This document shows positions 1-64,000 of a DNA stretch of 64,000 bases, in pieces. Both the position numbers and the translations under genes were made by a program. Location of the stretch: positions 1 to 64,000 of the forward strand of contig DASZWQ010000156.1 in the NCBI GenBank assembly GCA_035546535.1, in the 5' to 3' direction. The stretch comes from Pirellulales bacterium (GTDB taxonomy: Bacteria; Planctomycetota; Planctomycetia; Pirellulales; JACPPG01). The stretch's first letter is position 1. The number at the start of each line of letters is the position of its first letter. The notes under the pieces are model-generated. The model was not told where the DNA came from, made no database searches, and worked only from the letters and a program-made list of their open reading frames with translations.

Positions 1-4
1 CATG

Positions 5-305
5 ATTCGAAGTGCGTTCCGACGGAATCATTCACGCCAAGTTTCTAGCTGAATTGACGCTCTTGATTTACCGACCGCTTTACCCTCCCCTGGCCCCTCC
101 CCGACAGGGAGGGGGATGATCAATGCTCCCTCTCCCTGCCAGGGAGAGGGTTGGGGTGAGGGGCGAGGCGTTCGACAGGCCACCAACGCCATTATTCGAA
201 GTGCGTTCCGACGGAATCATTCACGCCAAGTTTCTAGCTGAATTGACGCTCGTGATTTACCGACCGCTTTACCCTCCCCTGGCCCCTCCCCGACAGGGAG
301 GGGGA
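5..305. repeat. 112-bp direct repeat, two copies
   Basis: Positions 5-116 and 194-305 are the same 112-bp sequence with a single visible mismatch (CTCT versus CTCG near 63/252). Each copy begins with a short palindrome (TTCCGACGGAA) and ends in a C-rich then G-rich block (CCCTCCCC...GGGAGGGGG) that can fold back. The spacer 117-193 carries a related pyrimidine/purine block (CCCTCTCCCTGCCAGGGAGAGGG, in two parts of a hairpin). The first 319 bases hold no gene I can support. The copy arrangement suggests an intergenic repeat family rather than a regulatory site for the next gene. Confidence 0.85.
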
Positions 306-319
306 CGAAAGACCTTTTG

Positions 320-1624
320 ATGCTCCGCCTGATGTCAACCATTCGCTCATTCATTGTCGCCTCGTCGATTCTTTCCACCGCCGTGCTTGTCATGACCATC
401 CTCGCCGCAACTGCCCGCGCTGATTTTCCTGATGTCGAGCAACTGCCCGAGCGCAGCACGCTGCCCGATCCGCTTGCGATGTTCGACGGCACGCCGGTGC
501 GCACGGCGGCCGAGTGGCGCGAGCGGCGGCGGCCGGAGCTGATCAAACTCTTCGAGTGGTATATGTACGGCGCGGCACCCGCGGCGCCGCAGGTCGAAGC
601 TTCGACGGATTCGGTCGATGAAGTTCTCGACGGCAAGGCGCGGATGAAACAGGTGACGATCACTTTTGGGCCGTCGGCCGAAAAGCGCGCCGGACGGATC
701 AACCTGCTTCTGTTCGTGCCGGCGGGCAAGAAGCAGCCGGCGCCCGTGTTCCTGGGCTTGAACTTTCGTGGCAATCACATGGTGCTCGCGCACCCCGCGA
801 TTCACCTGCCGAGGTTGTGGATGCCCAGCGGACCAGGCATGGTCGACAATCGTGCGACCGAGGCGGGGCGTGGTCTGGAAGCGCCGCATTGGCCGCTGGA
901 AAAAGTGATCGAGCGCGGCTACGCCGTGGCCACCTTCTATCATGGCGACATAAAGCTCGATAAGCCGACGTGGGACGACGGTACTCCGTCGCTGTACTTT
1001 CAGCCGGGCCAAACGGCGCCGGCCGAGCATGAATGGGGAACGATCGCCGCTTGGGCCTGGGGATTGAGCCGGGCGGTTGATTATCTTTCGACCGATCCCG
1101 ATATCGACGCCCGCCGCATCGCGGTGTTCGGTCATTCGCGCAACGGCAAAACGGCTCTCCTGGCCGGCGCGCTCGATGAGCGGATCGCGCTCGTGATCCC
1201 TTCGCAGGCCGGCTGTGGTGGCACGTCACCCAGCCGCGGCACGGTGGGTGAATCGGTGGAGCGCATCAACACCGTGTTTCCTCATTGGTTCGACGGCACG
1301 TTCAAGAAGTTCAACAAGGCCACCAGCAAATTGCCCTTCGACCAGCATTGCCTGATGGCACTCGTGGCGCCGCGGCCGCTGCTTTTGACCAACGCCACCG
1401 GTGACCAGTGGGCCAACCCGACGGGCCAGTTCGAAATGCTCAAGGCGGCCGAGCCGGTTTTCAAGTTGCTGGGAACCGAAGGGTGCGGCGCCGCCGAAAT
1501 GCCACCGGAGAACGAGCTCGTGAACACGCATCTCGGCTATTTCATCCGGCCGGGCAAGCACGACATGAGCCCCGTCGAGTGGGCGCAATGGCTCGATTTC
1601 GCGGACAAGCATTTGCCAAAGTAA
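320..1624 (+). CDS. Secreted CE15-type glucuronoyl esterase-like alpha/beta hydrolase
   Basis: The 434-residue product starts with a signal peptide (hydrophobic stretch about residues 10-30, then ATARA-DF). The core is an alpha/beta hydrolase: the nucleophile motif GHSRNGK (Ser about residue 273) matches the GCSRxGK signature of carbohydrate esterase family 15, followed by SQAGCGGTSPSRG, a proposed stabilising segment, and a late His in RPGKHDMS (about residue 414). Known members cleave the ester between lignin alcohols and 4-O-methylglucuronate on xylan; substrate here is inferred. A TTG directly precedes the ATG at 320, and an ATG at 332 is an equally good start. An insertion sequence lies 52 bp downstream of the stop, so the gene itself is intact. 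Confidence 0.8.
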   Translation: MLRLMSTIRSFIVASSILSTAVLVMTILAATARADFPDVEQLPERSTLPDPLAMFDGTPVRTAAEWRERRRPELIKLFEWYMYGAAPAAPQVEASTDSVDEVLDGKARMKQVTITFGPSAEKRAGRINLLLFVPAGKKQPAPVFLGLNFRGNHMVLAHPAIHLPRLWMPSGPGMVDNRATEAGRGLEAPHWPLEKVIERGYAVATFYHGDIKLDKPTWDDGTPSLYFQPGQTAPAEHEWGTIAAWAWGLSRAVDYLSTDPDIDARRIAVFGHSRNGKTALLAGALDERIALVIPSQAGCGGTSPSRGTVGESVERINTVFPHWFDGTFKKFNKATSKLPFDQHCLMALVAPRPLLLTNATGDQWANPTGQFEMLKAAEPVFKLLGTEGCGAAEMPPENELVNTHLGYFIRPGKHDMSPVEWAQWLDFADKHLPK

Positions 1625-1676
1625 ATGCTCGTCCGCGCGACGTTCGTGCCACGGTATATGAACTTTCTGTTTCTTA

Positions 1677-2566
1677 GAACGTGTCTTCAAATGTATTTTT
1701 TACGTGCCAGGCGGCGTGACATGAGGCTGATCATGGCGATGTAGATCATGGCCTCGCTGGTCTCGGTGTTGCGTTCGTAGTCGCGGGCGTGGCGGCGGTA
1801 ACGGACGAGCCATGCGAAAGTGCGTTCGACGATCCACCGCTTGGGGAGCACGACGAAACCCTTGGCGTGCATGGGACGTAGCACCGTTTGCAGGATCCAA
1901 CCAAAGGTCGTGCGGACCCATTCCGGCAAGCCGTCGCGGGCATAAGCGCTGTCGGCGAAGGCGACTTTCAGGCGTTGGCAGTGTTGGCTCAGGCAGGCGA
2001 ACACAAAGTGCGCTCCCTCTTGATCTTGCCAATACGCTCCATGCACGACTACGGCCCACAACAATCCCAGCGTATCGACCGCCAAGTGCCGCTTGCGACC
2101 GGTGATCTTTTTGCCGGCGTCGTAGCCACGCTCCTCACCTCCTTCGGCGGTACGCACCGACTGGCTGTCGATTATGGCCACCGTGGGCGTGCTCTGTTTG
2201 CCCGCCGCCCGACGTACGCGTTGCCGCAGGCAATCGTGAATCTGCTGCCACACTCCTGCCTTACGCCAACGCCAGAACACCGTGTAGACCGTCCGCCATT
2301 TGGGAAAGTCGAGCGGCAACTGCCGCCACTGACAGCCCGTGCGAACCACGTACAGGATCGCATCAATGATGTCTCGTCGGTCAATCGGTGGTCGACCACG
2401 CTTCTTACGCTTGGGCAGCAGCGGGCGAATCAATTGCCATTGTTCGTCCGTCAGGTCGCTGGGATAATTCGCGCACATCGTTACGGCTCCGTCTTCCTTG
2501 ACTTGAGAACCAAGAGGGCGGAGTCGTAACGGTTTTCATCCTTTCATGCAATTTGAAGACACGGTC
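1677..2566 (-). mobile_element. Complete IS5-superfamily insertion sequence, 890 bp
   Basis: The left end GAACGTGTCTTCAAAT (from 1677) and the reverse complement of the right end GACCGTGTCTTCAAAT (to 2566) form a 16-bp terminal inverted repeat with one mismatch. Both sides are flanked by TTA (1674-1676 and 2567-2569), a 3-bp target duplication of the TNA type known for the IS1031 group. A single full-length transposase gene fills the element. Near-identical ends and an open frame indicate a recent, probably competent insertion between the esterase gene and rph. Confidence 0.9.
1687..2478 (-). CDS. IS5-family DDE transposase
   Basis: This 263-residue protein is the sole gene of the surrounding IS. 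The N-terminal part (SDLTDEQWQLIRPLLP...RGRPP...WRQLP) is the DUF4096-like DNA-binding region of IS5-type transposases. The catalytic acidic residues are visible as IIDSQSVR (first Asp), AFADSAYA (second Asp) and RWIVERTFAWL (Glu, with the Y-(2)-R-(3)-E-(6)-K-like environment). The frame is unbroken and the length is normal, so the enzyme may be active. It is transcribed away from rph and towards the esterase gene. Confidence 0.95.
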   Translation of the reverse strand: MCANYPSDLTDEQWQLIRPLLPKRKKRGRPPIDRRDIIDAILYVVRTGCQWRQLPLDFPKWRTVYTVFWRWRKAGVWQQIHDCLRQRVRRAAGKQSTPTVAIIDSQSVRTAEGGEERGYDAGKKITGRKRHLAVDTLGLLWAVVVHGAYWQDQEGAHFVFACLSQHCQRLKVAFADSAYARDGLPEWVRTTFGWILQTVLRPMHAKGFVVLPKRWIVERTFAWLVRYRRHARDYERNTETSEAMIYIAMISLMSRRLARKKYI

Positions 2567-2591
2567 TTAGCACCCCTGATTAGAGCCTGTC

Positions 2592-3329
2592 ATGTCTGCA
2601 CGCCACGATGGCCGCCGTCCGAACGAGATTCGCGCACCCAAGATCAAACGCCGCTACACGCAGGCCGCCGCGGGCAGCGTGCTCTACCAGGCCGGCCGCA
2701 CGACCGTGCTATGTACGGCCAGCATCGACGAACAGGTGCCGCCCTGGATGAAAGGGCAGGGGCGCGGCTGGGTTACCGCGGAGTACAACATGCTGCCCGG
2801 CAGTACCAGTCCGCGCAAACGCCGTGAGCGCGACGGCAAGATCGACGGCCGCACGAGCGAAATCCAGCGCCTGATCGGACGCAGCATGCGCGCCATTGCC
2901 GACCTGGGCGCGCTGGGCGAACGCACGATCGCGCTGGATTGCGATGTTCTGGAAGCCGACGGCGGTACTCGTACCGCTTCGATCACGGGCGCTTTCATCG
3001 CCCTCGTTGACGCGTTGCACACGCTGCGCGATCGGCTCGATCCGGCACGCCCGGTGCTGACCGACAGCGTCGCCGCGGTCAGCGTGGGGATCGTCGACGG
3101 CCGGGCACTCTTGGACCTGGACTATGTCGAAGACGTCGACGCTGAAGTCGATATGAACGTCGTCATGACCGGCGGCGGCCGTTTCGTCGAGCTGCAGGGG
3201 ACAGGCGAAGAGGCCACGTTCAGCGAGAAGGAACTGGCGACGCTCGTTAAGCTGGCTCGCACGGGCATCGCCGAATTGCACGGCTTGCAGCGCGCCGCGC
3301 TCGGCAAGCAATGGCCGCTGGCGCGATAA
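2592..3329 (+). CDS. rph: Ribonuclease PH
   Basis: RNase PH is the phosphorolytic 3'-5' exoribonuclease that trims tRNA 3' ends. The 245-residue product has the family length and its landmarks: RPNEIRA near the N-terminus, [13 protein letters not shown] (about residues 86-98, phosphate/RNA-binding Arg) and [18 protein letters not shown] (about 116-133). The C-terminal half carries the [13 protein letters not shown] and [10 protein letters not shown] segments typical of the family. The start ATG lies only 22 bp beyond the target duplication of the upstream IS, so the insertion probably displaced the native promoter region or the gene reads from a promoter within the IS end. Confidence 0.95.
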
Positions 3330-3346
3330 GTAATACATCCACAGTG

Positions 3347-3380
3347 TTCATGCCGCCCGAGCGGCACCCGAAGGCATGAA
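3347..3380 (+). terminator. Hairpin downstream of rph
   Basis: TTCATGCC (3347-3354) pairs with GGCATGAA (3373-3380), 8 perfect base pairs, with an internal GCC/GGC inside the loop. It lies 17 bp after the rph stop. There is no run of T after it, so it is either a weak terminator or a 3'-end stabiliser. Confidence 0.4.
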
Positions 3381-3512
3381 AATATGCGTTGGCGGTTATG
3401 TTTCGACGTTCGCTTCCGGGCGATTTACTGAGCAGATTTCGCAGATGACGCAGCTTTCAAAAACCGATGGACCGCGCTCGTTGCGCATGAGCGCGCATCG
3501 AAACGGTAGCTG

Positions 3513-3583
3513 GGTGCCACTGGTGGCTTGTCCACCAGTGCAGAATGCCACCCAAGCACTGGTCGACAAGCGGCCAGTGGCAC
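3513..3583. repeat. Interspersed hairpin repeat family A (paired copies)
   Basis: Two units in opposite orientation, 3513-3540 (GGTGCCACTGGTGGCTTG then TCCACCAGTG) and 3557-3583 (CACTGGTCGACAAGC then GGCCAGTGGCAC). Each unit is itself an imperfect hairpin. Related units occur at 7521-7549 and 28566-28594. The 3330-3612 stretch holds no convincing gene besides this repeat and the preceding hairpin. Confidence 0.85.
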
Positions 3584-3612
3584 CGCCGGTTCGCGAATAT
3601 GTGCGACAGGCT

Positions 3613-4386
3613 CTAGGCTTGCCCGAATCGATTCCACTCGTCGCGGGCGTATTTCTGCGAGACGAGCGCGGTCGTGCGGTCGCGCGGCCAGTCCTCGAAC
3701 GGTTCTGTCGCTTGCCAGGCGTTTCGTAGCGCCGCGCGGAGTTGCGCGCGCGTCGCCGGCAGATTGCTTACGAACGTCGCGTGGGGGCGCCCCTGACGAT
3801 AATCGGGCTCGCGCGGCGGATGCTTCAAGCAACGCGAGATCAGTTCCAGATCGAAATCAAACAAGAGCGTGCCGTGATACAACAAGTGCCGCCGCTTGAC
3901 GCGCAGGCTGTTGCCGGAGAATTTCTTTGCCGCCGCGTGCGCGGTGTGTTGCGCGTCACCGGCCGGCCGCGACGCGACTTCCATGGCCAAATCACTTGTG
4001 CCGCAGCGGGCCGCCACTGGGGCAATGTCCTTCAGGCCCTCGATCAAGCGCCGTAGCACGAAGCCATGCGCCGCGTCGACCGATTTCAGCTCCGCGCGCG
4101 TTTCGGTTGACAACACCACGGCGTACATCAGGCATCCCGGGCCGGTGATGATCGCGGCGCCGCCGCTCGTGCGTCGTACGACGGGGATGCCCAGTCGCTG
4201 GCAGTGCTGCAGGTCGACCTCGACCTCGGGGCGCGACGAACGCCCGATCACGACCAGGGGGCTCGGGGGTTCCCACAGGCGCAACAGCTCGCTGGCGCCC
4301 GGCCGGGCTTCGGCCTCTTCGAGCAATGCCTCGTCGAGTGCCACGTTTTCGGTGGCGGTGGGCAGAGTCAGATCAAGCAAGAACAT
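3613..4386 (-). CDS. Lipoate-protein ligase A / octanoyltransferase family protein
   Basis: The 257-residue protein is a single BPL/LplA catalytic domain. It shows NVALDEALLEEA near the start, RRTSGGAA (about 71-78) for the acyl-adenylate or acyl-chain pocket, and a conserved Lys in AAKKFSGNSLR (about 152-162) followed by HLLYHGTLL. The small C-terminal domain of classical LplA is absent, which is also true of LipM/LipL-type octanoyl or amidotransferases. It should attach lipoyl or octanoyl groups to 2-oxo acid dehydrogenase E2 or GcvH; which of these reactions it catalyses cannot be read from sequence alone. It stands alone, convergent with rph and divergent from the HEAT protein gene. Confidence 0.8.
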   Translation of the reverse strand: MFLLDLTLPTATENVALDEALLEEAEARPGASELLRLWEPPSPLVVIGRSSRPEVEVDLQHCQRLGIPVVRRTSGGAAIITGPGCLMYAVVLSTETRAELKSVDAAHGFVLRRLIEGLKDIAPVAARCGTSDLAMEVASRPAGDAQHTAHAAAKKFSGNSLRVKRRHLLYHGTLLFDFDLELISRCLKHPPREPDYRQGRPHATFVSNLPATRAQLRAALRNAWQATEPFEDWPRDRTTALVSQKYARDEWNRFGQA

Positions 4387-4560
4387 GCGTTATATCCGGT
4401 CGGAGCTGGGCGAGCCGTGGGCGCGGCTTGACGGAATGGACCTGCCACCTAAACTCTGAATATCACGTGGCTGCCCGCCGAGCGACAGGCTACCGCGTCG
4501 CTTTTGCGATGCCAATCGCGGCATCGCAGCTTTTCCTCTACTGCGCGCGGCGCATGCCGC

Positions 4561-5592
4561 ATGGCCGAACCTGTGAATTCTTCAGACAGTGCTAACGGGT
4601 CAGGCGGGCCGTCGCCTCCCGACCATGGCTTGCCGCCGGTCGAGCCCCCTAGCGCGCGGTTTATCCTGCAATTATTCGTCGTGCCGGCGGTGATCGTCAT
4701 CCTCATCGTGATGGTGTGGATGTTGTTCAATTGGCTGGCGCAAATGGGCTCGGACCCGACCAAGTATGTCGCGGCGCTGCGCTCGAATAGCAAGGCGCGC
4801 TGGCAGGCCGCCGCCAGCCTGGCCGATATTTTGAATGATAAGCGCAACGTGGAACTGAAACGCGATCCGCGGCTGGCCCAGGACCTGGCCTCTCTCCTGA
4901 CGGATGAGCTGAAAGAGCCCAACGAGGGGGAAGAGCAGGAGATGTTGGAAATCTACCTGTGCCGGGCGCTGGGCGAATTTTCCGTTCCCGAGGCCGTGCC
5001 GGCGCTCTTGGAAGCGGCTGCGCGCACCCGGCCCGAGGATATCGCCGTGCGGCGTGCGGCGCTGGAGGGCTTGACGGTGTTGGCGTCGCATCTGGCCATT
5101 GCCGAAACGCCGTATGAAGCGCAGGTGGATCAGGCCTTGGCCTCGGCCGCCTCCGACCAGGATGCGCAGATACGCTCGGTCGCCGCCTTCGCGCTGGGTG
5201 TGCTGGGGGACAAAGCGTCTCTGGAACATTTACGGCAGATGCTCTCGGACACTTATCCTGACGTCCGCTACAACGCCGCCACCGGCCTGGCACGCTGCCA
5301 TGATGCGGCCGGAATGGAGGTGATCCTGGAGATGCTCGACCCCGAGGAGCAAAAGTCCCTGAAGCTCGAGTCCGCGGAGGAGTCGCGCGAATTCAAACGG
5401 GCCTTGATCGCCGAAAACGGCTTGCAGGCCGCATTGGCGCTCTTCGAGCACTTGCCCGAGGCCGATCGTCGGAAGCTGCACGAGGCGATCGAGCGATTGG
5501 CCGACAAGGAGCAGCCGGCCGACATTCGGTTGAAGGCGACCGAAGTGCTGCGGCGGCTCGACGAGGGTAGCGTTAAGGCTCCGGCCGCCTAG
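4561..5592 (+). CDS. Membrane-anchored HEAT-repeat protein
   Basis: From the ATG at 4561 the product has 343 residues: a Pro/Ser-rich cytoplasmic-type head (1-33), one strongly hydrophobic helix (about 34-60, FVVPAVIVILIVMVWMLF) and a long alpha-helical part made of HEAT-like repeats (AVPALLEAAARTRPEDIAVRRAALEGL, RSVAAFALGVLGDKAS, VRYNAATGLARC). HEAT arrays mediate protein binding; the partner is unknown. An in-frame ATG at 4504 would add 19 basic residues with no coding character, so the internal start is preferred. Proteins of this architecture are frequent in planctomycetes. Confidence 0.8.
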   Translation: MAEPVNSSDSANGSGGPSPPDHGLPPVEPPSARFILQLFVVPAVIVILIVMVWMLFNWLAQMGSDPTKYVAALRSNSKARWQAAASLADILNDKRNVELKRDPRLAQDLASLLTDELKEPNEGEEQEMLEIYLCRALGEFSVPEAVPALLEAAARTRPEDIAVRRAALEGLTVLASHLAIAETPYEAQVDQALASAASDQDAQIRSVAAFALGVLGDKASLEHLRQMLSDTYPDVRYNAATGLARCHDAAGMEVILEMLDPEEQKSLKLESAEESREFKRALIAENGLQAALALFEHLPEADRRKLHEAIERLADKEQPADIRLKATEVLRRLDEGSVKAPAA

Positions 5593-6022
5593 GGTAAAAA
5601 CCCTGGATCGCACATCTTGCTAATCGCTCGCGTACGCTGCTTGTCTTTGGTTGGCAAGCCTGCTAGCGGCCGAGTTTGACGATTTTTCCGCAAGCGCAAA
5701 TTGCGCAAGATTTTCGGCCGCGCGGAATATGTGGATGTCGGTTAGCGCGGACGAAGTTCTTTAGCGAAATTTCTCGCGCGCAAGTCGCTGTCGCGTTGAT
5801 ACTTCGCAGTGCCAGCGCGCGCCATGTCAAACTTTTCTGTTTGCAGACTCCTTAATATTCAGCCACATTCTGGTGAGGTAGTCTTTTCGCGACACGTGGC
5901 GTGGTGTTTTGGACGCGTGTTGCGAAATTTGCGATCGTCGCCCGAATCGCCGAGGGCACGACGTACATTTCGACGGGGCATTTCGACGGGGAAAATCTTT
6001 TTTGGCCAGTGTGGGACCGATC
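5593..6022. other. 430-bp intergenic region upstream of the YTV protein gene
   Basis: No coding region is supported. A short hairpin AGGGT-aaa-ACCCT directly follows the HEAT gene stop. Around 5685-5725 lie overlapping inverted sequences built on GCGCAA/TTGCGC, and 5966-5990 holds a tandem duplication of CATTTCGACGGGG. The region must contain the promoter of the strongly secreted downstream protein, but no clear -35/-10 pair could be assigned. Confidence 0.5.
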
Positions 6023-7498
6023 ATGAAACTCGCGCAAACTTTCCTTGCCAGCCTGGCGCTTGTCGGCGCGGTGAACGCCAATGCCTTGGCGCAGTGCTGC
6101 CAGACTTTCCGGCTCGAATACCAGACGGTGTTCGAAGAGCGGCAAGCGACCGCCTATCGCATCGGCTACGAGACGGTCTACGACGAGCGGCAGGTCACGA
6201 GCTACCGCCCGGTTTGGGAAACCGAGATGCGCGAGCGGCGTTATAGCGTCGCCCGGCCGGTCATCGAGACCAGCGAGCGCGAAGAGCGCTACACGGTGCT
6301 GAAGCCGGTCTGGGAAACCTCGATGCGCGACGCCAGCTACAACGTCGTCCGCGACGTTTATGAGACCAGCGAACGCGAAGAGCGATACATCGTGCAGCGC
6401 CCCGTGACCGAAATGCACGAGCGCGAAGAGCGTTACATCGTGCAGCGCCCGGTCACCGAGACCTTGGAGCGCGACGAGGTTTACACGGTGAACGTTCCGG
6501 TCACCACGTACCGGGCGGTGACCGTCGACCAGGGGAATTTCGTCGAGCAGCAAACGGTCGTTCCCGGCCGTGTCACGAATAAGTTGCACTGGGTGCCGGG
6601 CGCGTGCGTGCCCGATCCCGCCACCGGCACTTCGCAGTACATGAAGCCCGGTTTGATGTGGGTGCCGCAAAAGCAGCCCGACACGGTGACCGTCAACCGC
6701 GTCTGGCAACCGAATATCGTCACGCAGCAGATTCCGCAGACCTGCATGGTGCCGCAGCAGCAAGTGCGCAAGGTGCCGTTCCAAGTGTGCCGCATGGTGA
6801 ACGAAGAAGTGGTCCGCAAGGTGCCGTTCCAGGTGTGCCGCATGGTGGCCGAGGAACAGGTGCGCAAAGTGCCGGTCACGGTTTGCCGGCAAGTGACCGA
6901 GCGCGTCGAGCGCCAGGTGCCGGTGCAGACCTGCAAGATGGTGCCCGAGCTGATCGTGCGCAAGATTCCCGTGCAGACGACGCGGATGGTGTGCGAAGAG
7001 CGCGTGGACCAGGTCCCGGTGCAGGTGTGCAAAATGGTGTGCGAGCAGCGCACCATCCAAGTGCCGCGCTGCGTCGAAACGCGCACGCCGGTCGTGTACA
7101 CGTATCGCGTGCCGCGCACGATCTGCTGCAAGGTGCCGATCGTCGATCCTTGTTGCAACCCGTGCGGTGGGTGCGATAGCTGCGGCGGCGCGCCGATGGG
7201 CGTGATGGCTCCGCCGCCGCCTCCCACCGGCACGTTCGTCCCGTCGGCTCCGGCGCCCGCGCCGGCCCCGGCTCAGTCGGGCAAGACCTTCGAATCGCCT
7301 GCGCCCGCGCCGTCCCACCAGAACGGCAACGGCGCGCGTCGGGCGCCGTCGATCGGTCCCGAGGACAGCGTGCCGGAACCGCAGTTCAATCAACCCGGCA
7401 GCAACTTTGAAAAGGAGCCCGCGAACTCGGATTCGAGCACGGGCACAACCGGCACGGCGCGTACGAAGGAAGTGGTCAATCGCGACCGCACGACCTAA
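6023..7498 (+). CDS. Secreted YTV-repeat protein of planctomycetes
   Basis: From the ATG at 6023 the product has 491 residues with a clear signal peptide (MKLAQTFLASLALVGAVNANALAQ). The mature chain has two repeat zones. Residues about 27-160 carry roughly 11-12-residue repeats (ERRYSVARPVIETSEREERYTV), the pattern of the YTV motif described for Rhodopirellula proteins. Residues about 245-375 carry repeats of the form VRKVPFQVCRMVxEE with one Cys per repeat. It ends with CCNPCGGCDSCGG and a Pro/Ala-rich tail. Evenly spaced Tyr and Cys suggest a cross-linked extracellular or wall protein; this is inference. An upstream in-frame ATG at 5909 adds 38 residues ahead of the signal peptide and is rejected. 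Confidence 0.85.
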   Translation: MKLAQTFLASLALVGAVNANALAQCCQTFRLEYQTVFEERQATAYRIGYETVYDERQVTSYRPVWETEMRERRYSVARPVIETSEREERYTVLKPVWETSMRDASYNVVRDVYETSEREERYIVQRPVTEMHEREERYIVQRPVTETLERDEVYTVNVPVTTYRAVTVDQGNFVEQQTVVPGRVTNKLHWVPGACVPDPATGTSQYMKPGLMWVPQKQPDTVTVNRVWQPNIVTQQIPQTCMVPQQQVRKVPFQVCRMVNEEVVRKVPFQVCRMVAEEQVRKVPVTVCRQVTERVERQVPVQTCKMVPELIVRKIPVQTTRMVCEERVDQVPVQVCKMVCEQRTIQVPRCVETRTPVVYTYRVPRTICCKVPIVDPCCNPCGGCDSCGGAPMGVMAPPPPPTGTFVPSAPAPAPAPAQSGKTFESPAPAPSHQNGNGARRAPSIGPEDSVPEPQFNQPGSNFEKEPANSDSSTGTTGTARTKEVVNRDRTT

Positions 7499-7520
7499 GG
7501 CTTGCATCAGAAGTGAAATG

Positions 7521-7549
7521 GGTGCCACGGGTGGCTAGTCCACCAGTGC
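7521..7549. repeat. Interspersed hairpin repeat family A
   Basis: GGTGCCACGGGTGGCTAG followed by TCCACCAGTG matches the units at 3513-3540 and 28566-28594 with a few changes. It lies 22 bp after the YTV gene stop. Confidence 0.8.
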
Positions 7550-7572
7550 GGCTCCTCAAGCGAATCTGCATC

Positions 7573-7612
7573 ACGGGACATGAGCTGAGACAGCTCATGT
7601 CCCGTTATTTTT
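7573..7612 (+). terminator. Strong intrinsic terminator of the YTV gene
   Basis: ACGGGACATGAGCT (7573-7586) and AGCTCATGTCCCGT (7592-7605) form a perfect 14-bp stem with a 5-base loop, followed by TATTTTT. It closes the YTV transcript. The 3' arm touches the stop codon of the convergent M56 receptor gene (TAA on the minus strand at 7607-7605). Confidence 0.9.
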
Positions 7613-10600
7613 GCGCACGTTCGTCAGGCACGATCAGCCGCACCGGCGCGCCGCCAGGATTAAGCTTCACCTCGATGCGTGGCGGACGGCTGGCACCGTC
7701 GAGCGTCGCCCAGTAGTCGCCGACGCCGGTGCTGAGGCCTTCGAACGTGAAGCGGCCTTCGGCGTTGGTTTGCGTGCCGGGCGAGTAGATGGTGTCCGCG
7801 ATACCGTTGCGAAACCAGAGCTTCACTTCCACGCCGCCGCGCGGCGCGCCGTCTGTGCCGACTACCACGCCTGAGGCCGATGCTGTGGGCGAAAATCGTA
7901 TCTCGACTTGCGGAGAGATATGCTGTTCGTCCACACGGACAGGCGCGCTAACGGCTTGTTCGTGGCCACGCGACGCCACGATCACATAATCGCCATCGGC
8001 GCCGAAGGGGAGCGGGCTTAGGAAGAAGTTGCCTTGCACGTCAACCGGCACGTTGTTGATGCCGGTCGTCGTCCAGCGCTGGGGCGAAAAGTGGTAGCGG
8101 ATCTTCGTGCCGACGTGCACGCCATTGGATGCCGGCGAGCCATTGGCGTTCAGGACGCGACCACGCACGGCGCCGGCCGGTACGATTTCGACGTCCTGTT
8201 CGAGCGGACCGTCGCCCGGCGTCACAGTGACCATGCCGTCGGCAAACCAATATCCGACGATGTTTCGCGCGGCGTAATTGACGTAGCCGTCCGCGTAAGC
8301 ATCGAGACGCACCGCGCCGTCTTCGATGTTTACGCGTTTGTTGATCGGCGCGCCGATCTTCGCATGGTCGCCAATGTTCACTTCCAGCTGACCCGTAGGA
8401 GCCAAGGTCGGATCAGGTCCGACGAATCGTAAGACCACGGGGCGCATTTGTGGCACGGGCGGCTTCCCGGTGAGATCAATGGTGAGTTCGGTCACAGGTG
8501 TTTCCAGGTTCACTGTGACTGTGCGTTTTGCTGCCGTGACCGAAAGCTGCCCGGGCAGCAGGTTCTTCAGCTCAAAGCGGCCCTCGCCGTCAATAACGTC
8601 GACCGGCGACCTGTTCGTGAACAGCAGGCCGTAGGAAAAATCGCTGGCCACCTGAATGCTGGGCTGCTGATTGCTTTCCACAATCGGCCGCCCTGCGTCG
8701 TGCCTGAGCGACGCCAGGTCGCCCATGATTCGCCCGCGCACGATGAAATCAGGGCCCACCTCGAAACGCAGATTCTCCGCGCCGGCGTAGATGTGCGGAA
8801 AGAGTCGGCGGCCATGTTCTTGAGCTTCGACCAAGAACGCGTATTGGCTGCCGTCGTCCAGGCTGTCGAGCGTGAAACGGCCTGCCTCATCGGTTGTAGC
8901 CAGCACGGGCCCGCTATCGCCATTCTTCTCTCCAGCATTTCCCGGACCGACTTGAAGTGCTGAACGCACCGTCGCGCCGGCGATGGTGCGGCCATTCTCG
9001 TCGACGACGACACCCACGGTCGGCGTCGCCCGCGACATCTGCACTACTATGTCTTTGTCGGGTTCGAGGGTCAGCTTCTTGCGAGACCACGTTTGATAGC
9101 CGGACGCTTTGATGGTTACGTCGACCAAATCGCGCGAGGCGTGTTCAACAGTGATCGTGCCCCCCTCGTCGGACTTGATCGGCGCGTTCATACCCCCTTG
9201 CAACTCGGTCAAAAACAACGAGGCTTTGCCATCAGCGACAGGCTGCCCTTGGTCATTCACCAGCTTGAAGCGCGCGGCAAATCCAGGGTCGAGCACGATC
9301 TGTATTCCGCTTTTCGCGTCGCCCGGCCGCAACTGCAATGGACCCACAACAGCGGGTGCATAGCCCGGAGCGTGGATCGCCAGCGAAACGACGCCGGGCC
9401 GAAACTTTTGGGAAAACGCCGGTGTCGCAAGGTTTAGCGATTTTTGGTCGCTTCCTTGTTCATGGACACTTCGCAAATCCGCGTAAAGCTCCGCCGGAAG
9501 CGCGCGGCCGTCGCTGGTCGTAATCGTACCGGACAGCATTGCCTGTTCCGCTCCGGCCGAAATGACGGGACGCACCCGATCGCGCTCAGCGTCCAGCACG
9601 GCCAGCCGCTCTCGCGGCGAGAGAATCTCGGCGGCTAGCGCCACGCCGACCTGTGTGCCGCGCCACAGTCCGAGTACCGCAACGAAACTCAAGCACGTGC
9701 TGACGAGCAACGCCGTCCAGGAGACGCGCATCTCAGGGCGATAGTTAGCCACGAGCAGGCGCTTGATCCGGTCGGCGACCACACCTCCGCGATGGGCCGG
9801 TAGCGCCGCGGCCGCCGCCAAGATCTGCCCGAGATGCTGGCGCTCGGTCCAATCGGCCAAAGTTTGCGCATAGGTCACGGTGCCACCGCTGAGGGCGACG
9901 GCGCATCGGTCGCAGCAAGCTTCGCGCTCCTGCCGGATCTGACGGTTGATCCACCACACCGCAGGATTGAAGAACAGCGCCGCTTCGACAAGCATTTGCA
10001 CGAGGTTCACCAGGTAGTCGTGCCGGCGAATGTGCGCCAATTCGTGCGCCAAGATGGCCTCGGCACTTTCGGTGGGCATACCTAGGATCATCGCAGCAGG
10101 CAAAAGAACTACCGGCCGCACGACGCCGAGCACGGCCGGTCCAAATTCGCCGCCATCGATCAAGCGAATCGCGCGGCGAATGCCCAGCCGCTCTCGAAGC
10201 GATGCGAGCAACAGGTGCAACCGGCCGTCGATCAGTTCGTTGCCTTGGGTCAGACGTCGCGCGCCGGTCACCAGCCATGCCATCCGCGCCAGCATGAGGA
10301 GTACGCCGCTCAGCCAGGTCAGGACACCGGCCGTGTAGAGGCGACGATCGATGGCCGGCGATCGCGGCGGCGCGTCAGCATCGTACGAGAAGTCGCCTGT
10401 TGTATCGGCGGCGTTCTCGTCGGGGTTGCCAGGCCGGGCGAGTGATGCCTCGGCCTGGCGACCCTGCGACCTCTTCGTTTCGTTGGTCGCGGTTTCGCGC
10501 GGACCGGCGAGCGCCGTCGTTCGATAATCGAGCACGGACCAGGTGACGAGGCAGCCCAAGACCACCGCAGCCAGCGCCGCGAGCGACATTAAGTAGCGTG

Positions 10601-10763
10601 CCTGAGCATTGCGCGCGGGAACTGCGCGCAGAACGAACCACAGCCCGACCGCTGCCGCGGCGCCCTGCCAGAGGCTATGAACGAGCGCCGTCACGAGATG
10701 CTGCCAACTGGGCCCGGACAGCCAATCAAGGAGCGTCGTGATTCCGGCCGCTAGGTCCGCCAT
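7605..10763 (-). CDS. BlaR1/MecR1-type M56 peptidase receptor with carboxypeptidase-regulatory-like repeats
   Basis: From the ATG at 10763 the product has 1052 residues. Residues 1-370 are the M56 membrane peptidase: several membrane helices, zinc motif HELAH (about 240-244, in AHELAHIRRHDYLVN) and the WWINRQIRQEREACCDRCAV segment typical of BlaR1. After a further membrane helix (about 350-372) follows a long extracytoplasmic part of Ig-like carboxypeptidase regulatory/CnaB-type repeats (VVDENGRTIAGATVRSAL, VLNANGSPASNGVHV, VGTDGAPRGGVEVKL). The penicillin-binding sensor of BlaR1 is absent. The gene lies 31 bp behind the BlaI-type repressor gene in the same operon, so it is expected to relieve repression by proteolysis on sensing an unknown ligand, perhaps a polysaccharide. 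Confidence 0.88.
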   Translation of the reverse strand: MADLAAGITTLLDWLSGPSWQHLVTALVHSLWQGAAAAVGLWFVLRAVPARNAQARYLMSLAALAAVVLGCLVTWSVLDYRTTALAGPRETATNETKRSQGRQAEASLARPGNPDENAADTTGDFSYDADAPPRSPAIDRRLYTAGVLTWLSGVLLMLARMAWLVTGARRLTQGNELIDGRLHLLLASLRERLGIRRAIRLIDGGEFGPAVLGVVRPVVLLPAAMILGMPTESAEAILAHELAHIRRHDYLVNLVQMLVEAALFFNPAVWWINRQIRQEREACCDRCAVALSGGTVTYAQTLADWTERQHLGQILAAAAALPAHRGGVVADRIKRLLVANYRPEMRVSWTALLVSTCLSFVAVLGLWRGTQVGVALAAEILSPRERLAVLDAERDRVRPVISAGAEQAMLSGTITTSDGRALPAELYADLRSVHEQGSDQKSLNLATPAFSQKFRPGVVSLAIHAPGYAPAVVGPLQLRPGDAKSGIQIVLDPGFAARFKLVNDQGQPVADGKASLFLTELQGGMNAPIKSDEGGTITVEHASRDLVDVTIKASGYQTWSRKKLTLEPDKDIVVQMSRATPTVGVVVDENGRTIAGATVRSALQVGPGNAGEKNGDSGPVLATTDEAGRFTLDSLDDGSQYAFLVEAQEHGRRLFPHIYAGAENLRFEVGPDFIVRGRIMGDLASLRHDAGRPIVESNQQPSIQVASDFSYGLLFTNRSPVDVIDGEGRFELKNLLPGQLSVTAAKRTVTVNLETPVTELTIDLTGKPPVPQMRPVVLRFVGPDPTLAPTGQLEVNIGDHAKIGAPINKRVNIEDGAVRLDAYADGYVNYAARNIVGYWFADGMVTVTPGDGPLEQDVEIVPAGAVRGRVLNANGSPASNGVHVGTKIRYHFSPQRWTTTGINNVPVDVQGNFFLSPLPFGADGDYVIVASRGHEQAVSAPVRVDEQHISPQVEIRFSPTASASGVVVGTDGAPRGGVEVKLWFRNGIADTIYSPGTQTNAEGRFTFEGLSTGVGDYWATLDGASRPPRIEVKLNPGGAPVRLIVPDERAQK

Positions 10764-10794
10764 GGGTTGCCGCCTGTCCCTAATTTCTTCTTGG

Positions 10795-11169
10795 CTATTT
10801 CTTCTTGGCCTCGGCCAGCACCCGGCGAATCTCGGCCAACTCCTCGGCATCGACGCGGGTGCTCTCGAGCAGACATTGCAGAACCTGCGCAGGGCTGCCA
10901 CCGAAGACGTTGGCCAGCATGTCCTTCATCAGCGGCCGTAGCACTTGCTGCCGCTTGACTGCGGCGCGATACACGTTCGCCAGCCCCTGTTGCTTGTGGG
11001 TCGCGAGTCCTTTCTTCTCCAGGTTCTGGAGCAAGGTCAGTACCGTGGTATAGGCCCGGTCTTTGCCGTCGGGCATCGCGGCGCGAACGTCGTGTACCGA
11101 CGAGGGTCCACGTTCCCATAGCACGGCGAGCACTTGCAATTCGACGTCGGACGGAGGCAGGGGGGGCAC
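10795..11169 (-). CDS. BlaI/MecI/CopY-family transcriptional repressor
   Basis: The 124-residue protein is a winged-helix repressor of the penicillinase repressor family (LSDVELQVLAVLW-like start: PSDVELQVLAVLWERGPSSVHDV, then DRAYTTVLTLLQNLEKKGLATH for the recognition helix and wing) with a C-terminal dimerisation helix bundle. It is the first gene of an operon with the M56 receptor. Known homologues bind dyads of the ACTACA-N2-TGTAGT kind as dimers and are inactivated by cleavage. Two such dyads sit 34-65 bp upstream of its start, so autoregulation is strongly indicated. Confidence 0.93.
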   Translation of the reverse strand: MPPLPPSDVELQVLAVLWERGPSSVHDVRAAMPDGKDRAYTTVLTLLQNLEKKGLATHKQQGLANVYRAAVKRQQVLRPLMKDMLANVFGGSPAQVLQCLLESTRVDAEELAEIRRVLAEAKKK

Positions 11170-11202
11170 GGCGTTGGTCCTTCACGTGAGCGAGGAATAT
11201 CC

Positions 11203-11234
11203 ACTAGCGACGTAGTATCTACTATTTACATAGT
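11203..11234 (-). promoter_or_regulatory. Double BlaI-type operator
   Basis: Two copies of ACTA-N6-TAGT occur at 11203-11216 and 11221-11234, with centres 18 bp apart. The spacing and half-sites equal the core of the known BlaI/MecI operator (ACTA-CATATG-TAGT). They lie just upstream of the repressor gene and 227 bp upstream of the divergent recQ start. The repressor operon is the evident target; effect on recQ is possible but unproven. Confidence 0.85.
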
Positions 11235-11460
11235 GGAGTCAACGTTTTTGTTTGAGCGGATCTGGAGAAGTGGTTCGATGGCTCGGCGTCCTCTCAGGCG
11301 TGCTCGACAGTCGGCGGGTAAAGGTAGGGCGTTGTTCGGAGTGCTCGAGCACCCCTTGCGGAAAAGGGGCCCTGGCGGCGCGAAGGACCGAGCGTTTAAA
11401 CTGAGCCAGTCGGGGAACCGCTGCCCCTGCCTCACGAACAAATCCCCAGCCCAGAATCGC

Positions 11461-13302
11461 ATGGAAGCGCTGCTCGCCATTCTCCGCAAGTACTGGGGTT
11501 ACGACGCGTTCCGCCCGCTGCAGGGCGAGGCGATGAGCGCCGTCGTTGCCGGACGCGACTCGGTGGTGGTGCTGCCGACGGGGGGCGGAAAGTCGCTCTG
11601 CTTTCAGGCCCCCGCGTTGCACATGCCTGGCCTGGCACTGGTGGTGTCCCCGCTGATCTCGCTGATGAAAGATCAGGTCGACACGCTGGTCGATTGCGGC
11701 GTGCCGGCCGCCTGCGTCAACAGTACTCTCACGCCCGCCGAGCGCCGCGCCGTGGCCGACCAGGTGCGATCGGGCCGTTTGAAGCTCTTGTATCTCTCGC
11801 CCGAGCGGCTGATGACCGAGCAGACGCTGGGCTTCTTGCAAAACGTCGACGTGTCGTTCATCGCCATCGACGAGGCGCATTGCATCAGCGACTGGGGGCA
11901 TGATTTCCGACCGGAGTATCGAGCTCTCCGGCAGTTGAAGGAAGTCTTCCCGGGTATTGCCCTGCACGCGTATACCGCCACGGCAACCGAGCGCGTGCGC
12001 ACGGATATCGCCGCACAGCTGGGACTCGACGAGCCCGAGATCCTGGTCGGCTCATTCGATCGTCCCAACCTGGTGTACCGCGTCGCGCGACGCACCGACC
12101 GGTTGCGGCAGATTCGCGAAGTGATCGACCGCCATCGCGACGAGTCGGGCGTTATCTATTGCATCCGCCGGACGGACGTCGAAAGCCTGTGCGCCGAGCT
12201 TGTTGCCCTGGGCCATCAGGCGTTGCCGTATCATGCCGGCATGGCCGATGAGGATCGCCGCAAGAACCAGGACGCCTTTATCAACGACCGGGCCAAGATC
12301 ATCGTGGCCACGGTCGCCTTCGGCATGGGCATCGACAAATCGGACGTGCGTTTCGTGATCCATGCCGCCGCGCCGAAATCGCTGGAAAATTATCAACAGG
12401 AAAGTGGTCGTGCCGGCCGCGACGGCCTGGAGGCCGAATGCTGCCTGTTCTATTCGGGCGCCGACTTTCAGACGTGGCGCAGCCTGCAAAGCGAGCTAGC
12501 GCCCGAGGCGCTTGAAGCTGCCGAGCAACTATTGGCGGGCATTGAGCGATTTTGCGTTGGCGTCGGCTGCCGGCATCGGTCGATCATCAATTATTTCGGT
12601 CAGGAGCCGCCGGCCGAAGCGTGCGGCGCTTGCGACGTCTGCCTGGGGGAACTCGATTACGTGGCCGATGCGCTCGTCATTGCGCAAAAGATATTGTCGT
12701 GCGTGTTGCGGCTGAACGAGCGCTTTGGAGCGGCCTACACGGCGGCCGTACTGGCGGGCTCGCGCGAAGAGCGCATTTTGGCCTCAGGTCACGATCAACT
12801 GAGCACCTACGGCATTCTCGGTGAGCACGACCGGCGCGAGGTGCGCGCCTGGATCGATCAACTGGTCGAGCAACAGTTTCTAGAAAAAGTCGGCGAGTAC
12901 TCGACGCTCTCCGTACGGCCCGAGGGGCGTCGGCTGTTGCGCGGCGAGGTAACGCCGCAATTGCTGAAGCCGGCCGAGCGCCCGCGCCGCGAGGCAAAGG
13001 TTTCGCTCGATTCCTGGCAAGGGGTCGACCGCGGCCTGTTCGATGCTTTGCGGAAGTGGCGGCGCAACAAAGCCGACGAGCGGGGCATTCCGCCCTTCAT
13101 CGTTTGCGGCGATGCCACGCTGCGCGACCTGGCCCGCCGCCGGCCGTCGAACGAGGAGAGCCTGCTGGAAGTACACGGTATCGGCGAAAAGAAGTGCGCC
13201 GAGTACGGCCAGGAACTGTTGCCCGAGATCGCGGCTTACTGCCAGCGGCAGCGATTAACACAGGATGTGAGTTCGGGGACCCCGGCACGCTCGCGCCGAT
13301 AA
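11461..13302 (+). CDS. recQ: ATP-dependent DNA helicase RecQ
   Basis: The 613-residue helicase begins at the ATG at 11461 (MEALLAILRKYWGYDAFRPLQ), which fits the family start; longer upstream frames add low-quality sequence. Motifs: Walker A LPTGGGKSLC (about 38-47), DEAH box IDEAHCISDWGHDFR (about 136-150), motif VI QESGRAGRDG. The RQC zinc site is visible as four Cys in CRHRSIINYFG...ACGACDVC. The C-terminal segment (GIPPFIVCGDATLRDLARRRPSNEESLLEVHGIGEKK) is an HRDC domain. It unwinds recombination intermediates in the RecF pathway. It is divergent from the BlaI operon. Confidence 0.95.
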   Translation: MEALLAILRKYWGYDAFRPLQGEAMSAVVAGRDSVVVLPTGGGKSLCFQAPALHMPGLALVVSPLISLMKDQVDTLVDCGVPAACVNSTLTPAERRAVADQVRSGRLKLLYLSPERLMTEQTLGFLQNVDVSFIAIDEAHCISDWGHDFRPEYRALRQLKEVFPGIALHAYTATATERVRTDIAAQLGLDEPEILVGSFDRPNLVYRVARRTDRLRQIREVIDRHRDESGVIYCIRRTDVESLCAELVALGHQALPYHAGMADEDRRKNQDAFINDRAKIIVATVAFGMGIDKSDVRFVIHAAAPKSLENYQQESGRAGRDGLEAECCLFYSGADFQTWRSLQSELAPEALEAAEQLLAGIERFCVGVGCRHRSIINYFGQEPPAEACGACDVCLGELDYVADALVIAQKILSCVLRLNERFGAAYTAAVLAGSREERILASGHDQLSTYGILGEHDRREVRAWIDQLVEQQFLEKVGEYSTLSVRPEGRRLLRGEVTPQLLKPAERPRREAKVSLDSWQGVDRGLFDALRKWRRNKADERGIPPFIVCGDATLRDLARRRPSNEESLLEVHGIGEKKCAEYGQELLPEIAAYCQRQRLTQDVSSGTPARSRR

Positions 13303-13329
13303 AGAACTTGCGAAACGAAGCTCCGTCCC

Positions 13330-13542
13330 TCAGGGCACAATCTCTGGTGGTTGCTGCCTCAAGAAGTTTTGCGTCCTTTGAATCTTGATCCGCATCTCTT
13401 CGAGCGTTGCCGCGTGAAGTTGCCAGTCTTCCGTCAATGGTCTTGGAATCGTGCAGCGGAACGTCAGGCGGGGATGCTCGCGCGAGTCGCAATTCCGGTA
13501 AATCATTACGCCGCGGAAGGTTTCGACGGGACCCGTGTACAT
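13330..13542 (-). CDS. Small hypothetical protein, about 70 residues
   Basis: Starting from the Met at 13542 this gives a 70-residue protein with pattern ETFRGVMIYRN...LTFRCTIPRPL...WQLHAATLEEMRIKIQR. It lies antisense to the untranslated stretch upstream of the PVC cytochrome gene. The layout (short beta strands, then a helix starting TLEEM) resembles the 65-residue product at 50425-50622 (ATYRGVVIFLDW...YRCEV...LTAQTLPEIKQAIDRH), which supports both as real. The 13303-13662 interval holds nothing else coding. Confidence 0.5.
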   Translation of the reverse strand: MYTGPVETFRGVMIYRNCDSREHPRLTFRCTIPRPLTEDWQLHAATLEEMRIKIQRTQNFLRQQPPEIVP

Positions 13543-13662
13543 AGCCCCGATTTTACCAGCATGCAGGTTCGCCGGTCCATCGATTTGGCCCATGCCCGTC
13601 GCGAACTTACAATGGCCAGAACGCTTCCGACCAATTGCCGCCGTTTATTCGCCGGAGGGATC

Positions 13663-16600
13663 ATGTCAGCGCTGTTGCACGTGAGCTTGCTGCTAACGGT
13701 CTTGGGTGCTGACCCTGCCAATCCCGCGGTCACCCCGACGCCTCCGCCGCCCGGCACGCACGTCGTAACGCTGCCGCGGCACAATTTCACGCTGCCGGTG
13801 GGCTTCGAAGTCATGGTCGCTGCCGGTGCGCCTTTGATCGAGCGGCCGATCCATGCCGATTTCGACGAGCAGGGGCGGCTCTACGTCTGCGAATCCTCAG
13901 GCACCAACGACAAGGTCGAGAAGCAACTCGCCGAAAAGCCGCATTGGGTCATGCGCCTCGAAGACACGGACGGCGACGGCACGTTCGACCGGGCCACGAA
14001 ATTCGCCGACAAGCTGATGTTCCCCGAAGGGATGATGTGGCTGGATGGCTCGATCTACGTCGCTGCGCCGCCATCGATCTGGAAGCTGACCGATACCGAC
14101 AACGACGGCGTCGCGGACCAGCGCGAGGAATGGTTCGCCGGCAAGACCTTGGGCGGCTGCGCCAATGACCTGCACGGTCCGTACGAGGGCATCGACGGTT
14201 GGATCTATTGGGCCAAGGGAGGCTTTGGCCAGCAAACCTACGACCGGCCCGGCAAGGAGCCGTTCGTGACGCGCGCGGCGCACTTATTTCGTTCGCGGCC
14301 CGACAATTCGGGCATCGAGCCCGTGATGACCGGCGGCATGGATAACCCGGTCGAGATCGCGTTCACGCTGGGCGGCGAACGTATCTTCGACACGACGTTT
14401 TTTCAGCATCCCGGCGGCGGGCAGCGCGACGGTTTGATCCATGCCATCTACGGCGGCGTGTATGGCAAGGAGCACAATGTGATCGACGGCCATCCGCGCA
14501 CGGGCGATTTGATGCCGCCGATGACGCATTTCGGCGCCGCGGCGCCGGCGGGGCTGATGCGCTACGAATCGCGGACGTTCGGCAACGATTTTGCCAACAA
14601 TCTCTTTGCCGCGCAGTTCAACATGCACAAAGTCTCGCGCCATGTGATGGTGCCTGCGGGAGCCACTTTCCAAACGCGCGACCACGATTTTCTGGTTTCG
14701 GACAATCTCGATTTCCATCCCACCGACGTGCTGGAAGACGCCGATGGCAGCCTGGTCGTGATCGATACGGGCGGTTGGTACAAGCTCTGCTGCCCTAGCT
14801 CGCAACTGTGGAAGCCCGAGATCGCCGGCGGGATTTACCGTGTTCGCCGCGCGGGCGCAAAGGCCGTGGCCGATCCGCGCGGATTGAAGCTTGCCTGGTC
14901 GGACGCTACGCCAGACGCACTCGCCGAGCGCTTGGCCGATGCTCGCCCCGCCGTGCGCCGCCGGGCGCTGCACGAACTAGCGCGCCGCGGCAAGGGGGCT
15001 GTCCCGGCGGTTGCCCAAGTGCGCGCCACATCGCGTGACGTCGGCGCGCGAGCTCGCGCCGTATGGACCCTGGCACGAATCGAAGGGGACGACGCGCGGG
15101 CGGCCATTCGTGCGGCGCTGGCCGACAGCGATGAAACCGTGCGACAGGCCGCGATTCACGCCACCAGCGTCGCGCGCGATCGCACCGCGGTCCCGCACTT
15201 GATCAAAATCCTGCGATCGGGCACGCCACAAAACCGCCGCGCGGCGGCCGAAGCGCTCGGGCGGCTCGACGATCGAAAGGCCGTGCCTGCGCTTTTGCAA
15301 ACGGCGGGCGAAGAGCTCGACCGCACGCTGGAACATTCGGTCATTTACGCGCTGATCGAGTTGGCGGCGCCGAAAGAAACCGCCGACGGGCTGGCCAGTG
15401 CCAACCCCGGCACGCGTCGGGCGGCTCTGCTGGCCATGGATCAAATGTCCGGCGGCGGGTTGCAGCCCGAGGTCGTGGCCGCGTTGGTTGCAGGGCCGGA
15501 TGCGAGCGTGCGGGACGCGGCGGCCTCGCTTCTGCTGCGGCATGGCGAATGGGCGGTGGCTCTCGCGCCGTGGCTGGCGCGCGAGTTGGCGACCGGCGCT
15601 TTGACCGGCGACAAAGCCGAACTGATGGGGCGCTTGCTCGCGCATTTCTCGGGCGAGGAGAGCGTTCAGCAATTGATGGCCGCGCGACTGGCGGAAAAGT
15701 CTGTAACCGACACGGAACGCCGCGGCTTGTTGCAGGCGATGTCCCAGGCCGGGCTCAAGCATTTGCCCGCCTCATGGGTCGCGCCGGTGACGCGCGTTTT
15801 GGAATCGGGCGATGCGGTCCTGCTTCCCTTGGCGGTGGCCGTGGTGCGGGCGATGCCGGCCGGCGAGTCGCAGGCCGCTGACGTGCGCGCCGCCCTGGTG
15901 GCCGCCGCCGCCAACGAGCAACTGAGCGAAGGGGTCCGGCTCGATGCTCTGGCCGCTACGCCGGGGGGACTCGGCAACGTGCAGCCGACGCTGTTCGATT
16001 TCGTGCGTAAGAATCTGGCTGCCGACGCGCAGGTCTCGGTGCGACTGGCCGCGGCCGACGTGTTGTCGAAAGCACAACTCGACGACGCGCAGCTGTTGGC
16101 GCTGGCCGATTCCGTCCGCACAGCCGGCCCACTCGAAATCGAGCGTCTGGTCGCGCCCTTCGCTAAGAGCAAAAACGACAAGGTGGGGCGCACCGTGATC
16201 GCGGCTCTGGCCAGCAGTCAGGCTTTGCCCAATGTGCGGGCCGAAACCTTGCAGGAAGTCTTCAAGGATTACGAGCCGGCGGTGCAGCAAGAGACCAAGA
16301 CGCTTTACGACTTGCTGGCCGCCAGCACCGCCGAGCGCATGGCCAAGATCGAAGAGTTGCTCACGCTGTTACCCCATGGTGATATCAAGCGCGGACAGTT
16401 GGTCTTCAACAGTCAGAAAGCAGCGTGCGCCACTTGCCACGCTATCGGCTACCTGGGCGGCACGGTCGGGCCCGACCTGACGCACGTCGGCAAGATCCGC
16501 AGCGAGCGCGATCTGCTCGAAGCCATCGTTTTCCCCAGCGCCAGCTTCGTGCGCAGCTACGAGCCGATGACGATCACGACCCATGGCGGCCAGGTACACA

Positions 16601-16794
16601 ACGGCATCGTGCGGAAAGATGCGCCGGACGAAGTAATCCTGGTTCTGAACGCCAAGGACACGGTCCGCGTCGGCCGCGAGGAGATCGACGAAATGATTCC
16701 CGGCAGCACGTCGATCATGCCGGCCGGTCTCGACAAGCAACTCACGGCTGACGAGCTGATCGACCTGGTGACGTTCTTGCGCGCGGCGAAGTAG
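13663..16794 (+). CDS. PVC-type membrane-bound dehydrogenase with HEAT repeats and C-terminal haem domain
   Basis: The 1043-residue secreted protein starts with a short signal peptide (MSALLHVSLLLTVLGA). Residues about 40-420 form a beta-propeller of the putative membrane-bound dehydrogenase family (LPVGFEVMVAAGAPLIERPIHADFDEQGRLYVCESSG; DTDGDGTFDRATKFAD). Residues about 420-900 are HEAT repeats (AVRRRALHELARRG, RRAAAEALGRLDDRKAV). The C-terminus is a cytochrome c-like domain with CATCH (about 922-926), followed by GGTVGPDLTHVGK and MPAGLDKQLTADELIDLVTFLRA, the Pirellula/Verrucomicrobium-type haem-binding domain. It should act in the periplasm, probably in sugar oxidation; the substrate is unknown. 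The frame is open further upstream, but 13663 directly precedes the signal peptide. Confidence 0.88.
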   Translation: MSALLHVSLLLTVLGADPANPAVTPTPPPPGTHVVTLPRHNFTLPVGFEVMVAAGAPLIERPIHADFDEQGRLYVCESSGTNDKVEKQLAEKPHWVMRLEDTDGDGTFDRATKFADKLMFPEGMMWLDGSIYVAAPPSIWKLTDTDNDGVADQREEWFAGKTLGGCANDLHGPYEGIDGWIYWAKGGFGQQTYDRPGKEPFVTRAAHLFRSRPDNSGIEPVMTGGMDNPVEIAFTLGGERIFDTTFFQHPGGGQRDGLIHAIYGGVYGKEHNVIDGHPRTGDLMPPMTHFGAAAPAGLMRYESRTFGNDFANNLFAAQFNMHKVSRHVMVPAGATFQTRDHDFLVSDNLDFHPTDVLEDADGSLVVIDTGGWYKLCCPSSQLWKPEIAGGIYRVRRAGAKAVADPRGLKLAWSDATPDALAERLADARPAVRRRALHELARRGKGAVPAVAQVRATSRDVGARARAVWTLARIEGDDARAAIRAALADSDETVRQAAIHATSVARDRTAVPHLIKILRSGTPQNRRAAAEALGRLDDRKAVPALLQTAGEELDRTLEHSVIYALIELAAPKETADGLASANPGTRRAALLAMDQMSGGGLQPEVVAALVAGPDASVRDAAASLLLRHGEWAVALAPWLARELATGALTGDKAELMGRLLAHFSGEESVQQLMAARLAEKSVTDTERRGLLQAMSQAGLKHLPASWVAPVTRVLESGDAVLLPLAVAVVRAMPAGESQAADVRAALVAAAANEQLSEGVRLDALAATPGGLGNVQPTLFDFVRKNLAADAQVSVRLAAADVLSKAQLDDAQLLALADSVRTAGPLEIERLVAPFAKSKNDKVGRTVIAALASSQALPNVRAETLQEVFKDYEPAVQQETKTLYDLLAASTAERMAKIEELLTLLPHGDIKRGQLVFNSQKAACATCHAIGYLGGTVGPDLTHVGKIRSERDLLEAIVFPSASFVRSYEPMTITTHGGQVHNGIVRKDAPDEVILVLNAKDTVRVGREEIDEMIPGSTSIMPAGLDKQLTADELIDLVTFLRAAK

Positions 16795-16838
16795 AGTGAG
16801 CGTCGCTTGCCGGTTGGCGTGACGTTATATTGGCACTC

Positions 16839-17918
16839 ATGTCGCCGGTGAACAGTATTCTTGCACGCAGTCAGGCGTTTTGTGAGCGCTTCGGCCTCGA
16901 GTTGCCGATCTTGCTCGCGCCGATGGCCGGTGCCTCGCCACCGGCGCTGTCGATTGCCGTGGCCAACGCCGGGGGCCTGGGGGCTTGCGGGGCGCTGTTG
17001 ATGCAGCCCGCCGCGATCCTGCAATGGGCGACCGACGTGCGGGCCGGCACTGCCGGTCCGTTTCAATTCAACTTGTGGATTCCTGATCCACCGCCTGTGC
17101 GGGACGAAACGCACGAAGCGCGGGTCCGTGAGTTTCTCGCGCAATGGGGACCGGCCGTTGCGCCTGAGGCCGGCACGCCGAGCTTGCCCGATTTCGCGGC
17201 GCAGTGCGACGCGCTGCTGGCCGCCGCGCCGCGCGCGGTTTCCTCGGTGATGGGGCTTTACCCGCTGGACTTTGTGAAGCGACTCAAAGCGCGTGGCATC
17301 GCTTGGATCGCCAATGTCTCGACCTTGGCCGAGGCTCGGGCGGCCGAGGAGGCGGGCGCCGACGTGATCGCCGTGCAGGGGATGGAAGCCGGCGGGCATC
17401 GCGGCTGCTTCGATGCCGCGGCGGCCGAACGAACGATGATCGGGCTGTTTGCGCTGCTGCCGGCGGTGGTGGACGCCGTGCGCGTGCCCGTCGTGGCCAC
17501 CGGCGGCATCGCCGATGCGCGCGGCGTGGCGGCGGCGCTCGTGCTGGGCGCTTCGGCGGCGCAAATCGGCACTGGTTTTTTGCGCTGTCCGGAGGCCGAC
17601 ATCGATCCGGCCTGGGCCGACGCGATCGGACGAACGCCGCCCGAGGGGACAATGATTACACGTGCCTTCAGCGGGCGCGCCGGACGCAGCATCGCGACGA
17701 ACTACACGCGCGCGGCCGCGGCGCCGGATGCTCCACGGCCGGCGCCGTATCCGGTGCAGCGCGGGCTGACAGGCCCGATGCGCACGGCGGCCAACCGCGA
17801 GCACGACGTCGAGCGTATGCAGGCGTGGGCCGGTCAGAGCGCGGCACTTTCGCGCGCCGTGCCGGCCGGGCAATTGACGCGCGAGCTGTGGCAGGGCGCG
17901 CAGGAATTGCTCGGCTGA
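16839..17918 (+). CDS. Nitronate monooxygenase (2-nitropropane dioxygenase family)
   Basis: The 359-residue FMN enzyme has the family landmarks: LPILLAPMAGASPPALSIAVANAGGLGACG at the N-terminus, VQGMEAGGHRGCF with the catalytic-type His, VPVVATGGIADARGVAAALVLGASAAQIGTGFLRCPEA for FMN phosphate binding, and FSGRAGRSI near the end. Such enzymes oxidise alkyl nitronates such as propionate-3-nitronate. The ATG at 16839 is chosen over a TTG at 16830. It begins 45 bp after the PVC cytochrome gene on the same strand, and is followed 36 bp later by a secreted propeller protein, so co-transcription is possible. Confidence 0.9.
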   Translation: MSPVNSILARSQAFCERFGLELPILLAPMAGASPPALSIAVANAGGLGACGALLMQPAAILQWATDVRAGTAGPFQFNLWIPDPPPVRDETHEARVREFLAQWGPAVAPEAGTPSLPDFAAQCDALLAAAPRAVSSVMGLYPLDFVKRLKARGIAWIANVSTLAEARAAEEAGADVIAVQGMEAGGHRGCFDAAAAERTMIGLFALLPAVVDAVRVPVVATGGIADARGVAAALVLGASAAQIGTGFLRCPEADIDPAWADAIGRTPPEGTMITRAFSGRAGRSIATNYTRAAAAPDAPRPAPYPVQRGLTGPMRTAANREHDVERMQAWAGQSAALSRAVPAGQLTRELWQGAQELLG

Positions 17919-17953
17919 TAAGGCAACATTCATCGCCACACGGGTGACGCATC

Positions 17954-19450
17954 ATGCGAAGGTGTTTTAGTCGACCGTCTCGCGTGCTTGCAAGCATCAT
18001 GTTGGCACTTACCTTCGCGCTTGCGCTTCCTGGGACGTCATCGATAGCGGCCGAGACGATCGACATCGGCGCGCGGCGTGAACTGTTCGTAGATCAAGAG
18101 CTGATCGACCGGTTGGAAGGAGCACGGCTGGAAATCGGGCGTCCGCAATCGGGCGGCGTGGCCGTGGCCTTTGATCGGTCGTGGGAGGGGCCCTTCGCCT
18201 TTTACACGACCATCATCCAGGACGGCGGCAAGTTCCGCATGTATTACCGCGGCGCCTCGAATGTGCCGGGCTATCGCTACACGATTTGCTATGCCGAAAG
18301 CGCCGACGGTATCCACTGGACCAAGCCCGACCTGGGGCTGGTTGAGATCAATGGCTCGAAGGCGAACAACGTTTTGCTGCTCGAGAATCAATGCCTGGCA
18401 CCTTTTCTCGACACGCGTCCCGGCGTGCCCGCCGACGAGCGCTACAAGGGAAACGTGTTCGTCGAGAAGCGGTTCGGCGCGCCGGAAGCGGGCTTGCGCG
18501 GCTATGTCTCGGCCGATGGGTTGCGCTGGCGGCCGGTCGATGGGAACGTGATTCTGCACGAAGAGTTCAAGAACAACTTCGATTCGCAGAACGTCATGTT
18601 CTGGTCGGCGGTCGAGAGCAAGTACGTTCTCTTCGCGAGGCATTCGCAGGACGGCGTGCGGGCACAAGCCCGGGCGACGTCCGACGATTTTCGTCATTGG
18701 GCGCCGCAGGTGCCGATGAGCTACAGCGATACGAATTCAACCACTCCCTCGGCGCAGCTCTATACCAGCCAGGTGCAGCCTTATTTTCGCGCTCCACACA
18801 TTTACATCTCGCTGCCCGGCCGGCTGATGGCCGGGCGCCGGGTGTTGACCAAGGAGCAGGAAGCGCGGCTCGACATCGATCCACTGGGTGGTGGTGCGGG
18901 CGATTGTGCCGATGGAGTGCTGCAGACGACGCGCGCGGACTCGACACGCTTCGATCGCACGTTCCAGGAGGCGCTCGTGAGGCCAGGGCCGGGCGACGGC
19001 AACTGGGTATCGCGCACCAACTACCCGGCTTGCGGCATTATTCAGACCGGCCCGGGTGAAATGTCGATTTTCGCGCAGCGGTATTACGGGCAGAAGACCG
19101 CGCACTTGGAGCGATTGACGCTGCGTCTGGATGGTTTGGCTTCGCTCCACGCGCCCTTCGCCGGCGGCTTTCTGCTCACGAGGCCCTTGCAATTTGCCGG
19201 CGGGGCGCTCGAAATCAACTGCTCGACAAGCGCCGCGGGCGGCATTCGGATCGCGATCGAAAACGGGGATGGCGAGCCGCTGCCGGGTTACACGCTGGCC
19301 GACGCCGACGAAATCACGACCGATGATCTGGCCCGCGTCGTGACCTGGCAGGGGAAGAGCGACGTCAGCAAACTCGCGGGACAACCGGTGCGCCTGCGCC
19401 TCGAGCTGCGCGACGCGGATGTTTACTCATTTCGGTTTCGGCCGATGTAG
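17954..19450 (+). CDS. Secreted five-bladed propeller protein (GH32/GH43-like)
   Basis: The 498-residue product has a signal peptide (hydrophobic about 10-30, SSIAAET cleavage region). The mature N-terminus IDIGARRELFVDQELIDRL and blades with GGKFRMYYRG...YRYTICYAESADGIHWTKPDLG resemble the planctomycete family of glycosidase-like five-bladed propellers. The tail (GGALEINCSTSAAGGIRIAIENGDGEPLPGY...PVRLRLELRDADVYSFRF) is a beta-sandwich like the C-terminal module of GH32 enzymes. Catalytic acids could not be assigned, so hydrolase activity is uncertain. It follows the nitronate monooxygenase gene on the same strand. Confidence 0.75.
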   Translation: MRRCFSRPSRVLASIMLALTFALALPGTSSIAAETIDIGARRELFVDQELIDRLEGARLEIGRPQSGGVAVAFDRSWEGPFAFYTTIIQDGGKFRMYYRGASNVPGYRYTICYAESADGIHWTKPDLGLVEINGSKANNVLLLENQCLAPFLDTRPGVPADERYKGNVFVEKRFGAPEAGLRGYVSADGLRWRPVDGNVILHEEFKNNFDSQNVMFWSAVESKYVLFARHSQDGVRAQARATSDDFRHWAPQVPMSYSDTNSTTPSAQLYTSQVQPYFRAPHIYISLPGRLMAGRRVLTKEQEARLDIDPLGGGAGDCADGVLQTTRADSTRFDRTFQEALVRPGPGDGNWVSRTNYPACGIIQTGPGEMSIFAQRYYGQKTAHLERLTLRLDGLASLHAPFAGGFLLTRPLQFAGGALEINCSTSAAGGIRIAIENGDGEPLPGYTLADADEITTDDLARVVTWQGKSDVSKLAGQPVRLRLELRDADVYSFRFRPM

Positions 19451-19485
19451 GCGGCTTCTTACGTCCACGTGCGAGCCGGGCGACC

Positions 19486-19893
19486 ATGAGTTTCTTGACG
19501 CGATGGTGGTACGTTTTGACAAGGAATCGTTTCGCACGGCCGATGTGGGAACGCGCGGTCATCGTTTCTTTCGATGATCATCAAATCTCGGCAACATATC
19601 CGCCGTCCGCCAGGTCTCCGCACGGACAAACACAGGCGATTGCTTGGGCAGATGTTACCTGTCTGGCGATCGAGACGAACAGCAGCGGACCGTCGGGTGC
19701 CGACTTCTGGTATCTTCTCGAAGGTGAGGGTGGAAAGCTCTGCGCATTTCCACTGGGCGCTGCTGGCGGAGGAGAAGCCGTTGCGGAGTTTTCCAAAAGA
19801 TTTCCGGAATTCGACGGCGAGGCATTCAGGAATGCGATCGGTTCAACCACTGAGGCGCGCTTTGTTTGCTGGAAACGCGGCGGCGGCGAATGA
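19486..19893 (+). CDS. Conserved hypothetical protein, immunity-like fold
   Basis: The 135-residue soluble protein has no signal peptide. The pattern AIAWADVTCLAIETNSSGPSGADFWYLLEGEGGKLCAFPLGA followed by FSKRFPEFDGEAFRNAIGSTTEARFVCWKR is one I recognise from a widespread family of about 130-residue proteins of unknown function, often seen as orphan or immunity-like genes. It begins 35 bp after the propeller gene and ends 21 bp before the end of a convergent gene. No toxin gene is next to it. Confidence 0.65.
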   Translation: MSFLTRWWYVLTRNRFARPMWERAVIVSFDDHQISATYPPSARSPHGQTQAIAWADVTCLAIETNSSGPSGADFWYLLEGEGGKLCAFPLGAAGGGEAVAEFSKRFPEFDGEAFRNAIGSTTEARFVCWKRGGGE

Positions 19894-19914
19894 CGCGACG
19901 CAACGCGCATGAGA

Positions 19915-21489
19915 TCAATCCGGCCGCTCGAAGTTCGTTAGCCAGTCCTCGTTGAACTCGGCGTGCTTGATGGCGTAGCGGCGGAACGTGTACGTGACGT
20001 GAATCTTGCCGTCGGCCGTCTGGATGATGCAGGGATACGAATACTCGCCGGGGTTGCATTCCAGGCTCAGCGGTTTCTCCCACGTTTTTCCTTCGTCGAG
20101 CGAACGGACGATGGCTAGCGGCGTGCGCTTGGTCTGCGAATCGTTGTACACCAGCAGCAAGTGCCCGTTGGCCAGCTTTGTCATCGTGATGCCCGAGTCG
20201 GGGTTTTGCAGCGGTGTCGGTTCTGCCTTGCTCCATGTCTGACCGGCGTCACGCGATTCGATATGGGTGATGAACCGGGCGTGGCGCAGCATGGCCAGCA
20301 GGCTGCCGTCGTTGCGCTCGATGACGGCCGGCTGGCTGCCGCCGCTGGTGAATCCGGCGCGCTCCCAGCGTGCGGCGCCGGGCTTATGCACGAGGAAGTG
20401 CGAGCCCTCGACCTCGTCCTCGAGGCCTTCGACGGGCAAGAGCAACGTGCCGTCGCCGAGCGCGACGGGTGGATTGCGCGGGACGCACCATAGCGTTTCA
20501 TCGAACATTGGACGATCTTCGCTCCACGTCACGCCATGATCGGTCGACGTGCGATAGAACAACCGGCAGCGGTCCCAGCCCTGGCCGCGTCCCATGGGCC
20601 GCGTTCCCTCCATGCGACACCACACGATCCAGATGCGATCGTCCGCGGGGTCGCGAAAGATCACGCCGTTGCCTGGCGGCTGCGGGCCACCAGGGATGAG
20701 CGCCTGGGGCGCGCTCCAATTCTTTTCGCCCGGCTTCTTGCGCGCGAGAAACAAAGTCTGGTCGTGCGCCGATTCATAGGTGCCGCCGTACCACAAGCAG
20801 AGCAGATCGTGATTCGCGGCTTCGCAGATCGTTGAGCAATGATGCGCGGGCGCTGCGGGTATTTTCTCGAAGACTAGCTCCGAGGAAAACGAGATCGTGC
20901 CGTAAGGATCGTCGAAGTCGCGCTGTTCGCCGATCGTGGCCAGCGGCGTGCCGGCGAGTGGCCCTTGAGCCGTGGCGACCGGCTGCTTGCGCAGGACGGC
21001 CAGCACGGCGGCTTCGTAGGCGGCGCGTCTTTTTTCGTCCCCCAGGCTGCCGTGGAACGCGAGCGCACCACGTTTGTCGAGCAGGAAAACTTCCGGCGTC
21101 ATCGTGGCCGCGAATTGCTTCGTCACGGCGCCGTCGCGATCTCGATAGACGGGAAAGATCAAGCCGCGGCGCTGGGCAAACGTACGCAGCTCATCGTCCG
21201 ATTCGACCGCATTCGCCGCGACGCCGACGACCAGCACGCCGCGATGACGAAACCTGGCATATAGCTTGTCGATGTCGGCGATCGCCTGCACGGTCGCCGG
21301 GCAGCGACTGGATATGAACAGCACCGCCGTCGCGGGCCGCTCGGCATAATTTTCCATTTCAATCGTGTCGCCGGCGAGGGTCGTCAACGCAACCTTGCCA
21401 GGCGATTGACCGATGTCGAGCGCGCGCGACGGCGCCGTGACCGAGAACGTTGTAAGTACCAAGAGCAAGGTGTACCACGCGAGGCGCAT
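19915..21489 (-). CDS. Secreted redoxin-sialidase fusion
   Basis: The 524-residue protein has a signal peptide (MRLAWYTLLLVLTTFSVTAPSRA). Residues about 25-175 are a thioredoxin-fold redoxin/AhpC-TSA domain (VALTTLAGDTIEMENYAERPATAVLFISSRCPATVQAIADIDKLY; TPEVFLLDKRGALAFHGSL); only one Cys remains in the active-site loop (SSRCP). Residues about 185-524 are an exo-alpha-sialidase-like six-bladed propeller (HCSTICEAANHDLLCLWYGG; FYRTSTDHGVTWSEDRP; SRDAGQTWSKAEPTPL; SLDEGKTWEKPLSL), each with Asp-box-like SxDxGxTW turns. Sialidase activity is inferred only from fold; many relatives are unassigned. It is divergent from the hypothetical gene at 21731. Confidence 0.85.
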   Translation of the reverse strand: MRLAWYTLLLVLTTFSVTAPSRALDIGQSPGKVALTTLAGDTIEMENYAERPATAVLFISSRCPATVQAIADIDKLYARFRHRGVLVVGVAANAVESDDELRTFAQRRGLIFPVYRDRDGAVTKQFAATMTPEVFLLDKRGALAFHGSLGDEKRRAAYEAAVLAVLRKQPVATAQGPLAGTPLATIGEQRDFDDPYGTISFSSELVFEKIPAAPAHHCSTICEAANHDLLCLWYGGTYESAHDQTLFLARKKPGEKNWSAPQALIPGGPQPPGNGVIFRDPADDRIWIVWCRMEGTRPMGRGQGWDRCRLFYRTSTDHGVTWSEDRPMFDETLWCVPRNPPVALGDGTLLLPVEGLEDEVEGSHFLVHKPGAARWERAGFTSGGSQPAVIERNDGSLLAMLRHARFITHIESRDAGQTWSKAEPTPLQNPDSGITMTKLANGHLLLVYNDSQTKRTPLAIVRSLDEGKTWEKPLSLECNPGEYSYPCIIQTADGKIHVTYTFRRYAIKHAEFNEDWLTNFERPD

Positions 21490-21730
21490 CGAGGAATTCC
21501 TTGATAAATGCCGAGGCAGTAACAGGCCACAAGTCCCTGCGGAGCTGAACTATAGGCGGGCGGGCGACGGTTCTCAAATTCGCGCCGATCGCTACGACTG
21601 GACCGCTCGGCGGATGACCTATAATTCTCGGTGGCCGGTGAGGCGGAATCCGGTCGGAAAGGATCGGGGCATTCGACTCGCCAAGACGGCGCGGGTGGTC
21701 ACTCACGAGATACAGCCGCGAGGTTTTGCC

Positions 21731-22381
21731 ATGCTCCGCCGACGATTCGTATTCTGGGTCGGGTTTGGCCTGTTCGGCCTGGCCGAAAAGTTGCGCGCCA
21801 GTTCGTTCGACGATCTGGCCGCCGCGCTGATGCGCAGCGCCGAATTGAAAAGCCCCGGCGCCTCGGTTGCGAGCACGAAGGCCGCCGTCACCGACGTCAA
21901 GCCCGAGCATTGGAGCCTGGCCGGCAACAACACCTGGCAGTGGTACGAACGCGAGAACCTGATCGACGGCCGCTGGAAGATCACCGGCATTACGACGCCC
22001 GTGCATCGTGTCACGGGCGAGCGCTTTACCGGCCGCACAGGATATCTCGACGAAAGCCTGGTGCCGGCGCAGTTTCGCCCCGTCCTCCAAGCAAGTCATG
22101 CCGAAGCGGCGCCGAATGCCGGGATCGAAAGCGACGCGGGTAAGCCCAGTGCGATGCGGATGGCGCGGCACGGTCGGCCGCCGAGCCGCTGGCTGCGCAG
22201 CCTCAACGCCGACGAGTTGCGGATCTGGCTCCGCACGATCGACCCGCCCGAAGCGGGCGTCGAAGGGATGACCTTCTTCGAGCATCTGACGCGCGATCAC
22301 TCGTTCGACGCCGTGAAGATCACGGGCCTGACCGAAGACGAGCAGGCTAAGTTGCATGCCGCCGCGCACGCGGGGTATTGA
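21731..22381 (+). CDS. Hypothetical secreted protein
   Basis: I do not recognise this 216-residue protein. From the ATG at 21731 it starts MLRRRFVFWVGFGLFGLAEKLRA, a plausible signal sequence or anchor. The body contains WSLAGNNTWQWYERENLIDGRWKITGITTPVHRVTGERFTG in parts, then a disordered middle and a final LNADELRIWLRTIDPPEAGVEGMTFFEHLTRDHSFDA segment that looks helical. An earlier in-frame ATG at 21413 overlaps the divergent gene and lacks coding quality. It precedes the BRCT-MerR-TPR gene by 78 bp on the same strand. Confidence 0.65.
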   Translation: MLRRRFVFWVGFGLFGLAEKLRASSFDDLAAALMRSAELKSPGASVASTKAAVTDVKPEHWSLAGNNTWQWYERENLIDGRWKITGITTPVHRVTGERFTGRTGYLDESLVPAQFRPVLQASHAEAAPNAGIESDAGKPSAMRMARHGRPPSRWLRSLNADELRIWLRTIDPPEAGVEGMTFFEHLTRDHSFDAVKITGLTEDEQAKLHAAAHAGY

Positions 22382-22459
22382 TCACGAAACTTGCGGGACC
22401 GTGAATTCGGTAGTTTGCCCGCTTGGTTTTCGCGGCAACTCGGCGATAATCTACGTCGC

Positions 22460-23641
22460 ATGTCGAGTACACATTCCAGCCTGCCGCGAGATACTCTTTC
22501 CGGCCTGCGCGTGGCCTTTGCCGGGAAATTAGCCGGATTGACCAAGCGCGAGGCGCAGCAACTGGTGCGCGCGCATGGCGCCACGACGGTCGATGATCTT
22601 GCGGGAGCCGATCTCGTGATTCTCGGCGAAGCTTCGCCGAATCAGGAAATCGGCGCACTTTTGGGACATGACGCCAGCCAGGCTTTATCTGACGGCAAGC
22701 TAGTGGCGCTTAACGAAACGCAACTATGGCAGCGCCTTGGCCTGATCGAACTGGACTCAAACGTCAGCCGCATGTACACGCCCGCGATGCTGGCCGAATT
22801 GATCGGCGTGCCCGTGGCCACGGTGCGGCGCTGGCACCGCTGCGGATTACTGGCGGCCGGGCGGCAGTTCGGCCAGTTGGCCTATTTTGATTTCGCCCAG
22901 GTGGCCACGGCCCGTCAACTGTCAGCGCTTTCGGCGGCGGGAGTTTCGCAGCGCCAGATCGAAAAACAGTTCTCGGCCCTAGCCCGTTGGTTTCCCGATG
23001 CGCGGGGGACAACTGCCCAGGCTCCGCTGGTTGTCGAGGGGAAGCGACTGCTGGTGCGCGCCGGCGAGGGTCTGGTCGAAGCCCATGGCCAGCAGCGGCT
23101 CGATTTCGACAGCCGCGATAACAGTTCGGCATCCGATGCCGTGACCGAAGCCGTTGTGCCGCTGGGGGCCGCGGCCGAATCGCCTCTGACCGGTCCGGAG
23201 GACATGGTCGAGTCGGCGCATGCGCTCGAGGATAACGGACAACTGGAGCTGGCGGCCGAAATGTATCGCGCAGCTTTGGCCGCCGGTGGTCCGCATCCGG
23301 AAACTTGTTTCGCCCTGGCCGACGTGCTGTACAGGCTGGGCGATCTCAACGCGGCCCGTGAGCGTTATTACATGGCCATCGAGCTGGATGAAAACTACGT
23401 CGAGGCCCGGGCCAACCTCGGGTGCGTGCTGGCCGAGACGGGGCAGCTGGACCTGGCGGTGTCTGCCTTCGAGGGAGCGCTGGCCTGCCACCCGGACTTT
23501 CCCGATGCGCACTATCACTTGGGCCGGGTGCTGGATGAGCTGGGCCGCACCGAACAGGCGGCCGAGCATTGGCGGAGTTTTCTCGAACTGGCCCCGGACA
23601 GCCCCTGGGCGGCGGCGGCGCGCGAGCGTTTGTCTCTCTAA
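22460..23641 (+). CDS. BRCT - MerR-type HTH - TPR fusion protein
   Basis: The 393-residue protein combines three modules. Residues about 12-92 form a BRCT domain of the DNA-ligase/RFC type (LSGLRVAFAGKLAGLTKREAQQLVRAHGATTVDDLAGADLVILGE). Residues about 105-170 are a MerR-like winged helix (MYTPAMLAELIGVPVATVRRWHRCGLL...FDFAQVATARQLSALSAAGVSQRQI). Residues about 240-390 are TPR repeats (ALEDNGQLELAAEMYRAALAAGG; ALADVLYRLGDLNAARERYYMAIELDENYVEA; AFEGALACHPDFPDAHYHLGRVLDELG). No signal peptide, so it is cytoplasmic. A DNA-binding adaptor or regulator is a fair reading; targets are unknown. Confidence 0.85.
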   Translation: MSSTHSSLPRDTLSGLRVAFAGKLAGLTKREAQQLVRAHGATTVDDLAGADLVILGEASPNQEIGALLGHDASQALSDGKLVALNETQLWQRLGLIELDSNVSRMYTPAMLAELIGVPVATVRRWHRCGLLAAGRQFGQLAYFDFAQVATARQLSALSAAGVSQRQIEKQFSALARWFPDARGTTAQAPLVVEGKRLLVRAGEGLVEAHGQQRLDFDSRDNSSASDAVTEAVVPLGAAAESPLTGPEDMVESAHALEDNGQLELAAEMYRAALAAGGPHPETCFALADVLYRLGDLNAARERYYMAIELDENYVEARANLGCVLAETGQLDLAVSAFEGALACHPDFPDAHYHLGRVLDELGRTEQAAEHWRSFLELAPDSPWAAAARERLSL

Positions 23642-23948
23642 ATCACTCCGCCCCCTTGTTCCGCCCGACGAGCCATTGTGACCGCGTGGCGCCGAGCGGC
23701 AACTAACGGCAAACCTCCGTGGTAGGGGCCGAGCACTCAGGCGGCTCGACAGAAGCCATTACGCAACCGGCGGTTATCGCAATGCGAGCCGCGCTGGAGT
23801 GCCGTCCGGGGTTGCAAAACAAAGCTCAAAGCGTATCTTCGTAGGGAGTTACGGTCGCTGCCAGACCGCAGGTCTAGGGCCGGTAGAAGCAAACGCACGA
23901 TGCGGCGCGGCCTCGTGCGGCCTGTAGACTTTGGCGAGCGCGAGTGAC
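23642..23948. other. Intergenic region, nothing recognised
   Basis: About 300 bp between the BRCT-MerR-TPR gene and the polytopic membrane protein gene. I see no gene, no RNA signature and no strong hairpin; it presumably contains the promoter of the membrane protein gene. Confidence 0.5.
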
Positions 23949-25286
23949 ATGGATCAGTTTCTTTACCATTACAAGCCGGTCGATCCGACGACGTGGGTCT
24001 ACCTGTCGTCGTTATTGACGATCGCTATCTATTTCAAGTTCAGCCGCGTGTGGAGCGTGCGGAACCTGGACTTGATCGGCTTGGTTGCGCTCGCGCCGGG
24101 ACTCTTGATGGTGCAGCAGGGGGGAGCGGCCGGGCAGATCGGTTACGCCTGGTTGTTTGCCACCGGTGGATTTTTTCTGATCCGCCTGCTGATCGACCCC
24201 ATGATGGTGCGCCGACCGCTGTTGGAGCCAAACCTCTTGCCTGGGGGGCTGACCTTTGCCGCTGTGTCGCTCTGTGTCTTCCTGATGGTCAATGCCATGA
24301 CCCGGGAAATTACGGATAGCGATCTCGATGGTCCGCGCCGCCTGGACGAAATGCTTTCGAATACCGAAACGCAGCAAGAAGCCGATGCCAGCCTGGCCAC
24401 GCACGGCCCCGCTTATCCTTGGATGCACTTGCTGGCCAGTATTCCCATGAAGACTTTGGTCGTGAAAGAGGCTGCCGGCACGGTCGCCCCTGAGGAGCTG
24501 CGCGAGCGGGAATACTCGGCGACGGCGCGGTTGATGGCGATCCTTTCGCACCTGGCGGTCGTCATTGGCATGGTGCTGATCGGCGCCCGGCATTTTGGCA
24601 GCGCGCGCACCGGAGTTGCGGCGGCTGTCTTGTATTTGCTGCTGCCTTACACAGCACAGATGACCGGCCGCGTCGAGCACGTCCTGCCGGCGGCCCTGGT
24701 CGTATGGGCCGTGTTCTTCTATCGCCGACCGCTGATCGCGGGCATGCTTCTGGGCCTGGCGACGGGCGTGATCTATTATCCGATCTTTTTATTGCCCTTG
24801 TGGGTGGGCTTCTACTGGCATCGCGGCTTGTTGCGTTTCGCGGTTGGCTTCCTGGCGATGCTCGCTCTGGTGATGGGGATGCAGTTCTTCGCCGTGGGAG
24901 GGCTGGAGCCCCTTTTCGCGCAAGCTCGGCAGGTCTTCGGTTGGACGAGTCTGTCGCCCGAGGACAGCAGCGGCTTCTGGAGTTTCAACGAGTCGACGAA
25001 CCCGTACCGTTTGTCGGTGCTGGCGGGCTATGCCGCTCTTTGTGCCAGCTTCGCGCTGTGGCCGGCGCAGAAGAATCTCGGCACGCTTTTGAGCTGCTCG
25101 GCGGTAGTCATGCTGGGGACGCAGTTCTGGCAGCCGCAGGAAGGAGGCCTGTTCATGGGGTGGTACCTGCCGCTCTTGCTGCTGACGATCTTCCGTCCGA
25201 ATCTGGAGGATCGCGTGGCATTGTCGGTGCTCGGCGATGGTTGGCTGTCGTACGGCAAGCGCAACCCGTCGATCCGGGCGGCGTAG
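23949..25286 (+). CDS. Polytopic integral membrane protein of unknown function
   Basis: The 445-residue product from the ATG at 23949 has about ten hydrophobic helices, starting with TWVYLSSLLTIAIYF and ending with GWYLPLLLLTIF. A long polar loop at about 120-185 (EITDSDLDGPRRLDEMLSNTETQQEADASL) separates the first four helices from the rest. The layout, with RVEHVLPAALVVWAVFFYRRPLIAGMLLGLATGVIYYP, resembles GT-C-type or GT87-like membrane proteins, but catalytic Asp residues could not be identified. An upstream in-frame start at 23931 adds six residues only. Confidence 0.75.
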   Translation: MDQFLYHYKPVDPTTWVYLSSLLTIAIYFKFSRVWSVRNLDLIGLVALAPGLLMVQQGGAAGQIGYAWLFATGGFFLIRLLIDPMMVRRPLLEPNLLPGGLTFAAVSLCVFLMVNAMTREITDSDLDGPRRLDEMLSNTETQQEADASLATHGPAYPWMHLLASIPMKTLVVKEAAGTVAPEELREREYSATARLMAILSHLAVVIGMVLIGARHFGSARTGVAAAVLYLLLPYTAQMTGRVEHVLPAALVVWAVFFYRRPLIAGMLLGLATGVIYYPIFLLPLWVGFYWHRGLLRFAVGFLAMLALVMGMQFFAVGGLEPLFAQARQVFGWTSLSPEDSSGFWSFNESTNPYRLSVLAGYAALCASFALWPAQKNLGTLLSCSAVVMLGTQFWQPQEGGLFMGWYLPLLLLTIFRPNLEDRVALSVLGDGWLSYGKRNPSIRAA

Positions 25287-25333
25287 GCCGAGTCCGCTTC
25301 GTCGACGCCATCGACGCGTTTGCATCGCGGCAA

Positions 25334-25440
25334 GCTTATTCGGCAGCGCCGAAAAAGCATGGAACCCGGCCGGCCCCATGTAGTAGTCGTCGCGAACGCG
25401 CGCTGTGCCATGCTTTTTCGCCAACGGCGAATAAGTGCTT
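25334..25440. repeat. Interspersed hairpin repeat family B (paired copies)
   Basis: GCTTATTCGGCAGCGCC then GAAAAAGCATGG (25334-25362) is mirrored by TGCCATGCTTTTTCGCC then AACGGCGAATAAGTGCT (25407-25440). Each unit folds on its own (TTCGCC-aac-GGCGAA) and the two can pair with each other. Further copies are at 33942-33974, 34066-34100 and, degenerate, 52932-52967. Confidence 0.85.
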
Positions 25441-25471
25441 ACCTCGCTGACGGGAACCGAGCCGCCTGGAT

Positions 25472-25855
25472 TCACTCGCCCAGCGTGGCGGGGCTGACGC
25501 CGATATCGACGATCGAACAGGCCGCGATCGCATTCAGGCCCAGTTCCTTCGCCCGGGCCAGAACTTGCGGGCTTTCGGTGCCGGGATTGAGCCATAGTTC
25601 GTCGCAGCCCTTGGCCGCGATTTCGTCCAGGACCTGTAGCACGACCGGCGGTGGCAAATAGACGCTGATGCGGTTCAGCTTCGGGGCAGGCACTTCGGCC
25701 AAAGTATGGGAAACCGGAAGCCCTTCGATCTGACCCCCTTTGGGATTTACGGGAAAGACGTCGTATCCCTGCTGCGAGTAGGCACGGACGGCCTTGTTAC
25801 CGAACTTCGTTCGATCGGGACTGGCGCTAAGAATGGCGATCGTGGGTTTGGACAT
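25472..25855 (-). CDS. CoA-binding domain protein (YccU-like)
   Basis: The 127-residue protein is a stand-alone CoA_binding_2 Rossmann domain: TIAILSASPDRTKFGNKAVRAYSQQGYDVFPVNPKGGQIEGLPV at the N-terminus, then ISVYLPPPVVLQVLDEIAAKGCDELWLNPGTES, the order seen in YccU-type proteins and in the CoA-binding part of succinyl-CoA synthetase. Its exact role in any species is not settled. The start lies 12 bp after the end of the frameshifted toxin gene on the same strand, so it may share a transcript with the toxin-antitoxin pair. Confidence 0.85.
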   Translation of the reverse strand: MSKPTIAILSASPDRTKFGNKAVRAYSQQGYDVFPVNPKGGQIEGLPVSHTLAEVPAPKLNRISVYLPPPVVLQVLDEIAAKGCDELWLNPGTESPQVLARAKELGLNAIAACSIVDIGVSPATLGE

Positions 25856-25867
25856 GGCGTTTTTCCT

Positions 25868-26189
25868 CTAAAGCCCCGTATCGTCTTTCCGGACCGGCCG
25901 TTGACCGGGACCGCGCACGCGTAGTACTCGAACCTCATCCTCGACTACGGTAAATAGCACACGGTACGCCCTGCCACGGCGCGTACGAAAAATCTTCTGA
26001 CGAATTTCGTAGTTGAGAAACTGTGATTCGACGGCGATTTCAGCCAAGTAGGGGTTCGTTCCGATCGCCGTTAACACTTCAAGAAACGCTTCGTACCATC
26101 TTGCCGCGCCTTGAGCCCTTGTGGATCCAGGCGAAAATCCTGTCAGCGTCGGCAGACGCTTGCTCCAGAACGTGCACGCGAAACGACAT
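25868..26189 (-). pseudogene. RelE/ParE-family toxin, frameshifted
   Basis: The ATG at 26189 overlaps the antitoxin stop by one base (TGATG) and opens MSFRVHVLEQASADADRIFAWIHKG, the N-terminal half of a ParE-type toxin. That frame stops after 37 codons. In the neighbouring frame the sequence continues as AQGAARWYEAFLEVLTAIGTNPYLAEIAVESQ and then NYEIRQKIFRTRRGRAYRVLFTVVEDEVRVLRVRGPGQR, the expected C-terminal half. The shift lies in the CCC run at 26116-26118 (GGG on the coding strand); removing one G joins the halves. Either the toxin is inactivated, or there is a sequence error. Confidence 0.8.
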
Positions 26190-26437
26190 CAAGACAACCC
26201 ATGACGACGGCGGAACTCAAAGTCGAATTCCGCTAATGGCCGCCCAGCATCGCCTCCTTGCATGTCGCTTAAAGCCTGACGCAAGGCGCCGACCGTCTCG
26301 TCGAACTCATCGACGATCGGATTCGCCTCGCGCCACAGATCGAGGGCTTCTTCGGGCGAAAGCTCGTGCCCCGTCTTCAGCGTTTCCTCCAGGAAATGCT
26401 GAAAACGCGTTAGCTCTGATATCGGATCGATGGCCAT
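26189..26437 (-). CDS. Antitoxin of a ParE-type toxin-antitoxin pair
   Basis: The 82-residue acidic protein (MAIDPISELTRFQHFLEETLKTGHELSPEEALDLWREANP...VDEFDETVGALRQALSDMQGGDAGRPLAEFDFEFRRRHGLS) precedes a ParE-like toxin reading frame with a one-base stop/start overlap, the usual antitoxin-toxin order and coupling. The ATG at 26437 has an AAGGAG nine bases upstream and is preferred over the GTG at 26446. The C-terminal third (RPLAEFDFEFRRRHGL) is likely the toxin-clamping segment. The specific antitoxin family was not recognised beyond this context. Confidence 0.8.
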   Translation of the reverse strand: MAIDPISELTRFQHFLEETLKTGHELSPEEALDLWREANPIVDEFDETVGALRQALSDMQGGDAGRPLAEFDFEFRRRHGLS

Positions 26438-26500
26438 GCTGCTCACTCCTTTGGCGACACGATCAAGAACGTGCCCCGCTCTTCGCGAAAGGTTAGGGGT

Positions 26501-27706
26501 TCACTCGCGTTCGCGCCGCGCATCGACGTTTTGCGTGCGTTTCTGGCTGGCCAGCCAACGCTTCCAGGCCTGGCGATCGTAGCCGAAATCCTGGCCCGTC
26601 AGCGAGGCCAGGGCGTCGCGCACCGACGCGTTCTGAAATTCTCGGTTTTCGAATTTCGGAGCGTTGTTGCCGAAGGTGAACCCACCGCCCTGCGGCCCGT
26701 TGCTGAATGTCGGGTTCATATTGCCCTGCGCCTGTTGTATCTGCACGGAGTGCAGGGTCACCAGGACATCGATCAGCGGATTGATCGCATTCGGATCCTT
26801 CATGCGAGCCAAACACTCGGCGGCGCGATTGATCATGTAGTTTTCTTTCGACTTCAATCGCTTGATGTAGGTGCTCGTGGCTCGCGTGCCCGTCTGCTTT
26901 TCCAGATAATCGAGGCAGGTCAGTCGAATTTCGTCCTCCTCGTCATCCAACGAGAGTATGATCAGTGCGTCCCACGCTTCGGGCGAGCCGATCCGCGCCA
27001 GCGATTCGATGTACATTTTGCGAATCGCCTCGACCGGTTCATCTTTCAACTCCCGTTTCAGGGCGTCCACGGCCATGGGATCGTTGATCTTGGCGAACTG
27101 GGCTTGCGCCTCTTGGCTACGCTCTCCGTCCAGCCAGCGGCGCCACAGCCCGATTTTCTTGAACCATTCCTTGCGGATTTTCTCTTGCTCGCGCTTGCGC
27201 TTGATGTCTTCGATCTGTTGCGGCACGCGATACCTGCCGGAATCATCCTTGACCATGCCCTGGTCTTGAAAAATCTCGTCGCGCGTCTTCCACTCGCCGT
27301 CTTTTTTCTGGTAGCCCAGGGCCAGTCGCGCCTTCGCATGCTCGGGATCGAGTTCGATAACCCGCTCCAGATGGCGAACGCGCTGCTCATGCAGTTGCAT
27401 GGTGCGGCACAATTCCGAGAGCGCCCATTGCCCCTCGACCGTATCGGGATAATCGGGCCGATGCTTGGTGTATTCGAGCTCGGCCGGCCGGGTGCGGCGC
27501 ATCTCGGCGACCTGGTTCCGGTTGAGCGTGATTTCCCCGCCCGAATTGACTCTGATGACGTACTTGGTGCGCGGAGTTTCCGTCGTATTGAGCAGCGTGC
27601 CCTCGACCTGGCCACCGTTGGAGAGCACGAAGGAATCGGCGCGCAGTTCGGCCCCGATGGCCAGAACGAGAATCCAAACCGCGGTGATGGCGATGCGCGG
27701 GTTCAT
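26501..27706 (-). CDS. Secreted HEAT-repeat protein
   Basis: The 401-residue product has a signal peptide (MNPRIAITAVWILVLAIGAELRA). A small N-terminal beta domain (DSFVLSNGGQVEGTLLNTTETPRTKYVIRVNSGGEITLNRNQVAEM) is the same type of strand-rich module that starts the protease gene at 63431 (VTVTLVGGAKITAELL...VLQIPAKRL). Next come a tetratricopeptide-like helix pair (LCRTMQLHEQRVRHLERVIELDPEHAKARLALGY), a charged helical stretch (IEDIKRKREQEKIRKEW) and HEAT-like repeats (AVDALKRELKDEPVEAIRKMYIESLARIG). The function is unknown; it is probably a periplasmic scaffold. Confidence 0.78.
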   Translation of the reverse strand: MNPRIAITAVWILVLAIGAELRADSFVLSNGGQVEGTLLNTTETPRTKYVIRVNSGGEITLNRNQVAEMRRTRPAELEYTKHRPDYPDTVEGQWALSELCRTMQLHEQRVRHLERVIELDPEHAKARLALGYQKKDGEWKTRDEIFQDQGMVKDDSGRYRVPQQIEDIKRKREQEKIRKEWFKKIGLWRRWLDGERSQEAQAQFAKINDPMAVDALKRELKDEPVEAIRKMYIESLARIGSPEAWDALIILSLDDEEDEIRLTCLDYLEKQTGTRATSTYIKRLKSKENYMINRAAECLARMKDPNAINPLIDVLVTLHSVQIQQAQGNMNPTFSNGPQGGGFTFGNNAPKFENREFQNASVRDALASLTGQDFGYDRQAWKRWLASQKRTQNVDARRERE

Positions 27707-27852
27707 AGCTGCCTCCGTTCCGAGTGGCGACGGGCCACGTTAGAATCGGCGTTCCTGTAGTTCAGTATAAGGACGCCAGGAATTGAGTCGCAATGGAAGT
27801 GGGGTTACGGCGACGGTTTTTCCGCTTTTTCCGCCCCTGTCAGGCGCCAAAC

Positions 27853-28362
27853 ATGAGCGAAAGTGCAGCGCAGCATCGTGCCCAAGCCCCCCAAAAGTTG
27901 CGCTGCGCCGTGATCACGGTCAGCGACACCCGCACCCGCGATAACGATACCGGGGGGCAACTGGTCGTCGACAAACTGCAAGAGGCCGGGCACGAGATTG
28001 CCGCCCGAGAAATCATTCCTGACGACCCTGACCGGATGGCGAGCCTGGTCGACGAATTGTGTTCGCACGGCGATATTGACGCCATCCTGCTGACCGGCGG
28101 GACGGGCATCAGCAGCCGCGACCAGACCTACGAGACCATTTCACGCCTGCTCACCAAGGCGCTGCCCGGCTACGGGGAATTGTTTCGAGCGCTCAGCTAC
28201 CAGGAAATCGGCGCCGCAGGCATGCTCAGCCGCGCCGTCGGCGGATTGGCAGGCCGGACCGTCGTGCTCACCATGCCCGGTTCGCCGGCCGGGGTCCGCC
28301 TGGCCATGGAAAAGTTGATTCTGCCGGAACTAGGACACCTGGTACGCGAGGCGCGCCGCTAG
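27853..28362 (+). CDS. moaB: Molybdopterin adenylyltransferase MoaB/Mog family
   Basis: The 169-residue protein from the ATG at 27853 is a single MoCF_biosynth domain: RCAVITVSDTRTRDNDTGG near the start, LLTGGTGISSRDQT (about 79-92) for molybdopterin phosphate binding, ELFRALSYQEIGAAGMLSRAVGG, and LTMPGSPAGVRLAMEKLILPEL (about 139-160). MogA/MoaB adenylylates molybdopterin before molybdate insertion. An upstream in-frame ATG at 27793 would prepend 20 Arg/Phe-rich residues and is not used. No other molybdenum cofactor gene is in the window. Its stop codon overlaps a structured repeat element. Confidence 0.92.
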   Translation: MSESAAQHRAQAPQKLRCAVITVSDTRTRDNDTGGQLVVDKLQEAGHEIAAREIIPDDPDRMASLVDELCSHGDIDAILLTGGTGISSRDQTYETISRLLTKALPGYGELFRALSYQEIGAAGMLSRAVGGLAGRTVVLTMPGSPAGVRLAMEKLILPELGHLVREARR

Positions 28363-28514
28363 CAGCTTGTTGAAAAAAGCCCTCGTGGCTTTTTTCAACC
28401 TCGCCAAGTGCGAAGCAAAGCTTCGCACAGCTCGCAAAATAACGACATACGTCGATATTTTGCCATCGCATCCCTGCGATGTCGCAGCCCGTTGAGTTCT
28501 TCAACAGGCTGCTA
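28360..28514. repeat. 155-bp structured inverted-repeat element (MITE-like)
   Basis: Terminal arms TAGCAGCTTGTTGAA (28360-28374) and TTCAACAGGCTGCTA (28500-28514) pair 14 of 15. Inside are four perfect hairpins: GTTGAAAAAAGCC/GGCTTTTTTCAAC (28369-28399, 13 bp), GTGCGAAGC/GCTTCGCAC (28408-28428, 9 bp), CGAC/GTCG (28443-28454) and CATCGCA/TGCGATG (28464-28481, 7 bp). The whole folds like a cloverleaf. The first arm supplies the moaB stop codon. The first hairpin could also terminate moaB transcription. Confidence 0.85.
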
Positions 28515-28565
28515 AGGGCCGTGCCCTTCCGAGTCGGCGCAACGGCCGAAACAGGGGTGCCAGTT

Positions 28566-28594
28566 GGTGCCACTGGTGGCTTGCCACCAGTGCC
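28566..28594. repeat. Interspersed hairpin repeat family A
   Basis: GGTGCCACTGGTGGCTTG followed by CCACCAGTGCC is a nearly perfect hairpin and matches the copies at 3513-3540 and 7521-7549. Confidence 0.85.
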
Positions 28595-28624
28595 GAATCG
28601 AGACGAGCTAGCCATGGGTCTCTC

Positions 28625-29122
28625 TTACAGAATCAACTGCAAGTAAACCACGTCCAGCCACTGGTCGAATTTGCGGCCGACCTCTTTCAAATGGCCGACC
28701 CGAGTGAAGCCCAGGCTTTCTTGCAGGGCGATGCTGGCCGTCTGGTCGGCGCTTGCGCCGCCGATCAGCACGTGAAAGCCATTGCGTCGGGCCCGCTCGA
28801 TCAGGTGTTCGAGGACCATCCGCCCCAGCCCGCGGCGGTGGAAACCATCGGCGATGTAGACCGACGCTTCGACGGTGCCGTCGTAGCCGGCCCGGGCATG
28901 AAACTTTGATAACGATCCCCAGCCAACAACCTGCTTGACCTGTTCGACGACGACGACCGGAAACCTTTCCGGCGCGTGCAGGCTGAACCATGCCTGCCGG
29001 TCGGCGAGCGTCTCGGGCTGGAGCTGGTACGTGCAAGTGGAATGATGCACGTAATAGTTGTAGATGTCGCTGATGGCCGGCAGGTCAGCCGTCGTCGCGT
29101 CGCGCAGCAGGATCGAGCTCAT
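28625..29122 (-). CDS. GNAT-family N-acetyltransferase (phosphinothricin acetyltransferase-like)
   Basis: The 165-residue enzyme shows the layout of the Pat/YncA group: LRDATTADLPAISDIYNYYVHHSTCTYQLQPETLADRQAWF at the N-terminus, VVGWGSLSKFHARAGYDGTVEASVYIADGFHRRGLGR with the acetyl-CoA pyrophosphate loop (RRGLGR, about 96-101), then GGASADQTASIALQESLGFTRVGHLKEVGRKFDQWLDVVYLQ. Relatives acetylate phosphinothricin, methionine sulfoximine or related amines; the substrate here is open. It is followed on the same strand by nothing, and preceded by the kinase gene 55 bp upstream. Confidence 0.88.
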   Translation of the reverse strand: MSSILLRDATTADLPAISDIYNYYVHHSTCTYQLQPETLADRQAWFSLHAPERFPVVVVEQVKQVVGWGSLSKFHARAGYDGTVEASVYIADGFHRRGLGRMVLEHLIERARRNGFHVLIGGASADQTASIALQESLGFTRVGHLKEVGRKFDQWLDVVYLQLIL

Positions 29123-29176
29123 GGGCGTCCTGGAATTGTCATCACGCGTGATCAGCGGGGCGCAACTTCGCGCCGG

Positions 29177-30280
29177 CTAATCCAGTTCGCCCAGCCACAG
29201 GCGAATTTCGTTTTCGTATTCGCTGGCCAGGTCACCCTTGATCAACTGGCGGTGAAAATTCGCCGCGCCCTCTTTCAAGAGATCGGCTGCCTCGGCACTG
29301 GGGAAGCGCAGCGTCGGGTCGGGCGCGACCAGGCTGCGAATCAAGTTCATCAACAGCTCGTTGCACACCACTTCGCGCGGCAGGCGCTCGTGCAGTTTTT
29401 GCACGAGCACGCGTTTGGCTTCGAGCAGCTCGGCGTACGTCGTCTGCCCCAGAAACGGCGGGGCGCCGGAAATCATTTCGATCAACACGTAACCCAGGCT
29501 GCACAGGTCCGATCGCGGCGAGGACTCGCCCCCTTCGAGGACTTCGGGCGCGGCGTAGGTTGGCGTGCAACTGCGGCGCGTGGGGGGCTTCTCCATGTCG
29601 AACGCCGACCCGATGTCGATGATCTTGGCGTTGCCCGTACGTTTGAGCATGATGTTCGACGGTTTGATATCGCCGTGAACGATCCCCTCGCGGTGCAGCG
29701 CCGCCAGGGCGGCCAGGCACTCGCGCAGCACGGCGATGGCCACCCCCGGCTTCAAACGTGGTTGCAATGGCCCGGAAGTGACGATCACGTTGTTCAAATA
29801 CTCCCAGCGGCGGTTGCTCACGCGGTCGCGGGTGCGATCGAGCATCTCGTGCGACAAGAGCCGATCGAGGTCGTAGCCGTCGACCCATTCCATTTCCATC
29901 AAGCGGATGCGATTGCGCTCGACGAAATTGTGTACGTCCAGCAGATTGTCCTGCTGGATCTGCGCCACGCGAGCCGAGACGTCGGCGATGCGGCCCATCG
30001 CTTCGTCGTAGCCGCGATCGTCCGGGTAATGCAGCGGCGAGAATATCTTCAGCGCCACCGGCAAGGTGAAATTATCGGTGCCGCGCCTCTCGGAAAGGTA
30101 AACCACTCCCTGGCCGCCGGCGCCCAATAGCCGGATCAAGCGCAAATGCTCGGTCCAGCTCATGCGCTGTTCTTCGACGAGCTGCCGGTATTTCTCCAGC
30201 AGCGCGTCGGGACAACGTTTCGCCTGATGGCCGTCGAGCGTCAACGTCGCCATCGGTTGCAAAAAGGTGGTGCTTGACAT
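29177..30280 (-). CDS. Serine/threonine protein kinase
   Basis: The 367-residue protein from the ATG at 30280 is a Hanks-type kinase with no membrane helix or sensor domain. Motifs: glycine loop LLGAGGQGVVYL (about 51-62), invariant Lys in VALKIF (about 78), catalytic loop HGDIKPSN (about 202-209, Gly in place of the Arg of HRD), DIG in place of DFG (about 222-224), APE (about 244-246) and a late conserved Arg in DPTLRFPSAEAADLL. The catalytic Lys and both Asp are kept, so activity is expected. A TTG at 30292 is a weaker start. It may be co-transcribed with the downstream acetyltransferase gene. Confidence 0.9.
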   Translation of the reverse strand: MSSTTFLQPMATLTLDGHQAKRCPDALLEKYRQLVEEQRMSWTEHLRLIRLLGAGGQGVVYLSERRGTDNFTLPVALKIFSPLHYPDDRGYDEAMGRIADVSARVAQIQQDNLLDVHNFVERNRIRLMEMEWVDGYDLDRLLSHEMLDRTRDRVSNRRWEYLNNVIVTSGPLQPRLKPGVAIAVLRECLAALAALHREGIVHGDIKPSNIMLKRTGNAKIIDIGSAFDMEKPPTRRSCTPTYAAPEVLEGGESSPRSDLCSLGYVLIEMISGAPPFLGQTTYAELLEAKRVLVQKLHERLPREVVCNELLMNLIRSLVAPDPTLRFPSAEAADLLKEGAANFHRQLIKGDLASEYENEIRLWLGELD

Positions 30281-30490
30281 CGTGGGGCTCAACTCTCGAT
30301 GCGTGTGGGCAAGTCTGGATGCATGGCGCGAGGCCGCGTCCCGTCGCGCTTGAGGTTAGGCACATCTTAAGACCATCGCCCCCGAATGGTCCAGACAAAT
30401 TGACGCGAAATTGAGACGCGGTCCGTGGCCAGCGCTGAAAATCCCGGGGTTACTTAGCGCGCTGTGCTACCACGGAAGAAAATGCAGAAG

Positions 30491-30572
30491 GCAAAATGAT
30501 GAACGATGAAGCGGAACGCGGATACGCTGTCCAAGATTCTTCCCATTCGTCATTTATCGTTCATCAGTTTGC
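30491..30572. repeat. Inverted repeat at the 3' end of the dehydrogenase gene
   Basis: GCAAAATGATGAACGATGAA (30491-30510) is mirrored by TTTATCGTTCATCAGTTTGC (30553-30572), 18 of 20 pairing, with a 42-base loop. The right arm encodes the last codons of the dehydrogenase gene, so the element overlaps its 3' end and could act as its transcription terminator. The rest of 30281-30490 holds nothing recognisable. Confidence 0.7.
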
Positions 30573-31534
30573 ATTTCCTGCGGTATCGGGTAGCCCAAGC
30601 GCTTGTCGACCAGGTTCGCCAGCGGTTGGGCCGAGCGCCAGCGCTTCAGATTCGCGCAAAAGAAATCGGTCATGTCATCGATGCGCCGCGCGCATTGCCC
30701 CCCGACGTGGGGCGTGATAATGACGTTCGGTTGCGACCACAGCGGACTACCCGTGGGCAAGGGCTCTTCGGCCGTGACATCGAGGCCGGCGCCGGCCAGG
30801 TGCCCCGAGTTGAGCGCCTCGACCAGGTCGGCGTCCACCACCAGCGGCCCGCGCGCCACATTGATCAAAAAGGAGCCGGGGCGCATCCGTTTCAGCGCCT
30901 TGGCATCGATCATGTTCCGCGTGATTTCGGTAAGTGGCGCGGCCAGGAAGAGAAAGTCGACCACGCGCAGCAAATCATCCAGCCGGTCCGCCGGCCACAA
31001 CGCCTCGACGTAGTCAGGCTTCGCCACCGGAAACATGTCGGTGGCCAGGATCCGGGTTTTGAACACGCGCAGCACTTCGGCCAGCCGGCGCCCGTTGCCG
31101 CCAAAGCCGACGATGCCCACCGTCGCATGCGTCAGATCGCGCGTGGGTCGGCGAATGAACTCCCGTTTTTGCTGAGCACGAAAAAAGACGGGCAAAGCCC
31201 GCGTCAGGCCCGTGGCCAGCGCGATCGCATGTTCGGCCACCTGGTCGGCCAGCACACCGGAGGCACTGGTGACCACGATCGACGAATCGACCACCGACGG
31301 CACCAGGCAATGATCCAAACCGGCCGCCGACGATTGAATCCATTGCAGGCGTCCGCGGGCCACGACTTCGTCCCACGGGACCGGAACCTTGGCATGGCCG
31401 CAAAAAATATCGGCCGCCAGCAACTCGCGCGCGACCCCATCTTGGCCGGCGTCGATGACTTCGGCGTCAGGTGCCGCGGCGGCAATCTGCGCGACATGGC
31501 GCGGTTCGACGGGATAGCAGAGTACAATGCGCAC
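30554..31534 (-). CDS. D-2-hydroxyacid dehydrogenase family protein
   Basis: The 326-residue NAD(P)-dependent enzyme from the GTG at 31534 (MRIVLCYPVEPRHVAQIAAAAPD) is preceded by a purine-rich AAAGAAAGAG. The nucleotide-binding motif is GIVGFGGNGRRLAEVLRVFKTRILATD. Catalytic residues are visible as Arg in NVARGPLVV, Glu in LDVTAEEPLP and His in ITPHVGG. It should reduce a 2-keto acid to a D-2-hydroxy acid or the reverse; the substrate is not predictable. A longer open frame to 31750 encodes poor sequence and reaches into the neighbouring DUF4241 gene, so the GTG start is used. Confidence 0.9.
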   Translation of the reverse strand: MRIVLCYPVEPRHVAQIAAAAPDAEVIDAGQDGVARELLAADIFCGHAKVPVPWDEVVARGRLQWIQSSAAGLDHCLVPSVVDSSIVVTSASGVLADQVAEHAIALATGLTRALPVFFRAQQKREFIRRPTRDLTHATVGIVGFGGNGRRLAEVLRVFKTRILATDMFPVAKPDYVEALWPADRLDDLLRVVDFLFLAAPLTEITRNMIDAKALKRMRPGSFLINVARGPLVVDADLVEALNSGHLAGAGLDVTAEEPLPTGSPLWSQPNVIITPHVGGQCARRIDDMTDFFCANLKRWRSAQPLANLVDKRLGYPIPQEMQTDER

Positions 31535-31619
31535 AGGCGAACTCTTTCTTTGATCAAACTTGTAAAGGTCGACGGATCTGTTCGAACTAACCCTGCGCGA
31601 CCCGTGGAGGAAAGCGTTT

Positions 31620-32216
31620 TCAAGCGGCTGCAATTGCGCAGTCGCGCAGGAAGTAGTCTGTGATAACGCAAACAACCTTGTTATTCGATGAGAGACCAAT
31701 AAAGGACGGAAACGTCCCGTCGCCATCGAACGTTTTGAATGCAACGACATCTCCGCCGCTAGTCGCCCCGATGCGTATGTTTGTCCAATTGTCCTGATTC
31801 ATGAGCATTGCGGCGTCCACTTCGTTGATGAAAGACTCATATTTTGACTGCGGACGTCTTTTGATCTTGGCGCAAAGAGCTGCATCCATGAGACAGACGT
31901 TTCCAGAATCAACCACAAACTCATCCGGGCGCGTAGCGCGCCACTGAGCCGGCGCCTCGTCGCGGAACTGAACCATTGATAACGCAACTCCGAAGCCCGA
32001 TGCGACAGCGAGAAACGTTGGATAACGTTTTGGGGGAATTTTAAGTGAGAATGGCGCTGAGTAAGGTGAGCCCGCTAGATCGGACACTACTAGGCGGCCC
32101 GATGGTAAAAAAAGCGATCCAGCATCAACACAACTGAGACGAACCGTGCCTGAATGCGTCGAAAAGCTGCATCCGTCTCGAAAGGCGTCCCAAAGATACT
32201 GGTTCGGTAAAAGCAT
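31620..32216 (-). CDS. DUF4241 domain protein
   Basis: The 198-residue protein from the Met at 32216 matches the DUF4241 pattern: VDAGSLFLPSGRLVVSDLAG early, PFSLKIPPKRYPTFLAVASGFGVALSMVQFRDEAPAQWRATRP in the middle, and NIRIGATSGGDVVAFKTFDGDGTFPSFIGLSSNNKVVCVITDYFL at the end. This family is common among immunity proteins of polymorphic toxin systems; its biochemical function is not settled. The start is uncertain: the Met at 32294 would add 26 residues including CVPCPICR. Base composition is clearly more AT-rich than the neighbours, which hints at horizontal transfer. No toxin gene is adjacent. Confidence 0.72.
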   Translation of the reverse strand: MLLPNQYLWDAFRDGCSFSTHSGTVRLSCVDAGSLFLPSGRLVVSDLAGSPYSAPFSLKIPPKRYPTFLAVASGFGVALSMVQFRDEAPAQWRATRPDEFVVDSGNVCLMDAALCAKIKRRPQSKYESFINEVDAAMLMNQDNWTNIRIGATSGGDVVAFKTFDGDGTFPSFIGLSSNNKVVCVITDYFLRDCAIAAA

Positions 32217-32428
32217 TACGGTTCGGCAGATCGGGCACGGGACGCATTTTTTTCTGTGAGCGACGTACAAACGCCGCTTGAGCGTGATTGTCATGAATTC
32301 GAAGTGCTCGGCAAGGCCGCGTTGGCCACTGAGCGGGGGCTGCGAACCTCGGAGCAAACCAGAGTGTCTGTAGTTCGACCGGGCTTCGCATCGGCGGAAT
32401 ACGAGTCGGGCAAAATAGGCGGTGGACG

Positions 32429-33889
32429 ATGTGGGACAGGATGTCACGATTCTGGCGCGGACCCAGCGGCATGCGCGACGTGCTCGTGCTGGCGCTGCCG
32501 CTGATGGTTTCGACGTTGTCGTGGACGGTGATGCACTTCACCGATCGCGTCTTCTTGCTGTGGTACTCGGCCGATGCCGTGGCCGCGGTACTGCCTTCGG
32601 CGGCTGCATCGTTTGCGGTGCTGTGTTTTCCGCTGGGTGTGGCGTCGTACGTCAACGCCTTTGTCTCGCAGTATTACGGTGCGCAGCGCTATAGCCGCAT
32701 CGGGCTGGTCGTCTGGCAAGGCCTGTGGATCGCGGCACTGACGGCGCCGGTGGCGATTGCCACCGTGCCATTTTTTACCTCAATCTTCACGAACATCGGA
32801 CATCCGGCGCTCATCGCCCAATATGAGATCGATTTCTACCGAGTGAGCAGCCTGGGCGCGGGAGCCCTGGTGGCTGCCGAGGCGATGTCGACCTTCTTCA
32901 CCGGCCGCGGCGGCGTGCGCGTGGTCATGGTCGTCGACAGTTTGGCCGCGCTTCTCAATGCCCTCTTGGATTACGCACTGATCTTCGGCAACTGGGGCTT
33001 TCCCGCCTGGGGCGTTACCGGCGCGGCGACGGCCACCACGGTTGCCCTGTGGTGCAAAGCCGCGGTCTACATGACGTTGTTTCTGCGCCGTCAGTATCGT
33101 GAGAAATATGGCACCTTCACGGGCTGTCGTTTCGATGCTGCGCTGTTTCGCCGTCTGCTCCGCTTCGGCTCGCCCAGCGGCGTGCAATTGGTGTGCGAAG
33201 TTACGGCGTTTACTTTGTTCCTGCTGATCGTCGGCCGGCTGGGGGCGCTTGAACTCGCGGCCACGAGCCTGGCTTTCAATGTCAACACGCTGGCGTTTAT
33301 GCCGGTCTATGGCATCGGCATTGCCACCACGACGCTCGTGGGACAGCGGATCGGTCAGGGCCGTCCGCGACTGGCCGAGCGCGGCGTGTGGAGCGCTTTT
33401 GCGCTGGCGGCGTTGTACACGCTGGCCGTGGCGCTGTTCTACGTGGCGGGGCCTGACCTGTTGCTCGTGGCACATGGTGCGAAGGCCGACCCGACGGAAT
33501 TCGAGGCGCTGCGCTCCTCGACCGTGGTGCTGTTGCGGTTCGTGGCGTTCTACTGCTTGTTCGATGCGATGGTCGTCGTCTTCAGTAGCGCGATCAAGGG
33601 GGCGGGCGATACTCGCTTCGTGCTGATTACGACCTTGTGCATGTCGCCGCTTCCGGTGCTGGCCACGCTGGTGGGCGTGGAGTACCTGGGCCTGGGGCTC
33701 TATTGGTCGTGGAGCGCGATCACGAGTTGGCTGTGCGCGCTAGGTATCATTTACGTGATCCGCTTCCGCCAGGGCCGCTGGCGGACAATGCGCGTCATCG
33801 AGCATTCGGCGGTCGAAGAGGAAGACGATGAGCCGTTACGGGCCGAGCGAGTCGAGGAGAGGTCGCTCGCCACGGAAGAAGTGGCCTAG
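32429..33889 (+). CDS. MATE-family multidrug/sodium antiporter
   Basis: The 486-residue protein has twelve predicted membrane helices in two six-helix halves, starting VLVLALPLMVSTLSWTVMHFTDRVFLLWY, a typical MATE opening, with the second half starting LLRFGSPSGVQLVCEVTAFTLFLLIVGRLGALELAATSLAFNVN. The VGQRIGQGRPRLAERG loop is the conserved motif after helix 8. A charged cytoplasmic tail (about 450-486, SAVEEEDDEPLRAERVEERSLATEE) is longer than usual. It should export cationic compounds in exchange for Na+ or H+. Its start region overlaps a divergent low-quality frame upstream of the DUF4241 gene. Confidence 0.92.
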   Translation: MWDRMSRFWRGPSGMRDVLVLALPLMVSTLSWTVMHFTDRVFLLWYSADAVAAVLPSAAASFAVLCFPLGVASYVNAFVSQYYGAQRYSRIGLVVWQGLWIAALTAPVAIATVPFFTSIFTNIGHPALIAQYEIDFYRVSSLGAGALVAAEAMSTFFTGRGGVRVVMVVDSLAALLNALLDYALIFGNWGFPAWGVTGAATATTVALWCKAAVYMTLFLRRQYREKYGTFTGCRFDAALFRRLLRFGSPSGVQLVCEVTAFTLFLLIVGRLGALELAATSLAFNVNTLAFMPVYGIGIATTTLVGQRIGQGRPRLAERGVWSAFALAALYTLAVALFYVAGPDLLLVAHGAKADPTEFEALRSSTVVLLRFVAFYCLFDAMVVVFSSAIKGAGDTRFVLITTLCMSPLPVLATLVGVEYLGLGLYWSWSAITSWLCALGIIYVIRFRQGRWRTMRVIEHSAVEEEDDEPLRAERVEERSLATEEVA

Positions 33890-34250
33890 CCACGGGCGTT
33901 CCATCGCACGGTCTGCAATTATTCTTTAGTGCCGTGCTTTTGTGCCATGCTTTTTCGCAACGCGAATAAGCATGCCGCGGTGCGTTTGAGCACTCCCTCC
34001 AAGTCCGAAGGCTATCTCGTGACCCTGCCTGGCTTTGATCTCACGTTGAGAGGGCAAGTGATGAACATGCTTATTCGGCTTCGCCGAAAAAGCATGGCAC
34101 CCAAGAACTCACTTTACGTCAAGCGCAAGGTCGCTCCTCGTGCCTTATAATCATCCTCTGCCGAGAATTCTCTCTGTGTCCTCGGAGGGCTCCGTGGCAG
34201 GTTCGTTTTCGCGGCGGGAATCCCGTTCAACCGTGAGAGGGGCGTAAACG
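33890..34250. other. Intergenic region filled by a repeat-family B pair
   Basis: Two family B units bracket about 90 bp: GTGCCATGCTTTTTCGC then AACGCGAATAAGCATG (33942-33974) and CATGCTTATTCGGCTTC then GCCGAAAAAGCATGGCAC (34066-34100). The arms at the two ends are reverse complements, so the whole 33942-34100 segment can fold as one long hairpin. The rest of the interval has no gene; a short open frame running through the repeats is not credible. Confidence 0.8.
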
Positions 34251-34670
34251 ATGAACGTCACGGCCACGACGCTTTACCCCTTCGTGCCGTCGGGCGCGAA
34301 TTTCGCGCTGGCGCTCGAGTTCTTCGCGGCCCTCGGCTTTCAGACTCAGTGGCAACAAGAGGGCTTGGCTGGGCTACGCTTCGGTCAGGCCTACTTCATG
34401 TTGCAGGATATCAACGTGCCGATCTGGCAAGAGAACCAGATGATCACCTACGAGGTTACGGACCTCGAAGCGTATTGGGCCGATCTCGACGCGCAGGATT
34501 TGCCCAGCCGATTTGCCGGCGTGAAGCTGCGTCCGCCGACCGACTTTCCGTGGGGTCGCGAAATTCACCTCATTGATCCGGCGGGCGTCTGTTGGCACGT
34601 GCGCCAGGCGACGCCGGCCCAGAACGGACGAAAGTCCGTTCCTTGCCCGAACGGCAGAACCACTCGGTAG
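34251..34670 (+). CDS. VOC/glyoxalase-fold protein
   Basis: The 139-residue protein is a single vicinal oxygen chelate unit pair: TTLYPFVPSGANFALALEFFAALGFQTQWQQEGLAGLRFGQAYFMLQDI in the first half, and ITYEVTDLEAYWADLDAQDLPSRF...PWGREIHLIDPAGVCWHVRQ in the second. The Glu and His of the second half (REIHLIDPAGVCWH) are where metal ligands or substrate contacts are found in glyoxalase/bleomycin-resistance proteins. Function cannot be specified further. It stands alone; the next gene begins about 110 bp downstream. Confidence 0.85.
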   Translation: MNVTATTLYPFVPSGANFALALEFFAALGFQTQWQQEGLAGLRFGQAYFMLQDINVPIWQENQMITYEVTDLEAYWADLDAQDLPSRFAGVKLRPPTDFPWGREIHLIDPAGVCWHVRQATPAQNGRKSVPCPNGRTTR

Positions 34671-34778
34671 TTGTGACGGGCGAAATCCCTGGGTAAACTG
34701 CTAGTCTACGACTGAGCCAGGGGATCATGGCCCGCCGAGGGTCGTCCCACCTATCCCTGGTGAAGCAGCCTTAGGTGA

Positions 34779-35783
34779 TTGCCGGCGCTCGATATCCGCT
34801 GCGACGGCTGTTGGTTAAGTTCTCGCCCCGACGAGAGCGGGAGGATTCCTCTGCGACGCCGCGGTTTTCAAATTGGCCTTCTGGGCGTGACCGGGCTGAT
34901 ACTCTTGCGCGTGGCCATCGGCTGGCACTTCCTTTACCAGGGGATCTGGAAAGTACAGACGCCCAGCTTTTCGGCCTCGGGCTTTTTGGGCCAGGCCAAG
35001 GGGCCGCTGGCCGAGCACTTTTACGCCCTGGTGCCCGACATTGACGGGCGGAAGCACCTCGATTTCGAAACGCAGATCGAGGAAATGAAGAAATACGCCG
35101 ACGCCTTCGTCGAACGCAATCAATTGAACGAGGCCGAGACGGCGGCGGTCCGCGAAATGCTGGCCGCGCACGAAGCCGAGTTGCTCGATTACCTCACGGA
35201 CGAAGTGAAAAAAGAGCACAAGCTGAAAGAGCAGTTCGAGGAGCATCTGCACAAGCTCGATCGCCTGGCCGCCGAAAAAGAAGCCAAGACTCACGACATT
35301 CCCTTCCAGCAGAAGCGCAATTGGGACGAGCAGCTCAAGCTGCGTGGACAGGCGGCTGCCTGGTCGAAAGAAGTCGACCGCATCTGGGAGCAATTCAAGG
35401 CCGACCTGGTCGCCGCCGTGGGCGATCGGCCGGTGCGTGCCGTGCCGACCGACACGGGCCAGCTTGAACTCGTCGACCGGCTAGTCACGTACAGCAACAT
35501 AGCCATCGGCGTGTGCCTGATCGCGGGGCTGTTCACTCGCTTCGCGGCCCTGGCCGGGGCCTTGTTCCTGGCGCAGATCGTGGCGGCTCAGCCCGACTGG
35601 CCCGGCATGTACCCGATTCCGCATCCGTCGGCGGGCCGGTCCCTGGTGGTCAATAAAGAATTCGTGGAAATGACGGCGCTAGTGGCCCTCGGCCTTTTGC
35701 CGACGGGGCGCTGGGCCGGACTCGACTTTTTCGTACACAACCTCATCGTGCGTCCGCTATTGGGGAAAAAGGGAGCCGTATGA
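34779..35783 (+). CDS. DoxX-family membrane protein with a long helical insertion
   Basis: The product (334 residues from TTG 34779) has one membrane helix at about 32-58 (IGLLGVTGLILLRVAIGWHFLYQGIWKV, the DoxX opening), then about 150 polar, strongly charged residues (about 80-220: KKYADAFVERNQLNEAETAAVREML; EVKKEHKLKEQFEEHLHKLDRLAAEKEAK; DRIWEQFKADLVAAVGDRP) predicted as coiled coil, then the remaining DoxX helices (SNIAIGVCLIAGLFTRFAALAGALFLAQIV; VEMTALVALGLLPTG). Ordinary DoxX proteins lack this insertion. The start is uncertain: a CTG after GGGAGG near 34857 or a GTG at 34887 are alternatives. It overlaps the next gene by four bases (ATGA), so the two are translationally coupled. Confidence 0.82.
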   Translation: MPALDIRCDGCWLSSRPDESGRIPLRRRGFQIGLLGVTGLILLRVAIGWHFLYQGIWKVQTPSFSASGFLGQAKGPLAEHFYALVPDIDGRKHLDFETQIEEMKKYADAFVERNQLNEAETAAVREMLAAHEAELLDYLTDEVKKEHKLKEQFEEHLHKLDRLAAEKEAKTHDIPFQQKRNWDEQLKLRGQAAAWSKEVDRIWEQFKADLVAAVGDRPVRAVPTDTGQLELVDRLVTYSNIAIGVCLIAGLFTRFAALAGALFLAQIVAAQPDWPGMYPIPHPSAGRSLVVNKEFVEMTALVALGLLPTGRWAGLDFFVHNLIVRPLLGKKGAV

Positions 35784-37522
35784 ATCTCAGTCCCGAAGAA
35801 CGCGCCATTGGCAAAGAGAACTTCAACGCCGCCATCGGCAGCGAGCTGACGCGTCGCGAATTCCTCGAACGCTCGATCGCGGCCGCGGCCGTCACCGGGG
35901 TCGGCCTGGGCGGATTCTATTTCGGCTACGAGAAGCTGAAGGGGGACCCGGTCCGCGTCGGCATGATCGGCACCGGCGACGAAGGGGGGGTGCTGATCGG
36001 GGCCCATACGCCCGACTATTTGAACATCGTCGCGATCTCGGATATTCGCCCTTACAACGTGCACCGCGCGTTCCACGGCGATCAGTCGAGCGAAAGCATC
36101 CGCGCCGTACGCCCCGGCTTGATGGCCAAATACGGCTGGAAGAGCGAAGACGAGGCCAAGAGCAAGGTCAAGGTTTACACCGATTACCAGGACCTGTTGA
36201 AAGACGACCAGATCGAGGCCGTGATCATCGCGCTCCCCCTTTTCTTGCACGACGTCGTGGCGATCGAGGCCATGAACCATGGCAAGCACGTGCTGACCGA
36301 AAAACTGATGGCCCACAGCGTCCACCAGTGCAAGAACATGGCCCGCGTCTCGCACCAGAAGCGTTTGCACCTGGCCACCGGACACCAGCGGCATTACAGC
36401 ATCTTGTACGACAACGCGGTCGACACGATCAAACGCGGGCTGATCGGCGACATCCATTTCATCCGCGCGCAGTGGCACCGCGGCAATTTGCCGGGCAAGG
36501 ACAGTTGGGCCCCGCCGCTACCGGACAAGAAGATGGAAGCCGATCTGGCCAAGGTCGTGGCCGAGATCGAGTCGCTGGGGGGCGACGCCTCGGCCGAGGT
36601 AAAGAAGTTTACCGACCTCTTGAAGGTGACGAAGGAGCTGGAATCGGCCCGCGGCTCGCGCATCGATGCTTTGGAAAAACGCCGTGAGCTGCTCACGCAG
36701 CAACTGCTCGACAAGGACGTCGACGCCGCCAAGTACGGTTACGAGGCCAAGACGCTTACGGACGGCGGCAGCAAGGCGTACGAATGTTCGCCGCTCGAGG
36801 AGCTGATCCACTGGCGCTTGTGGAATCGCACCGGCGGCGGACTGATGGCCGAGCTGGGCAGCCACCAGCTCGACGCGTCGGGCATCTTCTGCACCGCCAT
36901 GCGCAATGACGGGCACAAGGCTCTGCCGCTGTCGGTCACGGCCGTCGGCGGGCGGTACATCTTCCCGCTCGATCGCGATTGCGACGATCACGTCTATTGC
37001 ACGTACGAGTATCCGGGTCCGAAGTACGACGAAGATCCGAACAAGAAGATCGTCGTCACCTATTCGTCGATCAACGGCAACGGCTTCGGCGGTTATGGCG
37101 AAACCGTGATGGGCACCAAGGGGACGTTGATCCTCGACAAAGAGCAGGAAGTGATGCTCTTCAAGGACGCCGCCACGACGACCAGCGTGCTGGTGACCAA
37201 GGGGAAAGACGGCGCCCCGACGCTCGATACGACGGCGTCGGGTTCGCCCGCCGCGGCCGCTGCCAAGAAGGCGCTCGATGCCGGGCCGCCCAGCCGCGGC
37301 TACACCGAAGAGATGGAACACTTCGCCTGGTGCATCCGCAATTTCGACTTCGAGAACAACAAGCCGAAGTGCCATCCGAAGGTCGCCATGGCCGACGCGA
37401 TCATCGCCCTGACGACGAACATCGCCATGCGCGAAAACCGGCGCATCGAGTTCAAGCCGGAATGGTTCGACATCGACAGCGACGAAACGCCGGAAGGCGT
37501 GAAGCCGAGCGTGTCGGTGTAG
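35780..37522 (+). CDS. Gfo/Idh/MocA-family oxidoreductase with helical insertion
   Basis: The 580-residue protein has a twin-arginine-like N-terminus (TRREFLERSIAAAAVTGVGLGG, about 24-45), so it may be exported by Tat or membrane-anchored. The Rossmann motif is GMIGTGDEGG (about 61-70); the signature Lys is in VLTEKLM (EK about 174-175) and the catalytic-type His in GSHQLDASG (about 360-368). Between WHRGNLPGKDSW and LEELIHWRLWNRTGGG lies an extra block of about 85 residues (251-335) of charged helices (MEADLAKVVAEIESLGG; SRIDALEKRRELLTQQLLDKDVDA) absent from ordinary members. It is coupled by ATGA overlap to the DoxX gene, whose product carries a similar insertion. Substrate is probably a sugar or cyclitol. 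Confidence 0.88.
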   Translation: MNLSPEERAIGKENFNAAIGSELTRREFLERSIAAAAVTGVGLGGFYFGYEKLKGDPVRVGMIGTGDEGGVLIGAHTPDYLNIVAISDIRPYNVHRAFHGDQSSESIRAVRPGLMAKYGWKSEDEAKSKVKVYTDYQDLLKDDQIEAVIIALPLFLHDVVAIEAMNHGKHVLTEKLMAHSVHQCKNMARVSHQKRLHLATGHQRHYSILYDNAVDTIKRGLIGDIHFIRAQWHRGNLPGKDSWAPPLPDKKMEADLAKVVAEIESLGGDASAEVKKFTDLLKVTKELESARGSRIDALEKRRELLTQQLLDKDVDAAKYGYEAKTLTDGGSKAYECSPLEELIHWRLWNRTGGGLMAELGSHQLDASGIFCTAMRNDGHKALPLSVTAVGGRYIFPLDRDCDDHVYCTYEYPGPKYDEDPNKKIVVTYSSINGNGFGGYGETVMGTKGTLILDKEQEVMLFKDAATTTSVLVTKGKDGAPTLDTTASGSPAAAAAKKALDAGPPSRGYTEEMEHFAWCIRNFDFENNKPKCHPKVAMADAIIALTTNIAMRENRRIEFKPEWFDIDSDETPEGVKPSVSV

Positions 37523-37943
37523 GGGACGGGCGAACGTTGCCCTGAGCCCAGAAGATCGCTGCTTGAAATTAGGCCGCGATCTTCGTTACTTTTCGTGTGC
37601 TTTATCCAGGTCCATGATCAGGACAGAGCCGCGGTATCTAGAAGAGCTTGGCGTTGTCGCCGGTGCGTGTCTGCGAATAGCACGCGCATGAGACGGCGTT
37701 CGTGTTGGCACGATGCATCGGCCGCGCAAGTATCCGAAGAGCATAATCGGCAACCTGCTTTCCAAGGCAGTTTTGCGCGTGTTGGGCTCTTTTTTTGCGC
37801 CCAGTTTGCCACGAGGACGGTGCATATGACGTTCGTAAATAGGCCAAGTCAGCAAGACGCTGACGAATTGTCGGAAGAGTACGTCAATGCTTTCGTCGAC
37901 GCGATTACAACACGGCCTTATATCCAGTTCCGAGAATAGAAGC
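37523..37943. other. Intergenic region, no confident gene
   Basis: The 420 bp upstream of the SMI1/KNR4 gene have no convincing coding region. A 37-codon frame at 37826-37939 (MTFVNRPSQQDADELSEEYVNAFVDAI, then TTRPYIQFRE) ends four bases before the SMI1/KNR4 start and could be the remnant of a longer gene. Base composition here is lower in GC than the flanking Gfo/Idh gene. Confidence 0.4.
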
Positions 37944-38426
37944 ATGAACGACATTACGTATGCTTACAAACGCTTCTGCACGGAGCGCTTTCCGCTTCCG
38001 ACTGACGCACAAGTCAGCGAGTTGGAGTGGCGGATCCGGGTTGTGTTTCCGAAAGATTATCGGGAGTTCGTCCTCCAATTTAACGGCGGTTATTTTGACG
38101 ACCCCGTAATCGCTCCGGTACCCGATGGCTGTCCGCTGGAAACGCTCACTTACATGTCTGGAATCGGCGCGTCGCATCCAGGCGCTGAACTAGGGCGCGA
38201 CGATTTGCTGTCAGTCTTTGACGGTAACGTCCCGCCGATTATTGTTCCCATTGGCTACACAGGTCTCGGATCGCTTGTCATCTTGAGAACCGGCGATGAA
38301 GAGCATGGAGCGATCTATCTGAAGGAAGCGTTTGGCGGCTTCCACTATTTGGCCGAGGGGATCGAAGGATTCTTCGATCTTTTGCGTTCTCCCGACATGT
38401 CTGCTAACGCGGGGGGCGGAGACTGA
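37944..38426 (+). CDS. SMI1/KNR4 (SUKH) family protein
   Basis: The 160-residue protein from the ATG at 37944 has the SUKH layout: VSELEWRIRVVFPKDYREFVLQFNGGYF near the start (the helix and the conserved LP/FP-x-DY-x-x-F-x-x-x-NG motif), GRDDLLSVFDGNVPPIIVPIGYTGLGSLVIL in the middle, and GAIYLKEAFGGFHYLAEGIEGFFDLLRS at the end. Many bacterial SUKH proteins neutralise secreted nuclease-type toxins. No toxin gene is adjacent, so this is an orphan. An upstream ATG at 37887 is not used because the conserved domain starts after 37944. Confidence 0.85.
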   Translation: MNDITYAYKRFCTERFPLPTDAQVSELEWRIRVVFPKDYREFVLQFNGGYFDDPVIAPVPDGCPLETLTYMSGIGASHPGAELGRDDLLSVFDGNVPPIIVPIGYTGLGSLVILRTGDEEHGAIYLKEAFGGFHYLAEGIEGFFDLLRSPDMSANAGGGD

Positions 38427-38523
38427 GCGGGCGCCACGTTCGAGTTTCCGAGTCCAGCGTGCGCCGGATTTCCCAGGACGACCTGACACCGCCGACGTCA
38501 GAAACGTCGAAAGGAAGCTGAGC

Positions 38524-38832
38524 ATGTGGTTTGGCGTAAGCATATTGATGCGCGGCGAGTCGCGTCATCGCCCTAGCTCCGACTGGCTGTGGGAGGAGAC
38601 AATTGTTCTGGTCGAGGCGGAGAGCGAAGAAGCGGCCGCCGCCATGGCAGCTGCGCGCGGCCGGGCCGCCGAGTGTTCGTTCGCTACCGGCAGCGGCGAG
38701 ACGGTTCATTGGATTTTCAACCGCGTTGCGCAAACCTGCCCGATCGATGGCGAGCCCGTCTCCGGCACGGAAGTATTTTCGCGCCATCTGCGCGCGGCGG
38801 AAGTCGCCAGTTTGCTTTCGCCGCTTGATTAG
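38524..38832 (+). CDS. DUF4288 domain protein
   Basis: The 102-residue protein starts MWFGVSILMRGESRHRPSSDWLWEETIVLVEAESEEAAAAMAAARGR, then GETVHWIFNRVAQTCPIDGEPVSGTEVFSRHL, the recognisable DUF4288 pattern (WxEExxxLxxAxSxEEA ... ETVxWxF ... GTEVYSRFL). The family is small, widespread and of unknown function, often found beside immunity proteins. It begins about 100 bp after the SMI1/KNR4 gene on the same strand, and the two may form a small immunity-type island. Confidence 0.8.
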   Translation: MWFGVSILMRGESRHRPSSDWLWEETIVLVEAESEEAAAAMAAARGRAAECSFATGSGETVHWIFNRVAQTCPIDGEPVSGTEVFSRHLRAAEVASLLSPLD

Positions 38833-38985
38833 AGTTGCGAACACCAACTATCGCTGCCGTCCCTGCGGCGAACTTGGTACAATGTCTGGCCAGCGCGGCT
38901 CGCCGTGCGCCGACCTTGGGCGCATTCAAAGTGGCACTGGGTGCCTCCGTCGATCTGTGCGCTCACTTGTCGAAAGGAACCATCC

Positions 38986-39831
38986 GTGGATCGTTGGCCG
39001 ATTGGGGTGTTTGCCAGCATTGACGCTGGGTTGGGTGTGAAGCTCGAAGTGGCGCGCGAGTTGGGCGTGCCCACCATTCAATTGCACGCGCCGGAGCGGG
39101 CCACGCGCACGCCGGAGCGGGTTCGCGAGTTTCTCGACCGGCTGGCCGCAGCGGGAATCCGCCTGACCGCGGTATTCGGCGGTTTCGAGGGCGAAAGCTA
39201 TGCCGACATTCCGACCACGGTCCGCACCGTGGGGCTCGTGCCGCGCGAAACCCGTGAGGCACGCACGCGCGAGATGCTGGAGATCTCGGATTTCGCCCGG
39301 CTCCTGGGCTGTGACGTGATCGCCCTGCACATAGGCTTTGTACCGCACGACGCCAAAGACCCGCTCTACAAGGAAGTGCTGGAAGTCACGCGCAAGGTAT
39401 GCGATCACGCCCGGGCAAACGGCCAGGCGCTGCACCTGGAAACCGGGCAAGAGCCGGCCGAAGCACTCTTGCGGTTCATCGCCGACGTCGAGCGGCCGAA
39501 CCTGTTCATCAATTTCGACCCGGCCAACATGATCCTGTACGGGTCGGGCGAGCCGATCGCGGCCCTGGAACAACTGGGCCGTTACGTCCGCAGCGTCCAT
39601 TGCAAGGACGGCACCTGGGCCGCGCGGCCGGGGCAGGAGTGGGGCGCCGAAGTGCCGCTGGGCGAGGGGGCGGTGGGCATGGAAAACTATCTCCGCACAC
39701 TCTATAAAATCGGTTACCAGGGGCCTTTGACTATCGAGCGCGAAATCCCGCAAGAGCCCGAGCGGCAAAAGGCCGAGATCGGCCGCGCGGTCCGCTTGCT
39801 GGAAGAGTTGAAGGCCAAGGTCCTTTCCTAG
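38986..39831 (+). CDS. Sugar phosphate isomerase/epimerase (xylose isomerase-like TIM barrel)
   Basis: The 281-residue protein starts at the GTG at 38986, eight bases behind AAAGGA. It is an AP-endonuclease-2-type TIM barrel: FASIDAGLGVKLEVARELGVPTIQLHAPE, then LLGCDVIALHIGFVP, LHLETGQEPAEALLRFI, LFINFDPANMILYGSGEPIAALEQLG, VRSVHCKDGTWA and GPLTIERE. The acidic and His residues of HLETG, NFDPAN, HCKD and IERE are the metal ligands expected for the family. Members interconvert keto-sugars or inositols. It is not adjacent to the Gfo/Idh/MocA gene, with which such epimerases often work. Confidence 0.88.
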   Translation: MDRWPIGVFASIDAGLGVKLEVARELGVPTIQLHAPERATRTPERVREFLDRLAAAGIRLTAVFGGFEGESYADIPTTVRTVGLVPRETREARTREMLEISDFARLLGCDVIALHIGFVPHDAKDPLYKEVLEVTRKVCDHARANGQALHLETGQEPAEALLRFIADVERPNLFINFDPANMILYGSGEPIAALEQLGRYVRSVHCKDGTWAARPGQEWGAEVPLGEGAVGMENYLRTLYKIGYQGPLTIEREIPQEPERQKAEIGRAVRLLEELKAKVLS

Positions 39832-39943
39832 TACGAGTCTTTCCTAGTACACTGATCCGTTCGACGGCGTGGCGGCCGTGAAGCATCGCTTGTTCCCACT
39901 CAGAGAGCCCGCCCTCAGGCGGCGCAAGTAGTAAGGTTCGATC

Positions 39944-40246
39944 ATGCCGAAGATGAGCGTCACCGTACCGCACGGTCTTGGTCTTGAGCAGGCCGTCGAA
40001 AAGCTGAAGGGCTTCGTTCCCAAGATCAAGGAAAAGTACCAGGGCCAGGTCAGTAACCTGGAAGAGAACTGGAACGACAACACCTTGAACTTCGGTTTCA
40101 CCACGTTTGGCTTCCCGATCAAGGGGGCGATCGCCGTCGAACCGTCGGAAGTGAAGCTCGACGGCGACCTGCCGTTCGCGGCCATGATGTTCAAGGGCAA
40201 GATCGAGCAAGAGTTCAAGGACGCCCTGACGCGACTGCTGGCCTAA
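39944..40246 (+). CDS. Polyhydroxyalkanoic acid system family protein
   Basis: The 100-residue basic protein (MPKMSVTVPHGLGLEQAVEKLKGFVPKIKEKY, then WNDNTLNFGFTTFGFPIKGAIAVEPSEVKLDGDLPFAAMMFKGKIEQEFKDALTRLL) fits the PHA_gran_rgn family. Its pattern, an alpha helix followed by a curved beta sheet and a C-terminal helix, resembles START/SRPBCC-like lipid-binding folds. In proteobacteria such genes lie near PHA synthesis genes; none is present here, so a role in granules is not supported by context. Confidence 0.82.
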   Translation: MPKMSVTVPHGLGLEQAVEKLKGFVPKIKEKYQGQVSNLEENWNDNTLNFGFTTFGFPIKGAIAVEPSEVKLDGDLPFAAMMFKGKIEQEFKDALTRLLA

Positions 40247-40448
40247 AGGGCAGCAGCCGGCCTGGCTTTGGGAACTCGCGGCGGCTTGCCTTGGCGTTAG
40301 CCAAGTGCGCACCGTCTGCATCTCTTCTTCGCTACCCGAGTCGCGAGAAGGATGATGCTGCGCGCTTTGGGGCGTCGGAGGAAATGCTTGTTACTCAAAG
40401 CCGTACAGCCTCTGGGCCACACCGGCTCATGCTCGAGCGACTTCTGTA

Positions 40449-40855
40449 CTACCGTGGGACCCAAATGCGACTCTCATCGAGAAATTGTCCGGACTCGGCG
40501 ATTCCGAACAGAACGTCCGCGATTTCTTCCGCTACGGCCAGGGCGTAATCATGATCGCGTTCGAGCCGCCGCTTGCTGGCCAATGTGAGCACGGGCAGCC
40601 GCCCCTCGCTCCAGGAATCATCGAGCGTTGCTTGCAAGGAATCGGGACCTTCGTGGTTCCGATTTTCGGTCAGCAGTACGAACTCCAACCTTGGCAGTGG
40701 ATCCATAGATTGCGGTCGTCAATATCGAGGGGAATACCGACCGCAGATAAGGTCGTGACTTCCAGCCCGAGTTCGGCCATTGTCGAGGCAAGGTCAATCT
40801 CGGCAAGTAATCGCCGGAGATGGTCACAGTGGTTCTGGACGTTCACGTCCAGCAT
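40449..40855 (-). pseudogene. PIN-like (DUF5615-type) toxin, frameshifted
   Basis: The first half starts MLDVNVQNHCDHLRRLLAEIDLASTMAELGLEVTTLSAVGIPLDIDDRNLWIHCQGW and then runs into a stop. In another frame it continues FVLLTENRNHEGPDSLQATLDDSW, then RLPVLTLASKRRLERDHDYALAVAEEIADVLFGIAESG. Together they give the complete DxN...DD...LTENRN...HLPVLTLA pattern of the PIN-like toxin partner of DUF433 proteins. One missing base in the CC at 40685-40686 (GG on the coding strand) accounts for the break; adding one G restores QGWEFVLLTENRN. It follows the DUF433 gene by 13 bases on the same strand. Confidence 0.8.
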
Positions 40856-40868
40856 CAGCCCCGCACGG

Positions 40869-41276
40869 CTAGGCCCCGCTTCCGGTCTTTTGGCGGAGCA
40901 GCAACCACTCCTCAAACGACGGGAAACTCGCGCTACTGTTTGCATCCTGGGCTTTGAGCGCCTCGCGTTCCTTGAGCCATTCTTTGAAGCTCAGCAGCCT
41001 GACGTGGCTGCGGCGCAACTTTTCGACGGTCTCGAGGGAATTTCCGCGCTGGGCACGCTCTTCAAGTTCGTAATGCCGCGCCAAAATCGTGGGGGCGTTT
41101 TCCACGACGTAAGCGCGCGCGGCAGACACTTGGGCCGTGGTGATCCCGAACGAGTTCGCGATAGATTCCTCGCTCGCCGCTTCGTCCAGCAAATACGGGA
41201 TCAGGCTATACACCGTTACGCGCGTTCCAGCGATTACCGGACCGTTGTCGTTGTCCTGAATAAGGCTCTGAGCCAT
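40869..41276 (-). CDS. DUF433 domain antitoxin
   Basis: The 135-residue protein from the ATG at 41276 carries the DUF433 helix-turn-helix (GPVIAGTRVTVYSLIPYLLDEAASEESIANSFGITTAQVSAARAYVVEN, about residues 12-62). After a linker it has two related amphipathic segments (LLSFKEWLKEREALK and FPSFEEWLLLRQK), probably the toxin-binding tail. DUF433 proteins usually act as antitoxin and autorepressor for PIN-like DUF5615 toxins, and such a toxin, frameshifted, follows immediately. Confidence 0.85.
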   Translation of the reverse strand: MAQSLIQDNDNGPVIAGTRVTVYSLIPYLLDEAASEESIANSFGITTAQVSAARAYVVENAPTILARHYELEERAQRGNSLETVEKLRRSHVRLLSFKEWLKEREALKAQDANSSASFPSFEEWLLLRQKTGSGA

Positions 41277-41390
41277 GAGTACCACCTTGCCCAATTTGAT
41301 GCGAGCGTCTTCCCAGCCTCGAAATTCTCATCTTTGATTTTCAATTGTACCAGATTTCGCCATAGCGACCGCTGGCTCCCCAAAGGCGCA

Positions 41391-42674
41391 TCAGTTCCTT
41401 TTGGCGCGCACAGCGACCGACTTGTCCTTGCGCGAAAACTCGAGCCCCAGCGGCGCGAAGGCCGCCCGCAGCAACTCGTCGAGCGTGGCATTTTTCACGT
41501 CGACATTGACCAGTCCATCGAGCTTCACGTCCGGCGCCAGGTCGAACGAAAGCGACAGCTTTTGTTCCAGCTGCGCCAGAAACGTTTCCAGCTTCATTCC
41601 TTCCAGGGTGAGTGTGTAGACCTGCTGGCCGGCGGCGGCACTTGTCTGCCGCGTCGCGCGCGACGGTGATAACCGCTCGTGGTCTTCGACCATCGCACGC
41701 ACCACGATACGTCCGGCGGCCAGCTTGATGTCGGCCTGCGGCGCCCGCTTTTGCCATTCGGCGATGGTCCGGGCGGCATCACGGCCGGCCGGGTAGCTGC
41801 GCTCGATGCGCACCTCGTCGGCGCGAATCGGTTCCAGCGTCACTCCCTTGCCAGACGCGTCGACGACGGGCCGCAGACCAAATTGCACGGCCACCAGCGT
41901 CACGCGATCGATCCAGGGCAGGGGGGGCAGATCCGTGGCGGCCAGCAGGTCGTGCGGTAGCTGGTCGAGCCCGAGGATCGCAATGCCCGCCTCGCGCGAT
42001 AATTGCTCGAAAATCTGCTGCGGCGTCGCGAGCGCCTGCCAGGCGAGCGGGCGGCTCGCGAGAGCCGCGTTCTTTTGCCGGGCGGGCAGCTTCTTGACGT
42101 CTTCGGTGGCCAGGGCCGCGAGGGTTCGCAACTGCGCCGCGGTGCCGGCAGGGCCGATATAAGCGATCGGTCCCAGGACGCTGGCCCCGGCATCCGTCCG
42201 GGCCGCGATCTGCGTCAGGGCGTCGGCCAGCGGCACGTCCGCGAGGTCGAGGTCGAGCAACTGCTCGGGATCGACCCGCCGATCGACGACGATCGGCACC
42301 CGCAGGGCCTGCGAGAAGCTTCGCAAGGCTTGCCGCAGCGGCGCATTGATGGCGGAATAGGAAATCGGGCCTAGGCGTGCGAGGCCCTCGGCCGTCAAGT
42401 AGTCGACTTTCTTTCCATCCTGGACGGGGAGCGAGCCCACGCGAGCGCGGCGTCCCATCGGTCGTGCGGCTTGCCGGCCCACGGCTTTCATCCAGGCCGG
42501 AGCGGCATCATCGGCCCTGAGCCGGGCTGCCATTGGACCGCCCGCGAGGAGAAAGAAAACTGCCAGCACGGCGAGCCAAACCGGAGCGTGGCTTGGCGCG
42601 TAACAGCGCAAGCAAGAAACGCTGTTTTCTCGGCAGATAAATTTGACTGCGATCATCACGCGCCGAAGGTTCAT
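41391..42674 (-). CDS. Secreted protein with three STN/secretin N-domain-like modules
   Basis: The 427-residue product has a hydrophobic export segment (about 31-50, VWLAVLAVFFLLAGGP). Three similar modules follow. Module 1 (about 105-170) has LRQALRSFSQALRVPIVVDRRVDPEQLLDLDLADVPLADALTQI. Module 2 (about 215-280) has IFEQLSREAGIAILGLDQL...LPPLPWIDRVTLVAVQFGLRPVV. Module 3 (about 355-425) has LETFLAQLEQKLSLSFDLAPDVKLDGLVNVDVKNATLDELLRAAFAPLGLEFS. This beta-alpha-beta pattern is that of STN/N0 domains of secretins and TonB receptors. There is no secretin channel. The start is uncertain; an internal ATG at 42656 is possible. Confidence 0.75.
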   Translation of the reverse strand: MNLRRVMIAVKFICRENSVSCLRCYAPSHAPVWLAVLAVFFLLAGGPMAARLRADDAAPAWMKAVGRQAARPMGRRARVGSLPVQDGKKVDYLTAEGLARLGPISYSAINAPLRQALRSFSQALRVPIVVDRRVDPEQLLDLDLADVPLADALTQIAARTDAGASVLGPIAYIGPAGTAAQLRTLAALATEDVKKLPARQKNAALASRPLAWQALATPQQIFEQLSREAGIAILGLDQLPHDLLAATDLPPLPWIDRVTLVAVQFGLRPVVDASGKGVTLEPIRADEVRIERSYPAGRDAARTIAEWQKRAPQADIKLAAGRIVVRAMVEDHERLSPSRATRQTSAAAGQQVYTLTLEGMKLETFLAQLEQKLSLSFDLAPDVKLDGLVNVDVKNATLDELLRAAFAPLGLEFSRKDKSVAVRAKRN

Positions 42675-43110
42675 CCGCGTCTGAGAGTCTAGCCGCGATC
42701 ATTTGAATTCGGACCGTGGGCGATTTCGCACGAGCGCGCGGGTGGCTGGGTGGGCGGGATCGCTGCCCCCCGGCTGGTCCCGCCCGGCGAATGTCGCGCA
42801 TATCCTTATTTTGCCTGGCCCAAACGAACCGCGGAAGAAGAGAAAATGGCTCAATCGCGATAAAACTACTTTAGCTTTTTGCAGTCGGTGGCTACACTCG
42901 AAGAACCTTCGGGGGGCCAGATAACGCTCTGGCGCATTTGAGTTCGAACGACTTGATCCGAGGCCGCAGCGTACGTTGCTGATCGAGCACGTCGCGAACG
43001 GCGGCCTGTGTGCTGGCGAGATTCAGCCGCCGAAATGGCGGAATTCAGGCACGATCGTGCCGGTGCGTGGCCGTTACGTTCTCATTGATTCGCATCTCGG
43101 AGTTGGCAGC
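42675..43110. other. Intergenic region, nothing recognised
   Basis: About 430 bp between divergent genes. An open frame from 42976 leads into the HEAT/TPR gene but has no coding quality ahead of 43111. I see no RNA signature or strong hairpin; promoters of both neighbours should lie here. Confidence 0.45.
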
Positions 43111-43770
43111 ATGAGATCTCAGCGTGCAGCCGTCATCCTCTCGTACTACACCGATTACCTCGATACGAAGGACGTCACGGTTTTTGCCCGGCGCATGGCG
43201 CGGCGCTACAACGCCGGGACCCTCGAGCGGCTGCTGTCCTCGGGGCCGCGCATGGTGCGCCGCGCGGCGGTCTTAGGTTTGGGATCGATCGGCAGCTACG
43301 ACTCGAACGCGGCGCTGGGCAGAGCGTTGACGGACACGGATCGCGGCGTGCGCACGTTGGCCGAAGATGCGATCCGCGCCGTTTGGTGCCGGGCTGGCAA
43401 CGAAGCCCACCGGCAACGGCTGCGATCGATCATCCGCCTGAACACCAAGAAACAGTACGAGCTTGCTGCTTCGCGCGCCACCGATCTGCTCTTGGAAGCG
43501 CGCCTCTTCGCCGAGGTTTGGAATCAACGGGCTGTGGCCAATTTCGGCTTGCGCCACTTCGTCGAGTCGATCGGCGATTGCCGCGAGGCTCTGGAGATCA
43601 ACCCTTATCATTTCGCCGCGGCCGCCGGGATGGGGCAGTGCTATCTGCAGCTTGGCAATGCCGCCTCGGCCCTGGAATGCTTCCGCCGCGCCCTGCGACT
43701 CAACCCGGGGCTGGAGGGAGTGCGGGCCAGCATCCAGCATTTGGAACGCACGCTGCGGAACAACCTGTAA
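43111..43770 (+). CDS. HEAT-TPR protein
   Basis: The 219-residue cytoplasmic-type protein from the ATG at 43111 (MRSQRAAVILSYYTDYLDTKDVTVFARRMARRYNAGTLERLL) has HEAT-like helices (VRRAAVLGLGSIGSYDSNAALGRALTDTDRGVRTLAEDAIRAVW), then TPR-like ones (NQRAVANFGLRHFVESIGDCREALEINPYHFAAAAGMGQCYLQLGNAASALECFRRALRLNPGLEG). No enzyme motif is present. It should be a protein-interaction factor of unknown target. Confidence 0.78.
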   Translation: MRSQRAAVILSYYTDYLDTKDVTVFARRMARRYNAGTLERLLSSGPRMVRRAAVLGLGSIGSYDSNAALGRALTDTDRGVRTLAEDAIRAVWCRAGNEAHRQRLRSIIRLNTKKQYELAASRATDLLLEARLFAEVWNQRAVANFGLRHFVESIGDCREALEINPYHFAAAAGMGQCYLQLGNAASALECFRRALRLNPGLEGVRASIQHLERTLRNNL

Positions 43771-43826
43771 CCGGCCGCGTCGAGGGCCGTAGCTCCCGAG
43801 CCCGATACCTTTGCCCAATCGTCGGG

Positions 43827-46800
43827 TTATTGGGGAAGCGGCACCTGCTGTGGCGCCATCAGATACGCTACAAGATCGCGTAGCTGCTGCGGCGTGAGCG
43901 TGTCGAGCAGGCCCTCAGGCATGAGCGACTGGTTCGAGCCTTGAATTTCTTCCACGTCCTGGCGGTTGAGGACGATTTTTTCCGTGGGCGTTTGCAGGGC
44001 GATTGTCTCGCCCGCCTGGTCCGAGACTATCCCGCTCAGCAAACGACCATCGGCCAAGGTTACGCTCGACAGCCGATATCCTGGCGTCACGGTGGCCGCC
44101 GGATCGACAATATTTTCCAGCAGGTAGTCGAGGTTCACTCGCTGGGCGCCGGTCAGGTCCGGTCCGATCTTGGCCCCTTGTCCGAAGAGCGTGTGGCATG
44201 TGGCGCAGGCTTTGACGAATTGGGCGCGGCCGCGTGAGAGATCGGCCGCAGGCAGTTCATTAACGGGCAACGCTTGCTTCAGCTGCGCGATCCGCTCACG
44301 TTTGGCCGCCGGTACCGCGCGCAACTCAGGCCACAGCTCTGCCACCTGCTTGCGGAGCGCCTCATTGGGAAACCCGCTCATCTGGCGCACCTGGAATGCG
44401 GGCACCTGGCCGCGGTCGATCGTCCCCGCTGCGACGGCATTCAGTAGTTCCCGCGCCCAGGCGGGGCGCGTGGCCAGGGTGACGATCGTTGCCGCGCGGG
44501 CGGGCTCTTTGAACTTGGGATACGAGCGGAGCAGGAAACCAGGGGTCGACGGATCGTCGAAGGTTGCCATTGCGTTTACGGCATCGGCGCCCAGATCGCG
44601 CTCGTCGGCCATTTTCTGGAGAAGTGGCACCAGGCCCTCGGCCCGCGCCTCGACCAGCACGCGCAGCGCGTCGCGCCGTCCCGCAGGATCGGCGTCGTGA
44701 TCGGCCGCGATGGCCCGCAGACTGTCGAGCGCCCGGCCGTCGCCGAAGACGACCGACAAATCGCGCACCAACCGCTCGATCTGCGGATCGCTCGTCGCGA
44801 CCGCGCTCGCTTGCAAGCGTTTCCAAGGGCCGGGCATCGGCGCTTGTCGCCAGCCGCGTAGAGCCTCGGACATGCCGGTCAAAATGGCGCGACTACGTTC
44901 GACGTGCTTCTCGCTATGCGCCATTGCCACGAGCAGATCGACCGGCTCGGGAAGCGCTCGCAAGTTTTCCGTCAGTCGTCGAGCGATAAACTGTGTTACC
45001 AGCGGCACGCGACTCATGGTGGCGGTCACGACCGCCATTCTCGGGTCTTCCGGCACCGTGGGTTCCAACCCGTACCAGAGCATCAACGGGAAGACAGGAT
45101 CGTCCGCGAACTCGCCACGCCTGGCCAGCGCCTGGCCAAGCAACAATCGATGGCGAGGGTCGATTCTTTGCAACGCCGCAGCCATGTAGACCAGCACCAG
45201 ACCCGACGGCTCGGTCAGGGCGCGGGCCGTCAAATGACCGACCGCCTGGGGCGACGGCGCCTTGTCGATCAACAGTCGCACTGCCCATGCGCGCACATGT
45301 TCATTAGGCTGCTCGAGTTGCTTGACCAATAGTTCCTCGCTCGCTTCGCCTAACAGATTCAAGCACCAGAGAGCGCGCACGCGCTGCTGCGACTCGGAGG
45401 CATTGGCTAATTTGTCCCGCAAGACGTCGCGGAGGCTTTGTGGCGCGCCGCCGTCGGCGTGGCGATTCGTAAGCACACGGCGCGCCTGCCGGCCGAGCCA
45501 TTCGTTCGGCCGAAACTGTGCCGCGACAAGCTCATCGTCCGAAAGCTTCGCGACATCTTCGATCGTGGGCCGCGCCGGTGTTCCGTAGACGATCTTGTAG
45601 ATCCGCCCCGAACTGCGATGGATGCCGTCGTTGTCGTGGCATTCACCGATATCGCTCCAATCGGCGACGTACACACCGCCGTCGGCGCCGGTTATGAGAT
45701 CGAGGCCGCGAAACCAAGGGTCCGAAGTCTTCATGAAGTCGGCCGCATGGCGGGCCACATAGCCGGCGCCTTGTCGGGCGAGGGTGTCGTTGTTCAGTCG
45801 CCGGCCGTGGAAGTTGATCGTGAACAGCGTTCCACGATAGCGCGAGGGCCAGTTCTCGCCTTGATAGATCATCAGGCCGCTATGGGCGTGGCCCCCGCCG
45901 GCCAGGTCGGTCGTGGGCGAAACGCCGATCTGCCGGATATCATGCCACGCCTCGGCCGTATCCCAATGAAAGTGATCGGCCGTCTGCTCGATCAACTGGT
46001 ACGTGTGCGGGTTGTCGTCCTCGCCATACATGCGGCGATAGTGCGCGCCGGGAAGGGCATGCCACAAGTGGCCGATCACGGTGTTGATGAAAAACGGTTC
46101 GCCGAATTCATCCCAATCCATGCCCCACGAGTTCGTCGTGCCGCGGCAATAGACCTCGTAAATCTTACGCGTCGGATGATAACGCCAGATCGAGCAACTG
46201 GTCGGCACGCGCTCCGACGGCGGCGCGCCGGGCCGCCCGACCAGTGATGTTACGAGGATCCCCTGACGACCGTACAACCAACCATCGGGTCCCCACCGTA
46301 AGCCGTTGGCGATGTTGTGGCGCACTTCCTGATCGTTAAAGCCGTCGAGCACCACTTCCGGCGGGCCATCGGGCACATCATTGCCGTCGCGGTCCGGAAT
46401 GAAGAGCAATTGCGGCGGCGACAATGCCCACACACCTCCGTTTCCCAGCTCGACGCTCGTGAGCCGGCGGCCGCGATCCCAGAAGACGGTATGCCGCTCG
46501 GCCTGCCCGTCGTGGTCGGCATCTTCGAGGATCACGATCCGATCGCGGCCCGCGTTGTCGAAGCCGACGGCCGCCTCGGCATAGGAATAGTTCTCCGCGA
46601 CCCACAGGCGTCCGCGAGTATCGGTGGCAATGCCGATCGGCTGCGCGATGACGGGTTCCGAGGCGAAGAGCGTCGCACGAAAACCCTCGGGCAGCGCGAT
46701 CGCCTTCAGGGCCTCGGCCGGAGTCAGTAGCGGCGTGGTTTCGGGCTGGGTGTTGCCTGGGGTCTCGTTGTCGGCTCCGTGAGAGAAGTCGGCGGAGAGA

Positions 46801-46838
46801 AATAGCAGGAACAGAACCGTGATCAACTCATTGCGCAT
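43827..46838 (-). CDS. PVC-type membrane-bound dehydrogenase with C-terminal haem domain
   Basis: The 1003-residue protein has a signal peptide (MRNELITVLFLLFLSADFSHGA). Residues about 45-420 form the dehydrogenase propeller (IALPEGFRATLFASEPVIAQPIGIATDTRGRLWVAENYSY; DADHDGQAERHTVFWDRG; GLRWGPDGWLYGRQG). A HEAT-like middle part follows. The C-terminal cytochrome domain has CATCH (about 878-882), GAKIGPDLTG, VDPAATVTPGYRLSSVTLADG and SLMPEGLLDTLTPQQLRDLVAYL. It is the larger relative of the protein encoded at 13663-16794 with a different propeller sequence. It should pass electrons from an organic substrate to a periplasmic acceptor; the substrate is unknown. Confidence 0.88.
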   Translation of the reverse strand: MRNELITVLFLLFLSADFSHGADNETPGNTQPETTPLLTPAEALKAIALPEGFRATLFASEPVIAQPIGIATDTRGRLWVAENYSYAEAAVGFDNAGRDRIVILEDADHDGQAERHTVFWDRGRRLTSVELGNGGVWALSPPQLLFIPDRDGNDVPDGPPEVVLDGFNDQEVRHNIANGLRWGPDGWLYGRQGILVTSLVGRPGAPPSERVPTSCSIWRYHPTRKIYEVYCRGTTNSWGMDWDEFGEPFFINTVIGHLWHALPGAHYRRMYGEDDNPHTYQLIEQTADHFHWDTAEAWHDIRQIGVSPTTDLAGGGHAHSGLMIYQGENWPSRYRGTLFTINFHGRRLNNDTLARQGAGYVARHAADFMKTSDPWFRGLDLITGADGGVYVADWSDIGECHDNDGIHRSSGRIYKIVYGTPARPTIEDVAKLSDDELVAAQFRPNEWLGRQARRVLTNRHADGGAPQSLRDVLRDKLANASESQQRVRALWCLNLLGEASEELLVKQLEQPNEHVRAWAVRLLIDKAPSPQAVGHLTARALTEPSGLVLVYMAAALQRIDPRHRLLLGQALARRGEFADDPVFPLMLWYGLEPTVPEDPRMAVVTATMSRVPLVTQFIARRLTENLRALPEPVDLLVAMAHSEKHVERSRAILTGMSEALRGWRQAPMPGPWKRLQASAVATSDPQIERLVRDLSVVFGDGRALDSLRAIAADHDADPAGRRDALRVLVEARAEGLVPLLQKMADERDLGADAVNAMATFDDPSTPGFLLRSYPKFKEPARAATIVTLATRPAWARELLNAVAAGTIDRGQVPAFQVRQMSGFPNEALRKQVAELWPELRAVPAAKRERIAQLKQALPVNELPAADLSRGRAQFVKACATCHTLFGQGAKIGPDLTGAQRVNLDYLLENIVDPAATVTPGYRLSSVTLADGRLLSGIVSDQAGETIALQTPTEKIVLNRQDVEEIQGSNQSLMPEGLLDTLTPQQLRDLVAYLMAPQQVPLPQ

Positions 46839-46910
46839 CAGCCCGGACCCATTGCTGAAGGAGTGTCGACTTCTCAGGAGCCTGTCCCAGAATTAGCCAA
46901 TAGGGAGCTA

Positions 46911-47096
46911 TTGTGGCTCGCGAAATGGCGAGCACAACCGCCCGGGGTAGGGCGGTTCGGCCAGGTTCGAGGTATCAACGAACCGGTAGCTTTTGGTGGG
47001 GGCGAGTCGTGCCATCACACCCGGAAGCAGGGTGTAAGCCGCCAGCGCTGGCGCGGGAACGGGCCAGCGGTGTTCTCCTGGACCGGGAAGGCTGGC
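46911..47096 (+). ncRNA. Candidate structured RNA: a run of compact hairpins
   Basis: Consecutive stems: TTGT+GCTCGC/GCGAGC+ACAA with one bulged G (46911-46937, loop GAAATG); AACCGCCC/GGGCGGTT (46936-46957, loop GGGGTA); CC+GGTTCG/CGAACC+GG with one bulged A (46961-46986); ACACCC/GGGTGT (47017-47035); GCCAGCGCTGGC palindrome (47041-47052); GCCAGC/GCTGGC (47063-47096). Six stems in 186 bases with almost no mismatch is far denser than in other intergenic stretches here. It lies between the divergent PVC cytochrome gene and a secreted protein gene. The strand is not certain. It did not match tRNA, tmRNA, RNase P, SRP or 6S signatures that I know; a group II intron remnant is one possibility. Confidence 0.45.
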
Positions 47097-47359
47097 TGGA
47101 CTTTTCGGGCGATGGACGACGGTCCCGCGCATGCATGGTGGACCTTGCACGCCCGCAAGGTCTGCCAGATTTGCGCAGAGTCTTGCCGTTCAAGGTCTTG
47201 GGATACGGGATTCCAGGCGCAAAACCCCGGCGACCGATATTGCTGATAGAACGCTGCAAACTTGCCCAAGCGATAACTTCGCCGGGGGGCCTCGGGCCGC
47301 TTTGAGCAACGGCGTTCCACCAGGGGAAGCCGCTGCGAATCCCGCCGCGCGGTGCCAGT

Positions 47360-47980
47360 ATGAATCGATTGGCCTGTCAAAGTTCCGTCCGCGCCGCTTT
47401 GGCGCTAGCATGTTTGGCTGCGTGTCTTCCTCGAGCACTCGCGCAGGTGGCAACGACCGGCACGCGACGGTTGCCGCCGTTGTCGACGCCGATGGATGTG
47501 GCCCAGAAGCCGGTCGACTCGTCGCCCGGGTCTGCCCCGATCAACGTGCCTAGTGCAACTACCGCTGCCGCGCCCACGGGGTATGCGCCGGTGCCTTATG
47601 CCTCGTCGCGAAACGGCTACGCGCGCGCCGACATCCAACTTACGAGCGCATTGACCGAGCCGGCGATCGTCCCGGCCGCGCAAATGCGCCGACTTCCGCC
47701 GCTCACGACATTGACACCGGATGCGGGGGACAAGCCGATGCGCAGGCCGATGCCCGCTCACATCGGGGCGCAGCCGCCGGGAAGTCGACCGGCGGACGGC
47801 GTGGCGCGCGTCCTGTCGGGTTCCGATGCCGTGGGACACCGGGCGATTATTTTGGGCCCGCCGCCGCAGCCGGCCGACAGCAATAGCAGCCTCGCCAACG
47901 TGGGCCGTTCGACGCTAAGAACACCCGGATTACTTCCCAAGATGCTGCCCAGCCCGATCAGTCGCTCGCCGGCGCATTGA
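47360..47980 (+). CDS. Hypothetical secreted Pro/Ala-rich protein
   Basis: I do not recognise this 206-residue product. It has a clear signal peptide (MNRLACQSSVRAALALACLAACLPRALA). The mature chain is low-complexity, rich in Pro, Ala, Ser and Thr, with the motif RRLPPLxT appearing twice (about residues 36 and 110) before acidic or polar stretches. No domain is visible. It could be a cell-surface or matrix protein. It follows the candidate structured RNA region. Confidence 0.6.
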   Translation: MNRLACQSSVRAALALACLAACLPRALAQVATTGTRRLPPLSTPMDVAQKPVDSSPGSAPINVPSATTAAAPTGYAPVPYASSRNGYARADIQLTSALTEPAIVPAAQMRRLPPLTTLTPDAGDKPMRRPMPAHIGAQPPGSRPADGVARVLSGSDAVGHRAIILGPPPQPADSNSSLANVGRSTLRTPGLLPKMLPSPISRSPAH

Positions 47981-48320
47981 GACGTGGGCAGACGGTAGCG
48001 AACAGAGTACACCGCTGCTTCTTCGTCGGGCGTCAGGCCGGCCAGAAATGCCACGGCCAAAGAGAACAAAGCGAGCCGCCAGTTTGAGGTTCCCGACAGG
48101 GAGAGCCACCGGCGGCTCGATGCCCGCGCTCCCTGGAAAGGGACCGCAGGCTTAATTGTCACGATAGAGATTCTTGATCTCGAACGCAACAAAAAAGTCG
48201 CGCGTCTGCGGCCTTTTGCAACGCGCTACACACGCGTGTTACTTCCGTGGCGTCGATCAACGTGTGTTCACGCGACGGTGTATTCACGCGATTGTGTGTT
48301 CAAGCGACTGCGATCGCGCG
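47981..48320. other. Intergenic region between convergent genes
   Basis: About 340 bp with no gene. Around 48225-48335 the sequence has repeated ACGCG/CGCGT motifs (ACACGCGTGT, TTCACGCG twice, TTACACGCGT) that can form several alternative weak hairpins near the 3' end of the protease gene. No clear terminator was assigned. Confidence 0.45.
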
Positions 48321-49511
48321 TTACACGCGTTTGCGTGCAGTCGTCGCGATAGTCGTCATCACGACCGCGATTGCGGCGAGCAGCCATGTCGCAGGTTCGG
48401 GCACGGCGGCGGCATTCGCCGGTCCACCCGAGCCGGCACTGCCGTAGGTGCCCAGCCAGTTCGCCGAGATCAAGGCCAGGTCCTGGCTGTTGACGATGCC
48501 GTCGTGGTTGAGATCGGCGGGGCCGCTCCCCTTGGCGAGCCAACTGCTCGCGATCAGCGCTAAATCCTGCGAGTTGACGATGCCGTCGCTATTGGCATCT
48601 CCGCTGAGTGGCACCAGGTGATAGCCCATGATATCGAGCGCCGTAAATTCGATCCCCATGTTGGGCGTGGCGCCCGGGGTTGCGTAGGCGTCCTGAATGC
48701 GTGGTGGGCTGCCGCCGTGGGGCCAGCTGAGAAAGTCGCTGTAGTCGCCGCCGCCGTGTTGATTGAAGCCGACCAGGTCGGTTGTGCCGTCGAGCGAGAA
48801 AAAGGCTGTTGCACTTGCGGCGGTATTGAAACTTCGCGCGCCGCTGGCGTCGTACCGAAATAAATCCATCGGCCAGATCGCCGAGTTCGGCGGCGCCGTG
48901 CCGTTTGCCAGTCCGTTCAGCGCCGAGCCAAAGCCCAGCACTTCATCGGTTTCGTGCATGGCGGTTGCCATCAGATCGAATTTCGACGGATCGGTCGATG
49001 CACGGGAAAGATTCATGATCGACGTATTCAGCGACACGGTACCATCGGGCATGCCGTCCGGCGGGACAATGGCGAAGCCCAAGGCTCGTGCGTTTGGCAA
49101 TTGCAGATTGACCGTCAAGTTGTTGTTAACGGGATTATTAAGCGTGTGCGGTAAATGGCTGACGGCGATGCCGTCGTTGATGCTGGTGGCGCTATTCGCC
49201 AGCGCGGCGACGTAGCTCGTATAGGGCACGGGATCGAAATAGGTCGAATTCGTCCCTAGCCCGCTCGTCATCTCCTTGTACTCAATCGTGACGGAGATCG
49301 GGTCGGTGATGACACTTTCGTAGATGCCGATAGCCGCGTTGATCGTCGCCTCGATCGTGGCGGCGTTGGGGTCCGTGGTGATCGAGCTGTCGAAAATGGG
49401 CGTGATCGTAATGGCTCGCCCCGGGAGACCGCCGGCAAGCAAGAGCCCCATCGCGATGAGCGTGGCGGCGAAGAAGTGCGGCGTGGTGAGCCGCTGAAAA
49501 TCCCTTTTCAT
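48321..49511 (-). CDS. Secreted metalloprotease-like protein with dockerin repeats and PEP-CTERM anchor (NF038122-like)
   Basis: The 396-residue protein has a signal peptide (about 10-33). The middle domain contains ATAMHETDEVLGFGSAL (about 183-197); HETDE matches the HExxH-like zinc motif of the NF038122-type PEP-CTERM metalloproteases, with the second His replaced by Glu (HETDE-x5-G pattern). Residues about 304-353 hold two dockerin-like calcium loops (GDANSDGIVNSQDLALI and DLNHDGIVNSQDLALI). The C-terminus is a PEP-CTERM sorting signal: VPEPATW (about 370-376), a membrane helix, and TARKRV. Export, sorting and a dockerin are thus combined in one chain. Proteolytic activity is inferred. Confidence 0.85.
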   Translation of the reverse strand: MKRDFQRLTTPHFFAATLIAMGLLLAGGLPGRAITITPIFDSSITTDPNAATIEATINAAIGIYESVITDPISVTIEYKEMTSGLGTNSTYFDPVPYTSYVAALANSATSINDGIAVSHLPHTLNNPVNNNLTVNLQLPNARALGFAIVPPDGMPDGTVSLNTSIMNLSRASTDPSKFDLMATAMHETDEVLGFGSALNGLANGTAPPNSAIWPMDLFRYDASGARSFNTAASATAFFSLDGTTDLVGFNQHGGGDYSDFLSWPHGGSPPRIQDAYATPGATPNMGIEFTALDIMGYHLVPLSGDANSDGIVNSQDLALIASSWLAKGSGPADLNHDGIVNSQDLALISANWLGTYGSAGSGGPANAAAVPEPATWLLAAIAVVMTTIATTARKRV

Positions 49512-49746
49512 TGCTGATTGGATTCCTGATCGCTGCCCCTTGGATGCGTTGAAACATCCATCGTATCATCGATGCTGAAAATTCGCGCCGTCAATTGAAC
49601 GTGGCGACGGCGGAAAGTCTTCGGCGTCGAGCCGGTCGTGAGGATTTTTCGGTCGACGGCCAATCGTGGGACATTGTCGGATGGCCTCCGGGCCCAGGGT
49701 GAGGAGCCTTCGCCGGCGGAACCGAAGCAGCGCGCGCTGGCCGCTG

Positions 49747-49947
49747 CTAGCTGACGGAATGTGACGACTCGTCGGCCGCCGCCTTTTGTCCGGCGATAAA
49801 GACGTGACCGCATCTCCTAGCGGTGCATCGATATTCGACATCGACGCCGGTGACCGCTAAAAGTCCATGCCGATCGATGCCGAATCGCGGTACGTAACCG
49901 GGCGGCTGTGTCTCGGCGCCGCAGCGGGGACACAATCTCCGAGTCAT
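49747..49947 (-). CDS. Small zinc-ribbon protein
   Basis: The 66-residue protein from the Met at 49947 has two Cys pairs, CPRCG (about 6-10) and YRCTARRCGHVF (about 42-53), spaced as in a zinc ribbon, with GYVPRFGIDRHGLLAVTGVDVEY between them. It is too short for a homology call, but the metal-binding pattern supports a real gene. A Met five residues earlier is an alternative start. It sits alone in a gene-poor stretch. Confidence 0.5.
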   Translation of the reverse strand: MTRRLCPRCGAETQPPGYVPRFGIDRHGLLAVTGVDVEYRCTARRCGHVFIAGQKAAADESSHSVS

Positions 49948-49962
49948 GGGGCCGTACTCCAT

Positions 49963-50424
49963 TCAAACGAGCTTGGTAGTTACTGCAGTTGTCGCGTGCG
50001 CGCTGAAGCACAAAGCAAATTCGATACCTGGGATCGTTTCAGCACGCAGTTAGAAGTCGCGAGCGACGCACCGCCGGGCTTGGGAAGAATCTCGACGCGC
50101 AAAAAAAGCCGCGAGCGCCGATACCGGGTGAAGTCTCGGCCGTACTCGCGGCTTCGCCGCCGGCCTGGGGAAGGCGATTGGCCGGCTGGCAATTACACCG
50201 TTCGTCGCAACAGGGCTTTAAGGAATCGGCCCCTCGCGACCGGCGGCCGGGTGAACCGCCGCGCGAGACTTTGCAATTCCGGTGCCGGAAACGCGATGTT
50301 CCGCAAATCGCGGCAGGCCGAGCAGTACCGAGCCGCAATCGTGGCCACTGGCCGGTCATCATGGTCGCCGACGAATCGATCATGAGTGCGGCGAGCATTA
50401 CAGGCTGCCGATCGTCCGTAGGCG
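49963..50424. other. Gene-poor region with a minus-strand terminator
   Basis: No coding region is supported in these 460 bp: the open frames are Arg/Ser-rich and look like GC-rich noise. The only clear signal is the terminator at 50101-50154 facing left. A short RNA or a long 3' untranslated region from the small gene at 50425-50622 may end there. Confidence 0.5.
50101..50154 (-). terminator. Intrinsic terminator on the minus strand
   Basis: AAGCCGCGAG (50106-50115) pairs with CTCGCGGCTT (50145-50154), 10 perfect base pairs. Read on the minus strand the stem is followed by seven T (the A run at 50101-50107). The 29-base loop is longer than usual. The nearest minus-strand gene ends 270 bp upstream of it. 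Confidence 0.7.
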
Positions 50425-50622
50425 CTACGGCGTCTCCTGGCTGCCACCGTAGTGGCGATCGATGGCCTGCTTGATTTCCGGCAACGTCTGCGCCGTAAGC
50501 GACTGGCCCTGAACCTCGCACCGGTAGGTGCCATGGTGGCGCAGGAAGGGGGGCTCCCCTTCTGCGTGCCAATCAAGAAAGATAACCACGCCACGGTACG
50601 TGGCGATCGCATCGGACTGCAT
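50425..50622 (-). CDS. Small hypothetical protein, 65 residues
   Basis: The product from the Met at 50622 reads MQSDAIATYRGVVIFLDWHAEGEPPF, then GTYRCEVQGQSLTAQTLPEIKQAIDRHYGG. The order (T-Y/F-RGV-V/M-I, a strand ending YRC, then a helix starting TLxE) resembles the product at 13330-13542. No function can be assigned. A longer open frame to 50799 has a poor N-terminal extension. No other gene lies between 50623 and 50855. Confidence 0.55.
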   Translation of the reverse strand: MQSDAIATYRGVVIFLDWHAEGEPPFLRHHGTYRCEVQGQSLTAQTLPEIKQAIDRHYGGSQETP

Positions 50623-50855
50623 AGCTTCGGTCCCCGAAACCAGAAGCGGAATGCTATGGAAGAAGCGCACGAAGTATAGCGCGACGGGCTCAGAATAGCC
50701 ATCTTTCCCCCCGGCGGTTCGGGTAACGCCGTGAGGCATCGCTCGGCGAGAGGCTTGTCTCTCCGCGCTTCTTCCTCGCCCGTCCACGTCGTGGCACACT
50801 CTTTGCCCCTGCTGAGCGATTGAGTGGGCACGGATACCGCCAGTGAAACACTCCC

Positions 50856-51542
50856 ATGAGTGACAAATTGTCGCCGTGTTTTCTCGTTTTGATCATTGCG
50901 CTGGTTTTGATCCTGGCGCTAAACGGCAGTGCGTACGCTCAACCACGCGGAGGAGCAGGCGGGATTGGCGCCGCCAGTGGCGGTTTCGGTGGTCCTGGCG
51001 TCGGCGTCTCGGGAGGAGGTGCGCCGGCGATCTCAGGCTCATGGGGGCCTATCAGCCACGTGCATTCCTGGGCCGCGACTGCTGCGCCGCAGTCTGCGGA
51101 TCCGAATGCGCAGCTGTCGTACACAGCCCGACCCGCGCCGGTCCATGGATATGTCGCTGCGGCGAGTGTGCGGCGGCGCGCCGCAGTGCCGTTCTCCGCC
51201 ATCCTGCCCGACATTCGTCCGCGAACATCGTTATCGAGGCGCGATGATCTCTATCTCGGACTGACGCATAGCGTGCTGGGCAATCCGCACGGAGACAGTC
51301 GACGGCCGCGAAAGCACGTCGGCCAAAGCACGATCGGCGCGCAGCTGGGGCCGGATGCCGACGCACAGAGTCACGGCCCGTCCGCCGATCGAGCCCCCCG
51401 TTCGATCCTGCCGCGGCAAGCGATGCCGACGCCCGACCAGGGCACTATGATCGAGCGACAGAGGCACAGGCGTATGTCGAGCACTGCCCTTCGCGGGCGG
51501 CCAGGCACCAGAACCGCTGCGACGGCGCGGCGGGGTGCATGA
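50856..51542 (+). CDS. Hypothetical secreted Gly/Arg-rich protein
   Basis: The 228-residue product has a strong signal peptide (MSDKLSPCFLVLIIALVLILALNGSAYAQ). The mature start is Gly/Ala-rich (PRGGAGGIGAASGGFGGPGVGVSGGG), followed by an uncharacteristic basic chain (SRRDDLYLGLTHSVLGNPHGDSRRPRKH). No domain is recognised. Export is well supported; the downstream half may be poorly conserved. Confidence 0.6.
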   Translation: MSDKLSPCFLVLIIALVLILALNGSAYAQPRGGAGGIGAASGGFGGPGVGVSGGGAPAISGSWGPISHVHSWAATAAPQSADPNAQLSYTARPAPVHGYVAAASVRRRAAVPFSAILPDIRPRTSLSRRDDLYLGLTHSVLGNPHGDSRRPRKHVGQSTIGAQLGPDADAQSHGPSADRAPRSILPRQAMPTPDQGTMIERQRHRRMSSTALRGRPGTRTAATARRGA

Positions 51543-51608
51543 ACGCATCTCTTCCCGTCAGGGGGCAGGAGGTCCAAGCTCGCAGCGCTACGTGGGCGCG
51601 TACGATCG

Positions 51609-51974
51609 TTACTTGCTCACGACCGGCGTCGGCGGCCAGACGTAAGCTTCGGGAAAGCTGCGCTTGATCGCCCGGAAATCGCGCTCCGAGAAATTGGGCG
51701 GCGGCAAGTAGATCTGCCCGACCGGTCGATCGCCCAGCCATCGTCGGAATGCTGGTAACGAACGTCCGTCGTCGTTCGGCGATTGCAGCTCGGCGAGCGT
51801 ATAGACGGAACCGCCCCGGGCCGTGATCTCTTCGGCCAATTCTCGTCGGCTGCGCACGGTGTTGACTTGCCAGGCGAACCAGCCGACGAGCAGCGCGACG
51901 CCTGCGATCGCGGCCAGTAGCGTCCCCAGGCTGAAGCGGAGGCGGCGGCTAGGAAGCGGAATCGCGAAAGCCAT
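51609..51974 (-). CDS. Small membrane-anchored protein of the planctomycete RFSLGTLL type
   Basis: The 121-residue protein starts MAFAIPLPSRRLRFSLGTLLAAIAGVALLVGWFAWQV: basic head RRLRFSLGTLL then one membrane helix (about 15-36), the N-terminus I know from many planctomycete leucine-rich-repeat membrane proteins. The outer part (RSRRELAEEITARGGSVYTLAEL, then IYLPPPNFSERDFRAIKRSFPEAYVWPP) has at most one degenerate LRR-like unit. It is probably a truncated relative of that family or a short natural member. Confidence 0.72.
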   Translation of the reverse strand: MAFAIPLPSRRLRFSLGTLLAAIAGVALLVGWFAWQVNTVRSRRELAEEITARGGSVYTLAELQSPNDDGRSLPAFRRWLGDRPVGQIYLPPPNFSERDFRAIKRSFPEAYVWPPTPVVSK

Positions 51975-52114
51975 ATAAACTATTGTAGTCCCGCGGCCTG
52001 CTCTCGCATCCCGCGGTGACCAGGCCTAGGATGGAGCCGTAGGGGCGTTGGCCGTGCCCTGTGTGCAGGCCATCTGATGGATCGATGGATCCTGATTTTG
52101 ATAAGGAGTGTCGC

Positions 52115-52885
52115 GTGCGCCGACCTGTTTTGAAATGGTTGTTGTTCGCCGCGGTGGGCCAGGTGACGGTGGCGGCAGCATTCGCGCAAGGCCAGGTCGC
52201 AAGCGATCAATCCCCCGCCGCGGCCTCTTCGACAGATCGCGCGGTCAGCACAACCAGCGACCCACTGCCGGAGCCATTGCAGTTCTACAAGGGGCGCGAG
52301 ATCGCGCCGTACATGACATTTCACGGCGCCGATTGGCTGGTGCGCAAGGAACGGCAAAGCGAAGAGGACTGCAACCGGCTGGTCAAGGCGCTGAAGATCA
52401 AGCCCGGCCAGACCGTCTGCGACATGGGATGCGGCAACGGCTTCTACACGATCCGCATGGCCCGGCTGGTGGGCGAGCGTGGCCGCGTGCTGGCCGTCGA
52501 CATTCAGCCGGAGATGCTCTCGCTGCTCGACAAACAGGTGAAGGGGAAAAAGATCAAGCACGTCGAACCGATCCTCAGCACGCCCATTGATCCCAGCCTG
52601 CCCGAGGGGGAAGTCGACCTGATCCTGATCGTGGACGTGTACCACGAGTTTACTTACCCCGAGCACATGCTGAAGGCGATGCGCAAGAGCCTGGCGCCCG
52701 GAGGGCGGATCGCGCTGGCCGAGTTTCGTCTCGAAGACCCGTCGGTTCCGATCAAGCTGCTGCACAAGATGAGCAAGGAACAGATCTTGAAGGAGTACGA
52801 ACCTAACGGCTTCAAACTGGTCGAACAATTCGACGAACTGCCGTGGCAACACCTGATGTTCTTCGAGAAAGACGATAGCAAGTAG
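52115..52885 (+). CDS. Secreted class I SAM-dependent methyltransferase
   Basis: The 256-residue protein starts at the GTG at 52115, six bases behind AAGGAG. It has a signal peptide (MRRPVLKWLLFAAVGQVTVAAAFAQG). The methyltransferase core follows: motif I VCDMGCGNGFYTIRMARLVG (about 101-120), acidic loop LAVDIQPEMLSLL, then DLILIVDVYHEFTYPEHMLKAMRKSLAPGGRIALAEFR. An export signal on a SAM enzyme is unusual because SAM is cytoplasmic; similar secreted proteins exist in other bacteria but their function is unsettled. It is not next to any obvious partner. Confidence 0.85.
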   Translation: MRRPVLKWLLFAAVGQVTVAAAFAQGQVASDQSPAAASSTDRAVSTTSDPLPEPLQFYKGREIAPYMTFHGADWLVRKERQSEEDCNRLVKALKIKPGQTVCDMGCGNGFYTIRMARLVGERGRVLAVDIQPEMLSLLDKQVKGKKIKHVEPILSTPIDPSLPEGEVDLILIVDVYHEFTYPEHMLKAMRKSLAPGGRIALAEFRLEDPSVPIKLLHKMSKEQILKEYEPNGFKLVEQFDELPWQHLMFFEKDDSK

Positions 52886-52931
52886 GGTGCACTGTGTGCA
52901 CCATGCACAAGGTGAGACTGAACACGGGACG

Positions 52932-52967
52932 CGTGCCATCCTTTTTCGCTGCAAGCGAATCAGTATG
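52932..52967. repeat. Degenerate interspersed repeat family B
   Basis: CGTGCCATCCTTTTTCGC then TGCAAGCGAATCAGTATG resembles the family B units at 25407 and 33942 with several changes. It sits between the convergent methyltransferase and sirtuin genes. Confidence 0.65.
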
Positions 52968-52998
52968 TACAGAGCTAATGGGCGATCGCCGGAGGGCT

Positions 52999-53754
52999 CT
53001 ACGGTCCCTCGGCCAGCAATCGATCCACCTTCGACAGCGCCTCGCCGATTGATTCATCGAGCACCAGATCAGCAAGGCCGTCCAAGGGCGTTGGGTCGCG
53101 ATTGATGATCACCAGCTTCGCGCCATGTTCCTTGGCCGTGCGCGGAATACTGGCCGCCGGCTCGACCACCAAGGACGACCCAAGTGCCAGAAGCACGTCC
53201 GCCTGCCGCGCCAGTTGAAACGCGTTTTGAATCACCGCCGGTGGCAATGCCTGACCGAAGGAGACCGTGGCATGCTTTAGCCGGTCGCCGTCGCAAGCAG
53301 GACAGGGGGGCACCCGCTTGGTGCGACGAAACGCTTCGACCAGCGGATCGACGTCAAAACGCTCGAGGCAATCCTGACATTCGATCATCATCGCCGTGCC
53401 GTGCAGCTCGAGCACGCGCTGACTGCCAGCCCGCTGGTGCAGTTCGTCGATATTTTGCGTGATGACGCCCACGAGTCGGCCTTGCTCTTCCCAATGGGCG
53501 AGCGCCCGATGGCCGGCGTTGGGGCGCGCGTCGCGGAATTCGAGCTGACCGGCCGCCTTCTGTTCCCAGTATTCATGGCGCGCTTCGGCGCTTTGCATGA
53601 ACTCCTGGTACATGATCATGCGAAAGCGCGTCCAGATGCCCCCCGGCGAGCGAAAATCGGGGATGCCGCTTTCCGTGCTGATACCGGCGCCGGTGAAGGC
53701 AACGGCCGATTGCGCGTGAGAGAGCCATTCGGCGATCGTTTCGTGCGAGGTCAT
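52999..53754 (-). CDS. cobB: NAD-dependent protein deacylase (sirtuin, Sir2/CobB family)
   Basis: The 251-residue enzyme has the sirtuin set: FTGAGISTESGIPDFRS (about 20-36) for NAD, TQNIDELHQRAG (about 99-110), catalytic His in LELHGT (about 118), zinc Cys pairs CQDC (126/129) and CPAC (151/154), then GSSLVVEPAA and VIINRD. It removes acyl groups from lysines with use of NAD. It is about 140 bp from the pheT end and is not obviously in an operon. Confidence 0.93.
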   Translation of the reverse strand: MTSHETIAEWLSHAQSAVAFTGAGISTESGIPDFRSPGGIWTRFRMIMYQEFMQSAEARHEYWEQKAAGQLEFRDARPNAGHRALAHWEEQGRLVGVITQNIDELHQRAGSQRVLELHGTAMMIECQDCLERFDVDPLVEAFRRTKRVPPCPACDGDRLKHATVSFGQALPPAVIQNAFQLARQADVLLALGSSLVVEPAASIPRTAKEHGAKLVIINRDPTPLDGLADLVLDESIGEALSKVDRLLAEGP

Positions 53755-53893
53755 ACCGCCATGATGAGGCAGGTCGCGCTAAAAGGCAATCTTCTGCCTA
53801 CTGTAGCCGGCCCTCTTTGAGGGCCGGTAATTTTCGCAAGAGGCTCCGGGGGCCCAGACCCAGGGCTACAGTGAACATTCGTCGCAAATCCGC

Positions 53894-55915
53894 TCACATC
53901 GCGCGCAGCTGCGCGCCCAGTGTCTGCCCACAGCGGGCGACAATTTCGTGGCAGATTTTGTCGGCTTGCTCTCCCGGCAGCGTGCGTTGCGGATCGCGCA
54001 GCTTGATCGACAGCAGGATGCTTTTCTTGCCGGCGCCCAGCCGCTCGGCATCGCGATAGGTGTCGCGGTAGCTGAGCTGTTCCAGAATCGCTCCGGCCGC
54101 GTCGCGCACGACAGCGGCGATTTCGGCCCAGGTGACGCGCTCGTCGACGACCAGGTTCAAATCGCGTTCGATGGCGGGAAAGGGAGCGAGCCGCTCGAAT
54201 TGCGGGACGAGGTTGGCGAGCTTGTCGAGCACGGCCAGATTCACCTCGGCAACTGTCGAGCGGCCGCGCAGGTCGAACTTGTGCAGACAATCGCGACTGA
54301 CCTCGCCCAGGAAGCCCAGTCGTGCGCCGTCGACGAGCAGTTCGCCGCAGCGCGTCGCGTCCAGCAGCGCCGACGGTGCGGCCGGCCCGATTGACAGAGT
54401 TGCGCGCGGATTCAGCCGTGCCACGATCGCCTCGATCACCCCTTTGAGAGACACAAAGTCGCCCCCCGTCGTGATCGCCAGCATCCGCTCTTCATCGGGC
54501 AGGCCCGTGGCACGCGGCAGATAGACGTGCGCCATTTCGAACAGCTCGATCGTGGGATTCGAGAGCGTTTCGTTGGTGTAGCGCGCGGCCAGCAGGCTCG
54601 GCACGAGACTGCGTCGCAGATAACTGGCGCGGCGCAGAATCGGCATCTGCGTCACGAGCGGCGCCGCGTCGGTCCAAGGGCTGTAGGCATTCGACAAATC
54701 CTCTTCGACCACGCTGAGGGTCAAGGCTTCGTCGAAGCCGGCCGCCACCAGCACCTGGCGGATGCGATCGTGAACCTGGTCTTCGCGGCTGCGGGCGGAG
54801 GCGGCCATCGGCACGCTGACGTCCTCGGGAATCTCATCGTATCCGTGGATGCGCGCGACTTCTTCGACCAGGTCGATCTCGCGCGACAGGTCCGCGCGCC
54901 AGCTTGGCGGAATGACTTCGATCTGGTCGGCGTCCGACTTCACTTCCCGGTTGCCGAGATCCGCAAGGATCTGCCGTACGCGTGCCGGCGGAATGTCGAT
55001 TCCCAGGATGCGCTTGAGTTGCGATAGCCGCAACACGACCGGCATACGGGCCGAGGGCTTGGCGCCGACGTCGATCACGCCCGCCGCCAAGGTACCCCCG
55101 GCCAGTTCCAGGATCAGCCGGCACGCGCGACGGCTGGCCCAATCGACCCCGGCAGGATCGAGCCCACGCTCGAAGCGGAACGACGAGTCGCTGTGCAGAT
55201 TCAAGCGGCGGGCGGTGGTGCGGATCGACAGGGGATCGAACGCCGCGGCTTCGAGCAGGATATCGCGCGACTGGTTCGTGACCTCGGTCTCGGCCCCCCC
55301 CATCACGCCGCCGACGCCGATCGCGCGCTTGTTGTCGGCAATGACGCACACGCCCGGCCCGACGTTGTAGGTGCGGTGATCGATCGCCAAGAGCTGTTCG
55401 TCGGGGCGCCCCTCGCGAACGATGATTTCATGTCCGCCGACGCGCGCCAGGTCGAAGGCGTGCAGCGGTTGACCGCACTCCATCAGGACATAATTCGTGA
55501 TGTCGACGATATTGTTGATCGCCGCGATGCCGATGGTTGCCAGCCGCTCTTTCATCCAGGCGGGGCTGGGGCCGACTTTCACTCCCTGGATCACCCGCGC
55601 CGTGTAGCGAGGGCAAAGTTGCGGGCAGTCGATGCGCACTTTGGCGAGGGTGTCGATCTTGGGCCCCGATTCGGGCAGATCAACCGGCGGCAGCTTCAAT
55701 TCGCGTTCGAACAGCACCGCCGCTTCGCGCGCGATCCCGATATGCCCCAAACAGTCGGGCCGGTTGCTCGTGACTTCCAGGTCGATCGCCAGGTCGTCGC
55801 CGACCTGCTTGGTCTCTTCGTGGTTCAGGCCCGCCAGCATCAAGCGGCGCTCGAACTCGGCGGCCGGCATGTCGAGCCGCACGTAATCTTTCAACCAGTT
55901 CCAGGAGACGATCAT
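53894..55915 (-). CDS. pheT: Phenylalanyl-tRNA synthetase beta subunit (short form)
   Basis: The 673-residue protein is the non-catalytic beta chain of PheRS. It starts MIVSWNWLKDYVRLDMPAAEFERRLMLAGL and moves directly to LEVTSNRPDCLGHIGIAREAAVL, so the EMAP-II-like tRNA-binding OB domain that splits this region in E. coli is absent, explaining the short length. The B3/B4 editing domain (RVIQGVKVGPSPAWMKERLATIGIAAINNIVDITNYVL...GQPLHAFD), B5 domain, the class II core-like domain (IHGYDEIPEDVSVPMAA) and a C-terminal FDX-ACB anticodon domain (FERLAPFPAIERDLNLVVDERVTWAEI) are all present. It lies 48 bp behind pheS. Confidence 0.95.
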   Translation of the reverse strand: MIVSWNWLKDYVRLDMPAAEFERRLMLAGLNHEETKQVGDDLAIDLEVTSNRPDCLGHIGIAREAAVLFERELKLPPVDLPESGPKIDTLAKVRIDCPQLCPRYTARVIQGVKVGPSPAWMKERLATIGIAAINNIVDITNYVLMECGQPLHAFDLARVGGHEIIVREGRPDEQLLAIDHRTYNVGPGVCVIADNKRAIGVGGVMGGAETEVTNQSRDILLEAAAFDPLSIRTTARRLNLHSDSSFRFERGLDPAGVDWASRRACRLILELAGGTLAAGVIDVGAKPSARMPVVLRLSQLKRILGIDIPPARVRQILADLGNREVKSDADQIEVIPPSWRADLSREIDLVEEVARIHGYDEIPEDVSVPMAASARSREDQVHDRIRQVLVAAGFDEALTLSVVEEDLSNAYSPWTDAAPLVTQMPILRRASYLRRSLVPSLLAARYTNETLSNPTIELFEMAHVYLPRATGLPDEERMLAITTGGDFVSLKGVIEAIVARLNPRATLSIGPAAPSALLDATRCGELLVDGARLGFLGEVSRDCLHKFDLRGRSTVAEVNLAVLDKLANLVPQFERLAPFPAIERDLNLVVDERVTWAEIAAVVRDAAGAILEQLSYRDTYRDAERLGAGKKSILLSIKLRDPQRTLPGEQADKICHEIVARCGQTLGAQLRAM

Positions 55916-55963
55916 GGCAAGCTACGAATGCGAAGTTTGCGAGGAGTGGCTGCGCCGCACCCG

Positions 55964-57049
55964 TTAAAACTGTTCCAGGAAGCGGACGTCGTTCTTGTAA
56001 AACTCGCGAATGTCGGTCACGTTGTGCCGGCGGGCACAAACACGCTCGACGCCCAGACCAAACGCAAAGCCCGACACTTGTTCGGGATCGTAGCCGACGG
56101 CGGCCAGTACGTTGGGATCGACCATGCCGGCGCCCCCCATTTCGATCCAGTTATCGTTCCAGCTCATGTCGACTTCCACGCTCGGTTCGGTGAACGGGAA
56201 GAAGCTTGGCCGGAAGCGGATATGTACGTCGCCGCCGAAATAGCTGCGGGCAAATAGTCGCAGCACGCTCTTCAGATCCGCCATGGTGACGTGCCGGTCA
56301 ACGAGCAGTCCCTCGATCTGATGGAACATCGGATAGTGCGTGGCGTCGGCCGTGTCGGGCCGATAAACGCGCCCCAGCGAGATGATCCGTACCGGCGGCG
56401 GCGTCTTCTCCATCACGCGGATCTGCACCGTGCTGGTCTGGCTGCGTAACAGCAGCGGGCTGCTGGCAGAAGTGCCGCCCAAGGCTGGGTGCGGCGCCCG
56501 TTGCGCTTTGTCAGGCGCGCTGACCGCGGCCGTCGACAGGTAGAAATTTTCGAGTGGATCGCGGGCCGGATGCGCCGCGGGAATGTTCAGGGCCTGAAAG
56601 TTGTGCCACTCGTCCTCGATCTCGGGCCCGCCGGCGGCGCTGAAGCCCAGGCGCCCCATGATCTCTTTCAGGTGTTCGATCGTTTGCGTGATCGGGTGCA
56701 GATGGCCCAAACGCACGGCCCGGCCCGGCAGCGTGGGATCGAAGCGCGGTCCGGTTGCCTGGCCGGACCCGCCCGTGTGCGCGGTGGAATTCTTAACCCG
56801 CAGCTCGGCGGCGGTGAAGGCGGTTTCGAGCGCCTCTTTGACTTCGTTCAGACGCTTGCCGGCGGCCGGCTTCTCGGCCTTGTCGACCTTGCCGAGCCCC
56901 TTTTGGACCTCCTTCAGGCGGCCACTCTTAGCGCCCAGGAACTCGATGCGCGCAGCCTCGAGCGCGGCCGTATCCGCGGCGGCCGCGAAGGTGTTCTCCG
57001 CGTCGTCGAGCAGCGAATCGAGTTCGGCGAGAAATTCAGCCAGTGCCAT
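55964..57049 (-). CDS. pheS: Phenylalanyl-tRNA synthetase alpha subunit
   Basis: The 361-residue catalytic chain from the ATG at 57049 has the N-terminal coiled coil ([47 protein letters not shown]), motif [47 protein letters not shown] and catalytic motifs [32 protein letters not shown] and [17 protein letters not shown]. Between FYLS and LLLRSQTS there is an extra block of about 25 residues ([20 protein letters not shown], then TSASSP) where other PheS proteins have a few. An upstream open frame runs through rplT in another phase and is not part of the gene. It charges tRNA-Phe with PheT. Confidence 0.95.
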
Positions 57050-57243
57050 CGCGGCGAACCACGGGAGTACGGGTCGAAAAATCCAGCCAGCAGCGTAACG
57101 GCCGGCCCTGGAAAGGGACAGAGGAGTCGCGGCGAATGTTCGTTGTTGCGCACGCTCGGGCGTTTGCGCGAGGCATGGCACCCGCGGCGCGCACGAACAC
57201 GCAACGGGGCTCGAACCATTCGCAGCCAACCCGAAGCGACGGC

Positions 57244-57603
57244 TCAGGCCGCCTGCAAGACTTCCTTCACCGCGGCCACGACGGCGTCGAAGCCGGCCGG
57301 ATCGGCGATGGCCATTTCCGACAGCGACTTGCGATCGAGCGTGATCTTGGCCTTTTCCAGGCCGTGGATGAATTCGCTGTAGCGCAGGCCGCGCTCGCGA
57401 ACGGCGGCATTGATGCGGATAATCCACAAGCGGCGGAAATCACGCTTGCGTGCGCGGCGATCGCGAAACGCGTATACGCCGGCGCGAACCAACGATTCCT
57501 TGGCCGTTCGCAGCAGCTTGCCGCGGCCGCCGCGGAATCCCTTGACCTTCTTGAACAGCCGTTTCTTGGCCTGGGTGCGAGCGGCACCCTTGGTCGTTCT
57601 CAT
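57244..57603 (-). CDS. rplT: 50S ribosomal protein L20
   Basis: The 119-residue basic protein ([90 protein letters not shown]) is a standard L20, which binds 23S rRNA early in assembly and in many bacteria represses its own operon. AGGAG lies about ten bases ahead of the ATG. It follows rpmI by 133 bases; that spacer holds two hairpins. Confidence 0.97.
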
Positions 57604-57736
57604 GGCAGTCGACTCCTACCGTTTCACGCGTTCAAGGCCTTCCCTGCAAGGAGGGAATGTTTGTTGCCCGGCGTGTTGTTCAGGTTTTTTTAAGACACGG
57701 GCCGTGTGGCCGTGCCTTTCGTGCGCGTCTGTGTTC
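57604..57736 (-). promoter_or_regulatory. rpmI-rplT spacer with hairpins, candidate L20 control region
   Basis: On the minus strand the spacer contains ACACGG-c-CCGTGT, followed by CTTAAAAAAACC, and then TTCCCT-ccttgc-AGGGAA shortly before the rplT ribosome binding site AGGAG. L20 is known to autoregulate rpmI-rplT by binding mRNA structures in E. coli and Bacillus; this spacer is a reasonable site, by inference only. Confidence 0.35.
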
Positions 57737-57940
57737 TTAGTAGCTGTAGCCGCGGAGCGAATCCTTGATCCGCTTGGCCTCCATCGGCGCGAGCGTACGC
57801 GTGCCACGCAACTTGCGGCGGCGCTTCTTCGTGATATGCGTCGCCAAGTGGCTGGTGCCGGTGCCGCGGTGCATGACTTTGCCGCTGGCGGTCACGCGGA
57901 ATCGCTTCTTCGAACCTTTGTGTGTTTTTTGCTTGGGCAT
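57737..57940 (-). CDS. rpmI: 50S ribosomal protein L35
   Basis: The 67-residue protein (MPKQKTHKGSKKRFRVTASGK, then GTSHLATHITKKRRRKLRGTRTLAPMEAKRIKDSLRGY) is L35. It is the first gene of rpmI-rplT-pheS-pheT. In many bacteria infC (IF3) precedes it; here the upstream gene on the same strand is an unrelated secreted TPR protein, 156 bp away, so infC lies elsewhere in the genome. Confidence 0.97.
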   Translation of the reverse strand: MPKQKTHKGSKKRFRVTASGKVMHRGTGTSHLATHITKKRRRKLRGTRTLAPMEAKRIKDSLRGYSY

Positions 57941-58095
57941 GGCGTTTCATCCCGCCCGGGGGCGGTAGGGTCCCGATTGAGGAAACCGCGATTATAGAGA
58001 AAACCACCCGCCCGGCAAAGAGGGTAAGTCGGGTCAATTCCCGGTCCAGTGACTACTCCGTTTGGCCTCGCTGCCTGCAGGCGCGCGGTATTTTT

Positions 58096-59481
58096 CTAGT
58101 CGGGCCGTTCCTCCCAGGGGAGCTTGCATTCCTTATCGCTTTCGATGGTAGCGCGCATAGCCTGAATTGCGTCCTTCACTTTTTTCGCACGTTGATCCGC
58201 TGAATGGGCATCCTCATTCCGCCCCGCCGCACCCAGCGCCTTTGCGTAGTGACGGAGCAGGCGGTCAAGCACAGGATGTTCTTTGCCAGCGGCCGCCTCG
58301 ACTTGGGAAATTTGGTTCTCAAGTAAATCCATCGCCTCGCGAAGGCGACCGTCCACGGTGAGCATTGCCGCGTAGATTGTACTCTCGGCCGCTCGTAAAG
58401 ATGGGCAGACGTGGGCCGACGTGAGGTCGGCAGCCTCGTAGATGATGTCGCGCGCCTCGTCCGTCTTCCCCATCTTCAACAAGATTGCACCCTTTACCCT
58501 TTGGGCGAAGGCACGGTCAGCCTTATTCGTGGTCGCTTTTAAGTATTCGTCTGCTTTTTGCAACGCCGATTCATACTTGTGCTGTTGCATATCGAGGACT
58601 GCCCGAGAATTTAGCACCCGCCGAGCTAGTGCCTCGCGTCTCGTAGCAGGCGGCGCCGTTCCGTCGTTGTCCAATGAGCCGCTTGCTTTGTCCAAGCAGG
58701 CTTGCGCTCGGGAGAGGTCGTCTACTTTTAGAAAAGTCGACGTAGCATCGAGCAAGCATTCAACGTACTCGAACTGCACTTCATCATCGAACGCCGAACA
58801 AATTCGGCAGGCGCTACAGATAGCACGCGCTGCGCCAATCATGTCGCCAGTTTCAATGTAGGCTTTGTTGAGTACGCACAAGCACTTAATTACCGAAGGA
58901 GATAATTCACCATCTGCGGCAATTGCGAGGCGTTGCGCAGTGGAGGCTGCGAGCACTGCCTCCTTGGGACGCGAGCAGAGGATTAGCAAATGGGATCGAG
59001 ACAACTGAAGTACAATGGTCTCATCACAGGGAGGAGTATTTAGCAACGCGTATTGCGACTGAACGTCATTGAGATCTGCAAGCGCTGATTCGAAATCACC
59101 CTTACGAGCGGCCTGAACTGCCTCGCGCTGGAGGTCGTTCGCTTCCAAGAAGGACTTTTGCTCCTCCCCATCGAGCGCTTCATACCAGTCCAGCTTCTCC
59201 AACGCCGTCTGCATATTCACAACGTCGCAATGTCCTTCAGGGAGTTCGGCCCGAATCACGGAAAGGGCTTCAAGTATGTGTTCTCGGCCTCCTGAAAGAT
59301 CGCCCTGGTCCTCGCACTCGGCTACCATTGCCAGGATCAAATCGACCCGACGCCGGGTCTCTGGTGATAGCGACTTGACATGGTCCGCCTGGGCCGCGAA
59401 ACAAGGCGAAGCTGGCGTCAGAATGGCGCAGCACAAAGATAGGCCCACGAGAATCTTCAAAGCCCCGACGGAATATCGCAT
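58096..59481 (-). CDS. Secreted TPR-type protein, Cys-rich
   Basis: The 461-residue protein from the ATG at 59481 (AAAGGA five bases upstream) has a signal peptide (MRYSVGALKILVGLSLCCAILTPASPCFA). The rest is helical with tetratricopeptide-like pairs (LQREAVQAARKGDFESALADLNDVQSQYALL; SACRICSAFDDEVQFEYVECLLDATSTFLKVDDLSRAQACLDKA; MQQHKYESALQKADEYLKATTNKADRAFAQRVKGAILLKMGKTDEARDIIYEAADL). Cys is frequent. Base composition is less GC-rich than neighbours, suggesting recent acquisition or relaxed selection. The function is unknown. Confidence 0.78.
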   Translation of the reverse strand: MRYSVGALKILVGLSLCCAILTPASPCFAAQADHVKSLSPETRRRVDLILAMVAECEDQGDLSGGREHILEALSVIRAELPEGHCDVVNMQTALEKLDWYEALDGEEQKSFLEANDLQREAVQAARKGDFESALADLNDVQSQYALLNTPPCDETIVLQLSRSHLLILCSRPKEAVLAASTAQRLAIAADGELSPSVIKCLCVLNKAYIETGDMIGAARAICSACRICSAFDDEVQFEYVECLLDATSTFLKVDDLSRAQACLDKASGSLDNDGTAPPATRREALARRVLNSRAVLDMQQHKYESALQKADEYLKATTNKADRAFAQRVKGAILLKMGKTDEARDIIYEAADLTSAHVCPSLRAAESTIYAAMLTVDGRLREAMDLLENQISQVEAAAGKEHPVLDRLLRHYAKALGAAGRNEDAHSADQRAKKVKDAIQAMRATIESDKECKLPWEERPD

Positions 59482-59686
59482 AGAAGTCCTTTGTCGCATC
59501 GTCCTACGCGAGGAAAAAGATCGCCTCAACTATACGTGTCTAGATTCTGTGCGCAGACGGCTTGCCCCGGCAAGGTCAGTCCGGGCGCTAGCATCGGCAC
59601 CTAGGGCCGCGTGTCCCGCAGGGCCGCTGCTGCTGGGGGCACACCGATCACGGTTCCAGCAGCTTTCCCTCGTCCTCGTCAAATAG

Positions 59687-59714
59687 GCGCGCCCTGGAAA
59701 CTCCATGGGCGCGC
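59687..59714 (-). terminator. Probable terminator behind the secretin-domain gene
   Basis: GCGCGCCC (59687-59694) pairs with GGGCGCGC (59707-59714), 8 perfect base pairs with a 12-base loop. On the minus strand the stem is followed by CTATTTG, a short T-rich tract. It begins five bases after the stop of the gene at 59719. Confidence 0.55.
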
Positions 59715-59718
59715 ATCA

Positions 59719-60594
59719 TTACCGGCGCAGCACCGGCTGGCTCGCGCCTTCGAGCGATGCGGGAAGCGGCTTTCCGGCGACCACGGGCTGGTCGATCGCC
59801 TGAGTCGTGACCAACAGAAGCTGACGGAACAGGTGCTCGCTCGTCCCGGCTTTCCATTTTTTGCCCGTGGCGACGGATCGTTTCTGCGTCAGACCTGAGC
59901 AGATCCATGTCTCGCCCAACCGCGATTGGAACTCGGTGGCACACTCGCGGATCTTTAAGCCAGGGATCGTGACTCCGCCGTTTTTGACCGACTGTGACGC
60001 ATCGATTTCCGAGAAGGATAGCGCGAGCTTTACATGCACTTGATCTTCCGGCAAGCGGCGCGTCGCGACTTCGGCGCTCGTGCCCGCAAACTTCTTGATA
60101 TCCCGTCCCTCCGGGGTCCGGCCGCTCGGGAATTCCGAGCCGCTACGGAAGCTGCTTGTCTTTCCTTCTTCCGTCGTAACATTCGGCGCACAAAGCTCGG
60201 TCGCCAGTTTTTGCCGCTCGAGCGCATCGAGCAACGCGAAGAACGGATGATTCGGCGGCAGCGAGCCGCATGGAGTTATCGTGCTGTCGCCGCGTCCCGA
60301 AGAGTCGGGCGGAACGGCCGTCACTTTGTCGGTCACCGCTCGCAACTGCGCCATGCGCTGCGCGTCGACGCCCTGGGGCGTGGGGATCCGAAAGTCAAAA
60401 CCCTTCTGTCGCAGAACCGTTACATCAATCTCCACGAGGCGCAGCGTAACGAGCACTTGTTGGGAACGGCTCGATTCGCCTGTAGACGCCGGCGCTGCTT
60501 CGATCACACCCTGAGGAATTACTACCGGCTCCTCGGCACGCGCCATGCCGCTTGCACAGGCGGCTATCGCCAAAAAAAGGATGAGGCGTCGCAT
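59719..60594 (-). CDS. Isolated secretin (type II/III secretion) domain protein
   Basis: The 291-residue protein from the ATG at 60594 has a signal peptide (MRRLILFLAIAACASGMARA). The body follows the secretin order: QVLVTLRLVEIDVTVLRQKGFDFRIP, then FFALLDALERQKLATELCAPNVTTEEGKTSSFRSGSEFP, VHVKLALSFSEIDAS, VTIPGLKIRECATEFQSRLGETWICSGLTQKR, which corresponds to the beta-barrel-forming secretin core. N-terminal N0/N1 domains are missing, and the protein is too short to form a complete channel by itself. Such short secretin-like proteins are common in planctomycetes and of unknown role. The STN-module protein at 41391 is the reverse case. Confidence 0.78.
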   Translation of the reverse strand: MRRLILFLAIAACASGMARAEEPVVIPQGVIEAAPASTGESSRSQQVLVTLRLVEIDVTVLRQKGFDFRIPTPQGVDAQRMAQLRAVTDKVTAVPPDSSGRGDSTITPCGSLPPNHPFFALLDALERQKLATELCAPNVTTEEGKTSSFRSGSEFPSGRTPEGRDIKKFAGTSAEVATRRLPEDQVHVKLALSFSEIDASQSVKNGGVTIPGLKIRECATEFQSRLGETWICSGLTQKRSVATGKKWKAGTSEHLFRQLLLVTTQAIDQPVVAGKPLPASLEGASQPVLRR

Positions 60595-60741
60595 GCAAGG
60601 AATCTCGAAGGTCCCTGTGACGATCTGGCCTCGCGCCGCCGAGAGATCAATCGAGAAAATCCGTTTCATCATCGTCGCGATTCGTCCTGCCCGGGGGCGT
60701 TCGAAGGAAGCGTCCATCCTTAAAAACCGCTGGCGGCGCAT

Positions 60742-61223
60742 CGAGAGGCTCGTGGACCGCGAACTTTGCGGCTGGTAAATATCAAGTGGCCGTCCAGGGC
60801 GTCAATCACAGCTGGAACCGGAACGGCGAACTGCCAGGCGAATGTGCCCGTTTACGGGCGGGAATGTAACCGGGGTCCGGCTAGCGCGCCGGTGCCGGTT
60901 TTTCGGCCCCGCGACGCTTTCGGCGGAACTCGCGACCCCCTTGCCACGATGTGCGGCGAATGGGTTAGCGAGCAGACGACCTAGAATTTAGGGATTCAAA
61001 GGGATTCAGTGGGCGGGCCGTGTCACCCCCCGGACCACCGCTAGCGGGCCGGCGGCGCTGCTCCGAATTCCTTCCCGACTTCCGGGGGCCTAGGTATAGT
61101 CTGTGAAGTTCGGGGCCGGCTTTCGCGGGGTCGCCCCGCCGTGATTGCGCCCCGTGCCGTTTCGGCGAGCTCCTGATGCAAGCCACTATGATGAACTTTC
61201 ACGATGACCGTCCGCGGGATTTC
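60742..61223. other. Intergenic region, nothing recognised
   Basis: About 480 bp upstream of the FG-GAP protein gene. Part of it (61176-61223) could be coding if an upstream ATG is used. No RNA gene, terminator or operator was seen. Confidence 0.4.
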
Positions 61224-63431
61224 ATGTTGCTTCGTCACGCGCGCACGGTCGCTGCGCTGTTTCTGGTGCTTGTCGCTGTTGCCCCGCGCACGGTAGGAGC
61301 CGATGAGCAGTTGTCCGGCTGGCAAGGGATGCGGATCGTCAAGCAGGAAGGCGCGCCGAGCCGGATGTTCGCCGCCGACCTGGCCGGTAGCGGGCGGCAG
61401 CAGTTGATCGTGGTCAACACGCGCATGTCGAGGCTGGATATCTATCGTTGGCTGCCCGCCGGCGATCGGAAAGCCGCGACCACTTCCGACGCCGAGCGTC
61501 CCAACGATCTGCCGGGTGCCGCCGATTGGAAGCGCGCGGAATTGGCGCTCGACGAGTTGCCTGCTGATGCACTCGCACGGGATATCGACGGCGACGGCAA
61601 GCCGGAGCTTGTCATTCTGACCACGCCTTCGAACAAAGTGCTGCTTTACAAGGCGGCCGCCGGCGACTCCGCCTCGGGCGTCGAGTGGAAGAAGGCCCGA
61701 CATTGGGATCTGCTACCGGGTGTACCTTCAGGCAAGCGTGAGCTTTTATTGCTGCGCGAGGCATCGCCGGGCGTGTTCGAGCTGTTCGTCAGTTGCGAGC
61801 AGGGGATTCAAACGCTGCAGTTGCAGCCCGGTGCGCGGGCGGCATGGCTCAGCCCACGCGAGCGGCGCGGCCGGCTGGAATGGCGCTTTGTCGATCTCGA
61901 CGGCGATGGCGACCAGGACCTGTGGGAATGGTCGCAACAACCGAAGCAGACGATTCGCTGGCACGAAAGCCGCGACGGCAAATTGATGTCGGCCCAGACG
62001 CTCTACGAACACCCGGTCGCCGGCGCCCGGGCGTTGCCGGTGCAGGGCGCTCCGGCGGAGTTGTTGCTTCTGGGCGGCGTGCAAGAAGGCTTGCTGCGGC
62101 GCTACGTCCTGGGACGCGGCGAAGAAAGCGAGCTTGGCCGCCAGGAATCGCTGCCGATGCCGGGCGGGCCGAAGGCGCTGTGGACTGGCATTCAACTCGC
62201 CGGAAAACCGGCGCTCGTGGCCGTCGACTCGGGCCAACCGCGACTGCGCGTGCAGCCGGTGGGCGATCTGGGATGGCAGGCCGAAGAAACCTTCCCGCTG
62301 ATTAGCGGCGTGCGCGGCCTGGCCGCGGCGCATGCCCAGCCCGGCAAGCTGCTCTTGTGGGTCAAGGATGCGACGGACCTGTACACGAGCGTGTGGGAAA
62401 ACAACCGGATGACCTATCCGGTGGCCATGCCGCAATCGGCCGACGTGGCCGACCGCACGATTCTCGCACTCGGGTCGACGGGCAACACCGCCTGGTGGGT
62501 GCAGCGCGTTGGCGCGGATCTCGACCTGTATGTGTGGGAGCAACAGCAGATGGAGCCCACGCGTACGCGTTTCACGGGCCAGGGCACGAAGGCCGAGAAA
62601 GTCATCTGGCTCGGTGGCAAGCGCGTGCTGGTGCAGCCATCGTACAGCAACACGCTGAAAGTCGTTTCGCTGGATGACGCCGGAAAAGTAGGAGTTCGCG
62701 AGCCGGCAAATCTGGTGAAAGTCGATCTCGCCGAATTCGGCATTTATAACTTCGGCGGTCGGCCGCGGCTGGGCCGGTTGACCGATGGTGTCCTGCAATG
62801 GCTCAACGACGACATGCAACCCACGGACCAGGTGATGCTGCCCGAGGGGCAAAAAATCGCCAGCTTTGTACCGCTGGCCGACGGCACGGCCTGGGCGCTG
62901 GAGCAAGGCGGGGCCTTCGTGCATCAACTCAAGCCTGACGACGCTGGCATCCTGCGCGTGAAGGACAGTATCAAGCCGCCGGGGGGAAGCCAGTTGTTGC
63001 TCGACGCCGTGCTGGGCTTGATGCTCGTCGACCAGGACAGTGTCATTCGCCTGGGCAAAGGCCGCCCCTGGGAATTGACGTTGAAAGACAGCTTCGACGG
63101 TCGCGTCGGTCGGCCGAGCGGCGTCAAGGAGCCCGCGATTCACCGCATCACGACGACCGACGTGACGGGCGACGGACAGGAAGAATGCATTCTGTTCGAC
63201 GACGCCCGCCACCAGGTCACGGTGCTAGGCCGTGGAGAGAACGGTCTCATCCCCCTCGGGTCGTGGAAGATTTTCGATGATCGCACGTACCCCTACGGCG
63301 GCAAGGAAGAACAGCAAGTCGCCGAGCCGCGCACCGTGATCGGCTTCGACGCCGACGGCGATCACGCGCAGGATCTGGCCCTCTTGTGCCAGGATCGATT
63401 GATCATTTACGTCGCTCGGGAGACGAATTGA
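61224..63431 (+). CDS. Secreted FG-GAP/VCBS repeat protein
   Basis: The 735-residue protein from the ATG at 61224 has a signal peptide (MLLRHARTVAALFLVLVAVAPRTVGA). It is a large beta-propeller-rich chain with several calcium-binding FG-GAP loops: DIDGDGKPELVILTTPS (about 140-155), DLDGDGDQDLWEW, DVTGDGQEECILFDD and FDADGDHAQDLALLCQDRLIIY at the end. No catalytic motif is visible. An earlier start at 61176 (with further Met codons at 61188/61191) would make the n-region too long. Its TGA overlaps the next ATG by one base, so it is translationally coupled to the protease gene. Confidence 0.82.
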   Translation: MLLRHARTVAALFLVLVAVAPRTVGADEQLSGWQGMRIVKQEGAPSRMFAADLAGSGRQQLIVVNTRMSRLDIYRWLPAGDRKAATTSDAERPNDLPGAADWKRAELALDELPADALARDIDGDGKPELVILTTPSNKVLLYKAAAGDSASGVEWKKARHWDLLPGVPSGKRELLLLREASPGVFELFVSCEQGIQTLQLQPGARAAWLSPRERRGRLEWRFVDLDGDGDQDLWEWSQQPKQTIRWHESRDGKLMSAQTLYEHPVAGARALPVQGAPAELLLLGGVQEGLLRRYVLGRGEESELGRQESLPMPGGPKALWTGIQLAGKPALVAVDSGQPRLRVQPVGDLGWQAEETFPLISGVRGLAAAHAQPGKLLLWVKDATDLYTSVWENNRMTYPVAMPQSADVADRTILALGSTGNTAWWVQRVGADLDLYVWEQQQMEPTRTRFTGQGTKAEKVIWLGGKRVLVQPSYSNTLKVVSLDDAGKVGVREPANLVKVDLAEFGIYNFGGRPRLGRLTDGVLQWLNDDMQPTDQVMLPEGQKIASFVPLADGTAWALEQGGAFVHQLKPDDAGILRVKDSIKPPGGSQLLLDAVLGLMLVDQDSVIRLGKGRPWELTLKDSFDGRVGRPSGVKEPAIHRITTTDVTGDGQEECILFDDARHQVTVLGRGENGLIPLGSWKIFDDRTYPYGGKEEQQVAEPRTVIGFDADGDHAQDLALLCQDRLIIYVARETN

Positions 63432-64000
63432 TGTTGCGGCGAATCTTTTTCGGCATGGTCTGCGGAACCATCGGCATGGTGCTGCACCCGGCAGCAGCGA
63501 CAGCCGGTCAGCAGGTGACCGTCACGCTCGTCGGCGGCGCCAAAATCACGGCTGAACTGCTGCGTGAAAACGACCAGGGCATCGTCCTGGACCTGGGGCA
63601 CGACGTCTTGCAGATTCCCGCTAAGCGGCTGCTCGGCATTGACCGCGGTGCCAATCAAGAGACCGACGAATCGCACCGCGACCGCGGCATTTTCCTGACC
63701 GGCCGTGCCGCGCCGGCCGACGTGCCCGAGTTGGCCAAGCGCTGTGGCGACTCGGTCGTGATGGTCAAGACCGCCGTGGGGCAGGGGAGCGGTTTCGTCA
63801 TCAGCCACAAAGGGCACCTGATCACGAACTACCACGTCGTCGAGGGCGAGACCAAGATCTCGGTCATCTACTTCAAGCCCACGCCGCAGGGCTATGAAAA
63901 GCACGAGTTGAAGAAGGTGCGCATATTGGCCTTGCAGCCGCTGCGCGATATTGCGCTTTTGCAGCTCGATTTGGCCGAACTGTCGGGCGATCCGCCCAAG
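63431..64000 (+). CDS. Trypsin-like serine protease (S1C/DegP-like), truncated by the window end
   Basis: The 190 visible residues run off the window end without a stop. The protein starts with a signal peptide (MLRRIFFGMVCGTIGMVLHPAAATAG), then a small strand-rich module (QVTVTLVGGAKITAELLRENDQGIVLDLGHDVLQIPAKRLLGI), then a trypsin-like domain: VPELAKRCGDSVVMVKTAVGQGSGFVISHKGHLITNYHVVEG with the catalytic His in TNYHVV (about 136), and LQPLRDIALLQLD with the catalytic Asp (about 174). The catalytic Ser would lie beyond the end. DegP-type enzymes degrade or chaperone misfolded exported proteins. It overlaps the FG-GAP gene (TGATG). Confidence 0.85.
   Translation, partial: MLRRIFFGMVCGTIGMVLHPAAATAGQQVTVTLVGGAKITAELLRENDQGIVLDLGHDVLQIPAKRLLGIDRGANQETDESHRDRGIFLTGRAAPADVPELAKRCGDSVVMVKTAVGQGSGFVISHKGHLITNYHVVEGETKISVIYFKPTPQGYEKHELKKVRILALQPLRDIALLQLDLAELSGDPPK

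Follow-up and report, generated by a model that had tools for sequence, protein, structure and literature searches.

Glucose-fructose oxidoreductase (GFOR) cycles NADP without an external acceptor. For the glycoside 3-dehydrogenases of the BT_2158 family, which also belong to Gfo/Idh/MocA, we know of no DoxX or ApbE partner. To our knowledge the Gfo/Idh/MocA, DoxX and ApbE families are not known to work together, and the biochemistry of DoxX proteins is itself poorly known. Export of GFOR by the Tat pathway with NADP bound is established (Halbig 1999, as cited in PMC7317946). DoxD/DoxA is a thiosulfate:quinone oxidoreductase that passes electrons to quinone (PMC6335251). ApbE moves FMN onto the Thr or Ser of D-x-x-[ST]-G-A-[ST] (PMC12052999), and in ApbE-dependent extracytosolic flavinylated systems the neighbors of apbE code for a membrane protein and an extracytoplasmic redox enzyme (PMC8238504, PMC11334425).

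The locus described here, in a window of 64,000 nucleotides from a Pirellulales bacterium, has features of each of these systems. It encodes a DoxX-family membrane protein (DoxX) followed by a Gfo/Idh/MocA oxidoreductase (Gfo). Gfo has the Gfo/Idh/MocA fold and Tat-type export in common with GFOR of Zymomonas (PDB 1rye, 1evj, 1ofg, 1h6a), but the two are about 15% identical, and Gfo differs in having EKLM instead of EKP, an apparently uncleaved signal, a conserved n-region, large insertions, and DoxX and ApbE as partners. Its relationship to the glycoside 3-dehydrogenases (NF058561) is detectable at 49 bits, far under the 750-bit cut-off. DoxX is a four-helix membrane protein of the DoxX type, as in DoxD/DoxA and the DoxX family (PF07681, PF04173), but it has a segment of 159-469 aa between TM1 and TM2 in the class, scores under the DoxD/TQO cut-offs and is paired with Gfo, not DoxA. 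The apbE neighborhood resembles that of the flavinylated systems, although DoxX and Gfo, unlike those, have no FMN-bind domain or flavinylation motif. The main texts of the two surveys of such systems (PMC8238504, PMC11334425) make no mention of Gfo, DoxX or Planctomyc-, and no publication describing the doxX-gfo(-apbE) set was found in the literature searched, which largely excludes subscription journals. Each of the three families is known, and it is their combination and its class-wide conservation that appear to be undescribed. DoxX and Gfo may belong to a redox module that is found throughout the class, acts outside the cytoplasm and has a dedicated ApbE as its third member, a reading to which we give an even chance. 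The features in the window are as follows.

34779-35783, + strand: doxX (mechanical ORF), membrane protein of the DoxX family, long insertion between TM1 and TM2 (PF07681)
34839-34845, + strand: probable ribosome-binding site GGGAGGA of doxX, conserved within the genus
34851-34853, + strand: probable non-ATG start codon of doxX, CTG, conserved within the genus
35001-35498, + strand: DoxX segment GPLA..IAIG, 166 aa, with the predicted charged helical insertion (AlphaFold2, class-wide length)
35780-37522, + strand: gfo, Tat-type Gfo/Idh/MocA oxidoreductase, GFOR-like (PF01408; profile and fold relatives)
35852-35857, + strand: twin arginines of the Tat-like signal TRREFL of Gfo (RR in 92/95 class sequences)
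35969-35986, + strand: Rossmann dinucleotide-binding motif GTGDEG of Gfo (exact in 68/95, close variants in most others)
36302-36304, + strand: catalytic-type lysine in EKLM of Gfo (EKLM in 95/95 class sequences)
36479-36808, + strand: Gfo segment QWHR..HWRLW, 110 aa, with the order-specific helical insertion (length comparison, predicted helices)
38905-39831, + strand: xylose-isomerase-like TIM barrel (AP_endonuc_2), optional neighbor (PF01261, 119 bits)

The two ORFs overlap by 4 bases, ATGA at 35780-35783, just as the first-pass annotation had them. The TTG at 34779 that opens the mechanical doxX ORF is probably not the real start. All four genus members compared have GGGAGG and the CTG at the same place, none of them has an ATG, GTG or TTG at this site, and the sequence upstream is not conserved. 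The GGGAGGA is spaced five bases from the CTG at 34851, near which the true start probably lies. Since conservation within the genus begins at these two elements, DoxX is probably about 310 residues long, not 334.

The doxX-gfo pair is conserved throughout the order and the class. A DoxX homolog is present in all 57 Pirellulales genomes (43 genera, 20 families), and Gfo is encoded in the same 57, adjacent to doxX, which in one of them (G011) is split by a contig end. At class level the DoxX profile matches 216 of 218 Planctomycetia genomes and all 118 genera, and the 25 matches among 244 genomes sampled from the phylum all fall within the class. The Gfo profile finds 20/20 genomes of family f21 and 41/43 further class genomes; outside the class it finds two weak relatives in a phylum sample of 196. 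In all 95 loci measured the two genes share a strand and doxX comes first. The gap is at most 50 bases in 43 of them, the genes overlap or abut in 25, and the few large gaps belong to loci with a tandem second gfo. In several f21 genomes gfo lies apart from doxX. The adjacency is far more frequent than expected by chance, and the pair is better supported than was claimed at first reading. Some lineages carry additional copies: a tandem second gfo follows the first in the Pirellulales families f3 (L062, L073, L083, L086) and f18 (L080, L100, L101), and the f95 loci (L237, L238) have two gfo copies.

A third gene, apbE (FAD:protein FMN transferase), was first found beside the out-of-class relatives of Gfo. 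Outside the class the order is doxX-like-apbE-gfo at L244 and apbE-gfo at L245, both planctomycete loci with a Tat-type Gfo, and at L278/L279 a doxX-like-apbE pair is divergent from gfo. The DoxX-like calls are weak there, L244 scoring 19.1 bits (cut-off 23.6) and L279 having no DoxX match. A search with these ApbEs showed that, of 40 class loci outside Pirellulales, 33 have apbE adjoining doxX and sharing its strand. With wide flanks it lies beside doxX in 13/18 loci, including two (G278, G148) from which gfo has moved away; it is not adjacent in f95, in most of f97 or in Pirellulales. The linked ApbEs score 218-236 bits against PF02424. In a midpoint-rooted ML tree they all fall in one clade (100/98), to which each of 14 Pirellulales genomes contributes a single ApbE; the other ApbEs of these genomes fall outside it. 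The member from the window's genome is the following.

G000:C91:37756-38529: orthologous ApbE of the window genome (within the linked-ApbE clade, ML tree)

The window's genome and the other 13 Pirellulales genomes sampled all have the orthologous apbE away from doxX-gfo, and at least one ApbE is encoded in each of the 57 order genomes. The parsimonious reading of tree and gene order is that an ancestral apbE-doxX-gfo set was linked and that apbE moved away in Pirellulales. In its new place apbE has a gene for a secreted cytochrome c'/b562-like protein opposite it in 12 of the 14 Pirellulales loci (L280:3173-5462 and 13 among L282-L299), and a DedA/VTT-domain gene is often downstream (9/14).

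The flavinylation motif D-x(2,3)-[ST]-G-A-[ST], which allows one extra residue, is absent from all 95 DoxX and all 95 Gfo sequences, so the ApbE target would be either non-canonical or encoded elsewhere. The ApbE of the window's genome has a TGAT near its N-terminus, which is taken to be a coincidence, since none was seen in the rest of the linked ApbEs examined. It is possible that apbE, doxX and gfo are neighbors for the sake of regulation, for example under envelope oxidative stress, and act separately, with ApbE serving other flavoproteins. The missing motif would fit this, as would the fact that apbE and gfo can each leave the locus separately and that the relocated apbE has a cytochrome c'-like gene opposite it. 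Against common regulation stand the similar combinations in other classes and the fact that the class has kept doxX and gfo together almost without exception, and the explanation seems quite improbable to us. The coupled redox-type unit suggested by the first-pass annotation gains from the same class-wide conservation, and the association with apbE is independent evidence of a redox role.

The xylose-isomerase-like gene is present in 49/57 order genomes and adjoins gfo in about half of those. Its product is very similar to the solved structure 3tva (E 2.8e-110). It was considered as a third core part and ruled out, since outside Pirellulales it is not beside doxX-gfo though present. At L245 two AP_endonuc_2 TIM barrels adjoin apbE-gfo, echoing this gene. 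Between gfo and the isomerase-like gene the window also has a SUKH-type (SMI1/KNR4) immunity-like gene at 37887-38426 (PF09346, 45.9 bits). A group of Pirellulales (L147:2741-5118 and similar) has serine/threonine-kinase-like and 2-hydroxyacid-dehydrogenase-like ORFs that lie upstream of doxX and run on the other strand, and in clustering the overlapping frames of these ORFs look like a conserved + strand gene.

DoxX matches PF07681 with 30.6 bits, over a cut-off of 23.6, and the match falls into two stretches that flank the insertion. Its AlphaFold2 model has a mean pLDDT of 91 and predicts membrane-type helices at residues 2-37 (TM1), 204-226 (TM2), 230-247 and 270-283. The insertion is modeled as helices at 73-90, 95-122, 125-145 and 152-191, which makes a helical bundle between TM1 and TM2 credible; TM2 begins within the 3' end of the GPLA..IAIG segment, near 35457. 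Across the 95 sequences net charge is positive at both termini and in the TM2-3 loop and negative in the TM3-4 loop. The modeled helices and these positive-inside charges predict a four-helix membrane protein with both termini inside, and from the charge pattern the insertion should face outward, on the extracytoplasmic side. Searches for relatives of the bundle gave nothing specific. Foldseek returned no fold relative of the model at a threshold of E <= 0.001, its best match having an E of about 1; the Z of up to 9.1 that VIA-align gives for the bundle is one that unrelated helical bundles reach and is unspecific; and a PDB sequence search with the DoxX profile found only apolipoprotein-like helices at chance level. 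DoxX stays below the cut-offs of PF04173 (DoxD; 18.1 bits, cut-off 22.7) and NF041179 (TQO_large_DoxD; 13.9 bits, cut-off 300), so that a quinone site in DoxX is at most putative. No cysteine, heme motif or redox motif was identified among its invariant columns.

Gfo is a member of PF01408 (GFO_IDH_MocA; 55.4 bits, cut-off 24), and its C-terminal domain belongs to PF22725 (29.1 bits, cut-off 27). GFOR is both its nearest solved relative by profile (E 3.6e-21) and its best fold match (TM 0.76 over 1rye_C). Where Gfo has EKLM, the family usually has EKP. The catalytic-type His lies in ELGSHQ, found in all 95 sequences with its listed variants included, and the family usually has Asp where Gfo has Glu. 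The likeness to GFOR seen in sequence and model is one of fold and export; tightly bound NADP and aldose-ketose dismutation would be further likenesses that it does not imply.

The twin-arginine-like N-terminus noted at first reading is present as TRREFL, and typical contexts of the RR in the class are TRRDFL, SRRDFI and NRRGFM. The score against the Tat signal model TIGR01409 is 13.9 bits, below the cut-off of 16.7. An n-region MNLxPEExxxGKxNF precedes the RR, and the short hydrophobic stretch that follows it ends in YFGY; both are kept across orders. No obvious cleavage site follows this stretch in the class sequences, and the natural reading is that the signal is an uncleaved Tat membrane anchor. 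Such anchors are known from Rieske proteins (PMC7317946), and the Rieske Tat model PF10399 gives a weak score on an out-of-class Gfo relative. The first 20 residues, MNLxPEExxxGKxNFxxAxG (35780-35850), are unusually conserved across several orders, and this n-region may have a binding role in the cytoplasm. From the charge distribution of DoxX and the RR signal of Gfo, the DoxX insertion and Gfo are predicted to be on the same, extracytoplasmic side of the membrane.

The closeness to GFOR raises another possibility, in which DoxX is a mere scaffold or a Tat/assembly partner that carries no electrons and Gfo is a GFOR-like closed dismutase with tightly bound NAD(P). GFOR is nearest to Gfo by both profile and fold and needs no external acceptor, and the invariant columns of DoxX, with no redox, cysteine or heme motif, agree with a structural role. 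This possibility leaves unexplained why apbE sits beside doxX rather than gfo, even where gfo sits elsewhere, and we consider it rather unlikely.

The first-pass annotation had singled out the charged helical insertions of the two proteins as matching pieces. Both insertions are present, both appear helical, well modeled in DoxX (pLDDT 91) and predicted in Gfo at 250-265, 278-289 and 293-313 (pLDDT blocks of 49-91, partly low confidence), and both have a charged fraction (K, R, D, E) of 0.36; that they match is wrong. Lengths were taken between fixed motifs, GPLA..IAIG in DoxX and QWHR..HWRLW in Gfo, in 95 class genomes. All 95 have a long DoxX segment (159-469 aa), whereas the Gfo segment is 79-206 aa in the 54 Pirellulales and 39-78 aa in the 41 genomes of other orders. 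The DoxX insertion therefore goes back to the ancestor of the class, and that of Gfo was added later, in one order. Family f21 has a DoxX segment of 259-303 aa in 13 of 14 genomes, yet its Gfo segment is short (39-67 aa). The DoxX-like proteins outside the class (L244, L279) have short loops, an indication that the bundle originated on the class stem.

If the two coiled-coil blocks had co-evolved to bind each other, the pair could be a two-part sugar:quinone oxidoreductase. Both insertions are helical and equally charged, the predictions place them on one side of the membrane, and the genes overlap. The expected co-insertion across genomes is not found, since one insertion is class-wide and the other specific to Pirellulales, and a Gfo without the insertion still adjoins doxX in other orders. 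The segment lengths are weakly anticorrelated overall (Spearman -0.32) and more so outside Pirellulales (-0.43), with +0.26, not significant, inside, all values being uncorrected for phylogeny. Covariation between the proteins (152 pairs, effective number about 119) was strongest for pairs in the shared DNA of the overlapping frames, and the remaining pairs were within the permuted background and gave no usable contact signal. The docking proposal was to fall if the insertions occurred independently of each other, and the Gfo insertion indeed has no matching history in DoxX. We regard such co-evolved docking as very unlikely.

In the redox module that we favor, Gfo would fold around NAD(P) in the cytoplasm, be exported by Tat and stay anchored in the membrane through its signal. 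DoxX, with its N- and C-termini inside, would display the helical bundle on the outer face, where Gfo would rest on it, and would relay reducing equivalents between Gfo and the membrane pool, probably quinone. ApbE would attach FMN covalently to a member of, or a partner in, this DoxX-Gfo path. In Pirellulales apbE would have been relocated, and Gfo would later have gained a coiled-coil extension of its own. Of this picture, the conservation and order of the genes, the linkage and orthology of apbE and the histories of the insertions are observed, and the topology, helices and fold are predicted; the physical DoxX-Gfo complex, the quinone coupling, the flavin target and the substrate are parts that we infer. 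A more specific form, in which ApbE flavinylates DoxX (or an unlinked carrier) non-canonically and the FMN relays electrons between the NAD(P)-holding, Tat-anchored Gfo and the quinone pool, is in our judgment unlikely. If true, this FMN-relay module would be a core respiratory-type extracytoplasmic route from nicotinamide to quinone without a classical dehydrogenase.

The interest of the locus rests on the conserved trio and not on matched insertions. A transposon essentiality map has been published for Planctopirus limnophila (PMC10632474), the main text of which names neither doxX nor gfo; this organism makes testing of the module practical. The doxX-gfo module is close to universal in one bacterial class. 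If it is a true electron-transfer unit, it would bring Gfo/Idh/MocA, DoxX and ApbE together in one system, and a nicotinamide enzyme would be added to what is known of flavin-based electron transfer outside the cytosol. DoxX proteins would then have a role that can be tested.
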